From Collimonas fungivorans Ter331 (GTDB lineage: Bacteria > Pseudomonadota > Gammaproteobacteria > Burkholderiales > Burkholderiaceae_D): a DNA stretch of 64,000 bases. The notes under the pieces were generated by a model. The model saw nothing but the letters and a program-made list of their open reading frames with translations. It ran no database searches and was not told where the DNA came from. Below are positions 1-64,000 of this stretch, piece by piece. The stretch is taken from contig NC_015856.1 in assembly GCF_000221045.1 (NCBI RefSeq), positions 1,928,687 to 1,992,686 on the forward strand, in the 5' to 3' direction. The translations under genes were made by a program, and so were the position numbers. The first letter of the stretch is position 1, and every line of letters starts with the position of its first letter.

Positions 1-688
1 CCTCAGGCGCAGGGCGGCCGGTGACGCTGCCGGCCAGTCCGAGCACGGTGGCCCAGGTCTGGTTGGGCGAGCCGGATGTGTACAGCTGGTCCGCCAGCGT
101 GGCCCAGCCGGACAGGGCGACCGCGGTCTTGAAGCGCGGGTCTTGCCCGAGCGCGATCAGCGACAGGCCGGCGCCGTAGGAAATGCCGCTGGCGGCGACG
201 TTGTTGATGTCGATAGGCGCATTGGCTTGCAGCCAGTCGAGCACCGACGAGACATCGCGCGCATCTTCCGGCGCGGCGACGTCTACCTGGCCTTCGGACA
301 GATAGAAACCGCGCGCGGTGTAGCTGACCACGACATAACCGTCTTGCGCCAGCTTCTGCTGCTGGCCGATATATTCGACGCGGCCCGGCGCCGCCCAACT
401 GGCGATCATGACGATGGCGGGGAATTTCTGGTCGCTGCTGCTGCGTTTCGGCAGGAACAGGTTGGCCGCCAGTTTGGTGCCGTCGAAACTGGTGATGGTC
501 ATGGCGGGGATCCAGCAGGTGCCGTCTACGGGGGAGACGATTCCTGGCGATTGCATCGGGCTGGCGTAGCTGGCTGCTTCGGCCGGGCTGGCGTTGCGGC
601 ACAGTTCGGCGTTGGCGCCGGCGGACGCCAGGCTCAAGCCTAACGCCAGGGCGATGCCGGGCAGGGTAAATGAAGACGAGATGCGCAT
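1..688 (-). CDS. Secreted CocE/NonD-type alpha/beta hydrolase (S15 peptidase-like), 3' end outside window
   Basis: The reading frame is open from an ATG at 688 to the left edge, giving 229 residues without a stop. An AGGAG ribosome binding site lies 8 bases before the ATG. Residues 1-27 form a signal peptide ending in GANA, so the enzyme is exported. The nucleophile elbow is GISYGAG with Ser170, followed by an ALSGW strand; this pattern is typical of the CocE/NonD and X-Pro dipeptidyl-peptidase (S15) hydrolases, which cleave esters, amides or N-terminal dipeptides. The catalytic Asp and His and any C-terminal jelly-roll domain would lie beyond the edge. Substrate cannot be told. It is divergent from the hydrolase at 978, and the two share a 289-base promoter region with two CGATCG palindromes. 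Confidence 0.8.
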   Translation of the reverse strand, partial: MRISSSFTLPGIALALGLSLASAGANAELCRNASPAEAASYASPMQSPGIVSPVDGTCWIPAMTITSFDGTKLAANLFLPKRSSSDQKFPAIVMIASWAAPGRVEYIGQQQKLAQDGYVVVSYTARGFYLSEGQVDVAAPEDARDVSSVLDWLQANAPIDINNVAASGISYGAGLSLIALGQDPRFKTAVALSGWATLADQLYTSGSPNQTWATVLGLAGSVTGRPAPE

Positions 689-776
689 GCGACGTTCTCC
701 TGTATTTATGATTGATTATTCAGTGTTCAATGTTGCCGGGGGATTCAAAACTGCGTGCTGCGGGAAAGCGGATGTG

Positions 777-861
777 GTGAGCGATCGTTATCAGGCAGGC
801 CATCTGCATGCGGCGTTTGCGGCAAATGGAAGTGCTTTGAAATTAAGTGAACGATCGTTCT
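777..861. promoter_or_regulatory. Two CGATCG-centred palindromes, candidate operator pair
   Basis: Between the divergent hydrolase genes, positions 847-861 read GTGAACGATCGTTCT, which contains a perfect 12-base palindrome (849-860). Positions 777-790 read GTGAGCGATCGTTA, a close copy. The two centres are 70 bases apart and in the same register. Palindromes of this form resemble operators of TetR-type repressors; that link is inference, and no regulator gene lies next to them. Confidence 0.4.
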
Positions 862-977
862 TTTTTCATCTTTTTATTAACCCACGCATCGCGTTGCAGC
901 ATCAATAAAAAGATTAGAAGATAGCGACTAATGATCAATGTGCACTGTCGCTGGTCAAACCGAATCGGAGGGCGAGG

Positions 978-1859
978 ATGTTAAACCGGATCGATGCAGG
1001 CGTTCTTAATGTTACCTACGCGGAGAGCGGCGATGCCGATGGCCGCGCGGTCGTGCTGCTGCACGGCTTCCCCTACGACATCCGCGCATACGACGACGTG
1101 AGTGGATTGCTGGCGGCGGCCGGTTGCCGCGTCATCACGCCGTATCTGCGCGGTTACGGTCCGACCCGTTTCCTGTCGGCTGATACGCCGCGCTCTGGCC
1201 AGCAAGCGGCGCTGGCGCATGACCTGTTGGCCCTGATGGATGCGCTGGCGATTCCCGACGCAGTGCTGGCCGGCTACGACTGGGGCGGCCGCGCCGCCTG
1301 CATCGTCGCCGCGCTATGGCCGCAGCGCGTGCGCGGCCTGGTGTCCGGCGGCGGCTACAATGTCCAGGATATTGCGGCATCGGTAAAACCGCAGGCGCCG
1401 GAAAACGAATGGCGCTACTGGTACCAGTATTATTTCCACGGCGAACGCGGCCGGGCCGGGCTGGCGCAGGACCGCTATGCCTTTTGCCAGCTGCTGTGGC
1501 GCCTGTGGTCGCCCAACTGGCGGTTCGATGAAGAGACTTACCGGCGCAGCGCCGCCGCCTTCGATAACCCGGATTTTGTCGAGGTCGTGATCCATTCCTA
1601 TCGCCATCGGTTTGGACTGGCGCCAGGCGATCCCGCGTATGAACATACGGAATCGCTGCTGGCCGCGCAGCCGCCGATCAGCGTGCCGGCCGTGGTGCTG
1701 GATGGCGCTGGCGATGGCGTCAGCCTGAGCGGCGATTCGGCAGGACATGAGCGGTTTTTCAGCGGACCGTACCAGCGCCGGGTGGTGCCGGTTGCGGGAC
1801 ACAACTTGCCGCAGGAAGCCGCGCAGGATTTCGCCGGTGCTATATTGGCGCTGCTCTGA
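978..1859 (+). CDS. Alpha/beta hydrolase, epoxide hydrolase/haloalkane dehalogenase-like
   Basis: This 293-residue cytoplasmic protein has the oxyanion motif HGFP (residues 29-32), an LRGYGPTRF strand-loop, and a nucleophile elbow GYDWGG with Asp101 in place of Ser. An Asp nucleophile in this context is the signature of epoxide hydrolases and haloalkane dehalogenases, which form an ester intermediate with the substrate. A late AGHN motif near residue 276 supplies the likely catalytic His. The ATG at 978 follows a purine-rich GGAGGGCGAGG site. No signal peptide is visible. Its substrate is unknown. Confidence 0.8.
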   Translation: MLNRIDAGVLNVTYAESGDADGRAVVLLHGFPYDIRAYDDVSGLLAAAGCRVITPYLRGYGPTRFLSADTPRSGQQAALAHDLLALMDALAIPDAVLAGYDWGGRAACIVAALWPQRVRGLVSGGGYNVQDIAASVKPQAPENEWRYWYQYYFHGERGRAGLAQDRYAFCQLLWRLWSPNWRFDEETYRRSAAAFDNPDFVEVVIHSYRHRFGLAPGDPAYEHTESLLAAQPPISVPAVVLDGAGDGVSLSGDSAGHERFFSGPYQRRVVPVAGHNLPQEAAQDFAGAILALL

Positions 1860-1881
1860 TCATTTTTTGAAAGGCTGTCTC

Positions 1882-3285
1882 ATGTTGCGTCTGGTGCTGC
1901 TGCTGTTGGGTGTCGACTACTTGCGCGATCGCTGGCGCGGATTGCGGATCATCGGCTGGATCTGGGCTGTCGCAGGCGTAGTGATATTTGTCGACGCCCT
2001 GGACAATGCGCTGTATTTCCCGATCAGTTTTTTCGCCTACTTCCTGCTTGCCGAAGGCATCGCCACACTGGCGGTGGCATGGACTGGGGTTGCCGGGCAA
2101 CGCATCCTGCGCCACATCAAAGGCGTGGCGTTCATCATTGCCGCGCTGCTTATCCTGGCTGGCCACCACCACGGCAATTTCATCTTGTCGATGATTTTCG
2201 GCACGCTGTTCCTGGCCGACGGATTGCTGCAATCGATCTCGGCAACCGTGGTGCGTTATCCGCGCTGGCGGCTGGCGCTCGCCGGCGGCGTCGTCGAGTG
2301 CGCCATCGCGATTTTTTTCTACCAGCCGTATCCGACCCACTACGTCGGCACCGTGCCTTATTGCATCGGGCTGGGCCTGGCGTTCGGCGGCTGGCAGATG
2401 CTGCTGCTGGCGTACCGTGTGCGGCGCCTGTCGGCCAAGGCAACGGTCGAGTCCTTGCTGCAGAGGGCAGAGGCCAGCTCGGCCCAGCAATATGCTGGAG
2501 CGGCGGCCAAGAATACTTTGCGGGAATGGGATGGCCCGCCGGCTGCGGACGAAAAGGCCCTGACCGTCCATGTCTGGACACCGGTCGGTTCCTCGCGGAC
2601 GCCGGCGCAGCGGCTGCCGATCATTGATCGTTATATTGCCGCGGTTGACTCCGATGGCGTGATTTCCACCGGTCACGCGGCGCTTGAGACGCCTGAAGGG
2701 GTTTATATCAGCCTCTATCCGGGAGTTGAAATCGACCGCTCGCCGGATCAATTCGGGCGCCTGCTGCGGGCTACGCCGGACAACGATGTGGCAGGCGTGT
2801 TCCAGCCCGACTATCCAACCGAATCGCGCGCCTGGTGCGAATCGACCGTCAAGGTCAGGATCAGGAACTACAGCGCCGAACGGTTAAGTGCTTTTTGGGA
2901 AAACTACCGGCAGGACAATACCTACAACCTGACTTACCGCAACTGCTCGAGCTCGGTCGCGCGTGCGCTGGAAGCTGCGCTTGAGGGAGCGGCCGGCAGG
3001 ATCCGCGGCCGCAGCTGGAGCGCGTTTGTGCGGCTGCTGCTGACGCCGGAACTGTGGGTGGCGGCGCAAATCCGCAAGCGCGCAAAAACCATGGCATGGA
3101 CGCCGGGGCTGGCCCTGGATTACGCGCGCGCCATGAGCATGCTGGCGGACCCGAGGCCGTTCGGCTGGCTGAAGATGGCGCGCTTGGCGCTGCGCACCAT
3201 GTCGCGTTCGCGCCGCGCCTGGCGCCAGGAGCATGCAATGGCCAGGCAGCCGATGGCGGACAGCGAAGAAAAAATCACCTCCTGA
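1882..3285 (+). CDS. DUF308/HdeD-like membrane protein fused to a putative permuted papain-like domain
   Basis: The frame is open further upstream, but the ATG at 1882 follows AAAGGCTG and begins a plausible N-terminus, giving 467 residues. Residues 1-180 contain about six hydrophobic segments in short-hairpin order, as in HdeD/DUF308 acid-resistance membrane proteins. After a linker (about 185-245), residues 246-380 are soluble and carry a GHAALET motif (His265) followed about 90 residues later by a YRNCSS motif (Cys355). A His-before-Cys order with these flanks is what circularly permuted NlpC/P60-LRAT or DUF4105-type cysteine hydrolases show; that assignment is inference. The gene starts 22 bases after the upstream hydrolase stops and is probably co-transcribed with it. 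The last 90 residues are basic and helical, with no assigned role. Confidence 0.6.
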   Translation: MLRLVLLLLGVDYLRDRWRGLRIIGWIWAVAGVVIFVDALDNALYFPISFFAYFLLAEGIATLAVAWTGVAGQRILRHIKGVAFIIAALLILAGHHHGNFILSMIFGTLFLADGLLQSISATVVRYPRWRLALAGGVVECAIAIFFYQPYPTHYVGTVPYCIGLGLAFGGWQMLLLAYRVRRLSAKATVESLLQRAEASSAQQYAGAAAKNTLREWDGPPAADEKALTVHVWTPVGSSRTPAQRLPIIDRYIAAVDSDGVISTGHAALETPEGVYISLYPGVEIDRSPDQFGRLLRATPDNDVAGVFQPDYPTESRAWCESTVKVRIRNYSAERLSAFWENYRQDNTYNLTYRNCSSSVARALEAALEGAAGRIRGRSWSAFVRLLLTPELWVAAQIRKRAKTMAWTPGLALDYARAMSMLADPRPFGWLKMARLALRTMSRSRRAWRQEHAMARQPMADSEEKITS

Positions 3286-3303
3286 AATCCGCTTTGAAAC
3301 CAT

Positions 3304-3798
3304 TTATGCCCGGCTCGCCTCTATCTTGCCTAACAGCCATTGCAAGCCAGCCAGGTGCTGCTGGTCGTGGCTGCACAGATAATGCACCAGGCTGCGCAGG
3401 GTCAGCGCACCATAACCCTCGAATTCGGCGCTGCGCTTGAACTGTTCCGGAGACAGGCTGGCAAGCAGCGCCACGGTCTGGGTGCGTGCGCCACGGAAGC
3501 TGGCGAAAACTTCGGTCGCGTCCGCCGCGCCATAAGCACGCTCGCGGGCAAGCACGTCGCTGTCGATGGAAGCCAGCAGCGGCCTGGTTTCGTCGAGGGT
3601 GCGGCGGAAGCGCAGATGGTAGCCGTCGATCTCGATGTCGCGCACATGGCAGATCTGCTCGATGGCGGTGAATGGTTCGCTGGGCACGCCATCCCAGGAC
3701 GCGGGCGTCCAATGGCGGAATTCGGCGGGAATGGCGGCGTAGTGCGCTTCCAGCTGCAGCGGGAAAGCGGCGAGGGTGTCGATGGTGATGGAATGCAT
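3304..3798 (-). CDS. DinB-family protein
   Basis: The protein is 164 residues from the ATG at 3798. The frame stays open to a TTG at 3837 and has another ATG at 3819, but the DinB four-helix start is best matched by the internal Met. Three His positions fit the metal triad of the DinB/YfiT fold: one in the EQICHVRDIE segment and two in the SHDQQHL segment near the C-terminus. The family includes metal-dependent thiol transferases and many proteins of unknown role. It converges with the DUF308 gene, with 18 bases between the stops and no clear terminator. Confidence 0.75.
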   Translation of the reverse strand: MHSITIDTLAAFPLQLEAHYAAIPAEFRHWTPASWDGVPSEPFTAIEQICHVRDIEIDGYHLRFRRTLDETRPLLASIDSDVLARERAYGAADATEVFASFRGARTQTVALLASLSPEQFKRSAEFEGYGALTLRSLVHYLCSHDQQHLAGLQWLLGKIEASRA

Positions 3799-3907
3799 GG
3801 CTGGCGCGCCTGGAGGCATGGATTTACGGACAGGCAATTATATGGCAACGCCAGAAACGCGTTGCGGCGTCGCTGTTTTTCCTTGCCATTGCGCGGCGCA
3901 TGCTTGG

Positions 3908-4678
3908 CTACGGCGCTTTTTTCCTGTCGCCCAAAAACGATGACAGCAAGTCCATCGGCAGTGGGAATACCACCGTGGTGTTCTTGTCGGCGCCGATCAC
4001 CGTCAGCGTTTCCAGGTAGCGCAGCAGGATTGCCTGCGGCTCTTGCGCCAGCACGTGGGCGGCCTGGTAGAGTTTTTCCGAGGCCTGCAGCTCGCCCTCG
4101 GCATGGATCACCTTGGCGCGCCGTTCGCGTTCCGCCTCGGCCTGGCGGGCGATGGCACGGATCATCGATTCGGTCAGGTCGACCTGCTTGATTTCGACGT
4201 TGGACACCTTGATGCCCCAGGAATCGGTCTGCGCATCGAGCGCCTGCTGGATCGCGAGGTTCAGTTTTTCACGCTCGGCCAGCATGTCGTCCAGCTGGTG
4301 CTTGCCCAGCACCGAACGCAGCATGGTTTGCGACAGCTGGCTGGTGGCGTTGAAAAAATTGGCGACTTCGACGATGGCTTTTTTTGGATCGACCACGCGG
4401 AAGTACACCACGGCGTTGACCCGCACCGAGACGTTGTCGCGCGAGATGACATCTTGCGTCGGCACCTCCAGCACGACGGTGCGCAGGTCGACCCTGACCA
4501 GCTGCTGGATCGCCGGCACCAGCAGCACCAGCCCCGGCCCCCTGACGCCGGAAAACCGTCCGAGGGTGAACACTACGCAGCGCTCATACTCCCGAAAAAT
4601 GTAAATTGCCGCGTTGAGCAGGATGAGCAGGACGAAGATGATTGCTATCAGTCCGAACCAGGCGAAATTCCAGGGCAT
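3908..4678 (-). CDS. Slipin: SPFH/band 7 membrane protein
   Basis: This 256-residue protein has one N-terminal transmembrane segment (about residues 6-28) followed by the SPFH/band 7 domain. The signature slipin stretches are YERCVVFTLGRF, VPTQDVISRDNVSV and the coiled-coil AEAERERRAKVI. Slipins assemble as oligomers on the membrane and are thought to organise lipid microdomains. An AGGAAGGAGG site sits before the ATG. Slipin genes often travel with nfeD, which encodes a membrane-bound serine protease-like partner; no nfeD is next to this copy. Confidence 0.88.
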   Translation of the reverse strand: MPWNFAWFGLIAIIFVLLILLNAAIYIFREYERCVVFTLGRFSGVRGPGLVLLVPAIQQLVRVDLRTVVLEVPTQDVISRDNVSVRVNAVVYFRVVDPKKAIVEVANFFNATSQLSQTMLRSVLGKHQLDDMLAEREKLNLAIQQALDAQTDSWGIKVSNVEIKQVDLTESMIRAIARQAEAERERRAKVIHAEGELQASEKLYQAAHVLAQEPQAILLRYLETLTVIGADKNTTVVFPLPMDLLSSFLGDRKKAP

Positions 4679-4855
4679 TTTGTGCCTCCTTCCTTGTCGA
4701 GGATGGCCTGGGTCCGCTGTCCGGCAACCGGACCGGCAGCAACGACCCAGGCTATAGAAACAGTATAGGTCACAGCGCGCTACTTAACATCTCCGCGTCC
4801 CTGAACTACGGCGCCGGCCATTAAACGAGGTTTCTCAATTCACAACAAGCCTGCT

Positions 4856-5485
4856 TCAGGTCGGACGTCGTCTGAACCAGCCGGCGAGAGACAGCCGGTC
4901 GCGCGTCGCCGGCAAGACTTCGTGCACCATGTCCGCCGACAGGAACAGCACCAGGCGGCTGCCCACGGGCGCAATGTCCTCGGTGGATTTTCCCAGCGGA
5001 TGCAGGCGCAGGGCGCCGCCTTGTTCCGGCAGCCAGTCCTGGTTGAGGTAAATGACCACCGATACAGTACGGCAGTCGTCGTCGCGGAAACGGTCGAGAT
5101 GGGCCTGGTAGCCGGCGCCCGGCGCGTAAAATGCGAAGTGGCTTTCGTATTCGTCCAGCCCGAGGTAGAGCTCGCGGTTCAGCGCCACGCGCAAGCTCTC
5201 CATGATCTGCAGGTAGCGGTCGCACGCCAGCGATTGTCCGGCCTGCAGCCAAAGGATGCGGTCGCCGCGGATGTCCGCGCGCAGCACCTGCGCCGCACCT
5301 TTACCTACGCCGGCCGGATTCAGTGCACCGCTGGTCGCCAGTGCACGGCATTCCGCGGCTAGTTCTTGCGTCAGTTCAAGGGATAAAAAAATGTTGTGCT
5401 GCGACCAGCCGTGTTCGGCCAGGCCGTCGGCCATGTGCGGCGGCAATGCCGCGCGGAAGTGCTCGGGGAAAGCAGGGGGCTGCAT
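4856..5485 (-). CDS. 2OG-Fe(II) oxygenase, prolyl 4-hydroxylase-like
   Basis: The protein is 209 residues from the ATG at 5485; a GTG at 5494 is also in frame. It has the double-stranded beta-helix iron triad: His129 and Asp131 in AHLDRFRDDD and His188 in MVHEV. Arg197 sits nine residues after the last His and should bind the 2-oxoglutarate carboxylate. The core IYLNQDWLPEQGGALRLHP is typical of SM-20/prolyl 4-hydroxylase-like bacterial enzymes. The substrate is unknown. It lies next to a second, unrelated 2OG oxygenase (piuC) but 154 bases separate them. Confidence 0.85.
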   Translation of the reverse strand: MQPPAFPEHFRAALPPHMADGLAEHGWSQHNIFLSLELTQELAAECRALATSGALNPAGVGKGAAQVLRADIRGDRILWLQAGQSLACDRYLQIMESLRVALNRELYLGLDEYESHFAFYAPGAGYQAHLDRFRDDDCRTVSVVIYLNQDWLPEQGGALRLHPLGKSTEDIAPVGSRLVLFLSADMVHEVLPATRDRLSLAGWFRRRPT

Positions 5486-5639
5486 CGCTACCACTCTTTG
5501 CTGGAACGTGCTTTAACTGCAGATCGTCAATATTCCAGGAGCGCTGTTTTAACGATGCCGCCAAACGAAGCCGCGCAAGCGGATTGTGGGGCTAACCGGT
5601 CCATCATAACACCGCGGAGGTCGCTGTGGAGGCCGGTCC

Positions 5640-6326
5640 TCAGGTCTCGCTCCATTGCCGCATCAGGTTGTGATAGCAGCCGATCAGGGTGCGGCGCGCC
5701 TGTTCGTCGGCATTGGTCTGGTTCAGTTTCTGGATGGCGTTGTCCATGTCGAACAGCATGCTGCGGCGGGCATCGTCGCGCACCAGGCTTTGCACCCAGA
5801 AGAAGCAGGCGCTGCGCATGCCGCGTGTGATCGGCGTGACCTGGTGCAGGCTGGTGGCCGGATAAATCACCATGTCGCCGGCGGCCAGTTTGACCGAGTG
5901 CATGCCGTAGCTGTCTTCGATCTGCAGCTCGCCGCCGTCATACGATGCAGGATCCGACAAAAACAGCGTGGCCGAGATGTCGGTGCGCAGCTTGCGGCCG
6001 TCATGCGGATGGATGCGCACGCTGCCGTCGACGTGGGCGCCGAAAGCCATGCCTTCGCCGTAGCGGTTGAACATCGGCGGGTAGACGGTATTCGGCAGCG
6101 CCGCGCTGATAAAGCGCGGATGGCGCTCCAACGCCTGCAGGATGATCTGCTGGCATTGCTGCGCCACTTCCGAACGTTCATCGATCTGCTGGTTGAACTT
6201 GACTGCCGCGCCCTGGTAGCCGGCCGTGACGCGGCCATCGACCCAGGCCGCTCCGGCCTGGTCCAGCAACTGGCGCACGGCGTCCAGCTGCCGGGCGTCG
6301 AGCACTTCGGGAATGGCAATCAACAT
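5640..6326 (-). CDS. piuC: PKHD-type Fe(II)/2OG hydroxylase PiuC/YbiX
   Basis: This 228-residue cytoplasmic protein matches the usual length of PiuC/YbiX. It has the iron triad His98-x-Asp100 in FGAHVDGS and His161 in SLHQV, with an Arg at 171 for 2-oxoglutarate. The family is iron-regulated and nearly always sits beside a catecholate siderophore receptor; it is thought to hydroxylate or process siderophore-related substrates, but the reaction is not settled. Here it starts 15 bases after the receptor stops, so the two form one iron-starvation operon. Confidence 0.9.
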   Translation of the reverse strand: MLIAIPEVLDARQLDAVRQLLDQAGAAWVDGRVTAGYQGAAVKFNQQIDERSEVAQQCQQIILQALERHPRFISAALPNTVYPPMFNRYGEGMAFGAHVDGSVRIHPHDGRKLRTDISATLFLSDPASYDGGELQIEDSYGMHSVKLAAGDMVIYPATSLHQVTPITRGMRSACFFWVQSLVRDDARRSMLFDMDNAIQKLNQTNADEQARRTLIGCYHNLMRQWSET

Positions 6327-6341
6327 GGGCTCTTCCGTTTT

Positions 6342-8576
6342 TTACATGCGATAGTTGAGCGACAGCATTGCGGTGCGGCCGCTGCCTGGCACCGAACGTC
6401 CGCCGTCGGACTGGATCAGCGCATCGTAATACATCTTGTTGGCCAGGTTGAACAGATTCAGGCGGATATCGTATTTCGGTTGCGTATACGCCACCGTTGC
6501 ATCCCAGCGCGTATAGCCGCCGGCCTGCACGGTGTTGGTGGGATTGGCGTAGCGTTCCGACATGTAAGTGGCGCCGCCGCCGATTTCCCAGTGCGGCGCG
6601 ACCTTGTAGGTGGACCAGCTGGTCAGCGTATTCTTCGGCGTGTTGACCGGGATCTTGCCCAGCGTGCCGTCGAGGGCGGAAGACTGGATTACCTTGGCGT
6701 CCAGGTAGGTATAACCGAGTGCGACCTGCCAGTCCTTGGTGATATGGCCGACGGCGCCGGCGCGCGCGCCGTTGACCCTGACTGTGCCGTCCAGCACATA
6801 GACGCCGGTGCTGACCTGGCTGCGTGCATTTTCCTTCTTGATCTGGAAAATGGCGGCGTTGAGCGACAGCTTGTCGTTGAGCAGGTCCCACTTGCCGCCC
6901 AGTTCGTAGGAGCGATTCTTTTCAGGATCGAGGTTTTGCTGGCCGGTGGTGCCGGTCAGCTGTTCCAGCGACGGATTGAAGGAAGTGCCGTAGGACAGGT
7001 AGTACGACTGCTCCGCGCTTGGCTGCCAGATGCTGCCCAGGCGCACGCTGGTGAAATTGATGGTCTGCTGGGCTGAAGGCAGGGTAGTGTTCTTGGCAGC
7101 AGGAGGGGCATTGGTCGTGTTCAGCGAGTTGGTGATGCTGGCGATGTATCTGTCGAAGCGCAGGCCGCCGACCAGCTTGAATTGGTCGCTGAGCGTCATG
7201 GTGTCGTTGAGATAGGCGGCGATGGTGTTGGCTGAGCCGCCGGCGCGGTTGCCAGCCTGGCTGGCGACGCTGCTGCCGGCCGCGCTGTAGCCTGGATTGA
7301 CCAGCGGCACGCAGTCGTTATAACCGGCGACCGTCGAGGTCGGATTCAAGGCTTTGCCGTTGCAGCTGCCGTTGCGGTAGTGGCCCTGGTTATCGTAGCC
7401 GTCATGGCCGAGCTCGAAGCCGGCCAGCAATTCATGCTTGATGCTTCCGGTGCTGAGTTTGGCCGACAGTTCGGTCTGGTTGAAAATCGAATAGTCGCGG
7501 ATGTCGCGGTCATGGCTCTGGCCGCGGACGTACAGGCTGCTTAGTGGCAGCCCGCTGACTGCCGATGGCGTCAGCGGCGTAAAGCCGGCGGCGGAAACCG
7601 TGCCGATGGTGTTAGGCGCGGTTTCGACCGCGCTGGTGCGCACGTAATTGAATTGCGTCTGGTTGCGCAGCACGACGTCAGGCGTGATCTTGTGGCGCAC
7701 GGTAGCATTCAGCGCTGCTACATCTTGGTCGGTATGGTCGCTGTTGAGGCCGTAGGCGGTATCGCGGCCGACCGGCGCCGGATGGCCGTTGAGCGGCGGC
7801 AGGCCGTAGTCGGGCATGTCATGGTTGTGCTGGATCAGAGCCGACAAGGTGATTTCGGTCGGGGTGCCGATGCCGAATACGTAGGAACCGGCCAGGCCGA
7901 AATCCTGCACGTCGGTCTGGTCGCGCGTAGTGGCCTTGCCGCTTTGCGCCATGGCCGACAGGCGCAATGCCGAGGTATCCGACAACGGACGGTTGTAGTC
8001 TGCCGTGGTGCGCACCAGGCCGTTGGTGGTGGCCGATGCCGAGACTTCGGTCGCGGCATGCAGGTTGGCTTTCTTGGTCACCTGGTTGATCACGCCGCCG
8101 GTGGAGCCGCGCCCGAACAGCATCGACGACGGTCCCATCAGCACTTCGACTTCATCGATGGCGAAAGTGTCGCGGTAGTACTGGCCGCGGTCGCGGAAGC
8201 CGTCCAGGTAGATGTCGGTGCGCGCCGAAAAGCCATTCAGATTGATGTTGTTGCCGATCTGGCCGCCTTCGGCGCCGCCCAGGGTGATGCCGGCCACATT
8301 GCGCAGGGCATCGGCGAGCGAGTTCGCCCCTTGCGACTGCATCAGCGCCTTGTTCACCACAACCACCGATTGCGGCACGTCATGCAGGTCGGCCGGCAAC
8401 TTGGTGAGGGAAGTGGCATTGGCGTTGAAATCGCCGCGGCTGCCTTCCACCACGACTTCCTGCAGCACGGCAGGGCTGGCATCTGTTTTGGGGCTAGGGG
8501 TTTGCTGAGCGTGCGAGGACAGGGGAGCGGCGAACACTGCGACCAGCGCAGCGGCAATCGGGTTGAGGCGGTTCAT
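6342..8576 (-). CDS. TonB-dependent catecholate siderophore receptor (PiuA/Fiu-like)
   Basis: The outer-membrane receptor is 744 residues from the ATG at 8576 (a TTG at 8591 is in frame). A signal peptide ends near SSHA. The N-terminal plug carries EVVVEGSRGDF and the segment DVPQSVVVVNKALMQSQG typical of siderophore receptors, followed by VLMGPSSMLFGRGSTGG. The C-terminal barrel ends in a TAMLSLNYRM strand with a terminal Met in place of the usual Phe. It should import ferric catecholate or a mimic using TonB energy. piuC follows in the same operon, and a Fur-box-like site lies about 100 bases upstream. Confidence 0.92.
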   Translation of the reverse strand: MNRLNPIAAALVAVFAAPLSSHAQQTPSPKTDASPAVLQEVVVEGSRGDFNANATSLTKLPADLHDVPQSVVVVNKALMQSQGANSLADALRNVAGITLGGAEGGQIGNNINLNGFSARTDIYLDGFRDRGQYYRDTFAIDEVEVLMGPSSMLFGRGSTGGVINQVTKKANLHAATEVSASATTNGLVRTTADYNRPLSDTSALRLSAMAQSGKATTRDQTDVQDFGLAGSYVFGIGTPTEITLSALIQHNHDMPDYGLPPLNGHPAPVGRDTAYGLNSDHTDQDVAALNATVRHKITPDVVLRNQTQFNYVRTSAVETAPNTIGTVSAAGFTPLTPSAVSGLPLSSLYVRGQSHDRDIRDYSIFNQTELSAKLSTGSIKHELLAGFELGHDGYDNQGHYRNGSCNGKALNPTSTVAGYNDCVPLVNPGYSAAGSSVASQAGNRAGGSANTIAAYLNDTMTLSDQFKLVGGLRFDRYIASITNSLNTTNAPPAAKNTTLPSAQQTINFTSVRLGSIWQPSAEQSYYLSYGTSFNPSLEQLTGTTGQQNLDPEKNRSYELGGKWDLLNDKLSLNAAIFQIKKENARSQVSTGVYVLDGTVRVNGARAGAVGHITKDWQVALGYTYLDAKVIQSSALDGTLGKIPVNTPKNTLTSWSTYKVAPHWEIGGGATYMSERYANPTNTVQAGGYTRWDATVAYTQPKYDIRLNLFNLANKMYYDALIQSDGGRSVPGSGRTAMLSLNYRM

Positions 8577-8672
8577 TGTTTTAGTTATCAAAGGTTTAGC
8601 TTCAGGAGGCTGAAGCAGAAATTTTGGCTGGCTAATACGGTTATCCCCGTTTCACTGGCTGGCAGGCGCTGC

Positions 8673-8688
8673 TAATGAGAATGATTCT
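8673..8688 (-). promoter_or_regulatory. Fur-box-like operator for the siderophore receptor operon
   Basis: Positions 8673-8688 read TAATGAGAATGATTCT, which agrees with the Fur consensus (GATAATGATAATCATTATC) at about 13 of 16 aligned positions. It lies about 100 bases upstream of the receptor start, where iron-bound Fur would block transcription. The rest of the 403-base gap to the aldo/keto reductase at 8980 is AT-rich for this genome and shows no other gene. Confidence 0.6.
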
Positions 8689-8979
8689 GTAATCGATTCT
8701 TATTTAATGTTATTTCGCGAGGCAATTATAAATGAATACCAACGTAAATTAATAGCCGGGAATTGTAAAAAGCGCCTGATTGCCACCGTTTCCAGCCTTT
8801 TTGATTGTTCTTTCAAGAGGTACATCAAGATGGTAATTGTTGATGTCAAATCAAATATCATTTGAGCATATATGTATTTTTCGCAACAAAGAATGAGCGC
8901 ACAGTATGTCTTTCGTTAATCGGCGCAGCGGCAGGCCGCAATATGAACTGACCCCTGTCATCTCTTTCAAAGGAATCCC

Positions 8980-9789
8980 ATGACTACCAGCATCCCTAAC
9001 ATCGGCCTCGGCACCTTCCGTCTGCAAGGCCAGGTCGTGATCGATTCGGTCCGCACCGGCATCGAAGTCGGTTACCGCCATATCGATACCGCGCAGATCT
9101 ACGGCAACGAAGCCGAAGTCGGCCAGGCGATCGCCGACAGCGGCATCGCCCGCGACCAACTGTTCGTCACCACCAAGATCTGGATCGACAACCTGGCGCC
9201 CGGCAAGCTGATTCCGAGCCTGAAGGAAAGCCTGCGCAAGCTGCGCCTGGAACAGCTGGACCTGACCCTGATCCACTGGCCATCGCCCAAGGATGAGATC
9301 CCGGTGGCGGACTATATGGCGGCCCTGGCCGAAGCCAAGGCGGCAGGCCTGACCAGGCTGACCGGCGTCTCCAATTTCACCAATGCGCAGCTGGCCCAAG
9401 CCATCGCAGCCGTCGGCGCCGCCGAGATCGCGACCCAGCAGGTCGAGATCCATCCGTTCCTGCAGAACCGCAAGGTGGTGGAGTTTGCCCGCAGCCAGGG
9501 CATCCATGTCACCGCTTACATGCCGCTGGCCTACGGCAAGGTCATGCTAGAGCCGGTGATTGTTCGCATCGCTGAGCGCCATCGGGTCAATCCGGCGCAG
9601 ATAGCCTTGGCCTGGGCGCTGCAGCAAGGCTTTGCCGTGATTCCGTCTTCCACCAAACGCGCCAACCTGGAAAACAACCTGAAGCTGCAAGGCATCGTGC
9701 TGACGGCGGAAGACATGGCGCAGATCGCCACCCTGGAGCGCAACGAACGTCTGGCCAATCCGGAAGGCTTGGCTCCGGCCTGGGATTAA
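8980..9789 (+). CDS. dkgB: Aldo/keto reductase, 2,5-diketo-D-gluconate reductase B
   Basis: The 269-residue protein has the aldo/keto reductase tetrad at its expected places: Asp36 and Tyr41 in [11 protein letters not shown], Lys66 in VTTKIW and His99 in LIHWPS. The NADPH-binding segment [13 protein letters not shown] lies near the C-terminus. The start [15 protein letters not shown] is like E. coli DkgB, which reduces 2,5-diketogluconate, methylglyoxal and other small aldehydes. The ATG follows an AAAGGA site. It is a cytoplasmic enzyme with broad substrate use. The next stretch is a gene remnant. Confidence 0.88.
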
Positions 9790-9794
9790 GTCAT

Positions 9795-10085
9795 GTCATC
9801 CGCACTTTCCGCATTGGGCGCAATGGTTTGGTTGTGGAACTGGCGGCGACGCTACAGGCAGGCGTGAGCCACGTCGGCCTGCACTTCTGGAAAAAACGGC
9901 GGCCGCTGGTGGAGACGATGGCGGAAATCGCTGAATTTGTGTTACCCGAATTTCATCTGGCCGGTAAAGTAGGATTCGGCACCGCGCCCTTGGGCAACAT
10001 GTTCCGCGACATCCCGGAGCAGGAAGCGCCGGATACAGTAGAGGCAGCGCGGCAGAACGGCATCCGCTATTTCTGGAACAACTGA
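9795..10085 (+). pseudogene. Chimeric remnant: end of a flavin-dependent (LLM-class) oxidoreductase joined to the start of an aldo/keto reductase
   Basis: One frame runs from about 9795 to a TGA at 10085. The first part (9795-9965) ends in AEIAEFVLPEFH, which looks like the C-terminus of LLM-class flavin-dependent oxidoreductases. The second part (KVGFGTAPLGNMFRDIPEQE, then DTVEAARQNGIRYF) looks like the N-terminus of fucose-dehydrogenase-type aldo/keto reductases. Homology then ends at WNN and a stop. There is no good ribosome binding site. I read it as a deletion scar that fused two genes, not a working protein. The family matches are from memory of motifs. Confidence 0.5.
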
Positions 10086-10133
10086 TGCGCCGCTGCCGAA
10101 GGCCTGATCTGCCGCAGACGGAGTTGCCAGGCC

Positions 10134-10946
10134 CTAGCGCTCTTCCAGCAGGAAATTTCGCTCGGGCTGTTGCAGTTCGCCGTGTTCGCTTGCGGTTTCG
10201 TCTTTCAGCTGCACGCCGGACAATTGCCGCTGGCGCGCCTGCGTCAGCAGGTAGTGCAGCTTGTAAGCTGCTTCCGCATACGACAAGCCGGCCGGCCTGA
10301 CGTTGGAGATGCAGTTGCGGCTTTCATCGGTCAGGCCGACGCGCGGCGCCCAGGTCAGGTACAAGCCCATGCTGTCCGGCGAACTCAGGCCGGGGCGTTC
10401 GCCGATCAGCACCACCACGGCCTTGGCGCCCAGCAGCTCGCCGACTTCATCGCCGATGGCGACTCGTCCCTGGCGCACGATGGCCAGCGGCGCCAGCGTC
10501 CAGTTTTCCGGCGCCAGCCTTTGCTTGAGGGCGTCCAGGAAAGGCAGGGCGTTCTGTTCAATGGCGAGCGCAGACAAGCCGTCAGCGATAACGATAGCCA
10601 GGTCGTAACGGCGCGAGGCGCTGCGCGGCTGCTCTGTCAGCGCACTGCGCGAGACGGTATCGAGGCGGCGTCCGAGGTCGGGGCGCTGCAGATAGATATC
10701 GCGGGTTTCCGCCGCGCTGGACAGGGTGATGCAGATATCGCCGTTATTGTTCAACGCCTGCCTCAATGCTTGCGTGTCGAGCGCCAGATGCACTGCATCC
10801 CGCGCTCTCGCATGGGCCAGCTGGAACTCCAGCTGCGCCGAGGTAGGCAGGCTGACGCCGCTGCGCCCGAGGGCGATGCGGGCGGCGGTGAACTGGCGCA
10901 GCGCCTGCCAGGGATTGTCGACTACGGTGGGGTTCGAATCGCTCAT
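10134..10946 (-). CDS. eutC: Ethanolamine ammonia-lyase small subunit
   Basis: The 270-residue protein is the small subunit of adenosylcobalamin-dependent ethanolamine ammonia-lyase, which splits ethanolamine into acetaldehyde and ammonia. Family stretches visible are [20 protein letters not shown], the LARDAVH-like [12 protein letters not shown] and [15 protein letters not shown], and a late [15 protein letters not shown]. It lacks the extra N-terminal targeting region seen in compartment-forming enzymes. It begins 9 bases after eutB ends, so the two are translated from one mRNA. Its end at 10134 leaves no obvious terminator before the remnant at 10085. Confidence 0.95.
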
Positions 10947-10955
10947 GGTTAAACC

Positions 10956-12359
10956 TCAGGAAAGGCGCAGCAGCGCCTGCTGGAATGCCGGCGGCAGCTG
11001 GTCGCCCAGCTTGACGTAGCTGTCTTCGGTAAAGATTTTCATGGCCTTCAGCCATGCCTCGAATTCCGGCGCCGGTTTCAGGCCCAGCACACGCCGCGCG
11101 TAGAGCGCGTCATGGAAAGAGGTGGTCTGGTAGTTGAGCATGATGTCGTCCGATCCCGGGATGCCCATGACAAAGGTGCAGCCGGCGGCGCCGAGCAGGG
11201 TCAGCAGAATGTCCATGTCGTTCTGGTCGGCTTCGGCGTGGTTGGTGTAGCAGACATCGCAGCCCATGGGCAGGCCGAGCAGCTTGGCGCAGAAATGGTC
11301 TTCCAGGCCGGCGCGGATGATCTGCTTGCCGTCGTACAGGTATTCGGGGCCGATGAAGCCGACCACGGAATTGACCAGCAGCGGCTTGAACTTGCGCGCC
11401 ACGGCATAGGCGCGTGCTTCGCAGGTCTGCTGGTCGACGCCGTGATGGGCATTGGCCGACAGTGCGCTGCCTTGGCCGGTTTCGAAATACATGACGTTGT
11501 TGCCGACGGTGCCGCGCTGCAGCGACAGCGCCGCATCGTGCGCTTCGGCCAGCAGCTTGAGGCTGATGCCGAAACTCTGGTTGGCGGCTTCGGTGCCGGC
11601 AATCGACTGGAACACCAGGTCCACCGGCGCGCCGCGGTTGATCGCTTGTATGGTGTTGGTGACGTGGGTCAGCACGCAGGATTGGGTAGGAATCTGGTAG
11701 CGGTCGATGATGTCGTTAAGCATGCTGACGATCTTGATCACCTGCGGCACATTGTCGGTGGCAGGATTGATGCCGATGACCGCATCGCCGCTGCCGTACA
11801 GCAGGCCGTCGAGGATGCTGGCGGCGATGCCGGTGGCGTCGTCGGTCGGGTGGTTCGGCTGCAGGCGCGTCGACAGGCTGTGTGGCAGGCCGATGGTGTT
11901 GCGGAAGCGCGTCACCACCCGGCATTTTTTTCCGACCAGGATCAGGTCCTGGATACGCATGATCTTGGATACCGCGGCCGCCATCTCGGGGGTAATGCCG
12001 GCGGCGACCTCCGCCAGTACGGTTTCGTCAACCTGGTCGCTCAGCAGCCAGTTGCGGAAATCGCCCACCGTCAAATGCCTGATGGCGGCAAAAGCGCCGG
12101 CGTCGTGGTCGTCGACGATCAGGCGACTGATTTCATCCTGTTCGTAGGGCACCAGCAGGTCGTCCAGGAAGGTAGCCAGCGGCAGCTCAGACAACCGCAT
12201 CTGGGCCGCCACCCTTTCTTCCGCGCTGCCGGCGGCCAGCCCTGCCAGGTAGTCGCCGGAACGCGGCGGGGTAGCCTTGGCCATCAAGTCTTTCAGGTCG
12301 CGGAACAGATAGGTTTTGGTCCCGACGATATGGCTGAATCGATGCGTTCTGTTATTCAC
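10956..12359 (-). CDS. eutB: Ethanolamine ammonia-lyase large subunit
   Basis: The 467-residue protein is the catalytic TIM-barrel subunit of ethanolamine ammonia-lyase. Recognisable stretches are DLMAKATPPRSGDYLAGLAA at the N-terminus, GDAVIGINPATDN, and GCDVCYTNHAEADQNDMD, which hold residues for substrate and cobalamin. It starts with GTG at 12359, chosen because a GGAGG site lies about 10 bases upstream. It follows the permease eat by 36 bases. No cobalamin riboswitch or microcompartment genes are present, so acetaldehyde must be handled by a cytoplasmic dehydrogenase, probably the one at 14462. Confidence 0.96.
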   Translation of the reverse strand: MNNRTHRFSHIVGTKTYLFRDLKDLMAKATPPRSGDYLAGLAAGSAEERVAAQMRLSELPLATFLDDLLVPYEQDEISRLIVDDHDAGAFAAIRHLTVGDFRNWLLSDQVDETVLAEVAAGITPEMAAAVSKIMRIQDLILVGKKCRVVTRFRNTIGLPHSLSTRLQPNHPTDDATGIAASILDGLLYGSGDAVIGINPATDNVPQVIKIVSMLNDIIDRYQIPTQSCVLTHVTNTIQAINRGAPVDLVFQSIAGTEAANQSFGISLKLLAEAHDAALSLQRGTVGNNVMYFETGQGSALSANAHHGVDQQTCEARAYAVARKFKPLLVNSVVGFIGPEYLYDGKQIIRAGLEDHFCAKLLGLPMGCDVCYTNHAEADQNDMDILLTLLGAAGCTFVMGIPGSDDIMLNYQTTSFHDALYARRVLGLKPAPEFEAWLKAMKIFTEDSYVKLGDQLPPAFQQALLRLS

Positions 12360-12395
12360 TGACAGCGTCCTCCAGGCAGATGGCCAACGTGCTTC

Positions 12396-13787
12396 CTACG
12401 CAACATCATAGGCGCTTTGCTCGGTGCCGCGGCTGTTTTTCGTCATCAGGAATACTGCGTAGCCGCAAGCCAGGAAGGCGGCGAAGATACCGAAGATCAG
12501 CGCATTGTAATAAATCATGGTGGCCATGCAGACGCAGGCGCCGACCAGTGCAAACGCCGGAAACCATGGATAGAAGGGGGCGCGGAACGGCCGCTCCATG
12601 GCGGGCGCGCTGCGGCGCAGGCGGAACAGGCTCAGCATGCTGATGATGTACATGGTGATGGCGCCGAACACCGACATGGTGACGATGTTGGCGGTCAGGG
12701 TCTGGCCGCCGAGCGTGATCAGCTGGTCGCTATAGATGGCGGCGATGCCGATCACGCCGCCGGCCAGGATCGCCCGGTGCGGGGTCTTGAAGCGCGGATG
12801 GATCTTGGCGAAATAGCCAGGCAGGTAGCCGTCGCGCGCCAGCGCAAATATTTGCCGCGAATAACCGAGGATGATGCCGTGGAACGATGCGATCAGGCCG
12901 AACAAGCCAAGCCAGACCAGCATGTGCAGCCAGCTGCTGTGTTCGCCGACGATCAGTTTCATCGCCTGCGGCAGCGGATCGTTGATGTTGGCCAGCTTGG
13001 TCCAGTCGCCGGCGCCGCCGGCAAACACCATCACGCCGATGGCCAGCAGCACCAGGGTGATGATGCCGGTGATGTAGGCGATCGGGATCGAGCGTTTCGG
13101 ATCCTTGGCTTCTTCGGCGGCCATCGCCACGCCTTCGATCGCCAGGAAGAACCAGATGGCGAACGGGATGGCGGCAAACATGCCGGGGATGGAAGCGAGG
13201 CTGAAACTGTCCTGGCCGGACCAGCCGCCCTTGGTGAAATGCGCCATCGAAAATCCGGGCGAAACCACGCCCATGAACACCAGCAGTTCGAAGATCGCCA
13301 GCAAGGTCACGCACAGTTCAAACATGGCGGCGATCTGCACGCCGACGATATTGAGCGCCATGAACACCACGTAGGCGCCGACCGCCGCGGTCTTCGGATC
13401 GAGCGAAGGAAACTGGACGTTGAGATAGGCGCCGATCGCCAGCGCAATCGCCGGCGGCGCAAACACGAACTCGATCAGGGTGGCGGCGCCGGCAAAATAG
13501 CCGCCCAGCGGCCCGAAGGCTTTTTTGCTGTAGGCGAACGGGCCGCCGGCATGCGGGATGGAGGTGGTCAGTTCGGTGAAGCTGAAGATGAATGCGGTGT
13601 ACATGGCGGCAATGAACAGCGCCGTCACGGTAAAGCCGAGTGTGCCGGCCGAAGCCCAGCCGTAGCTCCAGCCGAAATATTCACCGGAAATCACCAGGCC
13701 GACGGCGATCCCCCACAGCTGTATCGTGCCCAGGGTCTGTTTCAAGGCGGGGGCTGCGCTAGCGCCTGAGCCGGTTTTTGCATTCAT
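12396..13787 (-). CDS. eat: Ethanolamine permease
   Basis: The 463-residue protein is an APC-superfamily transporter with about 12 membrane helices. The start, LKQTLGTIQLWGIAVGLVISGEYFGWSYGW in part, is characteristic of the Eat ethanolamine permease, which brings ethanolamine across the inner membrane. The ATG at 13787 has GGAG 8 bases upstream. It is the first gene of the eat-eutB-eutC unit. A sigma-54 promoter match lies 180 bases upstream. Confidence 0.93.
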   Translation of the reverse strand: MNAKTGSGASAAPALKQTLGTIQLWGIAVGLVISGEYFGWSYGWASAGTLGFTVTALFIAAMYTAFIFSFTELTTSIPHAGGPFAYSKKAFGPLGGYFAGAATLIEFVFAPPAIALAIGAYLNVQFPSLDPKTAAVGAYVVFMALNIVGVQIAAMFELCVTLLAIFELLVFMGVVSPGFSMAHFTKGGWSGQDSFSLASIPGMFAAIPFAIWFFLAIEGVAMAAEEAKDPKRSIPIAYITGIITLVLLAIGVMVFAGGAGDWTKLANINDPLPQAMKLIVGEHSSWLHMLVWLGLFGLIASFHGIILGYSRQIFALARDGYLPGYFAKIHPRFKTPHRAILAGGVIGIAAIYSDQLITLGGQTLTANIVTMSVFGAITMYIISMLSLFRLRRSAPAMERPFRAPFYPWFPAFALVGACVCMATMIYYNALIFGIFAAFLACGYAVFLMTKNSRGTEQSAYDVA

Positions 13788-13966
13788 GAGGCTTCTCCAC
13801 GGGATAGGTGCACGAAAATCGAAAGAAAATGTTCCGGGTCACACACTACTGCGCCTGCGCTGCGCCACTTTGGACAGCTGACAGGCGAAAGCGGTGCATC
13901 TCTGTTGTCGGCACGGCAAGCTGCGATTGCGGCCTAGTCTTGCAGGCACGCAAGAGCAGAACAAAA

Positions 13967-13981
13967 GCAAAATGCGTGCCT
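13967..13981 (-). promoter_or_regulatory. Sigma-54 (-24/-12) promoter for eat-eutBC
   Basis: Read on the minus strand, 13981-13967 is AGGCACGCATTTTGC. This has GG and GC exactly 10 bases apart and matches the sigma-54 consensus TGGCACG-N4-TTGC at all but the first base. Transcription would start near 13955, leaving a leader of about 168 bases before eat. It sits in the 207-base gap between the DUF779 gene and eat. Use by sigma-54 is inferred. Confidence 0.6.
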
Positions 13982-13994
13982 TTGTGGTGCACAA

Positions 13995-14459
13995 TTATTC
14001 TTGTTTTCCCAGCAATAGCGGGGCCACGGCCAGCAGCGCATATTCGTCATCGCTGAACAGGCGCGAACGGCTCAGGAAGCGCCGCCCGCTGCCGTTGTCG
14101 ACAGAAAACATGCCGCCGTTGCCTGGCACCACGTCGATGATCAGCTGGGTGTGTTTCCAGTATTCGAACTGGTCGGCGCCGATATAAAACGGCGCGCCGT
14201 CCAGGTCGCCCAGATAGACATCGGCATCGCCGACCTGGAAATCGCCGATGGCGTAGCACATGGGCGAACTGCCGTCGCAGCAGCCGCCGGATTGAAAGAA
14301 CATGAGCGGGCCATGTTTTTGCCGGAGCTGCTGCAGGAATTCGAGTGCGGCGCGGGTGACGCTGACGCGGGCGGGGATGGCGGGCATGGTGGGGGCGTTG
14401 GCAGAGGTGTATCGGATTGCGGCATCCTGCCCCGATGCAGACGGGACAGGATCCCGCAT
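13995..14459 (-). CDS. DUF779 family protein
   Basis: The protein is 154 residues from the ATG at 14459; a shorter 130-residue form from the ATG at 14387 is possible, and neither start has a clear ribosome binding site. I prefer 14459 because it lies 2 bases after the aldehyde dehydrogenase stop, which suggests coupled translation. The DUF779 core is HGPLMFFQSGGCCDGSS (two adjacent Cys) followed by SPMCYAIGDF and YWKHTQLIIDVVPG. DUF779 genes are commonly paired with acetaldehyde dehydrogenase genes; their biochemical role is not known. Confidence 0.85.
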   Translation of the reverse strand: MRDPVPSASGQDAAIRYTSANAPTMPAIPARVSVTRAALEFLQQLRQKHGPLMFFQSGGCCDGSSPMCYAIGDFQVGDADVYLGDLDGAPFYIGADQFEYWKHTQLIIDVVPGNGGMFSVDNGSGRRFLSRSRLFSDDEYALLAVAPLLLGKQE

Positions 14460-14461
14460 GC

Positions 14462-15982
14462 TTAGAAAAAGCCCAGTGCGTTCGGGCTGTAGCTGACTAG
14501 CAGGTTCTTGGTTTGCTGGTAATGATCCAGCATCATCTTGTGGTTTTCGCGGCCTATGCCGGACTGCTTGTAGCCGCCGAATGCGGCATGGGCCGGATAC
14601 AGGTGGTAGCAATTGGTCCATACCCGGCCGGCCTGGATTCCGCGTCCCATGCGGAAGGCGCGCGAACCGTCGCGGGTCCACAAGCCTGCGCCGAGGCCGT
14701 ACAAGGTGTCGTTGGCCAGCGCCAGCGCTTCTTCTTCATCCTTGAAGGTGGTGACGGACAGCACCGGGCCGAAGATTTCTTCCTGGAAGATGCGCATCTT
14801 GTTGTTGCCTTCGAAGACTGTCGGTTCGACGTAGTAGCCGGCATCGAAATCGCCGCCCAGCTGCTTGCGCACGCCGCCGGTGAGCAGCTTGGCGCCTTCC
14901 TGCTTGCCGATGTCGATGTAGGACAGGATTTTTTCCAGTTGCTCCTGCGAAGCCTGGGCGCCGATCATGGTGGCGCTGTCGAGCGGATTGCCTTGCTTGA
15001 TGGCCTTGACCCGTTTCAGCGCACGCTCCATGAAACGGTCGTAGATCGATTCCTGGATCAGCGCGCGCGACGGGCAGGTGCAGACTTCACCCTGATTCAA
15101 GGCGAACATGGCGAAACCTTCCAGGCACTTGTCGAAAAACGCGTCGTCCTGGTCCATCACGTCGGCGAAGAATACATTCGGCGATTTGCCGCCCAGCTCC
15201 AGCGTCACCGGGATGATGTTTTGCGAAGCATACTGCATGATCAGGCGGCCGGTGGTGGTTTCGCCGGTGAAGGCGATCTTGGCGATGCGCTTGCTGGAGG
15301 CCAGCGGCTTGCCGGCTTCCAGGCCGAAGCCGTTGACAATGTTGAGCACGCCGGGCGGCAGCAGGTCTTGCACCAGCTCGATCCAGACCATGATCGAGGC
15401 CGGCGTCTGCTCGGCCGGCTTCAGCACCACACAATTGCCGGCGGCCAGCGCCGGCGCCAGTTTCCAGACCGCCATCAGGATCGGGAAATTCCATGGGATG
15501 ATCTGGCCCACCACACCCAGCGGCTCGTGGAAGTGATAGGCATAGGTCTGGTCGTCGATGGTGGCGACCGAACCTTCCTGAGCCCGGATGCAGGCGGCGA
15601 AATAACGGAAATGGTCGATCGCCAGCGGGATGTCGGCGGCCGTGGTTTCGCGTATCGGCTTGCCGTTGTCTATGGTTTCGGCAATCGCCAGCAATTCCAG
15701 GTTGGCTTCCATGCGGTCGGCGATCTTGTTCAGGATGTTGGCGCGTTCCGCCGGCGAGGTCTTGCCCCAGGCGGCTTTGGCGGCGTGCGCCGCGTCCAGC
15801 GCCAGTTCGATGTCCTCGGCGCCGGAACGGGCGATTTCACAGAAAGTCTTGCCGATGACCGGGCTGACGTTTTCGAAATATTCGCCCTTGACCGGCGCCA
15901 CGAACTTGCCGCCGATGAAATTGTCGTAACGTTGCTTGAATGGATTGCGGGTGGCTAGCTTGCTGATGTCTGCGAGATTCAT
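14462..15982 (-). CDS. exaC: NAD-dependent aldehyde dehydrogenase (acetaldehyde dehydrogenase, ExaC-like)
   Basis: The frame is open to 16354 but the ATG at 15982 follows AGAGGAC and gives the family start, for 506 residues. It has the general base Glu262 in LELGGKSPN and catalytic Cys301 in [11 protein letters not shown], with the NAD-binding FTGETTTGR loop. The CTCPSR signature is that of the acetaldehyde/ExaC-AcoD branch. It should oxidise acetaldehyde from ethanolamine ammonia-lyase to acetate. The DUF779 gene follows at 2 bases. A strong sigma-54 promoter match lies 64 bases before the start. Confidence 0.93.
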
Positions 15983-16045
15983 GTCGTCCTCTGGCTTGGA
16001 ATGAGTAAGTGGGGGTTCAGCGCTACAAACTGCATCCGTTATTGC

Positions 16046-16060
16046 GCAACGAATGTGCCA
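16046..16060 (-). promoter_or_regulatory. Sigma-54 (-24/-12) promoter for the aldehyde dehydrogenase gene
   Basis: On the minus strand 16060-16046 reads TGGCACATTCGTTGC. It matches TGGCAC-N5-TTGC in full, with GG and GC 10 bases apart. The start point would be near 16034, giving a leader of about 52 bases. A putative activator site lies 125-165 bases upstream, the usual place for enhancer-binding proteins. Confidence 0.75.
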
Positions 16061-16182
16061 GTGCCGCGCCAGCACTGCGCCAGTACCATAGGAATTGCCA
16101 GGAGCCAGGCCTGGAGCGGCTTGTGAAGGATAGGGCGGCTGCCGATAGCGGTTTGGCCGGCAGTCTGGTATTTTAAAAACAC

Positions 16183-16225
16183 GCAACAACTGTTCCGTTT
16201 CTGAACAATGGCTGAACAGAGTTGC
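16183..16225. promoter_or_regulatory. Inverted repeats, candidate enhancer-binding site
   Basis: Positions 16191-16195 and 16203-16207 form TGTTC-N7-GAACA. A wider imperfect inverted repeat pairs 16183-16195 (GCAACAACTGTTC) with 16214-16225 (GAACAGAGTTGC). They lie 125-165 bases upstream of the sigma-54 promoter, as expected for an AcoR- or NtrC-type activator. No such activator gene is in the window. The remaining gap up to the patatin gene at 16427 shows no gene. Confidence 0.45.
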
Positions 16226-16426
16226 TGCAAAACGTGCCATTGCAGTTCCCGCCAACGTCCGTCCCGGAAAAAAATGCGCTAGGCACAGTTGGCCAAAGAT
16301 TGGTAAATTAGCAGCACAGGAGATATGGTCAGGCCCTGCCGCAGACTTAAACATAGGCGGAAATGCATAGCGTCAAACCTGCAGGCGAGGGCCTATTTCA
16401 ACCGACAGCAATCTCAGGGATATTTC

Positions 16427-17452
16427 ATGCAAAACAAGATAATGACTTTGGCTCTGCAGGGCGGCGGTTCTCATGGGGCGTTCACCTGGGGCGCCCTGGA
16501 TCGGCTGCTGGAAGATCCCCGGATCGAGATCGAAGGTATCAGCGGCGCCAGCGCCGGCGCCATGAACGCGGTGGCGATGAGCTACGGCCTGGCGATCGGC
16601 GGCCGCGACGGCGCGCGCCAGGCGCTGGCCGATTTCTGGGATAGCGTCAGCACCCGCGATCTCTACAGTTTCATGCGGCCGGATGCGTTGAGCGAAGCCG
16701 GCATCGCGTCGCAGGCGACTTCCTCGGCGCTGCTCAAGCACATGTTTTCCGTGACCAGGATGTTTTCGCCGTACCAGCTCAATCCGTTTGACCTCAATCC
16801 CTTGCGCGACATCCTCGGCAAACAGATCGACTTCGAACGTTTGCGGGCAGAAGGCAAGGTCAAGCTGTTCATCGCCGCCACCCAGGTCAGCACCGGCCGC
16901 CTGCGCATCTTCCGCAATGACGATTTGACGCAGGACGCCTTGCTGGCGTCGGCCTGCCTGCCGTCGATGCACCACGCGGTGGAGATTGACGGCGAGGCCT
17001 ATTGGGACGGCGGGCTGACCGCCAATCCGCCGATTTTCCCGCTGCTGCACCTGTGCAACTCGCCCGATGTGCTGGCGGTGCTGCTGCACCCGTTCCGCCG
17101 GCCGCTGACGCCTACCGGCACCGACGAGATCGGCCAGCGCCTGAGCGAGATCAGTTTCAGCTCGACCTTCTTTACCGAGCTGGGCGGGCTGGCGCTGGCC
17201 AAGCGCGAAACCGAAGCCGATCCCAAGGCGCGCGGCAAAATGCACGACCGGCTCAAGGAACTGCGCATCCATGTGATCGATTCGGATGCCTTGATGAGTC
17301 AGCTGAGCTCGGCCAGCAAACTGAACACCAAAGCCTCTTTCATCCATGCCTTGCGCGACGCCGGCAGGGCGCGCGCGGAACTCTGGCTGACCGAGAAATT
17401 TTCCGGCGCCGATCTGCAATCGAATTTCGACCTCGACCAATTCCTGGCCTGA
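16427..17452 (+). CDS. Patatin-like phospholipase
   Basis: The protein is 341 residues from the ATG at 16427, which follows CAGGGA; the frame is open further upstream without a site. It has the full patatin signature: the oxyanion motif QGGGSHGAF (11-19), the nucleophile GASAG (Ser42) and the Asp194-Gly-Gly dyad in AYWDGGL. Patatins hydrolyse acyl ester bonds of phospholipids or PHB-associated lipids using a Ser-Asp dyad. No signal peptide is visible, so it probably acts in the cytoplasm or at the inner membrane face. A hydrolase gene follows 5 bases later. Confidence 0.9.
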   Translation: MQNKIMTLALQGGGSHGAFTWGALDRLLEDPRIEIEGISGASAGAMNAVAMSYGLAIGGRDGARQALADFWDSVSTRDLYSFMRPDALSEAGIASQATSSALLKHMFSVTRMFSPYQLNPFDLNPLRDILGKQIDFERLRAEGKVKLFIAATQVSTGRLRIFRNDDLTQDALLASACLPSMHHAVEIDGEAYWDGGLTANPPIFPLLHLCNSPDVLAVLLHPFRRPLTPTGTDEIGQRLSEISFSSTFFTELGGLALAKRETEADPKARGKMHDRLKELRIHVIDSDALMSQLSSASKLNTKASFIHALRDAGRARAELWLTEKFSGADLQSNFDLDQFLA

Positions 17453-17457
17453 TACCC

Positions 17458-18336
17458 ATGAAACTATCCCGTTCAGAATTCCTTTCCTTGCGCGGCTTGC
17501 GCTATCACGTACGCCATTGGGGCCTCGCCGGCGCCCCGAAAATCTTCATGATGCACGGCTGGATGGACGTATCGGCCTCGTTCCAGTTCGTGGTCGATTG
17601 CCTGCAGCGCGACTGGCATGTGATCGCGCCGGACTGGCGCGGCTTCGGCCTGACCGAAGGGCCGCCGGTGGAGAGCTACTGGTTTCCCGATTACCTGGCC
17701 GACCTCGACGCCATCTTGCAGCATTATTCCGCCGACGCGCCGGTCAACCTGCTCGGCCACAGCATGGGCGGTTATGCCGTGGGCCTATACGCCGGCACGC
17801 GGCCGCGGCGGATCAAGGCGCTGATCAACCTGGAAGGTTTCGGCGGCGAGCACCTGTCGGCCGAATTGGCGCCGGCGCGTTACGCCAAATGGCTGGACCA
17901 GCTGATTGAAGCGGCTGCCTTGCTGAGTTATCCGGACCTGGCGGCGGTGGCGGCGCGCCTGCAGAAAACCAATCCGCGCCTGAGCGACCAGCGGGCGGCG
18001 TTCCTGGCCCAGCACTGGTCGCGCCAGAACGACCTGGGACGCTGGGAAATCCTGGCCGATCCTGCGCACAAGATCATCAATCCGGTGCTGCCGAGGGTGG
18101 AGGAAATGCTGGCCTGCTGGCGCGCCACCACGGCGCCGGTGTTATGCGTCGAGGCGGAATTTACCAATATGTGGCAGTGGATGGGCGGCCAGGATGTCAT
18201 GCGCAGCGAGATCGACAGCCGCATCGCCGTGCTGCCGCACGCCAGGACCGCGGTTATCGCCAATGCCGGGCACATGCTGCACCACGACCAGCCGCAGGCG
18301 CTGGCGGCATTGATTGAACAGTTCCTGCTCTCGTAG
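17458..18336 (+). CDS. Alpha/beta hydrolase
   Basis: The 292-residue protein has an HGWMD oxyanion loop (33-37), the nucleophile elbow GHSMGG (Ser102), and a terminal ANAGHMLHHDQP that supplies the catalytic His. It lacks a signal peptide. It starts 5 bases after the patatin gene, so the pair is one operon and may act in lipid or ester turnover. The stop codon TAG (18334-18336) lies inside the first bases of the inverted repeat element, so the repeat defines the C-terminus. Confidence 0.87.
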   Translation: MKLSRSEFLSLRGLRYHVRHWGLAGAPKIFMMHGWMDVSASFQFVVDCLQRDWHVIAPDWRGFGLTEGPPVESYWFPDYLADLDAILQHYSADAPVNLLGHSMGGYAVGLYAGTRPRRIKALINLEGFGGEHLSAELAPARYAKWLDQLIEAAALLSYPDLAAVAARLQKTNPRLSDQRAAFLAQHWSRQNDLGRWEILADPAHKIINPVLPRVEEMLACWRATTAPVLCVEAEFTNMWQWMGGQDVMRSEIDSRIAVLPHARTAVIANAGHMLHHDQPQALAALIEQFLLS

Positions 18337-18457
18337 GGTGGGCACGCTTTTGTGCCCACGCGGGAACTCACACCACGTACATGCCATTCCGACGCCACGC
18401 AGGCATATACTCCGGCTATCGCGGTCACGCGTGGGCACAAAAGCGTGCCCACCCTAC
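18333..18457. repeat. Long inverted-repeat element, copy A
   Basis: Positions 18333-18362 and 18428-18457 are perfect 30-base reverse complements that begin with GTAGGGTGGG. Each arm is itself a hairpin (GTGGGCAC, loop GCTTTT, GTGCCCAC). The 65-base spacer shares blocks GAACTCAC, CATGCC and CTCCGGCTATC with copy C. The element sits between the convergent hydrolase and small-ORF genes, where it could act as a two-way terminator or RNA stabiliser. Confidence 0.9.
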
Positions 18458-18495
18458 CGGGCTGACTGCCGCTGTCGTTCGCGCAGTTCCTCGAT

Positions 18496-18678
18496 TCAGC
18501 AGTGGCTTTCCTCGAAGGCATTGATCAGCCTGATCATGTCTTCCATCCTGCTCTGTTCCTGGGTCGTGGTGCGGCGGTTCCACAGGATATCGAACTCGAC
18601 TACGGTCAAGTGGTATTGGATCTCGCTCAGTTCGTCTATCTCGCCGATAATGCCGGCATTCATTTCTTGCTCAAACAT
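18496..18678 (-). CDS. Small acidic protein of unknown function
   Basis: The 60-residue frame begins at an ATG with a perfect AGGAGG site six bases upstream, which argues that it is translated. It is acidic and predicted to be mainly helical, with MFEQEMNAGIIGEIDELSEI at the start and no membrane segment or signal. It begins 27 bases after marR stops and so lies at the tail of the efflux operon. I do not recognise the family. It could be a small regulator or simply a conserved hypothetical. Confidence 0.6.
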   Translation of the reverse strand: MFEQEMNAGIIGEIDELSEIQYHLTVVEFDILWNRRTTTQEQSRMEDMIRLINAFEESHC

Positions 18679-18705
18679 GTGTACCTCCTGACATGCAGAT
18701 CAATG

Positions 18706-19152
18706 TCAAATTTTCGACAACAGCTTATGCAGCAATTCTTTCAGCTTGCTGGTTTCGTCCTGGCTGAAATCCGCCAGGAGCTGGTCCAGCACATGGGTGA
18801 TGCATTCGATCAGTTTCGGGTAGATCGACCAGCCGGCCGCGGTCAGTTCGAGCGTGATTGCGCGGCTGTTCCGCGGCGAACGCAGCCGCGTCACCAGGCC
18901 TTTCCTTTCCAGCCGCCTGACCATGCGCGTCATCGCGCCGGGATCGTAAGCCACCAATTTGCACAGCGCCGCGATCGACTCTGTGCGCGAATTGGCCAGG
19001 TTGACGATGATCACGTACTGCGCCGCCGTAATGTCCAGCACCTGCAATTCCCGGTTCAGCGCGTCCAGGATCGCGCCGTGCGCGTGTTCCATCAAGGCAT
19101 CCAGGCCGGCGGCGGATTGCCGCTGTTGCCGGAGATGGGTTAGGGTAGCCAT
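18706..19152 (-). CDS. MarR-family transcriptional regulator
   Basis: The 148-residue protein has the MarR winged helix: recognition-helix region YDPGAMTRMVRRLERKGLV and the wing RSPRNSRAITLELTAAG. MarR proteins bind DNA as dimers and release it on binding phenolic or hydrophobic compounds. It is the fourth gene of the efflux operon, 18 bases after emrB, and probably controls it in addition to the divergent TetR regulator. Confidence 0.9.
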   Translation of the reverse strand: MATLTHLRQQRQSAAGLDALMEHAHGAILDALNRELQVLDITAAQYVIIVNLANSRTESIAALCKLVAYDPGAMTRMVRRLERKGLVTRLRSPRNSRAITLELTAAGWSIYPKLIECITHVLDQLLADFSQDETSKLKELLHKLLSKI

Positions 19153-19170
19153 GGCAGCTTGATGGTTTCG

Positions 19171-20709
19171 TCAGTGCGCCGCCGAGGTGTCGGCAATGCG
19201 TTTGGGCTTCGGCGCGAACCATACCGCAGTCGCCGCCAGCAGGAATGACAGCGCCGCCATCATGAAAATATGGTTGGTCGACAGCATGATGCTTTGCGAC
19301 TGCACGGTTTGCTCGATGCTGAGCCGCGCCTGTTCCGCGCTCAGGCCGGACTGCACCAGGGTATTGCTGGCGTTGCCGGCCTGGTCGACCAGGCCCGACA
19401 GTTCGGCGTGATAATAGATCGCCTTGTTTTCCCAGCTGGTGTTGACCAGCGAAGTGGCGATGGCGCCCGACATGGTGCGGCAGAAACTCATCAGGCCGGC
19501 AGCGGAGGCGGTCTCGGAGAAATTGACGCTGCTCAGCGCCAGTCCGGTCAGCGGCACGAAGAACAGCGGCATGCCTATGCCTTGCAGCAGCAGCGGCCAG
19601 CCGATCTGGAAGGTGGTCATGTCGGTGCTGTTGAAGCTGCGCAGCAAGGTCACCGAACCGAGCCACAGCACGCCCAGGCACACCAGCTTGCGCGGATCGA
19701 CTTTGGTCGACAGCTTGGCGACGAAGGGCGCGGTCATGACCGCCAGGATGCCGCTCAAGGCGGTGGTCTGGCCGGAGTGGGTAGCGGTGTAGCCCATGTA
19801 GCCTTGCAGCCACAGCGGCGTCAGCACGGTGGCGCCGAAGAAGGCGCCGAACGCCAGGCAGATGGTGATCACGCTGGCCGAATAGCCGCGGTGCCGGAAC
19901 ACCCGCAGGTCGACCACCGGATTGCGCTCGGTCAGTTCCCAGATCAGGAAGGCGATGAAGCCGATGGTGGCTACCAGCGCCAGGGCCATGATTTCAGGCG
20001 AGGCGAACCAGTCTTTTTCCTTGCCCTGGTCCAGCATCAGCTGCAGGGCCGCGACCCAGACGATCATCAGCCCCATGCCGACTTTGTCGATGGGCACTTT
20101 CACCAGCGACGATTCGTAGCGCTTGAACATTTTCCAGCCAAGGTAACCGCAGATCAGCGCCACCGGCACGTTGATGTAGAAAATGTAGGGCCAGCTGTAC
20201 TGGTCGCACAAGACGCCGCCCAGTATCGGCCCGGCAATCGGCGCAATCAGGGTGGTCATGGCCCACAGTCCGACCGCGGTCGGCGCTTTCTCCTTGGGGA
20301 AAACCCGCAGCAGCAAGGTCTGCGAGAGCGGGATCAGCGGGCCGCCGGCCAGTCCCTGGAAGATGCGGAAGGCGATCAGCAGGCCGAGCGAATTGGCCAG
20401 CCCGCACAGCGCCGAGAACACGCCGAACATGACCATCGACGTGATGAACACGCGCACCGCGCCGAAGCGGTTGGCGAGCCAGCCGGTCAGCGGCACGGTG
20501 ATCGCTTCCGCCACCGCGTACGAAGTGATGACGTAGGTGCCCTGGCTGGAGGAGGCGCCGAGCGCGCCGGAGATGGTCGATACCGAGACGTTGGCGATGG
20601 TGGTGTCGAGCACCGCGATGAAGTTGGCGGCGGCCAGCAGCAGGCCGGCGCCGATCAGCTGCGCCCCGGCCAGGGGCTTGATCGGCAGCTCTGAAGAAAT
20701 GGATGGCAT
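19171..20709 (-). CDS. emrB: EmrB/QacA-type multidrug exporter (MFS DHA2, 14 helices)
   Basis: The 512-residue inner-membrane protein has the DHA2 pattern: LDTTIANVSVSTISGALGAS in the first helix region, the LANRFGAVRVF motif A loop, and motif C-like GPILGGVL. About 14 hydrophobic segments are visible. With EmrA and an outer-membrane channel it forms a proton-driven pump that moves drugs from the cytoplasm to the outside. It starts 18 bases after emrA ends. Confidence 0.92.
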   Translation of the reverse strand: MPSISSELPIKPLAGAQLIGAGLLLAAANFIAVLDTTIANVSVSTISGALGASSSQGTYVITSYAVAEAITVPLTGWLANRFGAVRVFITSMVMFGVFSALCGLANSLGLLIAFRIFQGLAGGPLIPLSQTLLLRVFPKEKAPTAVGLWAMTTLIAPIAGPILGGVLCDQYSWPYIFYINVPVALICGYLGWKMFKRYESSLVKVPIDKVGMGLMIVWVAALQLMLDQGKEKDWFASPEIMALALVATIGFIAFLIWELTERNPVVDLRVFRHRGYSASVITICLAFGAFFGATVLTPLWLQGYMGYTATHSGQTTALSGILAVMTAPFVAKLSTKVDPRKLVCLGVLWLGSVTLLRSFNSTDMTTFQIGWPLLLQGIGMPLFFVPLTGLALSSVNFSETASAAGLMSFCRTMSGAIATSLVNTSWENKAIYYHAELSGLVDQAGNASNTLVQSGLSAEQARLSIEQTVQSQSIMLSTNHIFMMAALSFLLAATAVWFAPKPKRIADTSAAH

Positions 20710-20727
20710 GGTCTGCTTTCCTGTTGC

Positions 20728-21918
20728 CTACATGCGCGCAGCCGGGGCGCTCTTGTCGCCGCGCGTATCGATAGCGACTTCCATCGACAGGCCGACGCTC
20801 AAGGGTTTGGCGATCAATTCCTTGCGGTCGATCGAAATCCGTACCGGCAGCCGCTGCACCACCTTGATCCAGTTGCCGGTGGCGTTTTGCGCCGGAATCA
20901 TGGCGAACGCCGAACCGGTGCCGCCCGACAGGCCGACCACGGTGCCGTGGTATTCGACCGAACCGCCGTAGATGTCGGCGCTCATGGTGACCGGTTGCCC
21001 CAGTTGCACCTGGGTCAGCTGTCCTTCCTTGAAATTGGCGTCGACGTGCATCGATTGGGTCGGCACCACGGTCATCAGGGCGGTGCCGGCCTGCACCCGC
21101 TGGCCGACCTGGACCTGGCGCCGCGCCACCACGCCGTCGACCGGGGCGCGCAAGACGGTGCGTTCCAGGTCCAGCTTGGCCTGGTCGCGCTTGGCGCGGG
21201 CCAGTTCAACTTCGGGATTGGTGGCGACGGTGGTGTTGGCGGTCAGCACCGTGCTGGCTTGCTGGGCGCCGATGGCGGCGCTGCGGTTGCTCTTGGCTTG
21301 TATGGCGCCGGCTTCGGCGACTTTCATGCTGGCTTGCGCGGTCAGCAGCGCGCTGCGGGCATTGGTCAGTTCTTCACCGGAGACCGAGCCGGACTTGGCC
21401 AGCGCTTCGCGCCGGCGCAAATCGAGTTCGGCGCGCTGCAAGTCCGCTTGCGCCGACAGCACCTGTGCCGCGGCGCGGCTCTGTTCGGCATCGCGCGCCA
21501 GGACCTGGGCCGCCAGCCCGGCGTCGTTGGCGAAATAGGCCTGCACACGGCGCTGTGAGCGATCGAGGTCGGCTTCCGCCTGCAGCAGCGCCAGCTTGGC
21601 GTCGCTATTGTCGATCACGACCAGCACCTCGCCTTGCTTCACATATTGGGTATCGACCACCTTGACATCGGCGACGATGCCGTTGATGGCCGGCGTGATC
21701 TGGGAAATTTCAGCCGCGGTATAGGCATTGTCGGTGCTGATGTAGCGCGAGCCGATGAAATGCCAGTAAGTGGCGTAGGAAAGGCCGCCGAGCAGGACGA
21801 CGCCGCCCAGGATGGCGAACAGTTTCTTGCGTTTTTTTGTAGTGGCCGCCTGTTCTGCCTTGAGCGTGGCTTCGGTGGATGCGAGTTCTTGGACTGCCTG
21901 GGAATCGGAATGTGACAT
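20728..21918 (-). CDS. emrA: EmrA/HlyD-type periplasmic adaptor
   Basis: The 396-residue protein has one N-terminal membrane helix (about 33-54), a barrel/lipoyl half IVADVKVVDTQYVKQGEVLVV, a long coiled coil (about 100-215) and the second lipoyl half RAPVDGVVARRQVQVGQRV. It links the EmrB pump in the inner membrane to the outer-membrane channel. It starts 24 bases after the channel gene ends. Confidence 0.92.
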   Translation of the reverse strand: MSHSDSQAVQELASTEATLKAEQAATTKKRKKLFAILGGVVLLGGLSYATYWHFIGSRYISTDNAYTAAEISQITPAINGIVADVKVVDTQYVKQGEVLVVIDNSDAKLALLQAEADLDRSQRRVQAYFANDAGLAAQVLARDAEQSRAAAQVLSAQADLQRAELDLRRREALAKSGSVSGEELTNARSALLTAQASMKVAEAGAIQAKSNRSAAIGAQQASTVLTANTTVATNPEVELARAKRDQAKLDLERTVLRAPVDGVVARRQVQVGQRVQAGTALMTVVPTQSMHVDANFKEGQLTQVQLGQPVTMSADIYGGSVEYHGTVVGLSGGTGSAFAMIPAQNATGNWIKVVQRLPVRISIDRKELIAKPLSVGLSMEVAIDTRGDKSAPAARM

Positions 21919-21942
21919 GTTGTTCTTACCTATTGAGTTTGA

Positions 21943-23376
21943 TCAGATTGCAGCCTGGCGATAACCGCCGCCCAGCGCCCGCACCAGCTGTACGTCCAGC
22001 GCGAACATGCGCGAGCGCAGCGTCGACAGGTCGCGCTGGTTGGTGAGCAGGGTGTCTTGCGCGTTGAGCACGTCGAGGTAGGTCGCCAGTCCGCCTGCAT
22101 AGCGGTTCTGGGCGATCTGGGCGGCTGCCGCGGCGGCGTCGACCGCTTCCTGCACCTTGCCCAGGCGTCCAGACAAGGCTTTTTCGCTGACGGCGGCATC
22201 GGCGACATCCTGCAATGCCTGCGTCACGGCGTTGTCGTAGTTGGCCACCGCTTCGTCATAGCTGGCGCTGGCCTGGCGATACTGGCCGCGCAGGCGGCCG
22301 CCCTCGAAGATCGGCAGCGAGATGGCGGGGCCGATGCTGCCGATGTCGGAGCCGGCCTTGGTCAGCATGCCCAGTCCCAGCGACTGGAAGCCAAGGTAAG
22401 CGGTCAGGTTCACGTTCGGATAGAACTGCGCCTTGGCGACCTTGATCTGCTTGGCGGCGGCTTCGGCGCGCAGGCGCGCGGCCACCACGTCCGGCCGCCG
22501 GCCGAGCAGGTTCACGGGCAGCTGCGACGGCAAGGCAAACGGCTTGGACAGGTCGAGCACCGGCCGTTGCAACGACAAGCCGCGGTCCGGTCCGGCGCCG
22601 AGCAGGGCGGCCAGCTTGTTGCGTTGCAGGGCTATCGATTCGTCCAGGCTCAGCAGGTCGGCTTCGGCGCTGGCTTTGCGCGCCACTACCTGCTTGACGC
22701 TGCCGAGCGTCTCCAGGCCGTTGAGGCGGCGCTGTTCAAACAGGTCGAGCGTCTGTATCCGCACCTGCAGCGCTTCTTGCGCCGTGTCGTGCTGGCTCAG
22801 CAGGCGTTCGAATTCGGCATAGGCGGCGGCGATCGAGGTCGCCAGCGCGATGCGGGCCTGGGCGGCGTCGGCCCTGGCGGCTTCCAGATCGGACGTGGCG
22901 GCGGCCAAGGCGGCGCGGTTCTTGCCCCAGAAATCGATTTCATAACTGAGGTTGAGCGTGGCCTTGCCCTCGACGTTGTAGTTTGGCGGCACGAACTCTG
23001 GCGGCACGCCGTTGTTGTAGCTTTGCTTCATGTAGTCAGCCGAGGCATTGGCGCTGACTTGCGGCAGCAGGGCAGCGCCTTGCTGCTGGGCCACGCCTTG
23101 CGCTTTCAGCAGGCGCGCCTGGGCTGCCGCCAGCGACGGTGCGCCCTTCAAGCCTTCGGCGATCAGCCTGTCGAGTTGCGGATCGCGGTAAATCGTCCAC
23201 CAGTTATCGTCCGGCCAACTGACGGCATTGCCGGCCAGCTGGCCGGCTTGGTAACTGCTGATGTCCTTGGGTACGGCGCGCGGGCCGATTTCGGAAAACG
23301 GGGCGCAGCCGCTGATGCTTAGCGCCAGCACGCACAGGCTAAGGGCGGCGTAGGGTGGAAAACAAGGGCGTGGCAT
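21943..23376 (-). CDS. Outer-membrane efflux lipoprotein (NodT/OprM family)
   Basis: The protein is 477 residues from the ATG at 23376, preceded by AGGA; an upstream ATG at 23403 lacks a site. It has a lipoprotein signal ending in LSISGC, then the paired outer-membrane efflux repeats with long helices, including RLLKAQGVAQQQGAALLPQV and the LGRRPDVVAARLRAEAAAKQ motif. It would form the TolC-like exit duct for EmrAB. It is the first gene of the operon. Confidence 0.92.
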   Translation of the reverse strand: MPRPCFPPYAALSLCVLALSISGCAPFSEIGPRAVPKDISSYQAGQLAGNAVSWPDDNWWTIYRDPQLDRLIAEGLKGAPSLAAAQARLLKAQGVAQQQGAALLPQVSANASADYMKQSYNNGVPPEFVPPNYNVEGKATLNLSYEIDFWGKNRAALAAATSDLEAARADAAQARIALATSIAAAYAEFERLLSQHDTAQEALQVRIQTLDLFEQRRLNGLETLGSVKQVVARKASAEADLLSLDESIALQRNKLAALLGAGPDRGLSLQRPVLDLSKPFALPSQLPVNLLGRRPDVVAARLRAEAAAKQIKVAKAQFYPNVNLTAYLGFQSLGLGMLTKAGSDIGSIGPAISLPIFEGGRLRGQYRQASASYDEAVANYDNAVTQALQDVADAAVSEKALSGRLGKVQEAVDAAAAAAQIAQNRYAGGLATYLDVLNAQDTLLTNQRDLSTLRSRMFALDVQLVRALGGGYRQAAI

Positions 23377-23420
23377 AGGAAATATCCTGTTGTAAATCGA
23401 CATGGCCAAAATTCATAACT

Positions 23421-23464
23421 GAACTGTACGGTATAGTATAGTATTGACTTTTCAGCGTCGTCAA
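23421..23464 (-). promoter_or_regulatory. Promoter of the efflux operon with overlapping candidate operator
   Basis: On the minus strand TTGACG (23464-23459) and TATACT (23440-23435) form -35 and -10 boxes with an 18-base spacer. The -10 box lies in a repeated stretch GTACGGTATAGTATAGTAT (23426-23444) that also carries the half-site GTACGGTA. Such repeats at the -10 box suit binding by the divergent TetR regulator, which is inference. Confidence 0.55.
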
Positions 23465-23561
23465 GTAAAACTGTTGGCCTTGACGGGGCAGGTTTTTTTT
23501 ACAACAAAGGCGCGGCAAGCTACTGCCAGCGCCGCAGGCAGGCAAGGACAAGGAACAATCA

Positions 23562-24161
23562 ATGCGCAAGAAAAGCGAAGAACGACGACAGGCGATCCTG
23601 GACGTCGCGGCGCAGATGTTCAATGAATCGGGATTCGAAGGGACTTCGATGTCGGACATATCGGCGCGCCTGGGCGGATCGAAGGCGACGCTGTACAACT
23701 ATTTTTCGTCGAAAGAGGAAATTTTCGTCGAAGTCCTGCTGCGGCAGGCTGGCGCGCAGTTCGACCTGACCTTCGCCAGCCTGGTCGAATCCGACGATCT
23801 GCGCGCCGTCCTGCAGCGTTTCGGCGCGATGTACCTGCAGGCGAAACTGCAGCCCGAGATCATCGCTGCGCGCCGTCTCATCCTTTATCATGCCGAGCGG
23901 TCCCAGCTTGGCCAGGTCATGTACGAGCGCGGACCGAAAAAGGGCACGACCAGGATGGCCGAATTCTTCGCCAGCGCAATGGCGCGCAAACAGATCCGCG
24001 AAGCCGATGCCTGGCTCGCCGCCTTGCAGTTCCACGGTTTGATGGAGGCGGAGTGGATCGAAGTCAGGATGCTGGGGGTGGTCACGGCGGTGACAGCGGC
24101 CAAGGTGCGCGATTCGGTGGAGCGCGCCGTCGATGCCTTCATGCGGATCTATGCCATTTGA
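23562..24161 (+). CDS. TetR-family transcriptional regulator (AcrR-like)
   Basis: The 199-residue protein has an N-terminal TetR helix-turn-helix (residues 5-50) with FEGTSMSDISARLGGSKATL and YNYFSSKEEIF. The C-terminal ligand-binding part is of the AcrR C-terminal type. The gene is divergent from the efflux operon across 185 bases, so it very likely represses the pump genes until a drug binds. An AAGGAA site precedes the ATG. Confidence 0.9.
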   Translation: MRKKSEERRQAILDVAAQMFNESGFEGTSMSDISARLGGSKATLYNYFSSKEEIFVEVLLRQAGAQFDLTFASLVESDDLRAVLQRFGAMYLQAKLQPEIIAARRLILYHAERSQLGQVMYERGPKKGTTRMAEFFASAMARKQIREADAWLAALQFHGLMEAEWIEVRMLGVVTAVTAAKVRDSVERAVDAFMRIYAI

Positions 24162-24259
24162 GAGTATTCCAGCGGCAGGGAAATGTGCGCTCGCAGCATA
24201 GGGCCGCCAAGGAGCGTACAATCGAGGCATGACAGCTGCTTTCCCTGTGTGGACCACCG

Positions 24260-25090
24260 ATGTTGAACGTTGATCTCCATTGCCATTCCAATGTTTCCGA
24301 CGGCACCTTGACGCCGGCGGCGGTGGCCGCGCGCGCCAAGGCCAATGGCGTCGATATCTGGGCCCTGACCGATCACGACGAAATAGGCGGCATCGCCGCA
24401 GCGCGAGCCGCGGCGGCTGAGCTCGGCCTGCCGTATGTGGCCGGAGTCGAGATCTCGATCACCTGGGCCGCGCAGACCATCCATATCGTCGGTTTGCAAA
24501 TCGATGAAACCAATGCTGAGCTGGTGCAGGGATTGGCTGCCACGCGCGGCGGCCGCGAACGGCGTGCGCATGAAATGGCGGAGCAATTGGCGGCGGTGGG
24601 AATTCCCGGCGCCTTCGAAGGCGCCTTGAAACATGTCGGCAATCCGGACCTGATATCGCGCACCCATTTTGCCCGCTACCTGGTGGAGATCGGCCGCTGC
24701 GCCGACACCAGCGAAGTGTTCCGCAATTTCCTGACCGAAGGCAATCCCGGTTATGTCCCGCATCGCTGGGCCTCGCTGGAACAATCGGTGCGCTGGATAC
24801 GCGGCGCCGGCGGGGTGGCGGTGGTGGCGCACCCGGGCCGCTACAAACTGAGCGACCTGGCCTTCGACGCTTTTTTCAACGAATTCAAACAGCTCGGCGG
24901 CAGCGCGATCGAAGTCGTCACCGGCAGCCATACGCCGGACCAGTACGGCTATTACGCCAAGGTCGCCGCCGACTACGGTTTCCTTGCTTCGCGCGGTTCC
25001 GATTTCCACAGCCCGAGCGAATCGCGGGTTGATCTCGGCACCTTGCCGCCGCTGCCCGCCAGCCTGACGCCGGTGTGGCACAACTGGTGA
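24260..25090 (+). CDS. rnm: PHP-domain 5'-3' exoribonuclease/phosphatase (RNase AM, YciV/TrpH)
   Basis: The 276-residue protein starts MLNVDLHCHSNVSDGTLTP, giving PHP metal ligands His7, His9 and Asp14. Further motifs are LTDHDEIGG, AGVEISITW, VVAHPGRYKL and SRGSDFHSPSE. This is the YciV family: 3',5'-nucleoside bisphosphate phosphatase activity and, in E. coli, 5'-end trimming of rRNA. In related bacteria it often precedes the yciO-type gene found here at 34098; about 9 kb of other genes lies between them. Confidence 0.9.
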   Translation: MLNVDLHCHSNVSDGTLTPAAVAARAKANGVDIWALTDHDEIGGIAAARAAAAELGLPYVAGVEISITWAAQTIHIVGLQIDETNAELVQGLAATRGGRERRAHEMAEQLAAVGIPGAFEGALKHVGNPDLISRTHFARYLVEIGRCADTSEVFRNFLTEGNPGYVPHRWASLEQSVRWIRGAGGVAVVAHPGRYKLSDLAFDAFFNEFKQLGGSAIEVVTGSHTPDQYGYYAKVAADYGFLASRGSDFHSPSESRVDLGTLPPLPASLTPVWHNW

Positions 25091-25298
25091 TTTCCGCGGC
25101 ATCGCCGGCGCAATAATTTCCTCCGCCAGACCCCGAAACAGCCAGCTATGCTGCTGCGTCGCAGCATGGTTACTGCCTTTGCATGTCGGTGATTCTGTAC
25201 TACTCTGAATTTGAGCCTGATGCAGAATTTGTGCACGGGGTCTTGTCATATCTGCAGTAATGATGTGGCAGTTGCTTATCGCTTTTGAGGAGGTCGTC

Positions 25299-25799
25299 AT
25301 GGAACTTCACATGCATTCGCATCACCTGGAGCACCGCTTGCCAGACTGGCCGGCGGCAGCCGTCTCCGGTTTTGCCGCCGGTGCGGTCGTGATGGTGCTG
25401 GAACTGCTCTGGTCAACCCTGTTCATGGATACCAGCCCCTGGATCACCTCACGCATGGTGGCCGCCATCGTCCTCGGACCGGACACGATGCAAGCCAGCA
25501 CGTTCAGCGTCGGCGTGGTCGCCGTTGCGCTTGCCACCCACTATGTGCTGGGCATCGTGCTCGGCCTGATCCTTGCTGTCATCATTGCGCCTTTCCACTT
25601 TGACTCCAGCGTCGGCATGATACTGCTGACCGGCGCTGTGTTCGGCCTCGCCGTCTACCTGTTCAATTTTTACGGCATGGCGCGCTTCTTCTCGTGGTTC
25701 AACGACATGCGCGGCTGGTCGACCTTGGCTGCCCACCTGATCTTCGGCATGTCGGCAGCGATCATTTACTGGAAGCTGGAACGGCCGATAGGGCAATAA
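25299..25799 (+). CDS. Small integral membrane protein ahead of the cytochrome oxidase genes
   Basis: The protein is 166 residues from the ATG at 25299, which has a perfect GAGGAGGT site. After a His-rich start (MELHMHSHHLEHRLPDW) it has four hydrophobic segments at about 20-42, 55-85, 90-112 and 140-158. I do not recognise a named family. Its place 162 bases upstream of coxM and same strand suggest a link to the oxidase, for example in copper or haem insertion, but this is only context. The 208-base gap before it holds no gene. Confidence 0.65.
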   Translation: MELHMHSHHLEHRLPDWPAAAVSGFAAGAVVMVLELLWSTLFMDTSPWITSRMVAAIVLGPDTMQASTFSVGVVAVALATHYVLGIVLGLILAVIIAPFHFDSSVGMILLTGAVFGLAVYLFNFYGMARFFSWFNDMRGWSTLAAHLIFGMSAAIIYWKLERPIGQ

Positions 25800-25961
25800 C
25801 CGCCATCACGTGCTCCCGGCCAAGGGGGTGTCGGCGGACCAGGACAGCGATTCTGATCCGTCCCGGATGGGTTTCGCTGCGCTGACGTCTGTAGCGATCA
25901 AGGGTAGTCTTCATTGCGTCTCAATCACTGCTGCGAGTGCTTCGCAGTAGAGAGGATAGCT

Positions 25962-27164
25962 ATGGCCATGGCTGTTGCGCTCGTGTTGATGGTTGCCGCC
26001 TCGCTGCTGTTTCATTTTCTCAGCCCTTGGTGGGCCACGCCGCTGGCGTCGAACTGGCGTCAGATGGACGATACCCTGACCATCACGCTGGTCATCACCG
26101 CCATCTTCTTTGTTGTCATCAACCTGTTCATCGTCTACACCTTGCTGCGTTTTCGCCATCGCGAAGGGTGGCGCGCGGCCTACCAGCCCGACAACAAGAA
26201 ACTCGAACGCTGGCTGATCGTCGCCACCAGCATCGCCATCATGGGCCTGCTGGCGCCTGGCCTGTTTGTCTACGCGGCTTACGTAACGGTGCCGGCGAAC
26301 GCGCTGGATGTGGAAGTGGTCGGCCAGCAGTGGCAGTGGAAATTCCGCTATCCCGGACCCGGCGGCAAGCTGGGACGATCCAGCATCGACCTGGTCAGCG
26401 CCGCCAATCCGTTCGGGCTGGATCCGCGCGATCCGGCCGGCCAGGACAATATCCTGGTCAACAATAACGAACTCCACCTGCAGATCAACCAGCCGGTCAG
26501 GATGCTGCTGCGTTCGCAGGATGTGCTGCACGATTTTTACGCGCCGCCTTTCCGCGCCCGCATGAACATGGTGCCGGGCATGGTGACCTCGTTCTGGTTC
26601 ACGCCGAACAAGCTCGGCCGTTATGAAGTCTTGTGCGCGCAGCTGTGCGGCGTCGGCCATTCGGGCATGCGCGGTTATGTCGTAGTGGAGGACGCCGCCA
26701 GTTTCCAGAAATGGCTGAAGGCGCAGCCGACGTTTGCCCAGACCATGGCGCCGCCGGCTCCAGCCCCGGCGCCGCAGGTCGGCGCAGCGACTGGCGGCGC
26801 TGCAGCAGCCGTGACCGGCGATGCCCTGGTAGCGCAAGGCAAGGCGCTGGCTGAATCCAAGGCTTGCGTGGCTTGCCACACGGTGGACGGCAGTCCGCGC
26901 GTCGGTCCGACCTGGAAGGGCTTGTTCGGCAAAACCGAAACCATGGAAAACGGCTCCACCGCAAAAGTGGACGAAACTTACCTGAAGGATTTCATCCGCA
27001 ATCCGCAAGCGCGGGTGGTCAAGGGCTTTGCGCCGATGATGCCGAAGATCGACATGAGCGATGCCGAGCTGGAGGCGCTGGTGGCTTACATCAAATCCTA
27101 TGGCGCTACGGCGCCAAGCCAGCAGGCGCAGCAATCTGCACCTTCCCGCGCACCATCCCGATAA
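25962..27164 (+). CDS. coxM: Cytochrome c oxidase subunit II with fused cytochrome c domain (CoxM-type)
   Basis: The protein is 400 residues from the ATG at 25962, which follows AGAGGA. Two membrane helices (about 40-63 and 85-107) anchor a periplasmic cupredoxin domain. CuA ligands are His190 and the CAQLCGVGHSGM motif (Cys225, Cys229, His233, Met236). A Pro/Ala linker (263-285) leads to a class I cytochrome c domain with CVACH (302-306) and an axial Met in the GFAPMM segment. It accepts electrons for reduction of oxygen. A small hairpin (25931-25947) sits just before the ribosome binding site. It is the first gene of a CoxMNOP-like operon. Confidence 0.93.
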   Translation: MAMAVALVLMVAASLLFHFLSPWWATPLASNWRQMDDTLTITLVITAIFFVVINLFIVYTLLRFRHREGWRAAYQPDNKKLERWLIVATSIAIMGLLAPGLFVYAAYVTVPANALDVEVVGQQWQWKFRYPGPGGKLGRSSIDLVSAANPFGLDPRDPAGQDNILVNNNELHLQINQPVRMLLRSQDVLHDFYAPPFRARMNMVPGMVTSFWFTPNKLGRYEVLCAQLCGVGHSGMRGYVVVEDAASFQKWLKAQPTFAQTMAPPAPAPAPQVGAATGGAAAAVTGDALVAQGKALAESKACVACHTVDGSPRVGPTWKGLFGKTETMENGSTAKVDETYLKDFIRNPQARVVKGFAPMMPKIDMSDAELEALVAYIKSYGATAPSQQAQQSAPSRAPSR

Positions 27165-27176
27165 CCAAGGAACGCC

Positions 27177-28934
27177 ATGGCCCACACCGACGACAGCGCG
27201 CACCACGACCACGGACCGCAAGGCTTCTTCCGCAAATACGTCTGGAGCCAGGACCACAAGGTGATTGCGATCCAGTACGCCAGCGTCGCCATCCTGGCCG
27301 GACTGGTGGGGGTCGGGCTGTCGAACCTGATGCGCCTGCAGCTGGGTTTCCCCGGCAAGTTTGCCTTCATCGATGCGCCGCATTACTACCAGTTCATGAC
27401 CATGCACGGCATGATCATGGTGATCTACCTGCTCACGGCGCTGTTCCTCGGCGGTTTCGGCAATTACCTGATCCCGCTGATGGTGGGTGCGCGCGACATG
27501 GTGTTCCCTTACCTGAACATGCTCAGCTTCTGGGTCTACCTGCTCTCGGTGATCGTGCTGATGGCGAGCTTTTTCGTGCCGGGCGGACCGACCGGCGCCG
27601 GCTGGACCTTGTACCCGCCGCAGGCGATCTTGCCGGGCACGCCGGGTTACGAGTGGGGCATCATCCTGATGCTGGTGTCGCTGCTGATCTTCATCGTCGC
27701 CGCCACCATGGGCGGCCTGAACTACGTGACCACCGTATTGCAGGCGCGTACCCGCGGCATGACGCTGCTGCGCATGCCGCTGACGGTGTGGGGGATTTTT
27801 GTTGCGACCATTTTGGCGCTGCTGGCTTTCCCGGCGCTGTTCGTGAGCGGCATCATGATGCTGCTGGACCGTACGCTGGGCACCAGTTTCTTCATGCCGG
27901 CGCTGGTGTCGATGGGGCAGGTCAGCGGCTACAAAGGCGGCAGCCCCTTGCTGTTCCAACACCTGTTCTGGTTTTTCGGCCATCCCGAGGTGTATATCGT
28001 AGCCTTGCCGGCGTTCGGCATCGTCTCGGACCTGATCAGCGTGCACGCGCGCAAAAGCATCTTCGGCTACCGCACCATGGTGTGGGCGATCCTGGCGATC
28101 GGCGTGCTGAGCGTGGTGGTGTGGGCGCACCACATGTTCGTCAGCGGCATGAATCCGTATTTCGGTTTCTTTTTCGCCACCACCACCCTGATCATTGCGG
28201 TGCCTACCGCCATCAAGGTCTACAACTGGGTGCTGACCTTGTGGAATGGCGATATCCACCTGTCGGTGCCGATGCTGTTCGCGCTGGCGTTCATCAGCAC
28301 TTTCCTGATCGGCGGCCTGACCGGGCTGTTCCTCGGCAACGTCAGCGTCGACATTCCTTTATCCAACACGTATTTCGTGGTGGCGCATTTCCATATGGTG
28401 ATGGGGGTGTCGCCCTTGCTGGTGGTGTTTGGCGGCATCTACCACTGGTACCCGAAGGTGAGCGGCCGCATGCTGCACGAAGGGATGGGGAAATTCCATT
28501 TCTGGATCACTTTTCTCGGCACTTATGCGATCTTTTTTCCCATGCATTACCTCGGCATCCTCGGCATGCCGCGCCGCTACTACGCCTTCGATGGCTATAA
28601 ATTCATCCCCGATTCGGCGCATGCGCTGAATGCCTTTATCAGCGTGGTGGCGCTGATCGTGGCGACGGCGCAACTGGTTTTCATCTTCAACCTGATCTGG
28701 AGCATATTCCGCGGCAAACCGGCGCCGGCCAATCCGTGGCGCGCCGCATCGCTGGAATGGCAGACGCCGGACACGCCGCCCACCCATGGCAACTGGGGCG
28801 AACAGCTGCCGGTGGTGTACCGAGGCGCCTATACCTATAGCGTGCCGGGCGCCAAGGAAGATTTCATTGCGCAAAACGTGCCGCCGGTGGCTGGCGACGC
28901 CGAGTCGCTGGCGCTCAAGGAGACATACGCATGA
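27177..28934 (+). CDS. coxN: Cytochrome c oxidase subunit I (CoxN-type, A-family haem-copper oxidase)
   Basis: The 585-residue protein has about 12 membrane helices and the haem a, haem a3 and CuB His ligands, visible in MTMHGMIMV, WFFGHPEVYI, VWAHHMFVSG and VVAHFHMVMG. The Glu of GHPEVY marks the A-type D proton channel. It is the catalytic subunit that reduces oxygen to water and pumps protons. It starts 12 bases after coxM, and its stop overlaps the coxO start. Confidence 0.97.
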   Translation: MAHTDDSAHHDHGPQGFFRKYVWSQDHKVIAIQYASVAILAGLVGVGLSNLMRLQLGFPGKFAFIDAPHYYQFMTMHGMIMVIYLLTALFLGGFGNYLIPLMVGARDMVFPYLNMLSFWVYLLSVIVLMASFFVPGGPTGAGWTLYPPQAILPGTPGYEWGIILMLVSLLIFIVAATMGGLNYVTTVLQARTRGMTLLRMPLTVWGIFVATILALLAFPALFVSGIMMLLDRTLGTSFFMPALVSMGQVSGYKGGSPLLFQHLFWFFGHPEVYIVALPAFGIVSDLISVHARKSIFGYRTMVWAILAIGVLSVVVWAHHMFVSGMNPYFGFFFATTTLIIAVPTAIKVYNWVLTLWNGDIHLSVPMLFALAFISTFLIGGLTGLFLGNVSVDIPLSNTYFVVAHFHMVMGVSPLLVVFGGIYHWYPKVSGRMLHEGMGKFHFWITFLGTYAIFFPMHYLGILGMPRRYYAFDGYKFIPDSAHALNAFISVVALIVATAQLVFIFNLIWSIFRGKPAPANPWRAASLEWQTPDTPPTHGNWGEQLPVVYRGAYTYSVPGAKEDFIAQNVPPVAGDAESLALKETYA

Positions 28935-29608
28935 GGACGCTTGATGCATCGATCCACTCCAGCCCGGCCGCCATCCTGAAACCGCCGGCCGGCGGTTATG
29001 TGCGCTATGGCTACGGCGTCGAAGGCATGCCGCCTGACCTGCGCGACGCGGCCGTCAGCGTTGCTTTATGGGTATTCATCGGCGTCGCCACCTCGCTGTT
29101 CCTGCTTTTCCTGGCCGCCTACGGCATGCGGATGGATGCCGGCGACTGGTCGCCGCTGGCGATGCCATGGCAGCTATGGCTGAGCAGTTCGCTGCTGGTG
29201 CTTGCCAGCGTGCTGCTGCAGCTGGCGGCGACAGCGGCCGCCACGCTGCATCTGCAGCGAGCCCGTTCGCTGCTGGTCGCTGCCGGTGTTTGCGGTTTCG
29301 CTTTCCTGGGTGCGCAACTGTGGGGATGGCAAGCATTGCTGGCCATCCATGTCACCGCCAGCGGCAATCCGGCCGGCAGTTTCTTTTATCTGCTGACAGC
29401 CATGCATGGTCTGCACGTAGCGGGCGGGCTGGCCGGCTGGGGTGTCGTCGCATATGGCGCCTGGCGGCAGGATGCCAGCCGCCTGACCTGGCGCATCCGT
29501 TTGTGCGCGCGTTACTGGCATTTCTTGCTGGCGCTGTGGGCGCTGCTGTTTGCCGCACTCGGCTGGCTGACGCCGGAACTGGTGCGCATGGTTTGCGGTA
29601 CGCGCTAA
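28931..29608 (+). CDS. coxO: Haem-copper oxidase subunit III homologue, first copy (CoxO-type)
   Basis: The 225-residue protein has five to six membrane helices and subunit III motifs FYLLTAMHGLHVAGG and CARYWHFLLALWALLF. Its start overlaps the coxN stop by four bases (ATGA), which indicates coupled translation. Subunit III stabilises the oxygen-reducing core. It is more divergent than the copy that follows. In Bradyrhizobium coxMNOP two such genes also occur side by side. Confidence 0.87.
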   Translation: MRTLDASIHSSPAAILKPPAGGYVRYGYGVEGMPPDLRDAAVSVALWVFIGVATSLFLLFLAAYGMRMDAGDWSPLAMPWQLWLSSSLLVLASVLLQLAATAAATLHLQRARSLLVAAGVCGFAFLGAQLWGWQALLAIHVTASGNPAGSFFYLLTAMHGLHVAGGLAGWGVVAYGAWRQDASRLTWRIRLCARYWHFLLALWALLFAALGWLTPELVRMVCGTR

Positions 29609-29617
29609 GGAGGGCAT

Positions 29618-30331
29618 ATGAACACGATGAACACGAGCGCTGCAGCATCTCCTGCAACCGCACCGGCCACCGGACGCTGGCGGCAGCTGGTGGCGGACTG
29701 GTCGTCGGACCAGCAGGCGTTCCAGGTATCGTGGGGCAAGGCCATGATGTGGATTTTCCTGCTGTCCGACACCTTCATCTTCAGCTGTTTCCTGACCGGC
29801 TACATGACGGTGCGCATGGCCACCACCGTTCCGTGGCCGAATCCGAGCCTCGTGTTCGGCCTCAAGGTAGGCGGTGTCGAAGTACCCTTGCTGCTGATCG
29901 CGATCATGACTTTTGTCCTGATCAGCAGCAGCGGCACCATGGCGATGGCGGTCAATTTCGCCTACCGCCGCGAACGCGTGCGCGCCGCCATCCTGATGTT
30001 TGTCACGGCAGGCTTTGGCGTGTGCTTCGTCAGCATGCAGGTGTTCGAATGGAGCAAGCTGATTTTGCAGGAAGGCGTGCGGCCATGGGGCAATCCGATG
30101 GGGGCGGCGCAATTCGGTTCGACTTTTTTCATGATCACCGGTTTCCACGGCTTGCACGTTACCGCCGGCGTGATCTACCTGATTACGGTGGCGGTGCGCT
30201 TGCTGCGCGGCAGTTATGACGCAGTTGGCAAGACCGGCGGGAATTACCAGATCGTCGAAATCGCCGGGCTGTACTGGCACTTCGTCGACCTGGTCTGGGT
30301 TTTCATTTTTGCCTTGTTCTATCTCTGGTAG
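29618..30331 (+). CDS. coxP: Cytochrome c oxidase subunit III, second copy (CoxP-type)
   Basis: The 237-residue protein has a soluble N-terminus, then SWGKAMMWIFLLSDTFIFSCF and the subunit III signature TGFHGLHVTAGVIYL, ending with GLYWHFVDLVWVFIFALFYLW. It is the canonical subunit III of the complex. It begins 9 bases after coxO with an AAGGAGG site. Having two subunit III genes is the feature that marks this as a CoxMNOP-type oxidase. Confidence 0.93.
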   Translation: MNTMNTSAAASPATAPATGRWRQLVADWSSDQQAFQVSWGKAMMWIFLLSDTFIFSCFLTGYMTVRMATTVPWPNPSLVFGLKVGGVEVPLLLIAIMTFVLISSSGTMAMAVNFAYRRERVRAAILMFVTAGFGVCFVSMQVFEWSKLILQEGVRPWGNPMGAAQFGSTFFMITGFHGLHVTAGVIYLITVAVRLLRGSYDAVGKTGGNYQIVEIAGLYWHFVDLVWVFIFALFYLW

Positions 30332-30339
30332 GTGCGCTC

Positions 30340-30654
30340 ATGACTTCCGCCACAGGACAACAACATCCGATCAGCCTGTACCTGAAAATATGGGGCCTGC
30401 TGTTCGTGCTCAGCACGCTTTCCTATCTGGTCGACTATTTCAATTTCCACAGCTACCTGCGCTGGACCCTGATCCTGGTCCTGATGCTGATGAAGGCGGG
30501 CCTGATCGTCGCCTTCTTCATGCACATGGCCTGGGAACGGCTGGCGCTGGTGTTCGCCATCCTGATCCCGCCGCTGTGCCTGCTGGTGCTGGTGGGCCTG
30601 ATGGCGACCGAAGCCGACTACACTTTCCTGACCCGGCTTTCGTTCTTTCGCTGA
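30340..30654 (+). CDS. Cytochrome c oxidase subunit IV (caa3-type, COX4_pro)
   Basis: The 104-residue protein has three membrane segments with KIWGLLFVLSTLSYLVDYF, LKAGLIVAFFMH-like KAGLIVAFFMHMAWE and LIPPLCLLVLVGLMATEADY. This is the prokaryotic subunit IV type that helps assemble CuB in the oxidase. It closes the operon, 8 bases after coxP. The next gene converges on it 20 bases away. Confidence 0.88.
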   Translation: MTSATGQQHPISLYLKIWGLLFVLSTLSYLVDYFNFHSYLRWTLILVLMLMKAGLIVAFFMHMAWERLALVFAILIPPLCLLVLVGLMATEADYTFLTRLSFFR

Positions 30655-30674
30655 AGTTTGAATTGCAGCTTGAG

Positions 30675-31736
30675 TTACAGCTTGATATACAAGCGCTGCC
30701 GGTCCATCACATACACGATCAGCCACCAGACGGCGACAAAGGCCACGGCGAACGCCAGCGACGCAATATAAGGACCGGCCAGCGGCGTGATCCAGCCGGC
30801 GAACAAGCGTCGGTACAGGGTTTCCTGGCCCAGGCCGGGCAACACGATCTGCATCAGTTCCGAACCCGCATACGCCGCCACGGCATTGAGACCGAAGCGC
30901 CGTCCCAGCGCCGGCCAGTTGCGCTGATCCACCAGCCAGTGGAACAGCAGCAGCGCCAACGTGGCCCAGCCTGCGCACCACAGCACAAACGATGAAGTCC
31001 ACAGATTCTTGTTGAGGGGCAGCGCCAGCGACCATAGCGTCCCCAGAACCAGCGCCGCGACGGCGGCAAACAGCAGCGGCTTCAAACGGTTCTCGCGCAG
31101 CCAGCGGCCGGCGCACAGGCCGAGCAAACTGGTCGCCAGCGACGGCAAGGTGCCGAGCAAGCCTTCCGGATCATGGCCGCGGCCGCTGACGGCGTCGATC
31201 TGGTAAACGAAATGGCCGAACAGGGCGCTGTCGCTGCGGCTGGCCAGGTTGAGCCACGGCTCCAGCGAGCCGCCCAGTGTGAGCAGGCCCCAGTAGCCGA
31301 GCAGGATTGCGACGATCAGCCCCCATTGCGTGCGTGGCCTGGTGTAGATCGAACACAGGGCGGTAGCGGCAAAGCACAGGCCTATGCGCTGCAGCACACC
31401 CGGCAGGCGCAGGTGGACGCCGGGCATGATGAACCAGGCCAGCAGATTGATCAGCAAGCCCAGCGCCACGATGCGCAGCGCCCGGATAAGGGCGGCGCGC
31501 GCCAGCGTCGATGGATTGGCGCCTTGCGCCAGCCGCGGTTCGATGCCCAGCGCGGTCGAGACGCCGACCACGAACAGGAAAAACGGAAACACCAGGTCGG
31601 TCGGCGTGCAGCCGTGCCAGGCCGAATGCTCCAGCGGTGCGTAGACATGGCTCCAGTCGCCGGGATCGTTAACCAGCAGCATGGCGGCCACAGTGCAGCC
31701 GCGCAGCGCATCAACCGACGCCAGGCGGCGCGTCAT
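30675..31736 (-). CDS. NagX/DUF5009 membrane acyltransferase-like protein
   Basis: The protein is 353 residues from the ATG at 31736; the frame is open to a TTG at 31796. It has about ten membrane helices and the HGSNAT-type start RRLASVDALRGCTVAAMLLV with WHGCTPTDLVFPFFLFVVG. The family includes human heparan-alpha-glucosaminide N-acetyltransferase and bacterial NagX, which may acetylate or carry amino sugars. It converges with the oxidase operon. Function here is inferred from family only. Confidence 0.85.
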   Translation of the reverse strand: MTRRLASVDALRGCTVAAMLLVNDPGDWSHVYAPLEHSAWHGCTPTDLVFPFFLFVVGVSTALGIEPRLAQGANPSTLARAALIRALRIVALGLLINLLAWFIMPGVHLRLPGVLQRIGLCFAATALCSIYTRPRTQWGLIVAILLGYWGLLTLGGSLEPWLNLASRSDSALFGHFVYQIDAVSGRGHDPEGLLGTLPSLATSLLGLCAGRWLRENRLKPLLFAAVAALVLGTLWSLALPLNKNLWTSSFVLWCAGWATLALLLFHWLVDQRNWPALGRRFGLNAVAAYAGSELMQIVLPGLGQETLYRRLFAGWITPLAGPYIASLAFAVAFVAVWWLIVYVMDRQRLYIKL

Positions 31737-31820
31737 GGAGCGGCAAACCGTTGTGATGCGCAGTGCATGGTGTCCCCTGATTTTTTTGTCCGCCAAAGAT
31801 AACAGAATTTAAGTCGACAA

Positions 31821-32960
31821 CTAAGCCAGCAGCAGCCAGGCAATCAAGGCCGATATCCCAAGGAAGGGGAAGGAGTACAGGTGGAAGCGTAGCCAGAGAT
31901 GGCGCTCCGGCGCCATGCGCAGCGCGATGATGTTGGCCAGCGAACCGATCGCCAGGCCGAAGCCGCCGGCGTTGACGCCGTATGCAATCACCTTGTAGGC
32001 CTCGGAATAATTGACCAGCAGGATGGTCGCCGGAACATTGCTGATGATCTGGGAGCCGAGCAGGGCGGTCATGAACAATTCAAGTTGGGAAAAATGCGGA
32101 ATCGCCGCTACCCAGTCCTGGATGACATGCAGCTGCGTCAGCAGGCGGATGTCGATGAACATCAGGATGAAGACCAGGATCAGGCTCCAGTCGACCTTGG
32201 CGATGATCTCCCGGCAAAACAGCAGCGCCGCAGCTGCCACGCCAAGCAGGCCCCAGCCTGGATGGCCCAGTTCTACCGAAGCCACGAACGCCAGGTAGAG
32301 CAGCCCGCAGGTCCGCAACAGCCCGGCCCGGTAGGAAGCCGGATTGTCTTCCAGTTCGGCGTGTATGGTTTGTCTGGGGAAGCAGAACCAGGTCGCCAGC
32401 AGTAATAGTAAAAAAATCGCTAGCGCCAGCGGCGCCATCTGCCAGGTGAAGCTGGCGAAGGACAGGTGCGAGCGCTGCCAGAGCAGGATGTTTTGCGGGT
32501 TGCCGATCGGCGTCAGCATGGAGCCGGCGTTCACCGCCAGCGCTTCGAAGATCACCAGGCGGCCGATCGGCAAGCCGCTGATGCCGCCCAGGCCGACCGT
32601 CAGCGGCACCATGATGAACAGCGCGATGTCGTTGGTCAGCACGGTGGACAGCAAGGCCGACGCCGACACCAGGAAGATGGCCAGCAGGCGTTCCTGCTGC
32701 AGCCGGTTGATGATGGTGCGTCCCAGGTGTTCCAGGTAGCCGCTGACTTCGATGCCCTTGGTCAGCAGCAGCATGCCGGCCAGCGTGGCGATGGTGTTCC
32801 AGTCGACCCAGTTGCGGTATTCCGCCAGCGGCTGCGGCGAGGCAATCGAGAGGATTATCGCGATGACCAGCAGCAGATGCATCAGCCGGTCGCGCAGGAA
32901 TGGCTGGCAGATTTGCTGGATGAAAGATGGTGCCGTGGCTGACTCAGTGGTTGCATGCAT
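31821..32960 (-). CDS. SLC13/ArsB-NhaD superfamily anion permease
   Basis: The 379-residue inner-membrane protein has about ten helices and two family hairpin motifs: VLTNDIALFIMVPL with NAGSMLTPIGNPQNI, and the second half SQIISNVPATILL with LAIGSLANIIAL. The paired TNDIA and SNVPA motifs bind substrate and cation in the ion transporter superfamily. Substrate (dicarboxylate, arsenite, sodium or other) cannot be fixed from sequence. It is 181 bases from htpX, with which it is divergent. Confidence 0.82.
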   Translation of the reverse strand: MHATTESATAPSFIQQICQPFLRDRLMHLLLVIAIILSIASPQPLAEYRNWVDWNTIATLAGMLLLTKGIEVSGYLEHLGRTIINRLQQERLLAIFLVSASALLSTVLTNDIALFIMVPLTVGLGGISGLPIGRLVIFEALAVNAGSMLTPIGNPQNILLWQRSHLSFASFTWQMAPLALAIFLLLLLATWFCFPRQTIHAELEDNPASYRAGLLRTCGLLYLAFVASVELGHPGWGLLGVAAAALLFCREIIAKVDWSLILVFILMFIDIRLLTQLHVIQDWVAAIPHFSQLELFMTALLGSQIISNVPATILLVNYSEAYKVIAYGVNAGGFGLAIGSLANIIALRMAPERHLWLRFHLYSFPFLGISALIAWLLLA

Positions 32961-33141
32961 GGATGTTTGTGGAGATATGGCGCAGATAGCTTGTTTTTGT
33001 TGTGAAAAAATTATGCAAATGTGATGTTTTACGAGGCGGACTGTCTGGCATAATTGCTTAACAGCCAGAACCTGCGCCCTTGAAATTTGCGGCGGCGACC
33101 TTATTTTAAATGCACTTCCTTCCCATTCCGGAGTTTTCTAC

Positions 33142-34026
33142 ATGAAACGTATTTTCCTGTTCCTTGCTACCAATATCGCGGTGATGGTTGTGATGAGCAT
33201 CGTGCTGTCGCTGCTGGGCGTGGACCGTTTCCTCACGCGCAGCGGCTTGAACCTGCCGATGCTGATGGTGTTTTCGCTGGTGGTCGGTTTCACCGGCTCG
33301 ATTTTCTCGCTGCTGATCAGCAAGCAGATGGCGAAATGGTCGACCGGCGCCCGCATCATCACCACGCCTTCCAATTCGACCGAGCTGTGGCTGGTGGATA
33401 CGGTGACCAAACTGGCGCAGCGCGCCGGCATCGGCATGCCTGAGGTGGCAGTGTATCAGGGCGATCCGAATGCGTTTGCCACCGGCGCGTTCAAGAACTC
33501 GGCGCTGGTCGCGGTGTCCACCGGCCTGCTGGAAAGCATGACCAAGGAAGAAGTGGAAGCGGTGCTGGGCCACGAGATCGCCCACATCGCCAACGGCGAC
33601 ATGGTGACCATGACCCTGATCCAGGGCGTGGTGAATACTTTTGTGGTGTTCCTGTCGCGCGTCATCGGTTATGCTGTCGATCGCGCTTTGTCGCGCGGCA
33701 ATAACGACGGTCCCGGCATCGGCTATATGGCCACCGTGCTGGTGTCGCAGATCGTGCTGGGCATAGGCGCATCGCTGATCGTCGCCTGGTTCTCGCGCCA
33801 CCGCGAATTCCGCGCCGACGCCGGCTCCGCCAAACTGTTGGGCAGCGCCTTGCCGATGCAGAGGGCGCTGGCAAGGCTGGGCGGAGTCGAACCGGCGACA
33901 TTGCCGGAATCGATGGCGGCGCTGGGCATCAACGACAAGCCGGGTTTCATGGCGCTGTTTTCCAGCCATCCGCCGATAGAACAACGTATAGCTGCATTGC
34001 GCGATCCGCAGGCAACAGCCTTGTAA
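33142..34026 (+). CDS. htpX: Membrane metalloprotease HtpX
   Basis: The 294-residue M48 peptidase has two N-terminal membrane helices (about 4-28 and 38-60), the zinc motif HEIAH (144-148), two more hydrophobic segments, and the third ligand in [11 protein letters not shown]. HtpX degrades misfolded inner-membrane proteins together with FtsH. It is followed by a clear terminator. Regulation by heat or envelope stress is usual in the family, but no stress-factor promoter is obvious here. Confidence 0.96.
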
Positions 34027-34045
34027 TTTTAATTTGCATGCAAGG

Positions 34046-34076
34046 CGGCGCCAGTCTTCGGGCTGGCGCCGTTTTT
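34046..34076 (+). terminator. Rho-independent terminator after htpX
   Basis: CGGCGCCAG (34046-34054) pairs with CTGGCGCCG (34063-34071) around a TCTTCGGG loop and is followed by TTTTT. It begins 20 bases after the htpX stop codon. Confidence 0.9.
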
Positions 34077-34097
34077 CATTTTTCAGAAGATTGAGCC

Positions 34098-34721
34098 ATG
34101 AGCCAGTTTTTCCAGATCCATCCGGATAATCCGCAGCTGCGCCTGATCAAGCAGGCGGTGCAGATCATCCAGTCCGGCGGCATTGTCGCCTTGCCGACCG
34201 ACTGCTGTTATGCGCTGGTCTGCCAGCTCGACAACAAGGATGCGGTAGAGCGCGTACGGCGTATCCGCGGCGTCGACGACAAGCATCATCTGACGATGCT
34301 GTGCCGCGACCTGAGCGAGATTTCACTGTACGCCAAGGTCGACAATCGCCAGTTCCGCCTGCTGAAAAGTGCAACACCGGGCGCTTACACCTTCATCCTG
34401 GAAGCGACCAAGGAAGTGCCGCGCCGCCTGAGCCATCCGGCGCGCAAGACCATCGGCCTGCGCGTGCCGCAGCACAGTATCGTCAACGCCGTGCTGGAAG
34501 AGCTGGGGCAGCCGCTGATCGGCACCACCTTGATCCTGCCGGGCGAGGAGCAGGCCCTGACCGATCCGGACGAAGTGCGCAGCCAGCTGGAAAAGCAGAT
34601 CGAACTGGTGATCGACGGCGGCGCCTGCAGCCTGGAGCCGACCACGGTGATCGACCTCACCAGCGATGAGCCGGAGCTGATTCGCCAGGGGCGCGGCGAC
34701 GCCGGCCTGTTTGGCTTGTGA
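34098..34721 (+). CDS. Threonylcarbamoyl-AMP synthase-family protein (YciO/Sua5)
   Basis: The 207-residue protein carries the YrdC/Sua5 fold: VALPTDCCYALVCQL, the basic KHHLTMLCRDL loop and the LRVPQHSIVNAVL segment. Family members make threonylcarbamoyl-AMP for the t6A tRNA modification, though the YciO branch has weak activity and an unclear role. Its start SQFFQIHPDNPQLRLIKQAV is of the YciO branch. It opens a housekeeping run that goes on with the M50 peptidase and trpS. Confidence 0.9.
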   Translation: MSQFFQIHPDNPQLRLIKQAVQIIQSGGIVALPTDCCYALVCQLDNKDAVERVRRIRGVDDKHHLTMLCRDLSEISLYAKVDNRQFRLLKSATPGAYTFILEATKEVPRRLSHPARKTIGLRVPQHSIVNAVLEELGQPLIGTTLILPGEEQALTDPDEVRSQLEKQIELVIDGGACSLEPTTVIDLTSDEPELIRQGRGDAGLFGL

Positions 34722-34853
34722 GCCTGTGAGGCGATACACCGGCGCTTTGCCGTGCTTGTCTTTTTGTAATTTTCTGCCTGCGATACAGTCCGATACAGTT
34801 CTTTTGCCAGATGCTGCCTCGGGCTTTAACGCCCCTCTGATAGAATCCCGCCC

Positions 34854-35513
34854 ATGAATGATCTTATCCAAACCGTCGCCGTCTATGCCTTGCCCGTGCT
34901 GTTCGCCATTACGCTGCACGAAGCCGCACATGCCTACGCCGCCAAGTATTTCGGCGATTCGACCGCCGCCATGCTAGGCCGCATGAGCCTCAACCCGATC
35001 AAGCACATCGATCCTTTCGGTACTATCCTGATTCCGATACTGCTGTATTTTTCCACCGGCGGCGCCTTCCTGTTCGGCTACGCCAAGCCGGTGCCGATCA
35101 ATTTCGGCCAGTTGCGCAAGCCCAAGCGCGACATGGCCTGGGTGGCGCTGGCGGGGCCGGCGGCGAATTTCGTGATGGCGCTGATCTGGCTGCTGGTGCT
35201 GATCGCCCTGGCGGCGTTCCAGGTGCAGGAAGATTTCTTCGCCTTGATGGCGCGCGCGGGCATCCTGACCAACCTGGTGATGTTCGCCTTCAACTTGTTT
35301 CCGATCCCGCCGCTGGATGGCGGCCGCATCTTGACCAGTTTGCTGCCCAACAAATACGCTTATAAATTTGCCCAGATCGAGCCTTACGGTTTTTTCATCG
35401 TGATGGGCCTGGTGCTGCTGAAAGTATTATATTTCTGGATGACGCCGGTCATGGCGATTGCCCGTACTGTCCTGCAATGGATAGTGTCGCCGCTGTTATT
35501 CTTGTTAAACTGA
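34854..35513 (+). CDS. Site-2 protease family membrane metallopeptidase (M50)
   Basis: The 219-residue protein has five or six hydrophobic segments, the zinc motif HEAAHA (His22, Glu23, His26) in the first helix, and the third ligand Asp155 in NLFPIPPLDGGR. It lacks PDZ domains, so it is the short form of site-2 protease. Such enzymes cut membrane-buried substrates; the natural target is not known. It lies between the yciO-type gene and trpS, as in many Burkholderiales. Confidence 0.92.
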   Translation: MNDLIQTVAVYALPVLFAITLHEAAHAYAAKYFGDSTAAMLGRMSLNPIKHIDPFGTILIPILLYFSTGGAFLFGYAKPVPINFGQLRKPKRDMAWVALAGPAANFVMALIWLLVLIALAAFQVQEDFFALMARAGILTNLVMFAFNLFPIPPLDGGRILTSLLPNKYAYKFAQIEPYGFFIVMGLVLLKVLYFWMTPVMAIARTVLQWIVSPLLFLLN

Positions 35514-35547
35514 ATTGTCCCCCCTTTTCTGACCGCTCATACTGACT

Positions 35548-36750
35548 ATGTATCCTGACCGTGTTGTTTCCGGCATGCGCCCCACCGGCGCCTTGCACCT
35601 TGGCCACTACCACGGCGCCCTGAAAAATTGGGTAAGGCTGCAATCCGAATTGCCTTGCCTGTTTTTTGTCGCCGACTGGCATGCGCTGACCACGCACTAC
35701 GACGATCCCAGCCTGATCGAAACCAGTACCTGGGACATGCTGATCGACTGGCTGGCGGCTGGGGTCGATCCCTCGCAGGCGACCCTGTTCATCCAGTCCA
35801 AGGTGCCGGAGCATGCCGAACTGCACCTGCTGTTGTCGATGGCGACGCCGCTCGGCTGGCTTGAGCGGGTGCCGACCTACAAGGACCAGCAGGAAAAGCT
35901 GGCCGACCGCGACCTGGCGACCTACGGTTTCCTCGGTTACCCGCTGCTGCAGGCCGCCGACGTCCTGATCTACCGCGCCAGCCAGGTGCCGGTGGGCGAC
36001 GACCAGGTGCCGCATATCGAAATGATGCGCGAAATCGCGCGCCGTTTTAACCACCTGTACGGCAAGGAAAAGGGTTTTGAAGAAAAGGCGCAGGAAGCCG
36101 TCAAGAAGCTCGGCAGCAAACGCGCCAAGCTCTATAACGAACTGCGCACCGAATTCCAGCAGCAGGGCAGCGAAGATGCGCTGGGGCAGGCCAAGGCCAT
36201 GCTGGACGACGCCCAGAACCTGTCGATGATCGACCGCGAGCGCCTGTTCGGTTTCCTGGAAGGCAGCCGCAAGCTGATCCTGTCGGAGCCGCAGGCGTTG
36301 CTGACCGAAGCCTCGCGTTTGCCGGGGCTGGACGGGCAGAAGATGTCCAAGAGTTATGGCAATGCCATCGCCCTGCGCGAGGACAAGGATGTGCTCAGCA
36401 AGAAGGTGCGCACCATGCCGACCGATCCGGCGCGGGTGCGCCGCACCGATCCCGGCGATCCGGACAAATGCCCGGTGTGGCAGTTCCATGTGGTGTACTC
36501 CGACGATGCCACCCGGCAGTGGGTCAGCAAAGGCTGCCGCAGCGCAGGCATTGGCTGCCTCGAATGCAAGCAGCCGGTGATCGACGCCATCGTCAAGGAA
36601 CAGGAACCCATGCACGAGCGCGCCCAGCAATACCTGGACGATCCGTCGCTGGTGCGGGCGATTGTGGCGGATGGCTGCGATCATGCGCGCAAGCTGGCGC
36701 AGGATACGATGCGCGACGTGCGCGAAGCGATGGGGCTGAGCTACAGTTGA
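35548..36750 (+). CDS. trpS: Tryptophan--tRNA ligase
   Basis: The 400-residue class I synthetase has the HIGH-type motif LHLGHYHGAL near residue 18 and the KMSKS motif in GLDGQKMSKSYGNA. It also has the DQVPHIEMMREIARRFN segment. At 400 residues it is of the longer beta/gamma-proteobacterial type with an insert before KMSKS. It attaches tryptophan to its tRNA. It begins 34 bases after the M50 gene; no strong ribosome binding site is visible. Confidence 0.96.
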   Translation: MYPDRVVSGMRPTGALHLGHYHGALKNWVRLQSELPCLFFVADWHALTTHYDDPSLIETSTWDMLIDWLAAGVDPSQATLFIQSKVPEHAELHLLLSMATPLGWLERVPTYKDQQEKLADRDLATYGFLGYPLLQAADVLIYRASQVPVGDDQVPHIEMMREIARRFNHLYGKEKGFEEKAQEAVKKLGSKRAKLYNELRTEFQQQGSEDALGQAKAMLDDAQNLSMIDRERLFGFLEGSRKLILSEPQALLTEASRLPGLDGQKMSKSYGNAIALREDKDVLSKKVRTMPTDPARVRRTDPGDPDKCPVWQFHVVYSDDATRQWVSKGCRSAGIGCLECKQPVIDAIVKEQEPMHERAQQYLDDPSLVRAIVADGCDHARKLAQDTMRDVREAMGLSYS

Positions 36751-36804
36751 GCGGCCTTCAAATCGGATCAATTCAATCGATAAATTGACAAGAAACGGGC
36801 TAGC

Positions 36805-37371
36805 GTGTCGATAAATCCGGTTTCTCCGTGGATCAGCCGCTTTGGCGGCCTGATACCGGCCGGCCTTGTGCTGGACCTGGCGTGCGGCAACGGCCGCCAT
36901 GCCGCATGGCTGGCGCAGCGCGGGCTGGAGGTGCTGGCGGTCGACCGCAATCCCGAGCTGCTGGCGGAGATAGGGGCGCCCGGTGTGGCCACGCAGCAGG
37001 TCGACCTCGAAAACGGTCCCCCGGAGCCGCTCTCGGCCTTGTTCCAGCCGCAGCGCTTCAGCGCCGTGGTGGCGACCAACTACCTGCACCGGCCCCTGTT
37101 TCCCCTGATATTGTCGAGCATGGCGCCGCAGGGCATCCTGCTATATGAAACGTTTGCTGCCGGCAATGAACAATTTGGCAAGCCTTCCAGTCCCGATTTC
37201 CTGCTGCAGCCCGGCGAATTGCTGGCCTTGCTGGCGGCCGACCGCGCCGGCAACTGGCATGTGCTGGCTTTCGAGGACGGTTTCGTGGAACAGCCGAAAC
37301 CGGCCATGGTGCAGCGCATCTGCGCCGTCAAGCAAGCCGGCGGCCTGGCGACAACCCTGCGGATCGGATGA
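36805..37371 (+). CDS. Class I SAM-dependent methyltransferase
   Basis: The 188-residue protein starts with GTG and has the SAM-binding motif LVLDLACGNGRH (about residues 18-29) with the acidic loop VLAVDRNPELL. The rest fits a short Rossmann methyltransferase, similar to TehB-like and small-molecule enzymes. The GTG start has only a weak site upstream. Its substrate is unknown. It sits between trpS and dapA. Confidence 0.85.
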   Translation: MSINPVSPWISRFGGLIPAGLVLDLACGNGRHAAWLAQRGLEVLAVDRNPELLAEIGAPGVATQQVDLENGPPEPLSALFQPQRFSAVVATNYLHRPLFPLILSSMAPQGILLYETFAAGNEQFGKPSSPDFLLQPGELLALLAADRAGNWHVLAFEDGFVEQPKPAMVQRICAVKQAGGLATTLRIG

Positions 37372-37500
37372 GGAGTCCGGCGCAGCCTACGGGTGGGTTA
37401 CTATTCGGCAACTGTATTTGTAACCTGTTTTACAAGCGGAAATACCCACAGCCACTATGATCCGCTACAATCAGTCTTTTATTTTTTCGCATTCACGATC

Positions 37501-38379
37501 ATGATCAAGGGCAGCATTGTTGCAATCGTTACTCCCATGCATACCGACGGCAGCCTCGACTTGCCAGGTTTGCGCAAGCTGATCGACTGGCATATCGCGG
37601 AAGGGACCGACGCCATCGTTATCGTCGGCACTTCCGGCGAATCGCCGACAGTCACGGTGGAAGAGCACTGTGCCCTGATCAAGCTGGCGGTCGACCATGC
37701 CGCCAAACGGATTCCCATCATCGCCGGCAGCGGCGGCAACTCCACCGCGGAAGCGATCCAGCTGACCCGTTTCGCCAAGGAAGCCGGCGCCGACGCTTCG
37801 CTGCAGGTGGTGCCTTACTACAACCGGCCGACGCAAGAAGGCATGTACCAGCATTTCAAGAAGATCGCCGAATCGGTCGACTTGCCTATCATCCTGTACA
37901 ACGTGCCGGGCCGCACCGTGGCCGACATGAGCAACGAGACCATCCTGCGCCTGGCGCAGGTGCCGGGAATCATCGGCGTCAAGGACGCGACCGGCAATAT
38001 CGGCCGCGGTTCCGACCTGATCCGCCTGGCGCCGCCTGAATTCGCCGTGTATTCCGGCGACGATGCGACCGCCATGGCGCTGATGTTCTGCGGCGGCAAG
38101 GGCAATATTTCGGTGACCGCCAACGTCGCTCCGCGCGACATGCACCTGCTGTGCGTTGCTGCAATGAACGGCAATGTCGCCGAAGCTGTCAAACTGAACA
38201 ACAAACTTTTGCCGCTGCATAATAAATTATTTGTTGAGCCGAATCCTTTGCCTGTGAAATGGGCTCTCACAGAGATGGGCATGATGTCCGACGGAATCCG
38301 TCTGCCATTGGTGCCGCTGGCCGCCGAGTACCATGCAACGGTACGGGCGGCGCTGCGTGAATCGGGTGTATTACAATAA
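37501..38379 (+). CDS. dapA: 4-Hydroxy-tetrahydrodipicolinate synthase
   Basis: The 292-residue protein condenses pyruvate with aspartate semialdehyde in lysine and peptidoglycan synthesis. Schiff-base Lys161 is in GVKDATGNI, Tyr133 is in LYNVPGRT, and the GTSGES loop binds pyruvate. The frame is open upstream to 37393, but the ATG at 37501 gives the exact family start [13 protein letters not shown]. The 130-base upstream gap shows no clear ribosome binding site. Confidence 0.97.
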
Positions 38380-38431
38380 ACTGCGCTGACAGGCGTTTCC
38401 ATTTCTCTCGTTTTTTTGATCCTGTATCCAC

Positions 38432-39610
38432 ATGACTATTCGCAAGAACATTTCATCGACTCAAATCAGTCTCACACAACGTGGCGTTGTCATCGCTTTG
38501 GCGCTCGCCGGTCTGGCAGGATGTTCGTCGATCGGGTCGGTGCTTGAGCCGGATCGCATCGATTACAAAAGCGCAGGCAAGGTGACGGCGCCGAAACTGG
38601 ATATCCCGCCTGACCTGACCCAGCTGCAGCGCGAGAATCGTTATGCGATTCCTGAATCGAACGCAGGCACCGCCACCGCTTCCGGCTACAACCTGGAGCA
38701 GGGCGTGACGCGCCCGGCCGAAGCTGCCGCTGCCGTGGCACCGAACGCCGCGCCGGACATGCATATCGAGCGCGACGGTTCGCAGCGCTGGCTGGTAGTC
38801 AAAGCCACTCCTGACAGCCTGTGGCCTAAGGTCAAGGATTTCTGGCAAGACTCGGGTTTCCTGATCAATGTCGAAAATCCGGAAACCGGCGTGATGGAAA
38901 CCGACTGGGCGGAAAACCGCGCCAAGATCCCGCAGGATTTCGTGCGCAATACGCTGGGTAAAGTATTCGACTCCCTGTATTCGACCGGCGAACGCGACAA
39001 GTTCCGCACCCGCCTGGAGCGCGGACCTAACGGCACCACCGAAATCTACATCAGCCACCGCGGCGCGGAAGAAGTGCTGTCCGGCGCACAGAAGGAATCG
39101 AGCATCTGGACTGCACGCGCTCCGGATCCGCAGCTGGAAGCAGAATTCCTGTCGCGCCTGATGGGCCGCCTCGGCAACGACGAAGTGAAAGCCAAGGCCG
39201 CGGTTGCCAATGCGCCGTCGCTGCAAGCGCGCTCCAAGCTGGTCAAGAACGCTGCCGGCGATTACGTGCAGGTCGATGAAGGTTTCGACCGCGCATGGCG
39301 CCGTGTCGGCCTGGCGCTGGACCGCGTCGGCTTCACCGTGGAAGACCGCGACCGTACGCAAGGCCTGTACTTCGTGCGCTACGTCGACCAGGACGCCGAC
39401 GCCAAGGACAAGAAATCGGACAAGGGTTTCTTCGCCAGGATGTTCAGCAGCTCGGATAGCGACAAGGCGAAGAATGCAGCCAGCTATCGCATTCTGGTCA
39501 AAGGCTCCGACACCGGCAGCCAGGTCGCAGTGCTGAACAAAGAAGGCAAGCCTGAACTGTCGAAAACTTCCGACAAGATCCTGGCCCTCTTGAACGAACA
39601 GCTGAAGTAA
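38432..39610 (+). CDS. bamC: Outer-membrane assembly lipoprotein BamC
   Basis: The 392-residue protein has a lipoprotein signal ending in LAGLAGC, an unstructured region with KVTAPKLDIPPDLTQLQREN, and two helix-grip domains typical of BamC/NlpB. It is part of the BAM complex that folds beta-barrels into the outer membrane. It follows dapA by 52 bases, the same pairing that gave it the old name dapX in E. coli. A hairpin spans its stop codon. Confidence 0.94.
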   Translation: MTIRKNISSTQISLTQRGVVIALALAGLAGCSSIGSVLEPDRIDYKSAGKVTAPKLDIPPDLTQLQRENRYAIPESNAGTATASGYNLEQGVTRPAEAAAAVAPNAAPDMHIERDGSQRWLVVKATPDSLWPKVKDFWQDSGFLINVENPETGVMETDWAENRAKIPQDFVRNTLGKVFDSLYSTGERDKFRTRLERGPNGTTEIYISHRGAEEVLSGAQKESSIWTARAPDPQLEAEFLSRLMGRLGNDEVKAKAAVANAPSLQARSKLVKNAAGDYVQVDEGFDRAWRRVGLALDRVGFTVEDRDRTQGLYFVRYVDQDADAKDKKSDKGFFARMFSSSDSDKAKNAASYRILVKGSDTGSQVAVLNKEGKPELSKTSDKILALLNEQLK

Positions 39611-39627
39611 GCTGAAGTTCAGCTGTT
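39597..39627 (+). other. Hairpin spanning the bamC stop codon
   Basis: AACAGCTGAA (39597-39606) pairs perfectly with TTCAGCTGTT (39618-39627) around an 11-base loop that holds the TAA stop. No T-run follows, so it is not a standard terminator. It may affect RNA stability or expression of the next gene. Confidence 0.5.
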
Positions 39628-39678
39628 AAGCAGTCGTAAAAAAGCAATGCGGCCGTCTTCCTGTCACCAGAGCTACCC

Positions 39679-40455
39679 TTGAAATTCGCAAGTCTGGGTA
39701 GCGGCAGCGAAGGCAACGCATTGCTGATTTCAGCAACGTCAGGCAGCACCGCCACCAACGTGATGCTTGACTGCGGCTTCGGCATCCGGGAAACCGAACG
39801 CCGGCTGGCCCGCCTGGGCCTGGATGGCGCCGCGCTCTCCGCAATCATCGTCACCCACGAACACCAGGACCATATCGGCGGCGTTTTCAAATTCGCCCGC
39901 CGCCATCGCTTGCCTGTGTGGCTCACCTACGGTACTTACCAAGCCTTGCGCCAGGACAGCGCGGCCGATGTCGCGGTCAGTTTTTGCCGCGACGGCGATG
40001 CCTTTGCCATCGGCGATCTGCAATTGATTCCCTACACGGTCCCGCATGATGCGCGCGAGCCGGTGCAGTACGTCGCCACCGACGGCGATCGCCGGCTAGG
40101 CGTGCTGACCGATGCCGGCAAGCTGACCGAGCACCTGGTGCAAGCCCTGGGCGGCAGCGATGCGCTGGTGCTGGAATGCAATCACGATCGCCAGATGCTG
40201 AAGGATTCGGCGTATCCGCCGTCGCTCAAGCGCCGCATAGGCGGCGAATACGGCCATCTGTCGAACGAGGCTGCGCGCGAAATCCTGGCGGCGCTGGATC
40301 AGTCGCGTTTGCGCATGGTGGTTGGCGCGCACCTGAGCGCCCGCAACAACCTGCCCGAGCTGGCGTATGCGGCGCTGTGCGGCGCCCGCTGCAGCGAATC
40401 GGTGGAGGTGACGATAGCGTGCCAGGAAGAAGGCTTTGGCTGGGTGGAGATGTAA
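39679..40455 (+). CDS. MBL-fold metallohydrolase, YycJ/WalJ-like
   Basis: The 258-residue protein starts with TTG at 39679, which gives the exact family N-terminus MKFASLGSGSEGNALLI. It has the metal motif THEHQDHIGG, then LTDAGKLTE and VLECNHDRQML, typical of the YycJ/WalJ branch. These are cytoplasmic nucleases or hydrolases linked in Firmicutes to DNA mismatch repair and cell-wall signalling; the role in betaproteobacteria is not known. A terminator follows. Confidence 0.88.
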   Translation: MKFASLGSGSEGNALLISATSGSTATNVMLDCGFGIRETERRLARLGLDGAALSAIIVTHEHQDHIGGVFKFARRHRLPVWLTYGTYQALRQDSAADVAVSFCRDGDAFAIGDLQLIPYTVPHDAREPVQYVATDGDRRLGVLTDAGKLTEHLVQALGGSDALVLECNHDRQMLKDSAYPPSLKRRIGGEYGHLSNEAAREILAALDQSRLRMVVGAHLSARNNLPELAYAALCGARCSESVEVTIACQEEGFGWVEM

Positions 40456-40500
40456 TGCCGGAAGGAGCGCGGGAGATATTTACCCGATGTGACGGGCAAG

Positions 40501-40531
40501 AAAAAAGCCGACCCAGGGGTCGGCTTTTTTT
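40501..40531. terminator. Bidirectional terminator
   Basis: AAAAAAGCCGACC pairs with GGTCGGCTTTTTT around CAGG-like loop bases, with A and T runs on the two sides. It serves both the MBL hydrolase on the plus strand and the lipoprotein gene on the minus strand. Confidence 0.92.
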
Positions 40532-40544
40532 AAGCAACCAATGA

Positions 40545-40859
40545 TTACTTGGAGGCAGCAGGTGCGGCAGCAGCTTTAGCAGCGTCAGCAGCAGCGTCAA
40601 CAGCTGTGTGAGCAGCATCAGCAGCAGCGGAACCAGCGGCAGCAGCAGCGGAACCAGCAGCAGTTGCAGCGTCAGCAGCAGCCGAACCAGCGGCAGTTGC
40701 AGCAGCAGCAGCGTCGGATGCAGCGGATGCAGCAGCGTCAGCAGCAGGAGCAGCAACGGATGCTGCAGGAGCAGCGTCAGCAGCAGGAGCTTCGTCTTTT
40801 TTGCCGCAAGCAGCCAGAGTCAGAGCCAACAGGGATGCGATCAACAGTGTTTTTTTCAT
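40545..40859 (-). CDS. Alanine-rich small lipoprotein
   Basis: The protein is 104 residues from the ATG at 40859, which follows AAGGAA. It has a lipoprotein signal MKKTLLIASLLALTLAAC and then, after CGKKDEAPAA, a low-complexity run of Ala, Asp, Ser, Thr and Gly with repeats such as AAGSAAADAA. The mature part should be a long amphipathic or extended helix anchored by its lipid. I do not recognise a specific family; similar Ala-rich lipoproteins are common in Oxalobacteraceae. It could be a structural Lpp-like spacer, which is a guess. Confidence 0.75.
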   Translation of the reverse strand: MKKTLLIASLLALTLAACGKKDEAPAADAAPAASVAAPAADAAASAASDAAAAATAAGSAAADAATAAGSAAAAAGSAAADAAHTAVDAAADAAKAAAAPAASK

Positions 40860-41348
40860 GAATGTTCCTTCAGTAGTAATCAAAAATTTTGCGATGAATA
40901 ATTACCGGTAATTATCGCTCTACAGGATGTTTTCGCAGTGCTTTGCCGGGACTGCGCATCGCGATGCAACAAAAACTTTCCAGCTCAGAATTATAGCTGG
41001 AATTTGTTAAATATGACATTAACGGTTTGCTATTTGGTAAGAATTTGTATCAATGCAACAGCGCTTCCGCATGTCCGGGTAAACGCTGCTGTCTTGGCGG
41101 TGACAGGCGGCAGCTAGACATGCCCGGTTTGTCGTTGCACGCGCATTTGCCGTCGTTGCGCGACTAGTCGCGGCAAATGCACATGAATATCCACTTTCGG
41201 TGAGTTATTTGTTAAATAATGTGAATTACAAATAATATTTATACAAACCGGATTAAATATTAACTTCGCTATTTGTTTTATTATTAATGGCATTAAAACA
41301 AAGTTATATTTATTCTATATCGGAGTTTTAACTCTGCAGGGCCAGCCA
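40860..41348. other. AT-rich non-coding spacer with three strong inverted repeats
   Basis: No gene is supported in these 489 bases. It contains: a hairpin at 40978-41002 (arms TTCCAGCT/AGCTGGAA) that encloses a minus-strand TATAAT suited to the lipoprotein gene; a nested palindrome at 41143-41180 with arms GCATTTGCCG/CGGCAAATGC and an inner perfect GCGACTAGTCGC (41160-41171); and an inverted repeat at 41205-41235 (TTATTTGT/ACAAATAA). From about 41182 onward the sequence is much richer in A+T than the surrounding genes. Confidence 0.6.
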
Positions 41349-41453
41349 TGCCCACGCGTGACCATAATAACTGGGGTACGTGTCAGCGCGGCACCGGAAT
41401 CGCATGGACACGGTATGAGTTCACGCGTGGGCAAAAGAGCCTGCCCACCCTAC
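41349..41453. repeat. Long inverted-repeat element, copy B (degraded, reversed)
   Basis: The right arm ends in CCTGCCCACCCTAC (to 41453) and the left arm is cut down to TGCCCACGCGTGA (from 41349). The block CGGAATCGCATGGACACGG before the right arm matches the reverse complement of the spacer of copy A, so this copy lies in the opposite orientation. It is 15 bases from the 3' end of roxA. Confidence 0.75.
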
Positions 41454-41467
41454 GCGCATTCCCGCAC

Positions 41468-42589
41468 TCAGCCGAGCGTAATCCAGCCGTCTTCGTACCA
41501 GGTGTAGAGCGCTTCCAGCACATCGGTGGAAACCTTGGCGGCGGCTTCGCTGTCGAGCCGGCGCTGGTCCGCCAGCAATGTCAATGAGGCCTTGTCGGCG
41601 CGGCCGGCAGCGAACGATTCGCCGTTGATGAAGACATGCTTGCCGCGATACAGCATCTGGGTCTTGCGCGACAGCGCTACGCCGCGCTTGTTCAATGCAA
41701 CCGTAAAACGCGCCAGGGTCAGCGGCCGCGGCGGCGATTCGAAAAACACGCTGGCCTTGGGTTCGGACAGATACTCGCCGACGAAAATCGCGATATCGTC
41801 TTCCGTGAAGCGCACCTTGTTGAGTTCGTCGGAGATTTGCGCCAGCATGCCAGCGTCGATTTCAGCCGGATGCTTGCTGGCTTGCAGGTCCGGGTCGGCG
41901 TAACGCCCCGGCAGGTCGATCGAATCGGCCATGAACTGCAGGAAGGCTTCGCCCAGTTCCTGGAACGGCGGCGCGCGGAAGCCGATCGAATACGTCATGC
42001 ATTCGCCGATCGCGGTGCCGTCGTGGGCGTATTGCGGCGGCAGGTAGAGCATGTCGCCCGGCTCCAGGATGAATTCCTGCTCCGGTTTGAAGTTCTTGAG
42101 TATCTTCAGCGCGCTGCCTTCGACCAGGGTCAGGTCCTGGGTAGCGCCGATTTTCCAGCGCCGCTGGCCGTGGGCCTGCAACAAAAACACATCGTAGGAG
42201 TCAAAGTGCGGACCGACGCCGCCGTTGTCGGTGGCGTAGCTGATCATCAGATCGTCCAGCCGGGCATCGGGGATGAAGCGGAACTGGCGCAGCAGGGCGT
42301 CGGCGCCGTCGTCGTGCAGGTTGACGCCTTGCACCAGCAGGGTCCAGTCTTTCTGCGCCGTGCTCGGCAGTTCCGAGGCTGGGCCGTTGCTGACTTGCCA
42401 TTGCTGTTTGAAATGGGTCACCAGGCGCGATTCGACGTCGTCGCGCCGGGCCAGCTCAAACAAGGCGTCGGGCGACAGCAGGGGAATGAAGCCGGGCAGG
42501 GCCTGGCGGATCAGCAGGGGTTTTTTGTGCCAGTAATCGCGTAAGAATTGCGCGGGCGACAGGCCGCCCAGTAATGTGGAATTTTTCAT
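41468..42589 (-). CDS. roxA: Ribosomal oxygenase (JmjC-type arginine hydroxylase, YcfD/RoxA)
   Basis: The protein is 373 residues from the ATG at 42589 (the frame is open to 42652). It has the cupin/JmjC iron triad in GPHFDSYDVFLLQ (His128, Asp130) and AHDGTAIG (His189), with the dimerisation and winged-helix parts following. E. coli YcfD hydroxylates an Arg of ribosomal protein L16 using 2-oxoglutarate. Length and motifs fit that family. The gene stands alone and is divergent from slyD. Confidence 0.9.
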   Translation of the reverse strand: MKNSTLLGGLSPAQFLRDYWHKKPLLIRQALPGFIPLLSPDALFELARRDDVESRLVTHFKQQWQVSNGPASELPSTAQKDWTLLVQGVNLHDDGADALLRQFRFIPDARLDDLMISYATDNGGVGPHFDSYDVFLLQAHGQRRWKIGATQDLTLVEGSALKILKNFKPEQEFILEPGDMLYLPPQYAHDGTAIGECMTYSIGFRAPPFQELGEAFLQFMADSIDLPGRYADPDLQASKHPAEIDAGMLAQISDELNKVRFTEDDIAIFVGEYLSEPKASVFFESPPRPLTLARFTVALNKRGVALSRKTQMLYRGKHVFINGESFAAGRADKASLTLLADQRRLDSEAAAKVSTDVLEALYTWYEDGWITLG

Positions 42590-42766
42590 GCCGCCATTAT
42601 ATCGGGTTGCATGCCGTAAAATTGAGAGCTGCAATCTGGATTCGGCACGCATTCAAGGCGGCGCAAGCGGTCTGGATGGGCTTAGTGCGTAATTTTTTGC
42701 TATCTCGGCAAGACGGGGCCGTTCCGGCGGGTATAATCCGAACGCATGTTAATGAAAGGAATGATC

Positions 42767-43309
42767 ATGAAGATTGCCAAAAATACGGTAGTGACTGTAC
42801 GCTACAAATTGTCAGATGCCCAAGGCAATCTGATCGAAGAAAGCAGCGAACCGATGGTGTATTTGCACGGCGGTTACGAAAACACGCTGCCGAAAATCGA
42901 AGAAGCACTGGATGGCAAGGAAGTCGGCTATCAGACCGAACTGCAGGTTGAGCCGGACGACGCGTTCGGCGAATACGATTCGAACCTGGTCAAGATAGAG
43001 CCGCGCAACCGCCTGCCGACGCCGCTGGAAGTCGGCATGCAGTTCGAGGGCACGCCGGACAACGAGGATGAAGAAGAACAGGCATTGATTTTCACGGTGA
43101 CCGATATCGCCGATGACAAGGTTGTGCTGGACGGTAATCATCCGCTGGCCGGGATTGCCCTGCGTTTCGACCTGAGCGTGACGGAAGTCCGCGCCGCCTC
43201 GGAAGAAGAAGTCGCCCATCAGCACGTGCATGGCGCCCATGGCCACGACCATGACGATCATGACGACGATGGCGCTGACGATCATTTCCGCAGCCATCCT
43301 ATCCACTAA
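42767..43309 (+). CDS. slyD: FKBP-type peptidyl-prolyl isomerase SlyD
   Basis: The protein is 180 residues from the ATG at 42767, chosen because AAAGGA lies six bases before it and the family start is MKIAKNTVVTVRYKL; ATGs at 42746 and 42761 are also in frame. The FKBP domain is interrupted by the chaperone flap (about 70-130) as in SlyD. The tail is rich in His and Asp (HQHVHGAHGHDHDDHDDD), which binds nickel. Roles are protein folding and metal delivery. A -10-like TATAAT lies at 42732-42737. Copy C of the repeat begins 5 bases after the stop. Confidence 0.93.
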   Translation: MKIAKNTVVTVRYKLSDAQGNLIEESSEPMVYLHGGYENTLPKIEEALDGKEVGYQTELQVEPDDAFGEYDSNLVKIEPRNRLPTPLEVGMQFEGTPDNEDEEEQALIFTVTDIADDKVVLDGNHPLAGIALRFDLSVTEVRAASEEEVAHQHVHGAHGHDHDDHDDDGADDHFRSHPIH

Positions 43310-43313
43310 GCGC

Positions 43314-43436
43314 GTAGGGTGGGCACGCCTTTGTGCCCACGCGTGAACTCACCCCACCTACATGCCTGTTTCGGCGCTGCTTGAGTCCGCTCTCCGGCTA
43401 TCACGGTCACGCGTGGGCACGATGTGCCCACCCTAC
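43314..43436. repeat. Long inverted-repeat element, copy C
   Basis: The left arm (43314-43343) differs from copy A at one base. The right arm (to 43436) is shortened in its loop. The spacer shares GAACTCAC, CATGCC and CTCCGGCTATC with copy A in the same order. It lies between the convergent slyD and the secreted-protein gene at 43445, filling nearly the whole gap. Confidence 0.88.
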
Positions 43437-43444
43437 GGGTGCGG

Positions 43445-44410
43445 CTAGCGGCGCGACAGCGTGGGCTGATCGGCAGGTTTTCCGAGTTCGAACAGTTTCG
43501 CGCTGGCCGGGTCCACTGTGACTTTCAGCCAGCCGGCGGGGACTTCCAGGTCGCCCAGGTTGCGCTGCCAGATGATATTCGCAGGATTGGTGGAGGCGGT
43601 CCCGTGCGGTCCATGGATCACCAGCACCTTGCCCTCGAAATGCGCGGCGTGTGAATTGATGCGCTGGCGGATTTCGGTAAAGCCATCGCGCTTGACGTTG
43701 AAGTCGAACACGCGATGGCGCTGGGTGGCCAGCGGATCGCCGTCGCAAAACAGAACCACCGCATCCGATTTCTTTTGCGACGCATTCAGGAACACGCGTT
43801 GCAGCCATTCGCGGTTGGCGATCTGCCGGTCTTCGAATTCGCTGTTGCGGCCGCCTTCCGCCAGGTAGTGGTTATTGGCGGCGGGCAGGTTGATGGTGGC
43901 GAACACCACGTTGCCGATCTCCCAGCGCGCATTCTCCACATAACTGCGGAATTTTGGCGAGGTCGATTGCCGGATCAGCGGGATCTTGCTGTCGCCAAAA
44001 GAAAATTCATCGGAAAAGAACAGCTCGCGGATCCGGCTCAGGCGTTCTATCGCGGCGGAGCGGTCGGCCGTAGTCCTGCAGGTTACCCAGTCGCTGGCCG
44101 ACAGGGAAACGATCAGGCCGTTTTTTGCGCTGCTCAGCAAGGCCTTGCGCTGGCCGTACAACTTGTCGGTGCACGGCTCGCTGCTGGCCTTGATGCCGTT
44201 CGCCACCACAAACGCCAGGTTGTCGGCGTCGGTTTCGCTGATGGCGCCGCGCAGCGCGGTTTCATCGGCGTTGCTGCGAAATACATGGGCGATCACGCCG
44301 AAACTGAAGCCGGAGGTTTCCGCCAGCACCGTGCCGCAATTTGCCGCCAACGCCAGCAGCAGCGCTAGCTGGACCGGCAGTGTGCGGCGCTGGCGGGCGA
44401 AGGCGCTCAT
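43445..44410 (-). CDS. Secreted protein of unknown function, overlapping mutS
   Basis: The 321-residue protein has a signal peptide (about residues 1-30, ending in VLAE). The start overlaps the mutS stop (ATGA), so it is translated from the mutS message. The mature protein has alternating strands and helices with GVIAHVFRSNADE, VVFATINLPAANNHY, VVLFCDGDP and VLVIHGPHG. These stretches recall a calcineurin-like phosphoesterase core, but the metal-binding His and Asp pattern is not intact, so this is only a resemblance. I do not assign a function. Export of a product co-expressed with a DNA repair gene is unusual. Confidence 0.75.
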   Translation of the reverse strand: MSAFARQRRTLPVQLALLLALAANCGTVLAETSGFSFGVIAHVFRSNADETALRGAISETDADNLAFVVANGIKASSEPCTDKLYGQRKALLSSAKNGLIVSLSASDWVTCRTTADRSAAIERLSRIRELFFSDEFSFGDSKIPLIRQSTSPKFRSYVENARWEIGNVVFATINLPAANNHYLAEGGRNSEFEDRQIANREWLQRVFLNASQKKSDAVVLFCDGDPLATQRHRVFDFNVKRDGFTEIRQRINSHAAHFEGKVLVIHGPHGTASTNPANIIWQRNLGDLEVPAGWLKVTVDPASAKLFELGKPADQPTLSRR

Positions 44411-47052
44411 CAGTTTTTCTGCCCGCTGCTGAGATGCTTCAGCCGATATAGCTGTTCCAGCGCTTCGCGCGGGGTCAGGGTGTCGGGATCGATGCTGTCC
44501 AGGGCGATCAGCAATTCGCTGTCCACGGCCTCGCTGCCGCCGGTTTCATCGGCGTCCATGCTGGCGGCCTGCGCAAACAGGTCGAATTGCGGCGTCGGCT
44601 GCACCGATTGCGACTCCAGCAAGGCCAGGTGCTTGCGGGCGGCGCGGATCACCGGCGCCGGCACGCCGGCCAGCTGCGCCACCTGCAGGCCATAGCTCTG
44701 GGACGCAGGCCCGGCCTGCACGGCATGCAGGAAGACGATGCTGTCCTTGTGCTCGACCGCCGACAAATGCACGTTGGCGGCCGACGGATGCAGGTCCGGC
44801 AGCTGGGTCAGTTCGAAATAGTGGGTGGCGAACAAGGTGAAGCTGCGGGTGGCGTCGATCAGGTGGCGCGCGATCGCCCACGCCAGCGCCAGGCCGTCGA
44901 AGGTCGAGGTGCCGCGGCCCACTTCATCCATCAGCACCAGCGAGTTTTCGCTGGCGCCGTTGAGGATGGCGGCCGATTCGGTCATTTCGACCATGAAGGT
45001 GGAGCGGCCGCCGGCCAGGTCGTCGGCGGCGCCGATACGGGTGAAGATGCGGTCGATCGGACCCAGCACGGCGCTGTCGGCGGGCACGTAGCTGCCGACG
45101 TAAGCCAGCAGGGTGATCAGCGCTACCTGGCGCATGAAGGTCGATTTACCGCCCATGTTGGGGCCGGTGATCAGCAGCAGCTTGCGTTCGGGCGACAGCT
45201 GGCAGTCGTTGGCGATGAAGCGTTCAATCTGTTTTTCCACTACCGGATGGCGCCCTTGCACGATCTGGATCGCCGGTTCGTTCACCAGCCGCGGCACGCA
45301 CCAGTCGTGGCGCGCAGCGTGGTCGGCCAGCGCCACCAGAGTGTCGAGCTGGGCCAGCGCGTGGGCGATGTTTTGCAAGGTGCCGATATGCGGCGCCAGG
45401 TCTTGCAATATCTGGTCGTACAGCGCTTTCTCGCGGATCAGCGCGCGTTCCTGCGCCGACAGGGCCTTGTCTTCAAACGCTTTCAGTTCCGGCGTGATGT
45501 AGCGCTCGGCATTTTTCAGGGTCTGGCGCCGGCGGTAATCGTCCGGCACCTTGGTGGTCTGGCCGTGCGTGACTTCGATGTAGAAGCCGTGCACCTTGTT
45601 GTATTCGACGCGCAGGTTGGCGATGCCGGTGCGCGCCCGTTCACGCGTTTCCAGGTCGACCAGGAACTGGCCGGCGTTTTCCGACAGTCCACGCAGTTCA
45701 TCCAGTTCGGCGTCGAAGCCGGGGGCGATGACGCCGCCGTCGCGCACCATGGTCGACGGTTCGGCCGCGATTGAGGTCTGCAACAGCTGCAGGCAGTCGA
45801 CCGGGGTTTCCAGCGCGCTTTGCAGTTCCTGCAGCAGCGGCGCTTGATTTTCACTGCCGCACATGGCGATGTCGGCGCGCAGGGAGTCCAGCTGTAGCAG
45901 GCCGTCGCGCAAGCCGGCCAGGTCGCGCGGCCGCGCCGACAGCAGGGCGATGCGGGCGGTGATCCGTTCGATGTCCGGTACAGCACTGAGCGTACTGGAA
46001 ATGGCGCTGCCGGCATCGGCGGCAATCAGGGCGCCGATCGCCGCGTGGCGGCCGCGGGCTACCGCCTGGTCGCGCTTGGCGTGGTGCAGCCAGTGGCGCA
46101 GCAGGCGCGATCCCATCGCGGTGCGGCAGTGATCCAGCAGCGAAAACAGGGTAGGGGCGCCGGACGAGGCGTCCTGGCCACGTATGGTTTCGGTCAGTTC
46201 CAGGTTGCGCCGGGTGGCGGCGTCGAGGCCGATGAATTCGTTTTCGGTTTCCACCGTGAGCGTGCGCACATGCTGCAAACCCTTGCCCTGGGTCGATTGC
46301 GCGTAACGCAGCAAGGCGCCGGCGGCGCCGATGGCGGCGCTCAAGCCCTCGGCGCCAAAGCCGCCCAGGCTGCTGACGGCGAGCTGGTCGAGCAGCGCTT
46401 TCTGGCCGTTGGCGATATCGAAGTGCCATTCCGGCACAGTAGTGGCCTTGTCGACCACGGCGCTGCTCCACATGGTTTCCACCATGTCGGCGGCCAGGAT
46501 CTCGGCCGGGGCGATGCGTTCCAGCTCCTGCTTCAGCAGGGTATCCAGCGTCGCCGCTTCGCAGGCGAATTCCATCATCTTCAAGGCGCCGCTAGCCATC
46601 GACAGCCAGGCCAGGCCGACCTTGACCGCCTTGCGCTGCTGGGTCACGTACAGCGCCAGCAAGGGCTGGTCCGATTTTTCCGGCAGCAGGTTGGAGTCGG
46701 TCAGTGTGCCGGGCGTGATCACGCGCAGCACTTTGCGGTCGACCGGCCCCTTGCTGGTGGCCGGATCGCCGATCTGTTCGCACAGCGCCACCGATTCGCC
46801 CAGCTTGATCAGCTTGGCCAGGTACTGGTCGGCGGAATGGAAGGGCACGCCGCACATCTTGATCGGCGCGTTGTTGTAGGTGCCACGTGCGGTCAGCGTG
46901 ATACCCAGCAGGCGCGCCGCTTTTTCCGCATCGTTGAAAAACAGTTCGTAAAAATCCCCCATCCGGTAAAACACGAGCGTGTCTGGATAGTCGGCCTTGA
47001 TGCCGAGGTATTGCTGCATGCCGGGTGAAACTTTTTGTGCCGCTGCCGTCAT
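44410..47052 (-). CDS. mutS: DNA mismatch repair protein MutS
   Basis: The 880-residue protein has the N-terminal mismatch-binding motif in [14 protein letters not shown] (the FYE of the mismatch-reading site), the connector and lever domains, the P-loop [13 protein letters not shown] and the Walker B/dimer segment [16 protein letters not shown]. It recognises mismatched bases and recruits MutL. Length is normal for MutS1. It lies in a minus-strand run with the TonB-like gene upstream and the secreted protein downstream. Confidence 0.98.
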
Positions 47053-47225
47053 CGGGCGGCCCGTTGCTGGAAATTTGATTGCATTAAATGGGTTCTTTCT
47101 CAGGCGCTGAACCGCGCCTGATCGCTAATATTCGGGAATAGGCGATATTGTAAGCCGAACAAGGCTCAGCCGCCATTTCTTTGCGGTTCGGGATGCCTGT
47201 TGCACAAGCATTGGCGCGCCTGCTT

Positions 47226-48116
47226 TTATCGCGGCGGAGCGCTGTCCTGGAAAAACATTTCGCGCATCAGGAACTGCTGCAGTTCGGCCGTATCCTTCAA
47301 CCTGGCGCTGAGCGTGATGACGCGGCCCAGCCGCTGCGAGCGCCATGGGATGTCGGTGCTGGTCTTCTTGCGGATCATCTCTATCATCTTGTTGACGATC
47401 GCCATCTCGATGCTTTCTTCGCTGCCGCGCTCAACCGGGATATTCTGCTGCGCGCTGCGGCTGGCGTTGGCGTTCCAGCCGCGGAAAATCAGGCTGGCGC
47501 GGAACGGGGTTTTATCGCGCACTTCGAAGATGCCGCCGGACTTGTCCTTGTCCATGCCCATCCAGCCGCGCTGCGCCTGGATGTTGGCGCGCGCGATGTC
47601 GTTCGGCGACTGCGGCGCTTCTTCCGCGGTCTCGCCGGCTTCGGTGCGTTCCTGGGCCTGGGCTGCTTCACGCCGCTGGCGCGCGGCCTGGATGTGCGAA
47701 GAAAAATCCTCTTCTACCGATTGCTGGTACTTGGGCGCATCGGGCGGCGGCGGTATGGTCGGCTCGGGCGCGGTGGCGACCACCGGTTTGCGAACCTGAT
47801 CCTGTTTCGACTCGGTCTTGCGTGGTTTTGGTGCGGATTTCGGCTTGGCGGGAGGCGCCTGCCGTTTCGGCGGCGGTACGCTGCTGGGCGCCGTCGCGGC
47901 GCTGATGAGCAGCAATCCCATGTTGCCGGGCGAGGGCGAGGCCAGCGGCATCTCGACCGCCAGCTTGGTCAGTAAAAACCAGATGCCGATAATGTGGACC
48001 AGGACCGAAACCAGTACGCCGATGATCTTCGAAATGCGCCATTGACCGGCCTGCTGCTGGTCTGTCTGCGACGTTTCGCCCGGAGTTTCGCCTGGATTAA
48101 CACTCCCTTCCTTCAT
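47226..48116 (-). CDS. TonB-like single-pass membrane protein without a canonical TonB C-terminus
   Basis: The 296-residue protein has a short cytoplasmic start, one membrane helix (about 31-50), a Pro/Lys-rich stretch (about 80-145) that could span the periplasm, a charged coiled-coil part (150-185), and a C-terminal domain of about 100 residues (RGWMGMDKDKSGGIFEVRDK then ASLIFRGWN). The architecture is TonB-like, but the YP-containing TonB box-binding motif is missing and no ExbB/ExbD genes are near. It may be a structural envelope protein. The family is not recognised. Confidence 0.65.
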   Translation of the reverse strand: MKEGSVNPGETPGETSQTDQQQAGQWRISKIIGVLVSVLVHIIGIWFLLTKLAVEMPLASPSPGNMGLLLISAATAPSSVPPPKRQAPPAKPKSAPKPRKTESKQDQVRKPVVATAPEPTIPPPPDAPKYQQSVEEDFSSHIQAARQRREAAQAQERTEAGETAEEAPQSPNDIARANIQAQRGWMGMDKDKSGGIFEVRDKTPFRASLIFRGWNANASRSAQQNIPVERGSEESIEMAIVNKMIEMIRKKTSTDIPWRSQRLGRVITLSARLKDTAELQQFLMREMFFQDSAPPR

Positions 48117-48220
48117 CGGTTCAACCCTGTATCATCAACGTGATGGCAAGTTCGACAGCGTTGACGGCGGCCCCGCGGGAAACCGTGCCGTCCGCTGCTC
48201 TGGCGCCAAAGGTCGTCATG

Positions 48221-49465
48221 TTACCGTAACCAGCTTAAAACGCCATTGCCGGCGGCGCGTCCGGAGGCCAGGCAGACGCTGAGCAAGTAGCCGCCGGTGG
48301 GCGCTTCCCAGTCCAGCATTTCGCCGGCGCAGAATACGCCTGGCAAGGCCTTGAGCATGAGCCCCTGGTCCATGCCTTCAAACCTTACGCCGCCGGCGCT
48401 GCTGATGGCTTCGTCGATGGGGCGGGCGGCCAGCAGGGTCAGCGGCAGCGCCTTGATGGCTTGCGCGAGCAGCAGCGGCTGGCCAAAATCGGCGGCCGGC
48501 ACCAGTTCCCGCAGTAGGCTGGTCTTGACCCCTTTTAGGCCCAGGCGGCTTTGCAGGTGGCTGGACCAGGAGCGCGCGCCGCGCGGCCGCGCCACTTCGT
48601 CCGTCACGCGTTGCAAGGACCAGTCGGGCAACAGGTCGAGATGTATCAGGGCGCTGCCGCTGGCGGCGATGCGGTCGCGCAGGCCCGCCGACAATGCATA
48701 GATCAGGCTGCCTTCGACGCCATCGGCGGTAATCACGAATTCGCCTTGCTTGCGCAGCGCCGGCCGGTCGTTCTCGCTGATGGCGATGGCGACCGATTTC
48801 AGATGATGGCCGGCAAAGTGTTCGCGGAAATAGTCGCTCCAGGCCGCCTCGAAACCGCAGTTCGCAGGCAGCAGCGGCGCCACGGGCACCTCGCGCCGGG
48901 CCAGCAGCGGCACCCATTTTGCATCGGAACCCAGGCGCGCCCAGCTGCCGCCGCCCAAGGCCAGCACGACCGAATCGGCATCCACTGCGAGCTCTCCTTG
49001 CGGTGTTTCGAAGGATAGCGCGCCGGCCTCGTTCCAGCCCAGCCAGCGATGGCGCATGTGGAAGCCGACGCCGGCCTGCCGCAGGCGATGCAGCCAGGCG
49101 CGCAGCAAAGGCGCGGCTTTCATGTCGGTCGGGAACACGCGGCCGGAGGAACCGATGAAGGTGTCTATGCCGAGCGCGTGCACCCATGCGCGCAAGGCGT
49201 CCGGATTGAACTGGTCCAGCAGCGGCACGATTTGCGGGCGGCGCGCACCGTAGCGCGACAGGAAATCGTCGTAGGCCTCGGAATGGGTCAGGTTCATGCC
49301 GCCTTTGCCGGCCAGCAGGAATTTGCGGCCTACCGAGGGCATGGCGTCGTACACATGGACTTGCATTCCGCCAGCCGCCAGCACCTCGGCCGCCATCAGG
49401 CCGGCCGGGCCGCCGCCGATAACGGCGACTGTTTTTTGCAATCCGGAATTATTCAACGAAGTCAT
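48221..49465 (-). CDS. TIGR03862/HI0933-family flavoprotein
   Basis: The 414-residue protein begins with an FAD Rossmann motif, VIGGGPAGLMAAEVLAAGG, then GRKFLLAGKGGMNLTHSE, which marks the HI0933/BaiN-like family, and ends with GVFCAGEMLDWEAPTGGY. These cytoplasmic NAD(P)/FAD-dependent oxidoreductases are widespread but their substrate is mostly unknown. Its length fits the TIGR03862 branch. Confidence 0.9.
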   Translation of the reverse strand: MTSLNNSGLQKTVAVIGGGPAGLMAAEVLAAGGMQVHVYDAMPSVGRKFLLAGKGGMNLTHSEAYDDFLSRYGARRPQIVPLLDQFNPDALRAWVHALGIDTFIGSSGRVFPTDMKAAPLLRAWLHRLRQAGVGFHMRHRWLGWNEAGALSFETPQGELAVDADSVVLALGGGSWARLGSDAKWVPLLARREVPVAPLLPANCGFEAAWSDYFREHFAGHHLKSVAIAISENDRPALRKQGEFVITADGVEGSLIYALSAGLRDRIAASGSALIHLDLLPDWSLQRVTDEVARPRGARSWSSHLQSRLGLKGVKTSLLRELVPAADFGQPLLLAQAIKALPLTLLAARPIDEAISSAGGVRFEGMDQGLMLKALPGVFCAGEMLDWEAPTGGYLLSVCLASGRAAGNGVLSWLR

Positions 49466-49633
49466 CAGTCGGGGAAAGCCAATCCTGCAGTGTGATTCAA
49501 GGGAGTTTTAATAAGAAGAGTTGCAGGAACTGCCATAAAAATCTGCCAGAGGAAGCGGTCTGCAACTTTACCATATTGCAGCAATCAACACGGCCGGCAA
49601 GCAGCCGCTAAAGCCCATTGGTGACATGGAAAC

Positions 49634-49664
49634 AAAAGAGGCTGGTTTGCACCAGCCTCTTTTA
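49634..49664. terminator. Terminator after ilvD
   Basis: AAAAGAGGCTGGT pairs with ACCAGCCTCTTTT around TTGC. On the minus strand the stem is followed by TTTTGTTT, so it should end the ilvD transcript. The rest of the 249-base gap 49466-49714 shows no gene. Confidence 0.88.
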
Positions 49665-49714
49665 CAGAGAGTTACATTTTTCCTGGCAAATAAACGCTAG
49701 GACACAATAGCCAA

Positions 49715-51589
49715 CTAACGCTTCAGTTGGCTAATATCGCGCACCGCGCCGCGGTCGGCCGAAGTCGCCATGGCGGCATAGGCTAACAGCGCCTGCGACA
49801 CATAACGCTGGCGATTGACCGGTTTCCAGGCATCCTTGCCCTTGGCTTCCATTGCAGCACGGCGTTGCGCCAGCTCGCTGTCGCTGATTTTCAGGTGCAT
49901 GCGGCGTTCCGGGATATCGATTTCGATGATGTCGCCTTCTTCCACCAGGCCGATGGCGCCGCCTTCGGCCGCTTCCGGCGAGGCATGGCCGATCACCAGG
50001 CCGGACGAGCCGCCGGAGAAGCGGCCGTCGGTGAACAGCGCGCAGGATTTGCCCAGGCCCTTGGATTTGATATACGAGGTCGGATACAGCATTTCCTGCA
50101 TCCCCGGACCGCCTTTCGGTCCTTCGTAGCGGATGATGACGACGTCGCCGGCATGCACCGTGTCGCCCAGGATTGCTTCCACTGCGTCGTCCTGGCTCTC
50201 GAAGACGCGGGCGCGGCCGCTGAACTTGAGGATGCTTTCATCGACGCCGGCGGTTTTGACGATGCAGCCGTTTTCCGCCAGGTTGCCGTACAAGACCGCC
50301 AGGCCGCCGTCTTGCGAATAAGCGTGCGCCTTGTTGCGGATGCAGCCGTTGTCGCGGTCGGTGTCGAGGCTGGTGAAACGCTTTTCCTGGGAGAACGCAA
50401 CCTGGGTCGGCACGCCGCCAGGCGCTGCGCTGAACATCTTATGAACGGCCGGATCCTGGGTTTGCGTGATGTCGTTATTGGCGATGGAATCCGCCAGCGT
50501 CTTGGCGTGTATCGTCGGCCGGCTAGTGTCCAGCAAGCCGGCGCGCGCCAGTTCACCGAGGATGCTGACGATGCCGCCGGCGCGGTGCACGTCTTCGATA
50601 TGGTATTTGTCGGTCATCGGCGCCACCTTGCACAGGCAAGGCACATGGCGCGAGATGCGGTCGATGTCGGCCATCTTGAAGTCGACTTCGGCTTCCTGCG
50701 CCGCCGCCAGCAGATGCAGCACGGTGTTGGTCGAACCGCCCATGGCGACGTCCAGCGTCATGGCGTTTTCAAACGAGGCCTTGGTGGCGATGCTGCGCGG
50801 CAGGACCGAATAATCGTCCTGCTCGTAATGGCGCTTGGCCAGTTCCACTATCAGGCGCCCGGCGCGCAGGAACAGTTCCTTGCGGTCGGCGTGGGTGGCG
50901 AGGATGGTGCCGTTGCCGGGCAGCGCCAGGCCGAGCGCTTCGGTCAGGCAGTTCATCGAGTTGGCGGTGAACATGCCGGAACAGGAGCCGCAGGTAGGGC
51001 AGGCCGAGCGTTCGATTTCGGCGATGTCGGCATCGCTGACGCTGGCGTCGCCCGCCTTGATCATGGCGTCCACCAGGTCGATCTTGAAAATCTTCTGGTC
51101 GATCACGGCCACGCCGGGCAGTTTTTCAACCACCTTGCCGGCTTCCATCGGGCCGCCGGAAACGAACACCACCGGGATATTGAGGCGCATGGCGGCCATC
51201 AGCATGCCGGGCGTGATCTTGTCGCAGTTGGAGATGCACACCATGGCGTCGGCGCAGTGGGCGTTGACCATGTATTCCACCGAATCGGCGATCAGTTCGC
51301 GCGACGGCAGCGAGTACAGCATGCCGCCATGGCCCATGGCGATGCCATCGTCGACCGCGATGGTGTTGAATTCCTTGGCGACGCCGCCGGCCGCTTCGAT
51401 TTCGCGCGCCACCATCTGGCCCAGGTCCTTGAGGTGGACGTGGCCCGGCACGAACTGGGTAAACGAGTTGACCACGGCAATGATCGGCTTGTCGAAATCG
51501 CCGTCTTTCATGCCTGTGGCGCGCCACAGGGCGCGGGCGCCGGCCATGTTGCGGCCGTGGGTGGTGGTGCGGGAACGGTATTGCGGCAT
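49715..51589 (-). CDS. ilvD: Dihydroxy-acid dehydratase
   Basis: The protein is 624 residues from the ATG at 51589, which has GGAG upstream; the frame is open to 51652. It has iron-sulfur cluster Cys residues in [11 protein letters not shown] and [18 protein letters not shown]. It dehydrates dihydroxyisovalerate and dihydroxymethylvalerate in valine and isoleucine synthesis. Its long form (over 600 residues) is the E. coli type. It is divergent from metC. Confidence 0.97.
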
Positions 51590-51775
51590 GATCTGCATCT
51601 CCAGAATGAATGGCTTAAGGCTGACGCTAGAGTGCCTTGCCCATAAGGCCATGTCAAATATATGATTTGTAGGCTATTAATATCGATTGCATATATATTG
51701 GATTTGGCATGTTTGCCGATGTCGGGCTGCGAGATTTCTTTCTATTTTGTATTTAAATACTTAAAAATATATAAT

Positions 51776-51796
51776 TATTAGAAAAATATTCTAATA
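51776..51796. promoter_or_regulatory. Palindrome in the ilvD-metC divergent promoter region
   Basis: TATTAGAA (51776-51783) and TTCTAATA (51789-51796) form a perfect inverted repeat around AAATA. It lies in a 308-base gap that is strongly AT-rich between 51655 and 51835. It may bind a regulator of ilvD and metC, for example an Lrp- or LysR-type protein; this is inference. No gene is seen in the gap. Confidence 0.4.
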
Positions 51797-51897
51797 AATT
51801 CAGATTTAAGGATCTTTGTTGCAATAATTTTCCATGCGGACAATCCTACAATGGCAGCAGGTAATCTCGCCGTACAGTCCAGCATGGAGCGCTTCTT

Positions 51898-53097
51898 ATG
51901 ACTTCCGATCATTCCTCAGGTTCGCCGACAACTCATGTCGACACGCAACTGGTGCATTGCGGCCGCGAACCGGCGCGTTTTGCCGGCATGGTGAATACCC
52001 CGGTGTTCCGCGGTTCGACCATCATCGCCAACAACCTGGAAGACTGGGAAGCCGCGCGCCAGATCGACAATCCGATGTCCAACTACGGCCGCTTCGGCAC
52101 GCCCACCACCCGTTCCTTCGAACAGGCGATCGTGACGCTGGAAGGCGGCCACAACTGCCTGGTGTTCCCGTCCGGCCTGTCGGCCTGCACCCACAGCATC
52201 ATGGCGTTCGTCAAAAGCGGCGACCACGTCCTGATTACCGACAGCGTATATGGCCCGACCCGCACCTTTGCCGACCGCGTCTTGCGCCGCATGGGCGTGG
52301 AGGTGGAGTATTTCGATCCGCTGATCGGCGGCGAAATCCGTACCTTGCTGCGGCCGAACACCAGCGTGGTGTTTGTCGAGTCGCCCGGATCGTGGACTTT
52401 TGAAGTGCAGGACATTCCTGCCATCGCCGAAGAGGCGCACAAGGTCGGCGCCTACGTGCTGCTCGACAATACCTGGGCTACGCCGCTGTTTTTCAAACCG
52501 TTCGAACATGGCGTCGATGTCTCTATTCACGCCGCCACCAAATACATCGTCGGCCACTCCGACGCCTTGCTGGGCGTCGCCAGCGCCAACGAGCGGGCCT
52601 GGTGCATCCTCAAGCACGGCGCCCACGATTTTGGCCAGACCGCGGGTCCGGACGATATCTACCTGGCTTTGCGCGGCATGCGCAGCATGGCGGTGCGCTT
52701 GCGCCAGCATTCGGAGAGCGGCATCCAGTTGGCCGAATACCTGCAGACCCAGCCGCTGGTGGAGCGGGTATTGCATCCGGCCCTGCCGTCCGATCCCGGC
52801 TACAAGCTGTGGCAGCGCGATTTCCTCGGCGCCAGCGGGCTGTTCACGATCGCCTTGAAAGAAGTCGGCCGTCCGGCGCTGTCGAAATTCTTCGACGGCC
52901 TGCAACTGTTCGGCATCGGCTTGTCGTGGGGCGGTTTTGAAAGCCTGGCTTTACCGCTGGACAAGCCGCCGACGCGAGTGGCTTCGGCCACGACCTACCC
53001 GAACCCGCTGGTGCGGATCCACGTCGGCCTGGAGAATATCGATGACCTGATCGCCGACATGGGCCTGGCGTTCAAGCGTATGGAGCAGGCGCTGTAA
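51898..53097 (+). CDS. metC: Cystathionine beta-lyase
   Basis: The 399-residue PLP enzyme has the cofactor Lys215 in HAATKYIVGHSDALLG, Asp190 in LLDNTWATPLFF, and YGRFGTPTTRSFEQAI at the phosphate-binding side. The motifs place it in the MetC branch of Cys/Met metabolism enzymes, which splits cystathionine to homocysteine, pyruvate and ammonia. An Lrp-type regulator converges with it, 4 bases between the stops. GGAGCG precedes the ATG. Confidence 0.92.
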   Translation: MTSDHSSGSPTTHVDTQLVHCGREPARFAGMVNTPVFRGSTIIANNLEDWEAARQIDNPMSNYGRFGTPTTRSFEQAIVTLEGGHNCLVFPSGLSACTHSIMAFVKSGDHVLITDSVYGPTRTFADRVLRRMGVEVEYFDPLIGGEIRTLLRPNTSVVFVESPGSWTFEVQDIPAIAEEAHKVGAYVLLDNTWATPLFFKPFEHGVDVSIHAATKYIVGHSDALLGVASANERAWCILKHGAHDFGQTAGPDDIYLALRGMRSMAVRLRQHSESGIQLAEYLQTQPLVERVLHPALPSDPGYKLWQRDFLGASGLFTIALKEVGRPALSKFFDGLQLFGIGLSWGGFESLALPLDKPPTRVASATTYPNPLVRIHVGLENIDDLIADMGLAFKRMEQAL

Positions 53098-53101
53098 AGA
53101 G

Positions 53102-53569
53102 TCAGTCCAGTCCGGCATAGTCAAGTGGCAGCGCGGTGGTGTGCTTGATCTGTTCCATGGCGAAGCTGGCGTTGACGTCGAACAGGGCGTTCGACTGCGT
53201 CAGCTTCTGGTACACCGCGTCGTAGGCGGCGATATTCGGCACCACCACCCGCAGCAGGTAATCGATGTTGCCGCTCATGCGGTAAAACTCGACCACTTCC
53301 GGAATCAGTTTGACGGTGTTGCTGAATTGCGCATACCAGTTGGCGTTGTGCTGGTTGGTCTTGATCGACACGAATACCGTCACGCCGACATTGAGCTTGT
53401 TGGCGTCCAGCAGCGCCACCCGGCGCAGCACCACGCCATCCTCTTCCAGCTTCTGTATGCGGCGCCAGCACGGCGTCGACGACAGGTTGACCTTCTCGGC
53501 GATCTCCGCCACCGGCGTGCTGGCGTCTTCCTGCAGGATGGCCAGAATCTGTTTATCTATTTTATCCAT
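53102..53569 (-). CDS. Lrp/AsnC-family transcriptional regulator
   Basis: The protein is 155 residues from the ATG at 53569. It has the Lrp helix-turn-helix LDANKLNV-preceding part DKQILAILQEDASTPVAEIA with LSSTPCWRRIQKLEEDGV, and a C-terminal RAM (effector-binding) domain with GNIDYLLRVVVPNIAAYD. It binds amino acids as effector. Its place next to metC suggests control of amino-acid genes nearby, but no direct site was proven. Confidence 0.9.
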   Translation of the reverse strand: MDKIDKQILAILQEDASTPVAEIAEKVNLSSTPCWRRIQKLEEDGVVLRRVALLDANKLNVGVTVFVSIKTNQHNANWYAQFSNTVKLIPEVVEFYRMSGNIDYLLRVVVPNIAAYDAVYQKLTQSNALFDVNASFAMEQIKHTTALPLDYAGLD

Positions 53570-53729
53570 GGTCGGCTTGATTCGAGATGAGTGTCGGCAG
53601 AGGCAGTTTAGCGCCACTTGCGCGAACGCAGCGGATTTCGAGTGTTTTGCCTATGTCCTCGATTGACTTTGCCGCCCGGGAGGCAGATATTAACGGCGCA
53701 ACATCTATAAATACAAGAGGGAGACACAA

Positions 53730-55655
53730 TTGCGCATATCTTTACCAAAACCATTCCGCCTGCGCCCCATGGCCCGTGCACTGACCGCCCGTACTGCTGC
53801 CGTATTGGGCGCGGGGCTCGTCATCTGCGCGCCGGCCGGCGCCGCGAATTTTTCGCAGATGGTGTTTTTCGGCGACTCGCTGACCGACAGCGGATATTTC
53901 ACCGGCGTCGGCAAGCAGCCGTCGTTTACGACCAACCCCGACCCGGTCTGGGCGCAGATCCTGGCGCATAAATACGGCACTACCGCCAATCCGGCAGCGG
54001 TGCTGACGCCGAGCGGCGCGCAGGCGGCCGGCGGCACCGACTACGCCGTCGGCGGCGCCCGCGTGACCAGCCAGAACGGCTGGCCCGACGCCGCCACGGC
54101 GCCTTTGGTGCCGACCGTCGCCAGCCAGGTCCAGGCTTACCTGGCCGCCAATCCGCGGCTCGACAGCAAAGGCCTGTACGCGGTCTGGGCCGGCGCCAAC
54201 GACATATTCGGCTACACCCAGACCAATATCGCCGGCCTGCTCAATCCGGCGACGCAGACTGCCACCGCGGTGCAGACGATCCAGCAAGTCGCCGGCGAAG
54301 CCACCAATGTAGTCAGCCTGGTCAGGCAATTGCAGCAAGCTGGCGCCGGCACCGTGATCGTCATCAATCTGCCCGACGTCGGCCGCACTCCGCAAGGTTC
54401 GTCGATCCCGGCGCTGGCCACCTTGTGGACAGCGGCGTCGACCAGCTTCAACGACAGCCTGAACAGCGGCTTGAGCGGCCTGGGCGGCAATATCGTCGCG
54501 CTCAACGCCTTCGGCCTGCTGCGTGAAGCGATCGCCAATCCCGGCTTGTACGGCTTCACCAACGTCACTTCACAGGCGTGCACCACCAGCTCTTCGTCGA
54601 CTTGCACCACCTCAACCCTGGTGGCGCCGAACGCCGACCAGACTTACCTGTTCGCCGACGGCGTCCATCCGACCGGCGCCGGCCATGCCATTCTGGCGCA
54701 GTATGTCGAATCGGTATTGCAGGCTCCGGGCCAGATCGGCATGCTGGCGGAAGCGCCGCTGGCCGGCGCCCAGACTTTCACCCGGGTGATCGACGACCGC
54801 CTGCGCCTGACGCCGCGCGCAGGGCAGGTGGAAGCCTATGCCGCCTATGACAATACCCACCAGAGCCTGGACCACAACGGCAACAATCCTGGCCTGGACG
54901 GTTCGTCCAACAGCCTGTCGGTTGGCGTCGACTATGCGGTCAACCAGAACGTTACGGTCGGCGGCGCTTTCGGTTTCGCCCATAACAAGGCGAATTTCGG
55001 CAACGACACCGGCGGCTTCAAGCTGGACCAGGCCATGTTGTCGGCCTACACCCAGTACCGCGACGGCGCCTGGGCGCTCAACGCGCTGGGCATGGTCGGT
55101 TCGCTGCAGTACAAGGACGTGACCCGCAACATCGCTTTGGGTGCGGCTACCCGCCGCGAGAGCGGCAGCAGCGACGGCCACCAGTTCCTGCTGCGCATCG
55201 GCGGCCAGTACGACTTTAACCTTGGCGGGCTGGTTCTGAGTCCGGTCGGCACCCTGACCTGGCAACAGGTCAATGTCGACGGCTACACCGAAAACGGCAA
55301 TGACAGCACGGCCATGAACTTCCAGTCGCAGCGGCGCAATTCGCTGGTGTCCAGCCTGGGCGCGCAAGTCAGCAGCAAGCTGACGCTGGGCCAGTATGCG
55401 CTGCAGCCGTTCGCCAAGCTGGCATGGGAAAAAGAGTTTGAAGACAGCGAACGCGACGTGCGCGCCAATGTGGTCGGCATGGCCGGCAGTTTCGGTTTGC
55501 CGGCGTACCAGGGGCCTTCCAACAGCGCCCGGCTGGATCTCGGCGCCAGCATTGCGCTGGCGGCGGACTTCAGCGCTTACGCCAGCTACAGCGGCCAGTT
55601 CGCCGGCGGCAACAAGACCAACTCTTTCCAGGTCGGCTTGAAGAAAGCGTTTTAA
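53730..55655 (+). CDS. GDSL-family autotransporter esterase/lipase (EstA-like)
   Basis: The 641-residue protein starts with TTG at 53730, selected because GGGAG lies 6 bases upstream; the next ATG, at 53769, has none. After a signal peptide (about 1-39), the GDSL passenger has Ser50 in FFGDSLTDSG, the GAND block (Asn157) and the Asp310-Gly-Val-His313 pair. Residues 355-641 form an autotransporter beta-barrel ending in FQVGLKKAF. The enzyme should be displayed on the cell surface and cleave esters or lipids. Copy D of the repeat begins 5 bases after the stop. Confidence 0.92.
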   Translation: MRISLPKPFRLRPMARALTARTAAVLGAGLVICAPAGAANFSQMVFFGDSLTDSGYFTGVGKQPSFTTNPDPVWAQILAHKYGTTANPAAVLTPSGAQAAGGTDYAVGGARVTSQNGWPDAATAPLVPTVASQVQAYLAANPRLDSKGLYAVWAGANDIFGYTQTNIAGLLNPATQTATAVQTIQQVAGEATNVVSLVRQLQQAGAGTVIVINLPDVGRTPQGSSIPALATLWTAASTSFNDSLNSGLSGLGGNIVALNAFGLLREAIANPGLYGFTNVTSQACTTSSSSTCTTSTLVAPNADQTYLFADGVHPTGAGHAILAQYVESVLQAPGQIGMLAEAPLAGAQTFTRVIDDRLRLTPRAGQVEAYAAYDNTHQSLDHNGNNPGLDGSSNSLSVGVDYAVNQNVTVGGAFGFAHNKANFGNDTGGFKLDQAMLSAYTQYRDGAWALNALGMVGSLQYKDVTRNIALGAATRRESGSSDGHQFLLRIGGQYDFNLGGLVLSPVGTLTWQQVNVDGYTENGNDSTAMNFQSQRRNSLVSSLGAQVSSKLTLGQYALQPFAKLAWEKEFEDSERDVRANVVGMAGSFGLPAYQGPSNSARLDLGASIALAADFSAYASYSGQFAGGNKTNSFQVGLKKAF

Positions 55656-55659
55656 GCGC

Positions 55660-55753
55660 GTAGGGTGGGCACGCTTTTGTGCCCACGCGTGACCTCAAAT
55701 TCAGCGGCGGCATTTATAGATAACGCGTGGGCACAAAAGCGTGCCCACCCTAC
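55660..55753. repeat. Long inverted-repeat element, copy D
   Basis: The two 30-base arms (55660-55689 and 55724-55753) are perfect reverse complements of each other and identical to the arms of copy A. The 34-base spacer is unrelated to the other copies. The element lies between the convergent autotransporter and DUF2242 genes. Confidence 0.92.
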
Positions 55754-55771
55754 GGCTTGTTTGCGCGGGAT

Positions 55772-56377
55772 TTATTCCGGGGCCTTGGGCGCCGGCTTGA
55801 CCGGCAGCGCAGGCTTGTCGTCGAAATCCTGCACCGGCAAACCGGTATCGAGGCCGAGGTAATGTTCGATCAGGCCGAAAAAACGGTCGTAGAACTGGCC
55901 GGCCGGAATCGTCTCGCTGGCGACCTTTACCAGCGAATCGGAAGTGCTACCGATCGGCATCGACACCGAACCCAGCACGCTCAAGCCGACGCTGGCCGAG
56001 TTGTTGGTTTTCTTGAGGGCGTAACGGTCCTGGGTGGCGCTGACAAACAGCGTGCTGCTTTTGCCTTGCTTGTCGTTGGCGGCGCACACCACATGGAATT
56101 CGATCTCGACGTGGACATCGCTTTCCGGCTGGAAGTGCTTGTGGCCGTCGACCAGGTCATCCTTGGCCTGCTTGATGATGTAACCCTGGCTCAGCAAAGT
56201 GCGGCGCGCCGCTTCGCAGGTGTCGGCGCTGGACTTGGCGAAGTCATGGGAAAACGTGCTGGTTTCGCTGAATTCCTCGCCCTGGTAAACCTTGGGCTTT
56301 GCGGTCGAGCAGGCGGCGAGGGCGCCGCCCAGCAAGACCAGCAGCGAAACACGTGAAAAACTGTACATCCTGGACAT
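55772..56377 (-). CDS. DUF2242 lipoprotein
   Basis: The protein is 201 residues from the ATG at 56377, which follows AAGGAG; the frame is open to 56554 without a site. A lipoprotein signal ends in ALAAC. The mature part has FSHDFAKSSADTCEAARRTLLSQGYI and a segment of strands typical of DUF2242. The family is confined mainly to betaproteobacteria and is of unknown role in the envelope. Confidence 0.85.
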   Translation of the reverse strand: MSRMYSFSRVSLLVLLGGALAACSTAKPKVYQGEEFSETSTFSHDFAKSSADTCEAARRTLLSQGYIIKQAKDDLVDGHKHFQPESDVHVEIEFHVVCAANDKQGKSSTLFVSATQDRYALKKTNNSASVGLSVLGSVSMPIGSTSDSLVKVASETIPAGQFYDRFFGLIEHYLGLDTGLPVQDFDDKPALPVKPAPKAPE

Positions 56378-56496
56378 GAACGAAAACTCCTTGAATCGGC
56401 TAAACAATAGCGAATAGCGGCGATGGCATTTTAGACCATCGCGCGCAATATTCAGCCGATTCGACAGAAGTTCGGGCGTTTCGTTGCAATCCTGGC

Positions 56497-57375
56497 TTAA
56501 GCCGCCTTGGGACCGCGCACCACCGTGTACTGCTCGGAATTGCCGGAAAGCCATTGTTCCGCCAGCTTGCGGTTGTCATGCTGCCATGGGTGGAAATCGC
56601 GGCGCAGGTAGGCGAGCAAGGGGGCGGTGCTGAGCCAGATCAAGCCGTAGCGGCCAAAGAAGAAGCGGGCGGCGTCGAGCCAGGTGCCGGGTTTGAACAG
56701 CACACGGTCGTGCCAGAGATTGTTGATGGTCTGCCCGGTCGCCATCAGGGTGAAGTGCAGCATGGCAAAAGCGTAGCCGCGCACACGCGCCCGGTAGTCG
56801 CCTCCGAGTGTGTGGAACAGGTCGAAAGCGACCGCCTTGTGCTCGGTTTCTTCCGCCGCGTGCCAGCGCCACAGGGTCTGCAAGGCCGGTTCGGCCCCTG
56901 CCAGTACGGGCGGGTGGCGCAGCGTCAGGTCGGCCATCACTGCGGTGTAGTGCTCCAGGGCGGCGGTAATCGCCAGCCTGCGCATGGCGGGAACCTTATG
57001 TTGACGCCCCAGTGCGATCAGGTCGCCGGCCCAGTGCTGCCAATGGTTGTGCAATCCCTGTTTTTCCAGTTCGGCGTTGTACAGGCCGTGCACACGGCGG
57101 TGGGTCGCTTCCTGTCCGACAAAATCCTGGATCGTGGCGCGCAGGGAAGCGTTTTCCGGAGAATCCGGCAACGATTGCGCGGCCTCGCGTACGGAGTCGA
57201 TGAATTCCTGTTCGCCGACGGGAAAGCTCATGGACAAGGCGTTGAAGTATTGGGTACGGAACGGTTTGCCTGCCAGCCAGTGACGCGGGAAACCTTGCGA
57301 CAGATCGACCAGCAGTCTTCTTACCATCAATGGAGTGGAGGTATTCACGGGCATGCCTTTGTGGATTTGCGACAT
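56497..57375 (-). CDS. Metal-dependent hydrolase (PF10118 family)
   Basis: The protein is 292 residues from the ATG at 57375; starts at 57354 (ATG) and 57381 (GTG) are possible. It is mostly helical with metal-binding patterns QEATHRRVH, TAALEHYTAVMAD and HAAEETEHKAVAFD, as in the PF10118 predicted metal-dependent hydrolases, which have a ferritin-like di-metal layout. The substrate is unknown. It is divergent from a TetR gene across about 70 bases, so that regulator probably controls it. Confidence 0.8.
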   Translation of the reverse strand: MSQIHKGMPVNTSTPLMVRRLLVDLSQGFPRHWLAGKPFRTQYFNALSMSFPVGEQEFIDSVREAAQSLPDSPENASLRATIQDFVGQEATHRRVHGLYNAELEKQGLHNHWQHWAGDLIALGRQHKVPAMRRLAITAALEHYTAVMADLTLRHPPVLAGAEPALQTLWRWHAAEETEHKAVAFDLFHTLGGDYRARVRGYAFAMLHFTLMATGQTINNLWHDRVLFKPGTWLDAARFFFGRYGLIWLSTAPLLAYLRRDFHPWQHDNRKLAEQWLSGNSEQYTVVRGPKAA

Positions 57376-57383
57376 AACCACTA

Positions 57384-57429
57384 TACTGAGCTTTATTCAG
57401 TTTTTAAACTCGCAACTTGCTCAGTTTTT
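57384..57429. promoter_or_regulatory. Repeats between the hydrolase and TetR genes, candidate operator
   Basis: An imperfect inverted repeat, ACTGA-N7-TCAGT (57385-57401), and a direct repeat CAGTTTTT (57398-57405 and 57422-57429, 24 bases apart) fill the short gap. They are well placed for a TetR dimer to control both genes. The site is inferred from position and symmetry. Confidence 0.35.
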
Positions 57430-57442
57430 GACGGATATAGCC

Positions 57443-58096
57443 ATGGCCAAGCGCACTCCCGGTTCTTCCTCTGAAATAATGCGAAAATTGCCCACCCAGG
57501 AGCGGGCGCAGCGCACCATCGAGACCATTTTTGAAACCACTGCTCAGATTCTGGAAAGCGAAGGTCCGGCCGGGCTGACCACCAATAAAGTGGCGGAAAA
57601 GGCCGGTTTCTCGATCGGCACCCTGTACCAGTACTTCCCCAGCAAGGAAGCGATACTGACCGCCTTGATCGCGCGCGAGCGGCGGCGCGTGATGGATGAG
57701 CTGGATGCATTGATGGAAAGCGCCGAAAACCAGGTCGGCCAGCTCGAGCCGAAGAGTTTCCTGCGCCAGTTCATCCGCATCAATATCGAAGGCCTGGGCA
57801 GCGGCCGCAGCGCCAAGCGGGCAATGGTCCGCTTCGCCTGGCAGCACGATCATCACGAAGACATTACCCAGGCCTTGCGCGAGACGGCGGAACGGATCGC
57901 CATCAGCATGCAAAGGATCCACCACCCCAAGCTGCGGCCGCCGACGCCGGCCATGATGTTCGTGGTGACGCGCGCCGTGATCGGCGCCATCCGCAGCGCA
58001 TCGCTGGAAAAATCGCCGCTGCTGGGCAGCATCGAATTTGAAGACGAGCTGGTGCGGCTGGCCTGGGGCATGCTGTCTGAGCAGGACGATGCCTGA
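57443..58096 (+). CDS. TetR-family transcriptional regulator
   Basis: The protein is 217 residues from the ATG at 57443. The frame is open upstream, but that region overlaps the divergent promoter. It has the TetR helix-turn-helix with ETTAQILESEGPAGLTTNKV and KAGFSIGTLYQYFPSKEAI. The C-terminal ligand part has no recognised effector. It probably represses itself and the PF10118-type hydrolase. Confidence 0.88.
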   Translation: MAKRTPGSSSEIMRKLPTQERAQRTIETIFETTAQILESEGPAGLTTNKVAEKAGFSIGTLYQYFPSKEAILTALIARERRRVMDELDALMESAENQVGQLEPKSFLRQFIRINIEGLGSGRSAKRAMVRFAWQHDHHEDITQALRETAERIAISMQRIHHPKLRPPTPAMMFVVTRAVIGAIRSASLEKSPLLGSIEFEDELVRLAWGMLSEQDDA

Positions 58097-58181
58097 TTGA
58101 TGCGGCTGCGCTCAAGGACAGTGGCAATGCTTATAATGGGCGATTCGGTTAACCATGCAGCAACTCAGCGAGATGTCGATT

Positions 58182-58673
58182 ATGCGTAACCTCATTTGCA
58201 ACCTGCCGCGCCCGGGCAAGGTGCTGCTGGCGATCCTGGCGGCAGCAACGCTGACGGCGTCCGCCCAGTCCGCGCCGCCAGTTGCGGCCCAGGCGAGCGC
58301 TGCCAGACTGACGCCGCTGGAAGTGGTGCAGGCTTACGTCGCCGCTGCCAACCGCAACGACCTCGATGCCTTCATCGCGCTCTACGCGCCGGACATCGCC
58401 AAATACAAATTTCCCGCGACCCTTGCCTCGCAGGGGCGGGAACACATGCGTGAAGTGTATGCCCGTTCTTTCGCGCAAAAACGCGGCCTCCATGTTGAAG
58501 TGGTGAGCATGGTTGCGCTGGGCGACAAGGTGGTTTCGCGCGATCATGTCACCGGCCTGCCAGACGGCAAGAGCGCAGACGAGCTGACCGTCTACCAGGT
58601 CGAGAACGGCCTCATCACGAACATCGTCTATCTCGGCCAGGAAGAGCATGCTGCTCCGCCAGCCAAAAACTGA
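58182..58673 (+). CDS. Secreted SnoaL-like (NTF2 fold) protein
   Basis: The protein is 163 residues from the ATG at 58182; ATGs at 58155 and 58173 are in frame and none has a strong site. A signal peptide ends near TASAQSA. The mature part has LEVVQAYVAAANRNDLDAFI and LYAPDIAKYKFP, typical of SnoaL-like steroid-isomerase-fold proteins. The role is unknown. It starts 85 bases after the TetR gene and ends 15 bases before mnmH, so it may be co-transcribed with the selenium genes. Confidence 0.78.
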   Translation: MRNLICNLPRPGKVLLAILAAATLTASAQSAPPVAAQASAARLTPLEVVQAYVAAANRNDLDAFIALYAPDIAKYKFPATLASQGREHMREVYARSFAQKRGLHVEVVSMVALGDKVVSRDHVTGLPDGKSADELTVYQVENGLITNIVYLGQEEHAAPPAKN

Positions 58674-58688
58674 TCCAGAAAAACGCGA

Positions 58689-59750
58689 ATGAAATACCCG
58701 GCATTGCTGTCCTTTCAAGAAGTCCTTCCCCGGCTCAAGCAGTTCGACGCTGTCATCGACGCCCGCAGCCCGTCGGAATTTGCCGAAGACCATATTCCCG
58801 GCGCTATCAATTGTCCGGTGCTGGACGATGCGCAAAGAGCGCAGGTCGGCACCATGTACAAGCAGGTCAATACTTTCGAGGCAAAAAAGCTGGGCGCGGT
58901 GCTGGTCGCCCGTAATATCGCCTGCCATATCGAAACCCTGTTCCTGGACAAGCCGCGCGAATGGATGCCCTTGGTTTACTGTTGGCGCGGCGGCAACCGC
59001 AGCGGCGCCATGGCGCACATCATGGCAAAAATCGGCTGGCCGGTGGCGCAGCTGGACGGCGGCTACCAGTCGTATCGCAGGCATGTCAACGCCAGCCTGG
59101 CCGAGCTGCCGCTGCGCTTCGGCTTCAAGGTGATTTGCGGCCCTACCGGCAGCGGCAAGAGCCGCCTGCTGCAAGTGCTGGCGCAGCAGGGCGCGCAAGT
59201 GCTGGACCTGGAACAGATGGCGGCGCACCGCGGTTCGGTGCTGGGCAACCTGCCGAGCGAACTGCAGCCCTCGCAAAAAACTTTCGAGAGCCGGTTGTGG
59301 GACACGCTGCAGGGTTTCGATCCGCGCTATCCAGTGTTCGTCGAATCCGAGAGCAAGAAAGTCGGCAACCTGCGGGTGCCGGAGGTGCTGATGGAATCCA
59401 TGCGCAACTCGCCGTGTTATGCGGTGGCGCTGTCGCGTCCGGACCGGGTGCGGCTGCTGCTGGAAGACTATGTGCATTTCATCGCCGATCCCGCCTTGCT
59501 GAATACCCAGCTGGCTTGCCTGGCCTACGTCCATGGCCGCGACAAGGTCGCTTTCTGGCAGCAGCTGAGTTTGTCGGGACGGATCGAGGAACTGGTCGAT
59601 GAGCTGTTGCTGAAACACTATGACCCGGCTTATGCGCAGTCGATCAAGAGGAATTTCGATCAGTTTTCCGAGGCGCAGGTCATCGATCTGCCGGATATTT
59701 CGGACGCCGCCTTTGCCCGCGTGGCGCAACAGCTGCATCAAGAGAAATAA
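58689..59750 (+). CDS. mnmH: tRNA 2-selenouridine synthase
   Basis: The 353-residue protein has an N-terminal rhodanese domain with catalytic Cys98 in YCWRGGNRSG and a C-terminal P-loop domain with GPTGSGKS (151-158). It replaces the sulfur of 2-thiouridine at the wobble position of certain tRNAs with selenium, through a geranylated intermediate, using selenophosphate. selD, the supplier of selenophosphate, follows 58 bases later. Confidence 0.96.
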   Translation: MKYPALLSFQEVLPRLKQFDAVIDARSPSEFAEDHIPGAINCPVLDDAQRAQVGTMYKQVNTFEAKKLGAVLVARNIACHIETLFLDKPREWMPLVYCWRGGNRSGAMAHIMAKIGWPVAQLDGGYQSYRRHVNASLAELPLRFGFKVICGPTGSGKSRLLQVLAQQGAQVLDLEQMAAHRGSVLGNLPSELQPSQKTFESRLWDTLQGFDPRYPVFVESESKKVGNLRVPEVLMESMRNSPCYAVALSRPDRVRLLLEDYVHFIADPALLNTQLACLAYVHGRDKVAFWQQLSLSGRIEELVDELLLKHYDPAYAQSIKRNFDQFSEAQVIDLPDISDAAFARVAQQLHQEK

Positions 59751-59808
59751 GCGCCGATGGCGCGTATACTTCATTCTTACCTTTGTTTGACCTCACCTCA
59801 GGACGCGT

Positions 59809-60861
59809 ATGCCCGATCTCGCTGAATCCACTATCCGACTGACTTCGTTTTCGCACGGCGGCGGCTGCGGCTGCAAGATCGCGCCGGGCGTGCTGGCGGA
59901 AATCCTCAAGGGCTCGCACGGATTCCCGGTGCCGAAAGAATTGATGGTAGGGATTGAAACCGCCGACGACGCCGCCGTCTACAAACTCAACGACGAACAG
60001 GCGCTGATCGCGACCACCGATTTTTTCATGCCCATCGTCGACGACCCTTACGACTTCGGCCGCATCGCCGCCACCAACGCCATCTCGGACGTGTACGCCA
60101 TGGGCGGCACGCCGATCATGGCGCTGGCCCTGGTCGGCATGCCTATCGACAAGCTGCCGCTGGAAGTCATCGCCAGCATCCTGAAAGGCGGCGAGTCGAT
60201 CTGCGCCGAAGCCGGCATCCCGATCGCCGGCGGCCATACCATCGATTCGGTCGAGCCGATCTACGGCCTGGTGGTGCTGGGCCTGGTCCATCCATCCAAG
60301 GTCAAGCGCAACGCCGGCGCCAGAGCGGGCGACAAGCTCATCCTGGGCAAGCCGGTCGGTGTCGGCATTTTGTCCGCCGCCTTGAAAAAGGGCGCGCTGG
60401 ACGCTGCCGGTTATGCCGCGCTGATCAGCAACACGACCAAGCTGAACAAGCCGGGCCGCCTGCTGTCGGAACTGGCCGGGGTTAACGCCTTGACCGACGT
60501 CACCGGTTTCGGCTTGCTGGGGCATATGCTGGAACTGGCGCGCGGCGCCAAGCTGTCGGCGCGGCTCGAGATGGGAGCTATCCCCTTGCTGCCGCAAGTG
60601 CAGCAATTGGCCGAACAGGGATATATCACCGGCGCTTCAGGGCGCAACTGGAACGGCTACGCCAAGGATGTGACCTTGGCCGACAGCATCACGCCGGTGC
60701 AGCGCAGCCTGTTGACCGACCCGCAAACCTCGGGCGGCTTGCTGGTTTCCTGCGATCCTGCCGCGGCGGAACAGGTGCTGGAACTGTTCCGCCGCGAAGG
60801 GTTTGCCGATGCTGCCGTCATCGGCGAAATGACAGCCGGCAGCGGCGTGCAAGTCGTGTAA
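59809..60861 (+). CDS. selD: Selenide, water dikinase
   Basis: The 350-residue protein makes selenophosphate from selenide and ATP. The active site is in the SHGGGCGCK segment: Cys20, Cys22 and Lys23, with Cys20 equal to E. coli Cys17 and not selenocysteine. ATP-binding parts include DDAAVYKL, TTDFFMPIVDDPYDFG and GGHTIDSVEP. Next to mnmH it should serve tRNA selenation; selA and selB are not in the window. Confidence 0.97.
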   Translation: MPDLAESTIRLTSFSHGGGCGCKIAPGVLAEILKGSHGFPVPKELMVGIETADDAAVYKLNDEQALIATTDFFMPIVDDPYDFGRIAATNAISDVYAMGGTPIMALALVGMPIDKLPLEVIASILKGGESICAEAGIPIAGGHTIDSVEPIYGLVVLGLVHPSKVKRNAGARAGDKLILGKPVGVGILSAALKKGALDAAGYAALISNTTKLNKPGRLLSELAGVNALTDVTGFGLLGHMLELARGAKLSARLEMGAIPLLPQVQQLAEQGYITGASGRNWNGYAKDVTLADSITPVQRSLLTDPQTSGGLLVSCDPAAAEQVLELFRREGFADAAVIGEMTAGSGVQVV

Positions 60862-60864
60862 TCG

Positions 60865-62277
60865 CTAAGCGCGTTTCTTGAAAAACAGAGTGTCGCCAAG
60901 CCAGACGGCAATCATCGTCGCTCCCATCAACGGGAAGATGATGCCGAGCAGCGCCATATAGCCTTTCCAGCGCGCGATCGACGGCGGCGGCTGCAGCACG
61001 CGTTTTGGCGCGCCGATCGAATGTTGTGGACGGCGCTTCCACCACATGATGAATCCGGTGGCGGCCATGCCCAGCAGCGTCAATGAAATGGCGGCGCAGA
61101 TCAGCTGGTTGGCGAGGCCGAAATACTCTCCCATATGCAAGGCAACGCCGAGCGAAACCAGCTTGGAGACCGGGTTGTACTCGGAAAAACGCATGTCCTT
61201 CATGATCTTGCCGCTGTACTGGTCGATGTGCAGCGTGCGCTGCTGGTCCAGGTCGGAACGGACGAATTCCCCCGCGCCGGGCGCATACGAAGCGGTGAAT
61301 ACATCGGAGCTCTTGCCGGGCAGGACCAGCTGGTAGGTTTGCATGCCGTTACGTGCGGCGATCGCTACCACCTGGTCGATGGCCAGGCGCTGTTGCGGCA
61401 AGTCGTGTGACATCGGCACCATGGTGGCGCCGACTGCCCACGGGACGTTGGCCAATGGCAGGTCCTGCATTTTCATGCCAGGCATGCCTGCCATCGCAGC
61501 GTGCGCGTCTGCATCATGGACATGGGTTTCCTTCGCTGCCGCTTTTGGCGGCGCGGCCCAGGTAACCACCGCCTGGAAGTTCTTGCCCCAGAAACTGGAC
61601 CACGGCAAGCCGCTCATGATGAAGAACACCGCGCCTATCGAGACCCAGATGCCGACCACCAGGTGCAGCTCGCGCCAGACCGCCCGGCCGCGCAGGCTGA
61701 GGCGCGGCAGCAAGGTGCCCCATACCGAAAACTGCTTGCGCGGCCACCACAGGGCGATGCCGGTGCCGACCATGACCAGGGTCCAGCAGGCCGCCAGTTC
61801 CATCAGCCAGCCGCCCCATTTTCCGAGCAGCAGGTCGCGGTGGATTTGCCGCACCTGTTTCATCAGCCGGTGTTCGACGCTCAGCGTGCCCAGCACCTGG
61901 CCCGTGTAGGGATTGAGGTAGACGCTGGTGCTGTCGCCGGAAGCCAGGCGGAATACCGCTTCGGTGCTGCGCTGCGGGTCCTGGCTGACGGCTATCGAGC
62001 TTGGCTTGGCATCCGGCGGCAGCGCGCCGGCGGCGATGCCGAGCAGCTTGTCGTAACCCAGCCGGGCCTGGCTGCTGGCGGATACGGACAGCTTGTCGTT
62101 GTACAGAGCGCTTTCTATCTGCGGCTTGAAGACATAGATGGTGCCGGTGATCGCTAGCACGATCAGGAACGGCATCACGAACAGGCCGGCATAAAAATGC
62201 CAGCGCCACAGGATGCGGTAATTGCGCGACGAAACTGAGCTTGTCTCATCAGGCGCGTTTTGCTGAATTGTCTGCAT
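60865..62277 (-). CDS. PepSY-associated membrane protein, iron-uptake type
   Basis: The 470-residue protein has four membrane helices (about 28-50, 150-175, 205-227 and 370-395, plus a C-terminal one) and two PepSY domains between them. Its start RNYRILWRWHFYAGLFVMPFLIVLAITGTIYVF is the PepSY_TM signature. A His/Met-rich loop (VHDADAHAAMAGMPGMKMQ) near the middle could bind metal. Such proteins sit beside TonB receptors and may reduce or move iron at the inner membrane. It follows the receptor gene by 30 bases. Confidence 0.88.
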   Translation of the reverse strand: MQTIQQNAPDETSSVSSRNYRILWRWHFYAGLFVMPFLIVLAITGTIYVFKPQIESALYNDKLSVSASSQARLGYDKLLGIAAGALPPDAKPSSIAVSQDPQRSTEAVFRLASGDSTSVYLNPYTGQVLGTLSVEHRLMKQVRQIHRDLLLGKWGGWLMELAACWTLVMVGTGIALWWPRKQFSVWGTLLPRLSLRGRAVWRELHLVVGIWVSIGAVFFIMSGLPWSSFWGKNFQAVVTWAAPPKAAAKETHVHDADAHAAMAGMPGMKMQDLPLANVPWAVGATMVPMSHDLPQQRLAIDQVVAIAARNGMQTYQLVLPGKSSDVFTASYAPGAGEFVRSDLDQQRTLHIDQYSGKIMKDMRFSEYNPVSKLVSLGVALHMGEYFGLANQLICAAISLTLLGMAATGFIMWWKRRPQHSIGAPKRVLQPPPSIARWKGYMALLGIIFPLMGATMIAVWLGDTLFFKKRA

Positions 62278-62307
62278 GATTGTTCCTTGCTAAAATTTTT
62301 GCAGCGG

Positions 62308-64000
62308 TCACAAACTGACTTTGGCTTCCAGGTAGAAGGTCCGGCCTGGATAGGGGTAGTAGACGTAGTAGCGCTTGTCGGTCAGGTTGTCGATGCCGAT
62401 TCCCAGTTCCGTGTTCCTGGTCGGCTTGAAGGTCAGCTTGGTGTCGAACACCAGGAAAGAGCTGGTGCCGCCGAAGGTGTCGGGATTGGTGTCGGTATTG
62501 GTCAGCGTGTTGTACTGCCGCCCCGAATAACGCCCGGCCAGCATTACGGTGGCCTGGTCGTTGACGTGATAGCTGCCGACCAGGTTGCTGCGCCACTGGG
62601 GGATGCGATAGAAGTTCTTGCCGACGGTCGCCGGGTTCTTGCTGTTTTCCAGGATGATCGACCTGGTGTAGCCGACGCTGGCGCTCAGGTCCAGTCCGCG
62701 CAGGAACACATCTTCGCCGGAATAGCTGAGCTCGATCCCGCGCGAACGCACCCGGTCGATGTTCTGGATGCTGGTGATGTTGGGGAACACCGTGGTGTTG
62801 GTCTGGCTGAACAAGGTGTTCTTCACATCGTCTTCAAACAGCGACATGCGCAGCATGCCGTTGAATTGCGACCATTCGGCGCTGAGTTCTTTCGCCAGGT
62901 CGTTTTCCGGTTTCAGGTTGGGATCGTTGTTGACCAGCGTCGAGCCGGTCAGGCTGCCCTGGAACAGTTCGCTGACGGTCGGGAAACGATAGGCGCGGCC
63001 GGTGGAAAAGCGCAATGTCAGGTCGGAAGTCGCCTGGTAGGACAGCGCCGCCTTCGGTGACCAATAGGACAGGCTTCGATTGTCGTAACGCTGGGCGGCG
63101 GCGCTGGTGGCGCGGGCGCCGTCGTAGGCGCGCCAGTCTTCGTAACGCAGGCCATAGGTCAGTTTCCACAACTGGCTCAATTGCCAGGCGTCCTGCGCAA
63201 ACAGGGCCTGGGTTTCGGTCTTGCCGGCGAAAGCGTTGTTGAAACTGCCGCCATCGTTGCTGCGCCAGTTGCCCAGGTTGTAGGTGGTGTTTTCCAGGAA
63301 ATAATTATCGTAGTGATAGCCCAGGGTCGGCCAATGGCTGCCGGCGGCGAGGGTTGCCGGTTTGTAGTCGGCTGCCAGATCCAGGGTTTTCCAGCCGGAG
63401 CCGTTGCCGTAGGTGGCGACACCGCTCAGGTTGCTGGCCAGCCCGCTGCTGGCGGAACGGGAGATGCTTTTCGATACGTCGAAATAGGATGCGATCGCCG
63501 AGTAGTTCCAGCCGCTGGCATGGCGGGTTTTCAGCGTCAGGCCGTACAGCTGGTTCTCGCTTTCGCTGGCCGCCGGTGCAAAGAACGAGACCGGCAGGTT
63601 GTACTGGTAGCCGCCGATATTGACCAGGCCCGAATACACCGGATTGCCGTTGGCGTCGCGCAGGAAGGTCTGGGTGCTGTTGCTCACCTGCTGGCGCCAG
63701 TAGCCGAAGGTAAAGCCGGCTTGCAAGGTCGGCGTGATGTCGTAGGCGGCCTTGAACTTGAACTGGTCCTGCACCGCGCGCTCGGCGCCTTCGGCATTGA
63801 CGCCGAAGATGGTGGCGGGGGCGCCGTTCGGATCGGTATATTGATAGGCGCCGGTCACCGGGATCGCGGCAGCGGTCGCCGCTTGCCTGGAGCGCGGCTG
63901 GCTGGCGTACACAAACGGCTGGCCGGCGTTGCTGAGATGGTCGATGCCGAGCAGGAAGGACAGGTCGCCGACCTTGTTGCCGATCGCCGCCGTGCTCTTG
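62308..64000 (-). CDS. TonB-dependent receptor, 5' end outside window
   Basis: The frame is open from the right edge to the stop at 62308, giving about 564 residues without the N-terminus; an apparent start at 63912 is internal. It covers most of the beta-barrel and ends in GRTFYLEAKVSL. Motifs such as LKPENDLAKELSAEW and NLTDKRYYVYYPYPGRTFY are typical of siderophore or metal receptors. With the PepSY gene it forms a metal uptake operon; the plug and signal peptide, and any Fur site, lie beyond the edge. Confidence 0.9.
   Translation of the reverse strand, partial: KSTAAIGNKVGDLSFLLGIDHLSNAGQPFVYASQPRSRQAATAAAIPVTGAYQYTDPNGAPATIFGVNAEGAERAVQDQFKFKAAYDITPTLQAGFTFGYWRQQVSNSTQTFLRDANGNPVYSGLVNIGGYQYNLPVSFFAPAASESENQLYGLTLKTRHASGWNYSAIASYFDVSKSISRSASSGLASNLSGVATYGNGSGWKTLDLAADYKPATLAAGSHWPTLGYHYDNYFLENTTYNLGNWRSNDGGSFNNAFAGKTETQALFAQDAWQLSQLWKLTYGLRYEDWRAYDGARATSAAAQRYDNRSLSYWSPKAALSYQATSDLTLRFSTGRAYRFPTVSELFQGSLTGSTLVNNDPNLKPENDLAKELSAEWSQFNGMLRMSLFEDDVKNTLFSQTNTTVFPNITSIQNIDRVRSRGIELSYSGEDVFLRGLDLSASVGYTRSIILENSKNPATVGKNFYRIPQWRSNLVGSYHVNDQATVMLAGRYSGRQYNTLTNTDTNPDTFGGTSSFLVFDTKLTFKPTRNTELGIGIDNLTDKRYYVYYPYPGRTFYLEAKVSL

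What the first reader, a model, noticed from the sequence alone, without database searches (positions are those of the whole stretch)
1882..3285. DUF308/HdeD-like membrane domain fused to a putative permuted papain-like hydrolase domain
A multi-helix HdeD-type half is joined to a soluble domain with His265 in GHAALET and Cys355 in YRNCSS. The His-then-Cys order fits circularly permuted NlpC/P60, LRAT or DUF4105-type enzymes. A membrane-tethered amidase or acyl-transfer enzyme beside an epoxide-hydrolase-like gene is not a described system that I know of.
Basis: partly seen in the sequence, partly recalled or inferred. Interest (0 to 1): 0.5.

Follow-up and report, generated by a model that had tools for sequence, protein, structure and literature searches.

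The report
Membrane-anchored relative of acyl-transfer toxin domain
A soil bacterium carries a membrane protein whose inner, enzyme-like half resembles the domain that some bacterial toxins use to attach fatty acids to host proteins; here it appears to be a resident part of the bacterium's own inner membrane, and what it modifies is unknown.

Summary
Window 1882-3285 (+) encodes a 467-aa protein with an HdeD/DUF308-like six-helix half (about residues 1-182) joined to a soluble domain (about 222-430). His265 and Cys355 are conserved in 47 of 47 distinct members and 61 of 61 rows of a wider set. Of 61 distinct genes in the loci fetched, 60 carry both halves in one frame; one is split by a stop.

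The fold guess (circularly permuted papain-like) is supported. [quoted passage not shown] RID is a lysine fatty-acyltransferase. Each score alone is weak.

Loop charges place the catalytic half in the cytosol, against a peptidoglycan amidase. The alpha/beta-hydrolase neighbour is Collimonas-only. Lnb_N proteins adjoin 9 of 61 genes.

Best reading: a resident inner-membrane enzyme that moves acyl groups through Cys355. Acceptor (protein lysine or lipid) and biological role are unproven.

The parts
1882..3285 (+). Fusion gene, 467 aa: HdeD-like membrane half plus RID-like permuted papain-like domain
   Evidence: Translation; 61 distinct genes of this family in the loci fetched; AF2 model pLDDT 71.5, pTM 0.70
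1882..2427 (+). HdeD/DUF308-like half, residues 1-182, six transmembrane helices, N-terminus predicted inside
   Evidence: NCBIfam HdeD E 6.9e-4 over 9-182, below cut-off; DUF308 in 28 of 31 members; helices in the model; charge pattern
2545..3171 (+). Catalytic domain, residues 222-430, circularly permuted papain-like, RID-like
   Evidence: 5xn7 RID: sole PDB sequence hit, E 0.044, and top structural match, Z 8.7
2674..2676 (+). His265 codon, predicted general base
   Evidence: 47 of 47, 61 of 61 rows
2944..2946 (+). Cys355 codon, predicted nucleophile, in the YNLTYRNCSS motif
   Evidence: 47 of 47, 61 of 61 rows; falls on an Ala of the 5xn7 chain in the HMMER alignment
978..1859 (+). Alpha/beta-hydrolase gene 22 nt upstream, same strand; possibly co-transcribed; a Collimonas-only neighbour
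   Evidence: Pfam Abhydrolase_1 E 4e-17; BLAST relatives at E up to 1e-3 only in the Collimonas loci L001-L003 besides the window's own genome

Best explanation
The gene encodes a resident inner-membrane acyl-transfer enzyme. Six HdeD-like helices anchor it, with N- and C-termini in the cytosol, and hold a RID-like circularly permuted papain-like domain against the inner leaflet. His265 activates Cys355, which takes a long-chain acyl group from acyl-CoA, acyl-ACP or a phospholipid as a thioester and passes it to an acceptor at the membrane. The acceptor I favour is a lysine of a membrane-proximal protein, as for RID and IcsB. Shown here: the conserved fusion and the invariant His/Cys. Predicted here: inside topology by the charge rule, and fold-level relation to RID. 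Inferred: acyl chemistry, donor, acceptor, and that the HdeD half does the job that the membrane localization subdomain does in RID.
For: PDB profile search with 31 catalytic domains: one hit among 177,635 sequences at E up to 10, 5xn7 (RID), E 0.044, over the Cys motif and the TPELW segment. Structural re-alignment of 996 chains with the domain model: 5xn7 Z 8.7 (131 aligned, 3.5 A, 20% id), TseH 6v98 Z 7.7, human CLN5 6r99 Z 4.7, next 2.6. Full-length model: PPPDE1 3ebq, a permuted papain-like fold, Z 5.9 over 223-417, rank 27 behind helical matches to the membrane half (fold class per PMC10318531 passages). In 398 genomes the only non-family hit at E up to 0.001 (E 3e-4) lies between an MLD and an alpha/beta-hydrolase domain, which I read as a MARTX RID. 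Mean K+R per segment over 47 members: 3.85, 0.21, 3.19, 0.09, 3.43, 0.04, 3.53, so N-in/C-in. RID is a lysine fatty-acyltransferase that can use palmitoyl-CoA and has a membrane-targeting subdomain (PMC8339906 passages; PMC10924143 passages). A recurring neighbour is another permuted-papain (Lnb_N) protein, 9 of 61 genes.
Against: The sequence link to RID is weak: the best stretch on its own has E 0.1, and a 46-row profile gives only E 0.15, though still first. Foldseek itself gave nothing better than E 0.72 for the domain model, and none of the listed best 50 is a papain-like enzyme; the model is of modest confidence (pLDDT 64.9, pTM 0.64). Z 8.7 is a re-ranking of Foldseek candidates and only just above the tool's caution line of 8. 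The Asp of the RID/IcsB triad was not located. His-to-Cys spacing is 90 residues here against 161 in IcsB (H145, C306). No activity data exist. Four of the eleven IcsB homologues tested in print showed no IcsB-like activity in yeast, so fold does not guarantee chemistry.
Confidence: 0.6

Rival explanations
1. A lipid-directed enzyme: a phospholipase or transacylase that remodels inner-leaflet phospholipids through the same Cys-His chemistry, with no protein acceptor.
For: TseH (Z 7.7) and CLN5 (Z 4.7) are the second and third structural matches. Tox-Act1 is a phospholipase, and TseH showed phospholipase activity in a liposome fluorescence assay (PMC12994826 passages). That CLN5 acts on lysophospholipids is recalled, not from a call. 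The six-helix anchor fits a lipid substrate.
Against: RID, a protein acyltransferase, is the best match by two methods. TseH showed no activity in the mass-spectrometry assay of the same paper. Among 20 neighbouring proteins scanned, lipid-related ones are single cases.
Confidence: 0.3
2. A cysteine peptidase (PPPDE/DeSI-like) that cleaves membrane-associated proteins in the cytosol.
For: PPPDE1 3ebq Z 5.9 with the full-length model, rank 27; the Cys-His papain-like fold is compatible with proteolysis.
Against: Not among the matches at Z 2 or more with the domain model (which cannot exclude it); the leading matches there are acyl-transfer or lipid enzymes (RID; TseH; CLN5 recalled).
Confidence: 0.1
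3. A lipoprotein N-acyltransferase like Lnb of Bacteroides (Pfam Lnb_N, DUF4105).
For: 26 of 31 members match Lnb_N weakly at E up to 1, best 0.0095; the catalytic-domain HMM ranked three long Lnb_N proteins first among 36 Lnb_N proteins, 1483 decoys and 360 shuffles (E 0.0024, 0.22, 0.39); an Lnb_N protein adjoins 9 of 61 family genes.
Against: By hmmscan the window protein has 12.7 and the best other member seen, L043, 19.7 of 22.2 bits; a genome search put L043's gene at 22.2 when frame neighbours were added. Lipoprotein N-acylation is periplasmic (established knowledge), whereas this domain is predicted cytosolic. The reverse HMM search did not find the family above shuffles.
Confidence: 0.05
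4. A membrane-tethered NlpC/P60 peptidoglycan amidase.
For: NlpC/P60-superfamily fold, permuted branch.
Against: Predicted cytosolic face; in the literature the canonical members hydrolyse peptidoglycan while permuted ones are lipid-specific (PMC12994826 passages).
Confidence: 0.03

Closest known systems
RID of MARTX toxins (lysine N-epsilon-fatty-acyltransferase; PDB 5xn7)
   Same: Permuted papain-like catalytic domain, His before Cys, a membrane-targeting module before it; first in the PDB sequence search and in the structural re-alignment
   Different: Here a six-helix HdeD-like anchor instead of an MLD; a stand-alone 467-aa protein, not part of a giant toxin; no activity shown
IcsB/BopA-like k-FAT family (PMC13059803)
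   Same: His-then-Cys permuted papain-like fold; related to RID; two tested members come from environmental bacteria without a predicted T3SS, one of them active
   Different: HdeD-like fusion; longer His-Cys spacing in IcsB. HdeD and DUF308 do not occur in that paper's main text
TseH / Tox-Act1 permuted NlpC/P60 effectors
   Same: Fold class; TseH Z 7.7
   Different: Those are T6SS effectors; this one is a predicted integral membrane protein
Lnb_N (DUF4105) proteins, incl. Lnb of Bacteroides
   Same: Fold class, NC[ST] motif, neighbour of 9 of 61 genes
   Different: Below the Pfam cut-off; Pfam calls that domain periplasmic, this one is predicted cytosolic
HdeD / DUF308 membrane proteins
   Same: Six-helix half, residues 9-182
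   Different: HdeD itself is only the membrane part (model length 190)

Membership tests
RID/IcsB-type lysine fatty-acyltransferase | Permuted papain-like catalytic domain with His before Cys | tested here: met
   H265 and C355 invariant; RID first by profile search and by structural re-alignment, with modest scores
RID/IcsB-type lysine fatty-acyltransferase | Third catalytic residue, Asp between His and Cys | tested here: inconclusive
   E269 and E314 are conserved in 60 of 61 rows, but no alignment placed the Asp of RID/IcsB
RID/IcsB-type lysine fatty-acyltransferase | Carried in a MARTX toxin or injected as an effector | tested here: inconclusive
   Stand-alone 467-aa ORF with six predicted transmembrane helices, so not a MARTX domain; T3SS signals were not tested. 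I call it RID-like and do not file it as a RID effector
RID/IcsB-type lysine fatty-acyltransferase | Cys-dependent transfer of fatty acyl to lysine | not testable with these tools
   Needs biochemistry
Lnb_N (PF13387) | Score above the Pfam gathering cut-off of 22.2 | tested here: not met
   12.7 bits for the window protein; best other member seen 19.7 by hmmscan, though 22.2 with frame neighbours in a genome search
Lnb lipoprotein N-acyltransferase | Catalytic domain in the periplasm | tested here: not met
   Charge pattern predicts cytosolic; prediction only
LRAT / YaeF-YiiX | Detectable match to the family | tested here: inconclusive
   No Pfam match at E up to 10 and no row, which cannot exclude them
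HdeD/DUF308 | Score above the curated cut-off | tested here: not met
   Window protein: DUF308 13.6 of 25 bits, HdeD 19.4 of 189 bits
HdeD/DUF308 | Six-helix membrane domain similar to DUF308 over its length | tested here: met
   28 of 31 members match DUF308, best E 3.1e-6; HdeD model positions 12-188 of 190 matched; six helices
NlpC/P60 peptidoglycan amidase | Catalytic domain on the periplasmic or outer side | tested here: not met
   Charge pattern; prediction only

The most novel reading that the evidence does not exclude
Some Pseudomonadota carry a resident, membrane-built lysine fatty-acyltransferase that acylates the bacterium's own inner-membrane-associated proteins, sometimes paired with a soluble Lnb_N partner as a two-enzyme system; MARTX RID and IcsB would be weaponised relatives of this domestic enzyme line.
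Probability: 0.2. Interest if true: 0.75.

Novelty: new variant of a known kind. Interest (0 to 1): 0.5.

Why it matters
Lysine fatty-acyltransferases of the RID/IcsB kind are known chiefly as weapons used on eukaryotic hosts. A scattered relative with a conserved active site, fused to a membrane anchor, in soil and environmental bacteria suggests an endogenous use of the same chemistry and a possible link to the origin of the toxin domains. It gives a concrete and safe test system (a Collimonas or Paraburkholderia gene in laboratory E. coli with alkyne fatty acids).

Tried and rejected
Epoxide-hydrolase system: rejected; BLAST relatives of the alpha/beta hydrolase occur in 4 of 35 loci, all Collimonas, within the flanks held (up to 6 kb; several loci are shorter). 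Conserved operon: 20 neighbouring proteins scanned show no common partner apart from Lnb_N; RdgC, transglutaminase, OpgC, MFS, MgtC, lipocalin and others vary by lineage. Gene calls around the loci were made with a crude GC3-based script, so some neighbours may have been missed (the Lnb_N gene of L027 was missed there and found). Defence system: no PADLOC match for 4 proteins. Viral copies: none confirmed. Histidine loop 95-97 as a sensor: nearly invariant among close relatives but only 37-38 of 47 in the wider set. DUF308 papers on esterases: the hits are DUF3089, a false lead. First Foldseek/VIA search with the full-length model was filled by the helices. LRAT, YiiX and DUF4105 structures did not appear; that does not exclude them.

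Profile-profile comparison (hhalign) with Lnb_N: low probability, no better than column-shuffled controls; but the positive control, short against long Lnb_N, also failed (probability 3.4), so it decides nothing. All three alignments of the catalytic domain to Lnb_N nevertheless put Cys on Cys. A rank test with decoys favoured long Lnb_N in one direction and not in the reverse one. So the link to Lnb_N is at fold-class level.

Literature: Pei and Grishin 2009, Zhou 2017, Ahrens 2013 and Liu 2018 are not held. I recall, from no call, that the 2009 abstract lists 'a group of uncharacterized bacterial membrane proteins' as RID homologues; this family may be that group, so the RID link may not be new. 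Searches for prior description: HdeD with DUF4105, none; HdeD with papain, none; HdeD with membrane and fused, 15 of 21 listed, nothing on point by title; DUF308, 20 of 24 listed, nothing on point by title; the recalled phrase or 'HdeD family' with IcsB or acyltransferase, 15 of 30 listed, neither term in those 15. Papers were seen as passages only (PMC12994826, PMC10318531, PMC12904589, PMC3142127, PMC8339906, PMC10924143, PMC4431682, PMC11878206), except PMC13059803: abstract, passages, section 5 and the first part of section 9.

Full report
What is there. Window 1882-3285 (+) encodes 467 aa. The window's genome holds one copy. Residues 1-182 form six transmembrane helices in the model, after a short N-terminal helix. 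They match the NCBIfam HdeD model over 9-182 at E 6.9e-4, below its cut-off, and 28 of 31 family members match DUF308. Residues about 222-430 form an alpha/beta domain with His265 and Cys355.

Distribution. One scan of genome contigs gave 34 loci, in Collimonas, Paraburkholderia, Burkholderia, Caballeronia, Silvimonas, Amantichitinum, Glaciimonas, Bordetella, Pseudomonas, Aquabacter and two MAGs without a genus. In evenly drawn samples, 16 of 398 genomes of the window's phylum match the full-length profile at E up to 0.001, one of them (G294) only through the MARTX-like hit described below; 10 of 349 of the window's order and 7 of 289 of another class match the catalytic-domain profile at E up to 0.01. 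The gene is thus uncommon and scattered. Searching with the catalytic domain alone found no free-standing copy: 20 of 20 ORFs with a catalytic-domain hit in loci L086-L105 (some repeat earlier genes) also carry the HdeD half. Over all loci 61 of 62 rows do; L032 makes two rows there, so this is 60 of 61 distinct genes (recount); the exception, L030, is split by a stop.

Conservation. His265, Cys355, Asn354 and Arg353 are invariant in 47 of 47 members with distinct catalytic domains and in 61 of 61 rows of a wider set (60 genes, the window gene twice; L032 left out because truncated). E269, N301 and E314 are at 60 of 61. The motif order is STGHAALE ... YNLT.RNCSS. Asn-Cys at a helix start, after the His, resembles Lnb_N and other permuted papain-like enzymes.

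Fold. AF2 of the full protein: pLDDT 71.5, pTM 0.70. Its structural search was filled by helices, but PPPDE1 3ebq, a permuted papain-like fold, is at rank 27 with Z 5.9 over residues 223-417. AF2 of the domain alone: pLDDT 64.9, pTM 0.64. Foldseek gave no significant match (best E 0.72). Re-alignment of 996 of its top 1000 chains gave RID 5xn7 Z 8.7 (131 aligned, 3.5 A, 20% identity), TseH 6v98 Z 7.7, CLN5 6r99 Z 4.7, then a drop to 2.6. RID and TseH are permuted papain-like Cys-His enzymes; that CLN5 is one too is recalled.

RID by sequence. A profile of 31 catalytic domains searched against 177,635 PDB sequences returned a single hit at E up to 10: 5xn7, E 0.044, aligned from before the Cys motif to the TPELW segment, with Ala at the Cys position in the solved chain (I take this Ala to be an active-site mutant, inference). 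A 46-row profile gave E 0.15, still first of four. In 398 genomes the one hit outside the family (E 3e-4) lies in a 4627-aa ORF; the 1072 aa around it hold an MLD at 80-164, the hit at 501-572 and an alpha/beta hydrolase from 692, which I read as a MARTX RID. These hits are weak one by one but agree.

Side of the membrane. Mean K+R in the successive segments N, L1 to L5, C over 47 members is 3.85, 0.21, 3.19, 0.09, 3.43, 0.04, 3.53. By the positive-inside rule the N-terminus and the catalytic half are cytosolic. The five short Lnb_N partners scanned show no hydrophobic segment at the chosen threshold except one marginal peak (1.44) inside the L045 protein, which fits a cytosolic site; the Bordetella hinzii partner (L027), by contrast, has hydrophobic N-terminal stretches (read).

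Neighbours. The upstream alpha/beta hydrolase is 22 nt away; BLAST relatives were found only in Collimonas loci (4 of 35 with the window). An Lnb_N gene lies next to 9 of 61 family genes: L004, L025, L031, L088 upstream; L027, L045, L055, L092 downstream; L032 truncated. The eight intact partners score Pfam Lnb_N E 2e-34 to 6e-45. Among 44 genes with at least 0.9 kb held on both sides it is 6. Of the 16 hit genomes, two (G246, G344) hold an Lnb_N protein other than the fusion itself, and in both it is adjacent (726 and 161 bases between matches), which chance would hardly give. Lnb_N proteins are not rarer in genomes without the fusion (85 of 398 genomes match, one of them through a fusion gene itself), so the link is adjacency, not co-occurrence. 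The window's genome has no Lnb_N match, so the window gene has to work without such a partner.

Mechanism. RID consists of a membrane-localization subdomain and an activity subdomain and transfers palmitoyl, for example from palmitoyl-CoA, to lysines in polybasic regions (PMC10924143 and PMC8339906, passages). IcsB-like enzymes act on many membrane-associated proteins, and one active homologue (H10) comes from an environmental bacterium without a predicted T3SS (PMC13059803, abstract, section 5 and part of section 9). Permuted NlpC/P60 relatives act on lipids (PMC12994826, passages). The likeliest reading is an HdeD-anchored acyl-transfer enzyme at the inner leaflet, with a Cys355 thioester intermediate. 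Whether a protein or a lipid receives the acyl group is open; I lean to protein because RID leads by two methods.

Known or new. The fold class, HdeD and RID are known. I found no description of the fusion as a resident membrane enzyme in the searches made (partly listings only), with the caveat that Pei and Grishin 2009 (not held) may have listed this group, as I recall. I class it as a new variant of a known kind.

Noticed in passing
   Followed up: partly
L032:5650-6816: In Caballeronia udeis a truncated Lnb_N sequence runs in frame into the fusion gene, which itself stops shortly after the GHAALE motif near the contig end; looks like decay or recombination of the pair.
   Followed up: partly
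L004, L025, L031, L088, L045, L055: Short Lnb_N proteins (about 255-281 aa, stop-to-stop lengths for some); no clear membrane helix in the five scanned (L088 not scanned for this), although the Pfam domain is called periplasmic.
   Followed up: partly
window 3304-3837 (-): DinB_2 family protein directly downstream, opposite strand.
   Followed up: no
window 3908-4678 (-): Reads like a stomatin/SPFH-type membrane protein (from the translation; recalled family, not searched).
   Followed up: no
window 5640-8591 (-): A PKHD-type hydroxylase-like ORF next to a TonB-dependent receptor-like ORF (from translations, recalled families, not searched).
   Followed up: no
   Followed up: partly
window 2164-2172 (residues 95-97 of the protein): A GHHHGN loop predicted on the periplasmic side, conserved in close relatives but lost in distant ones (37-38 of 47).
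   Followed up: yes
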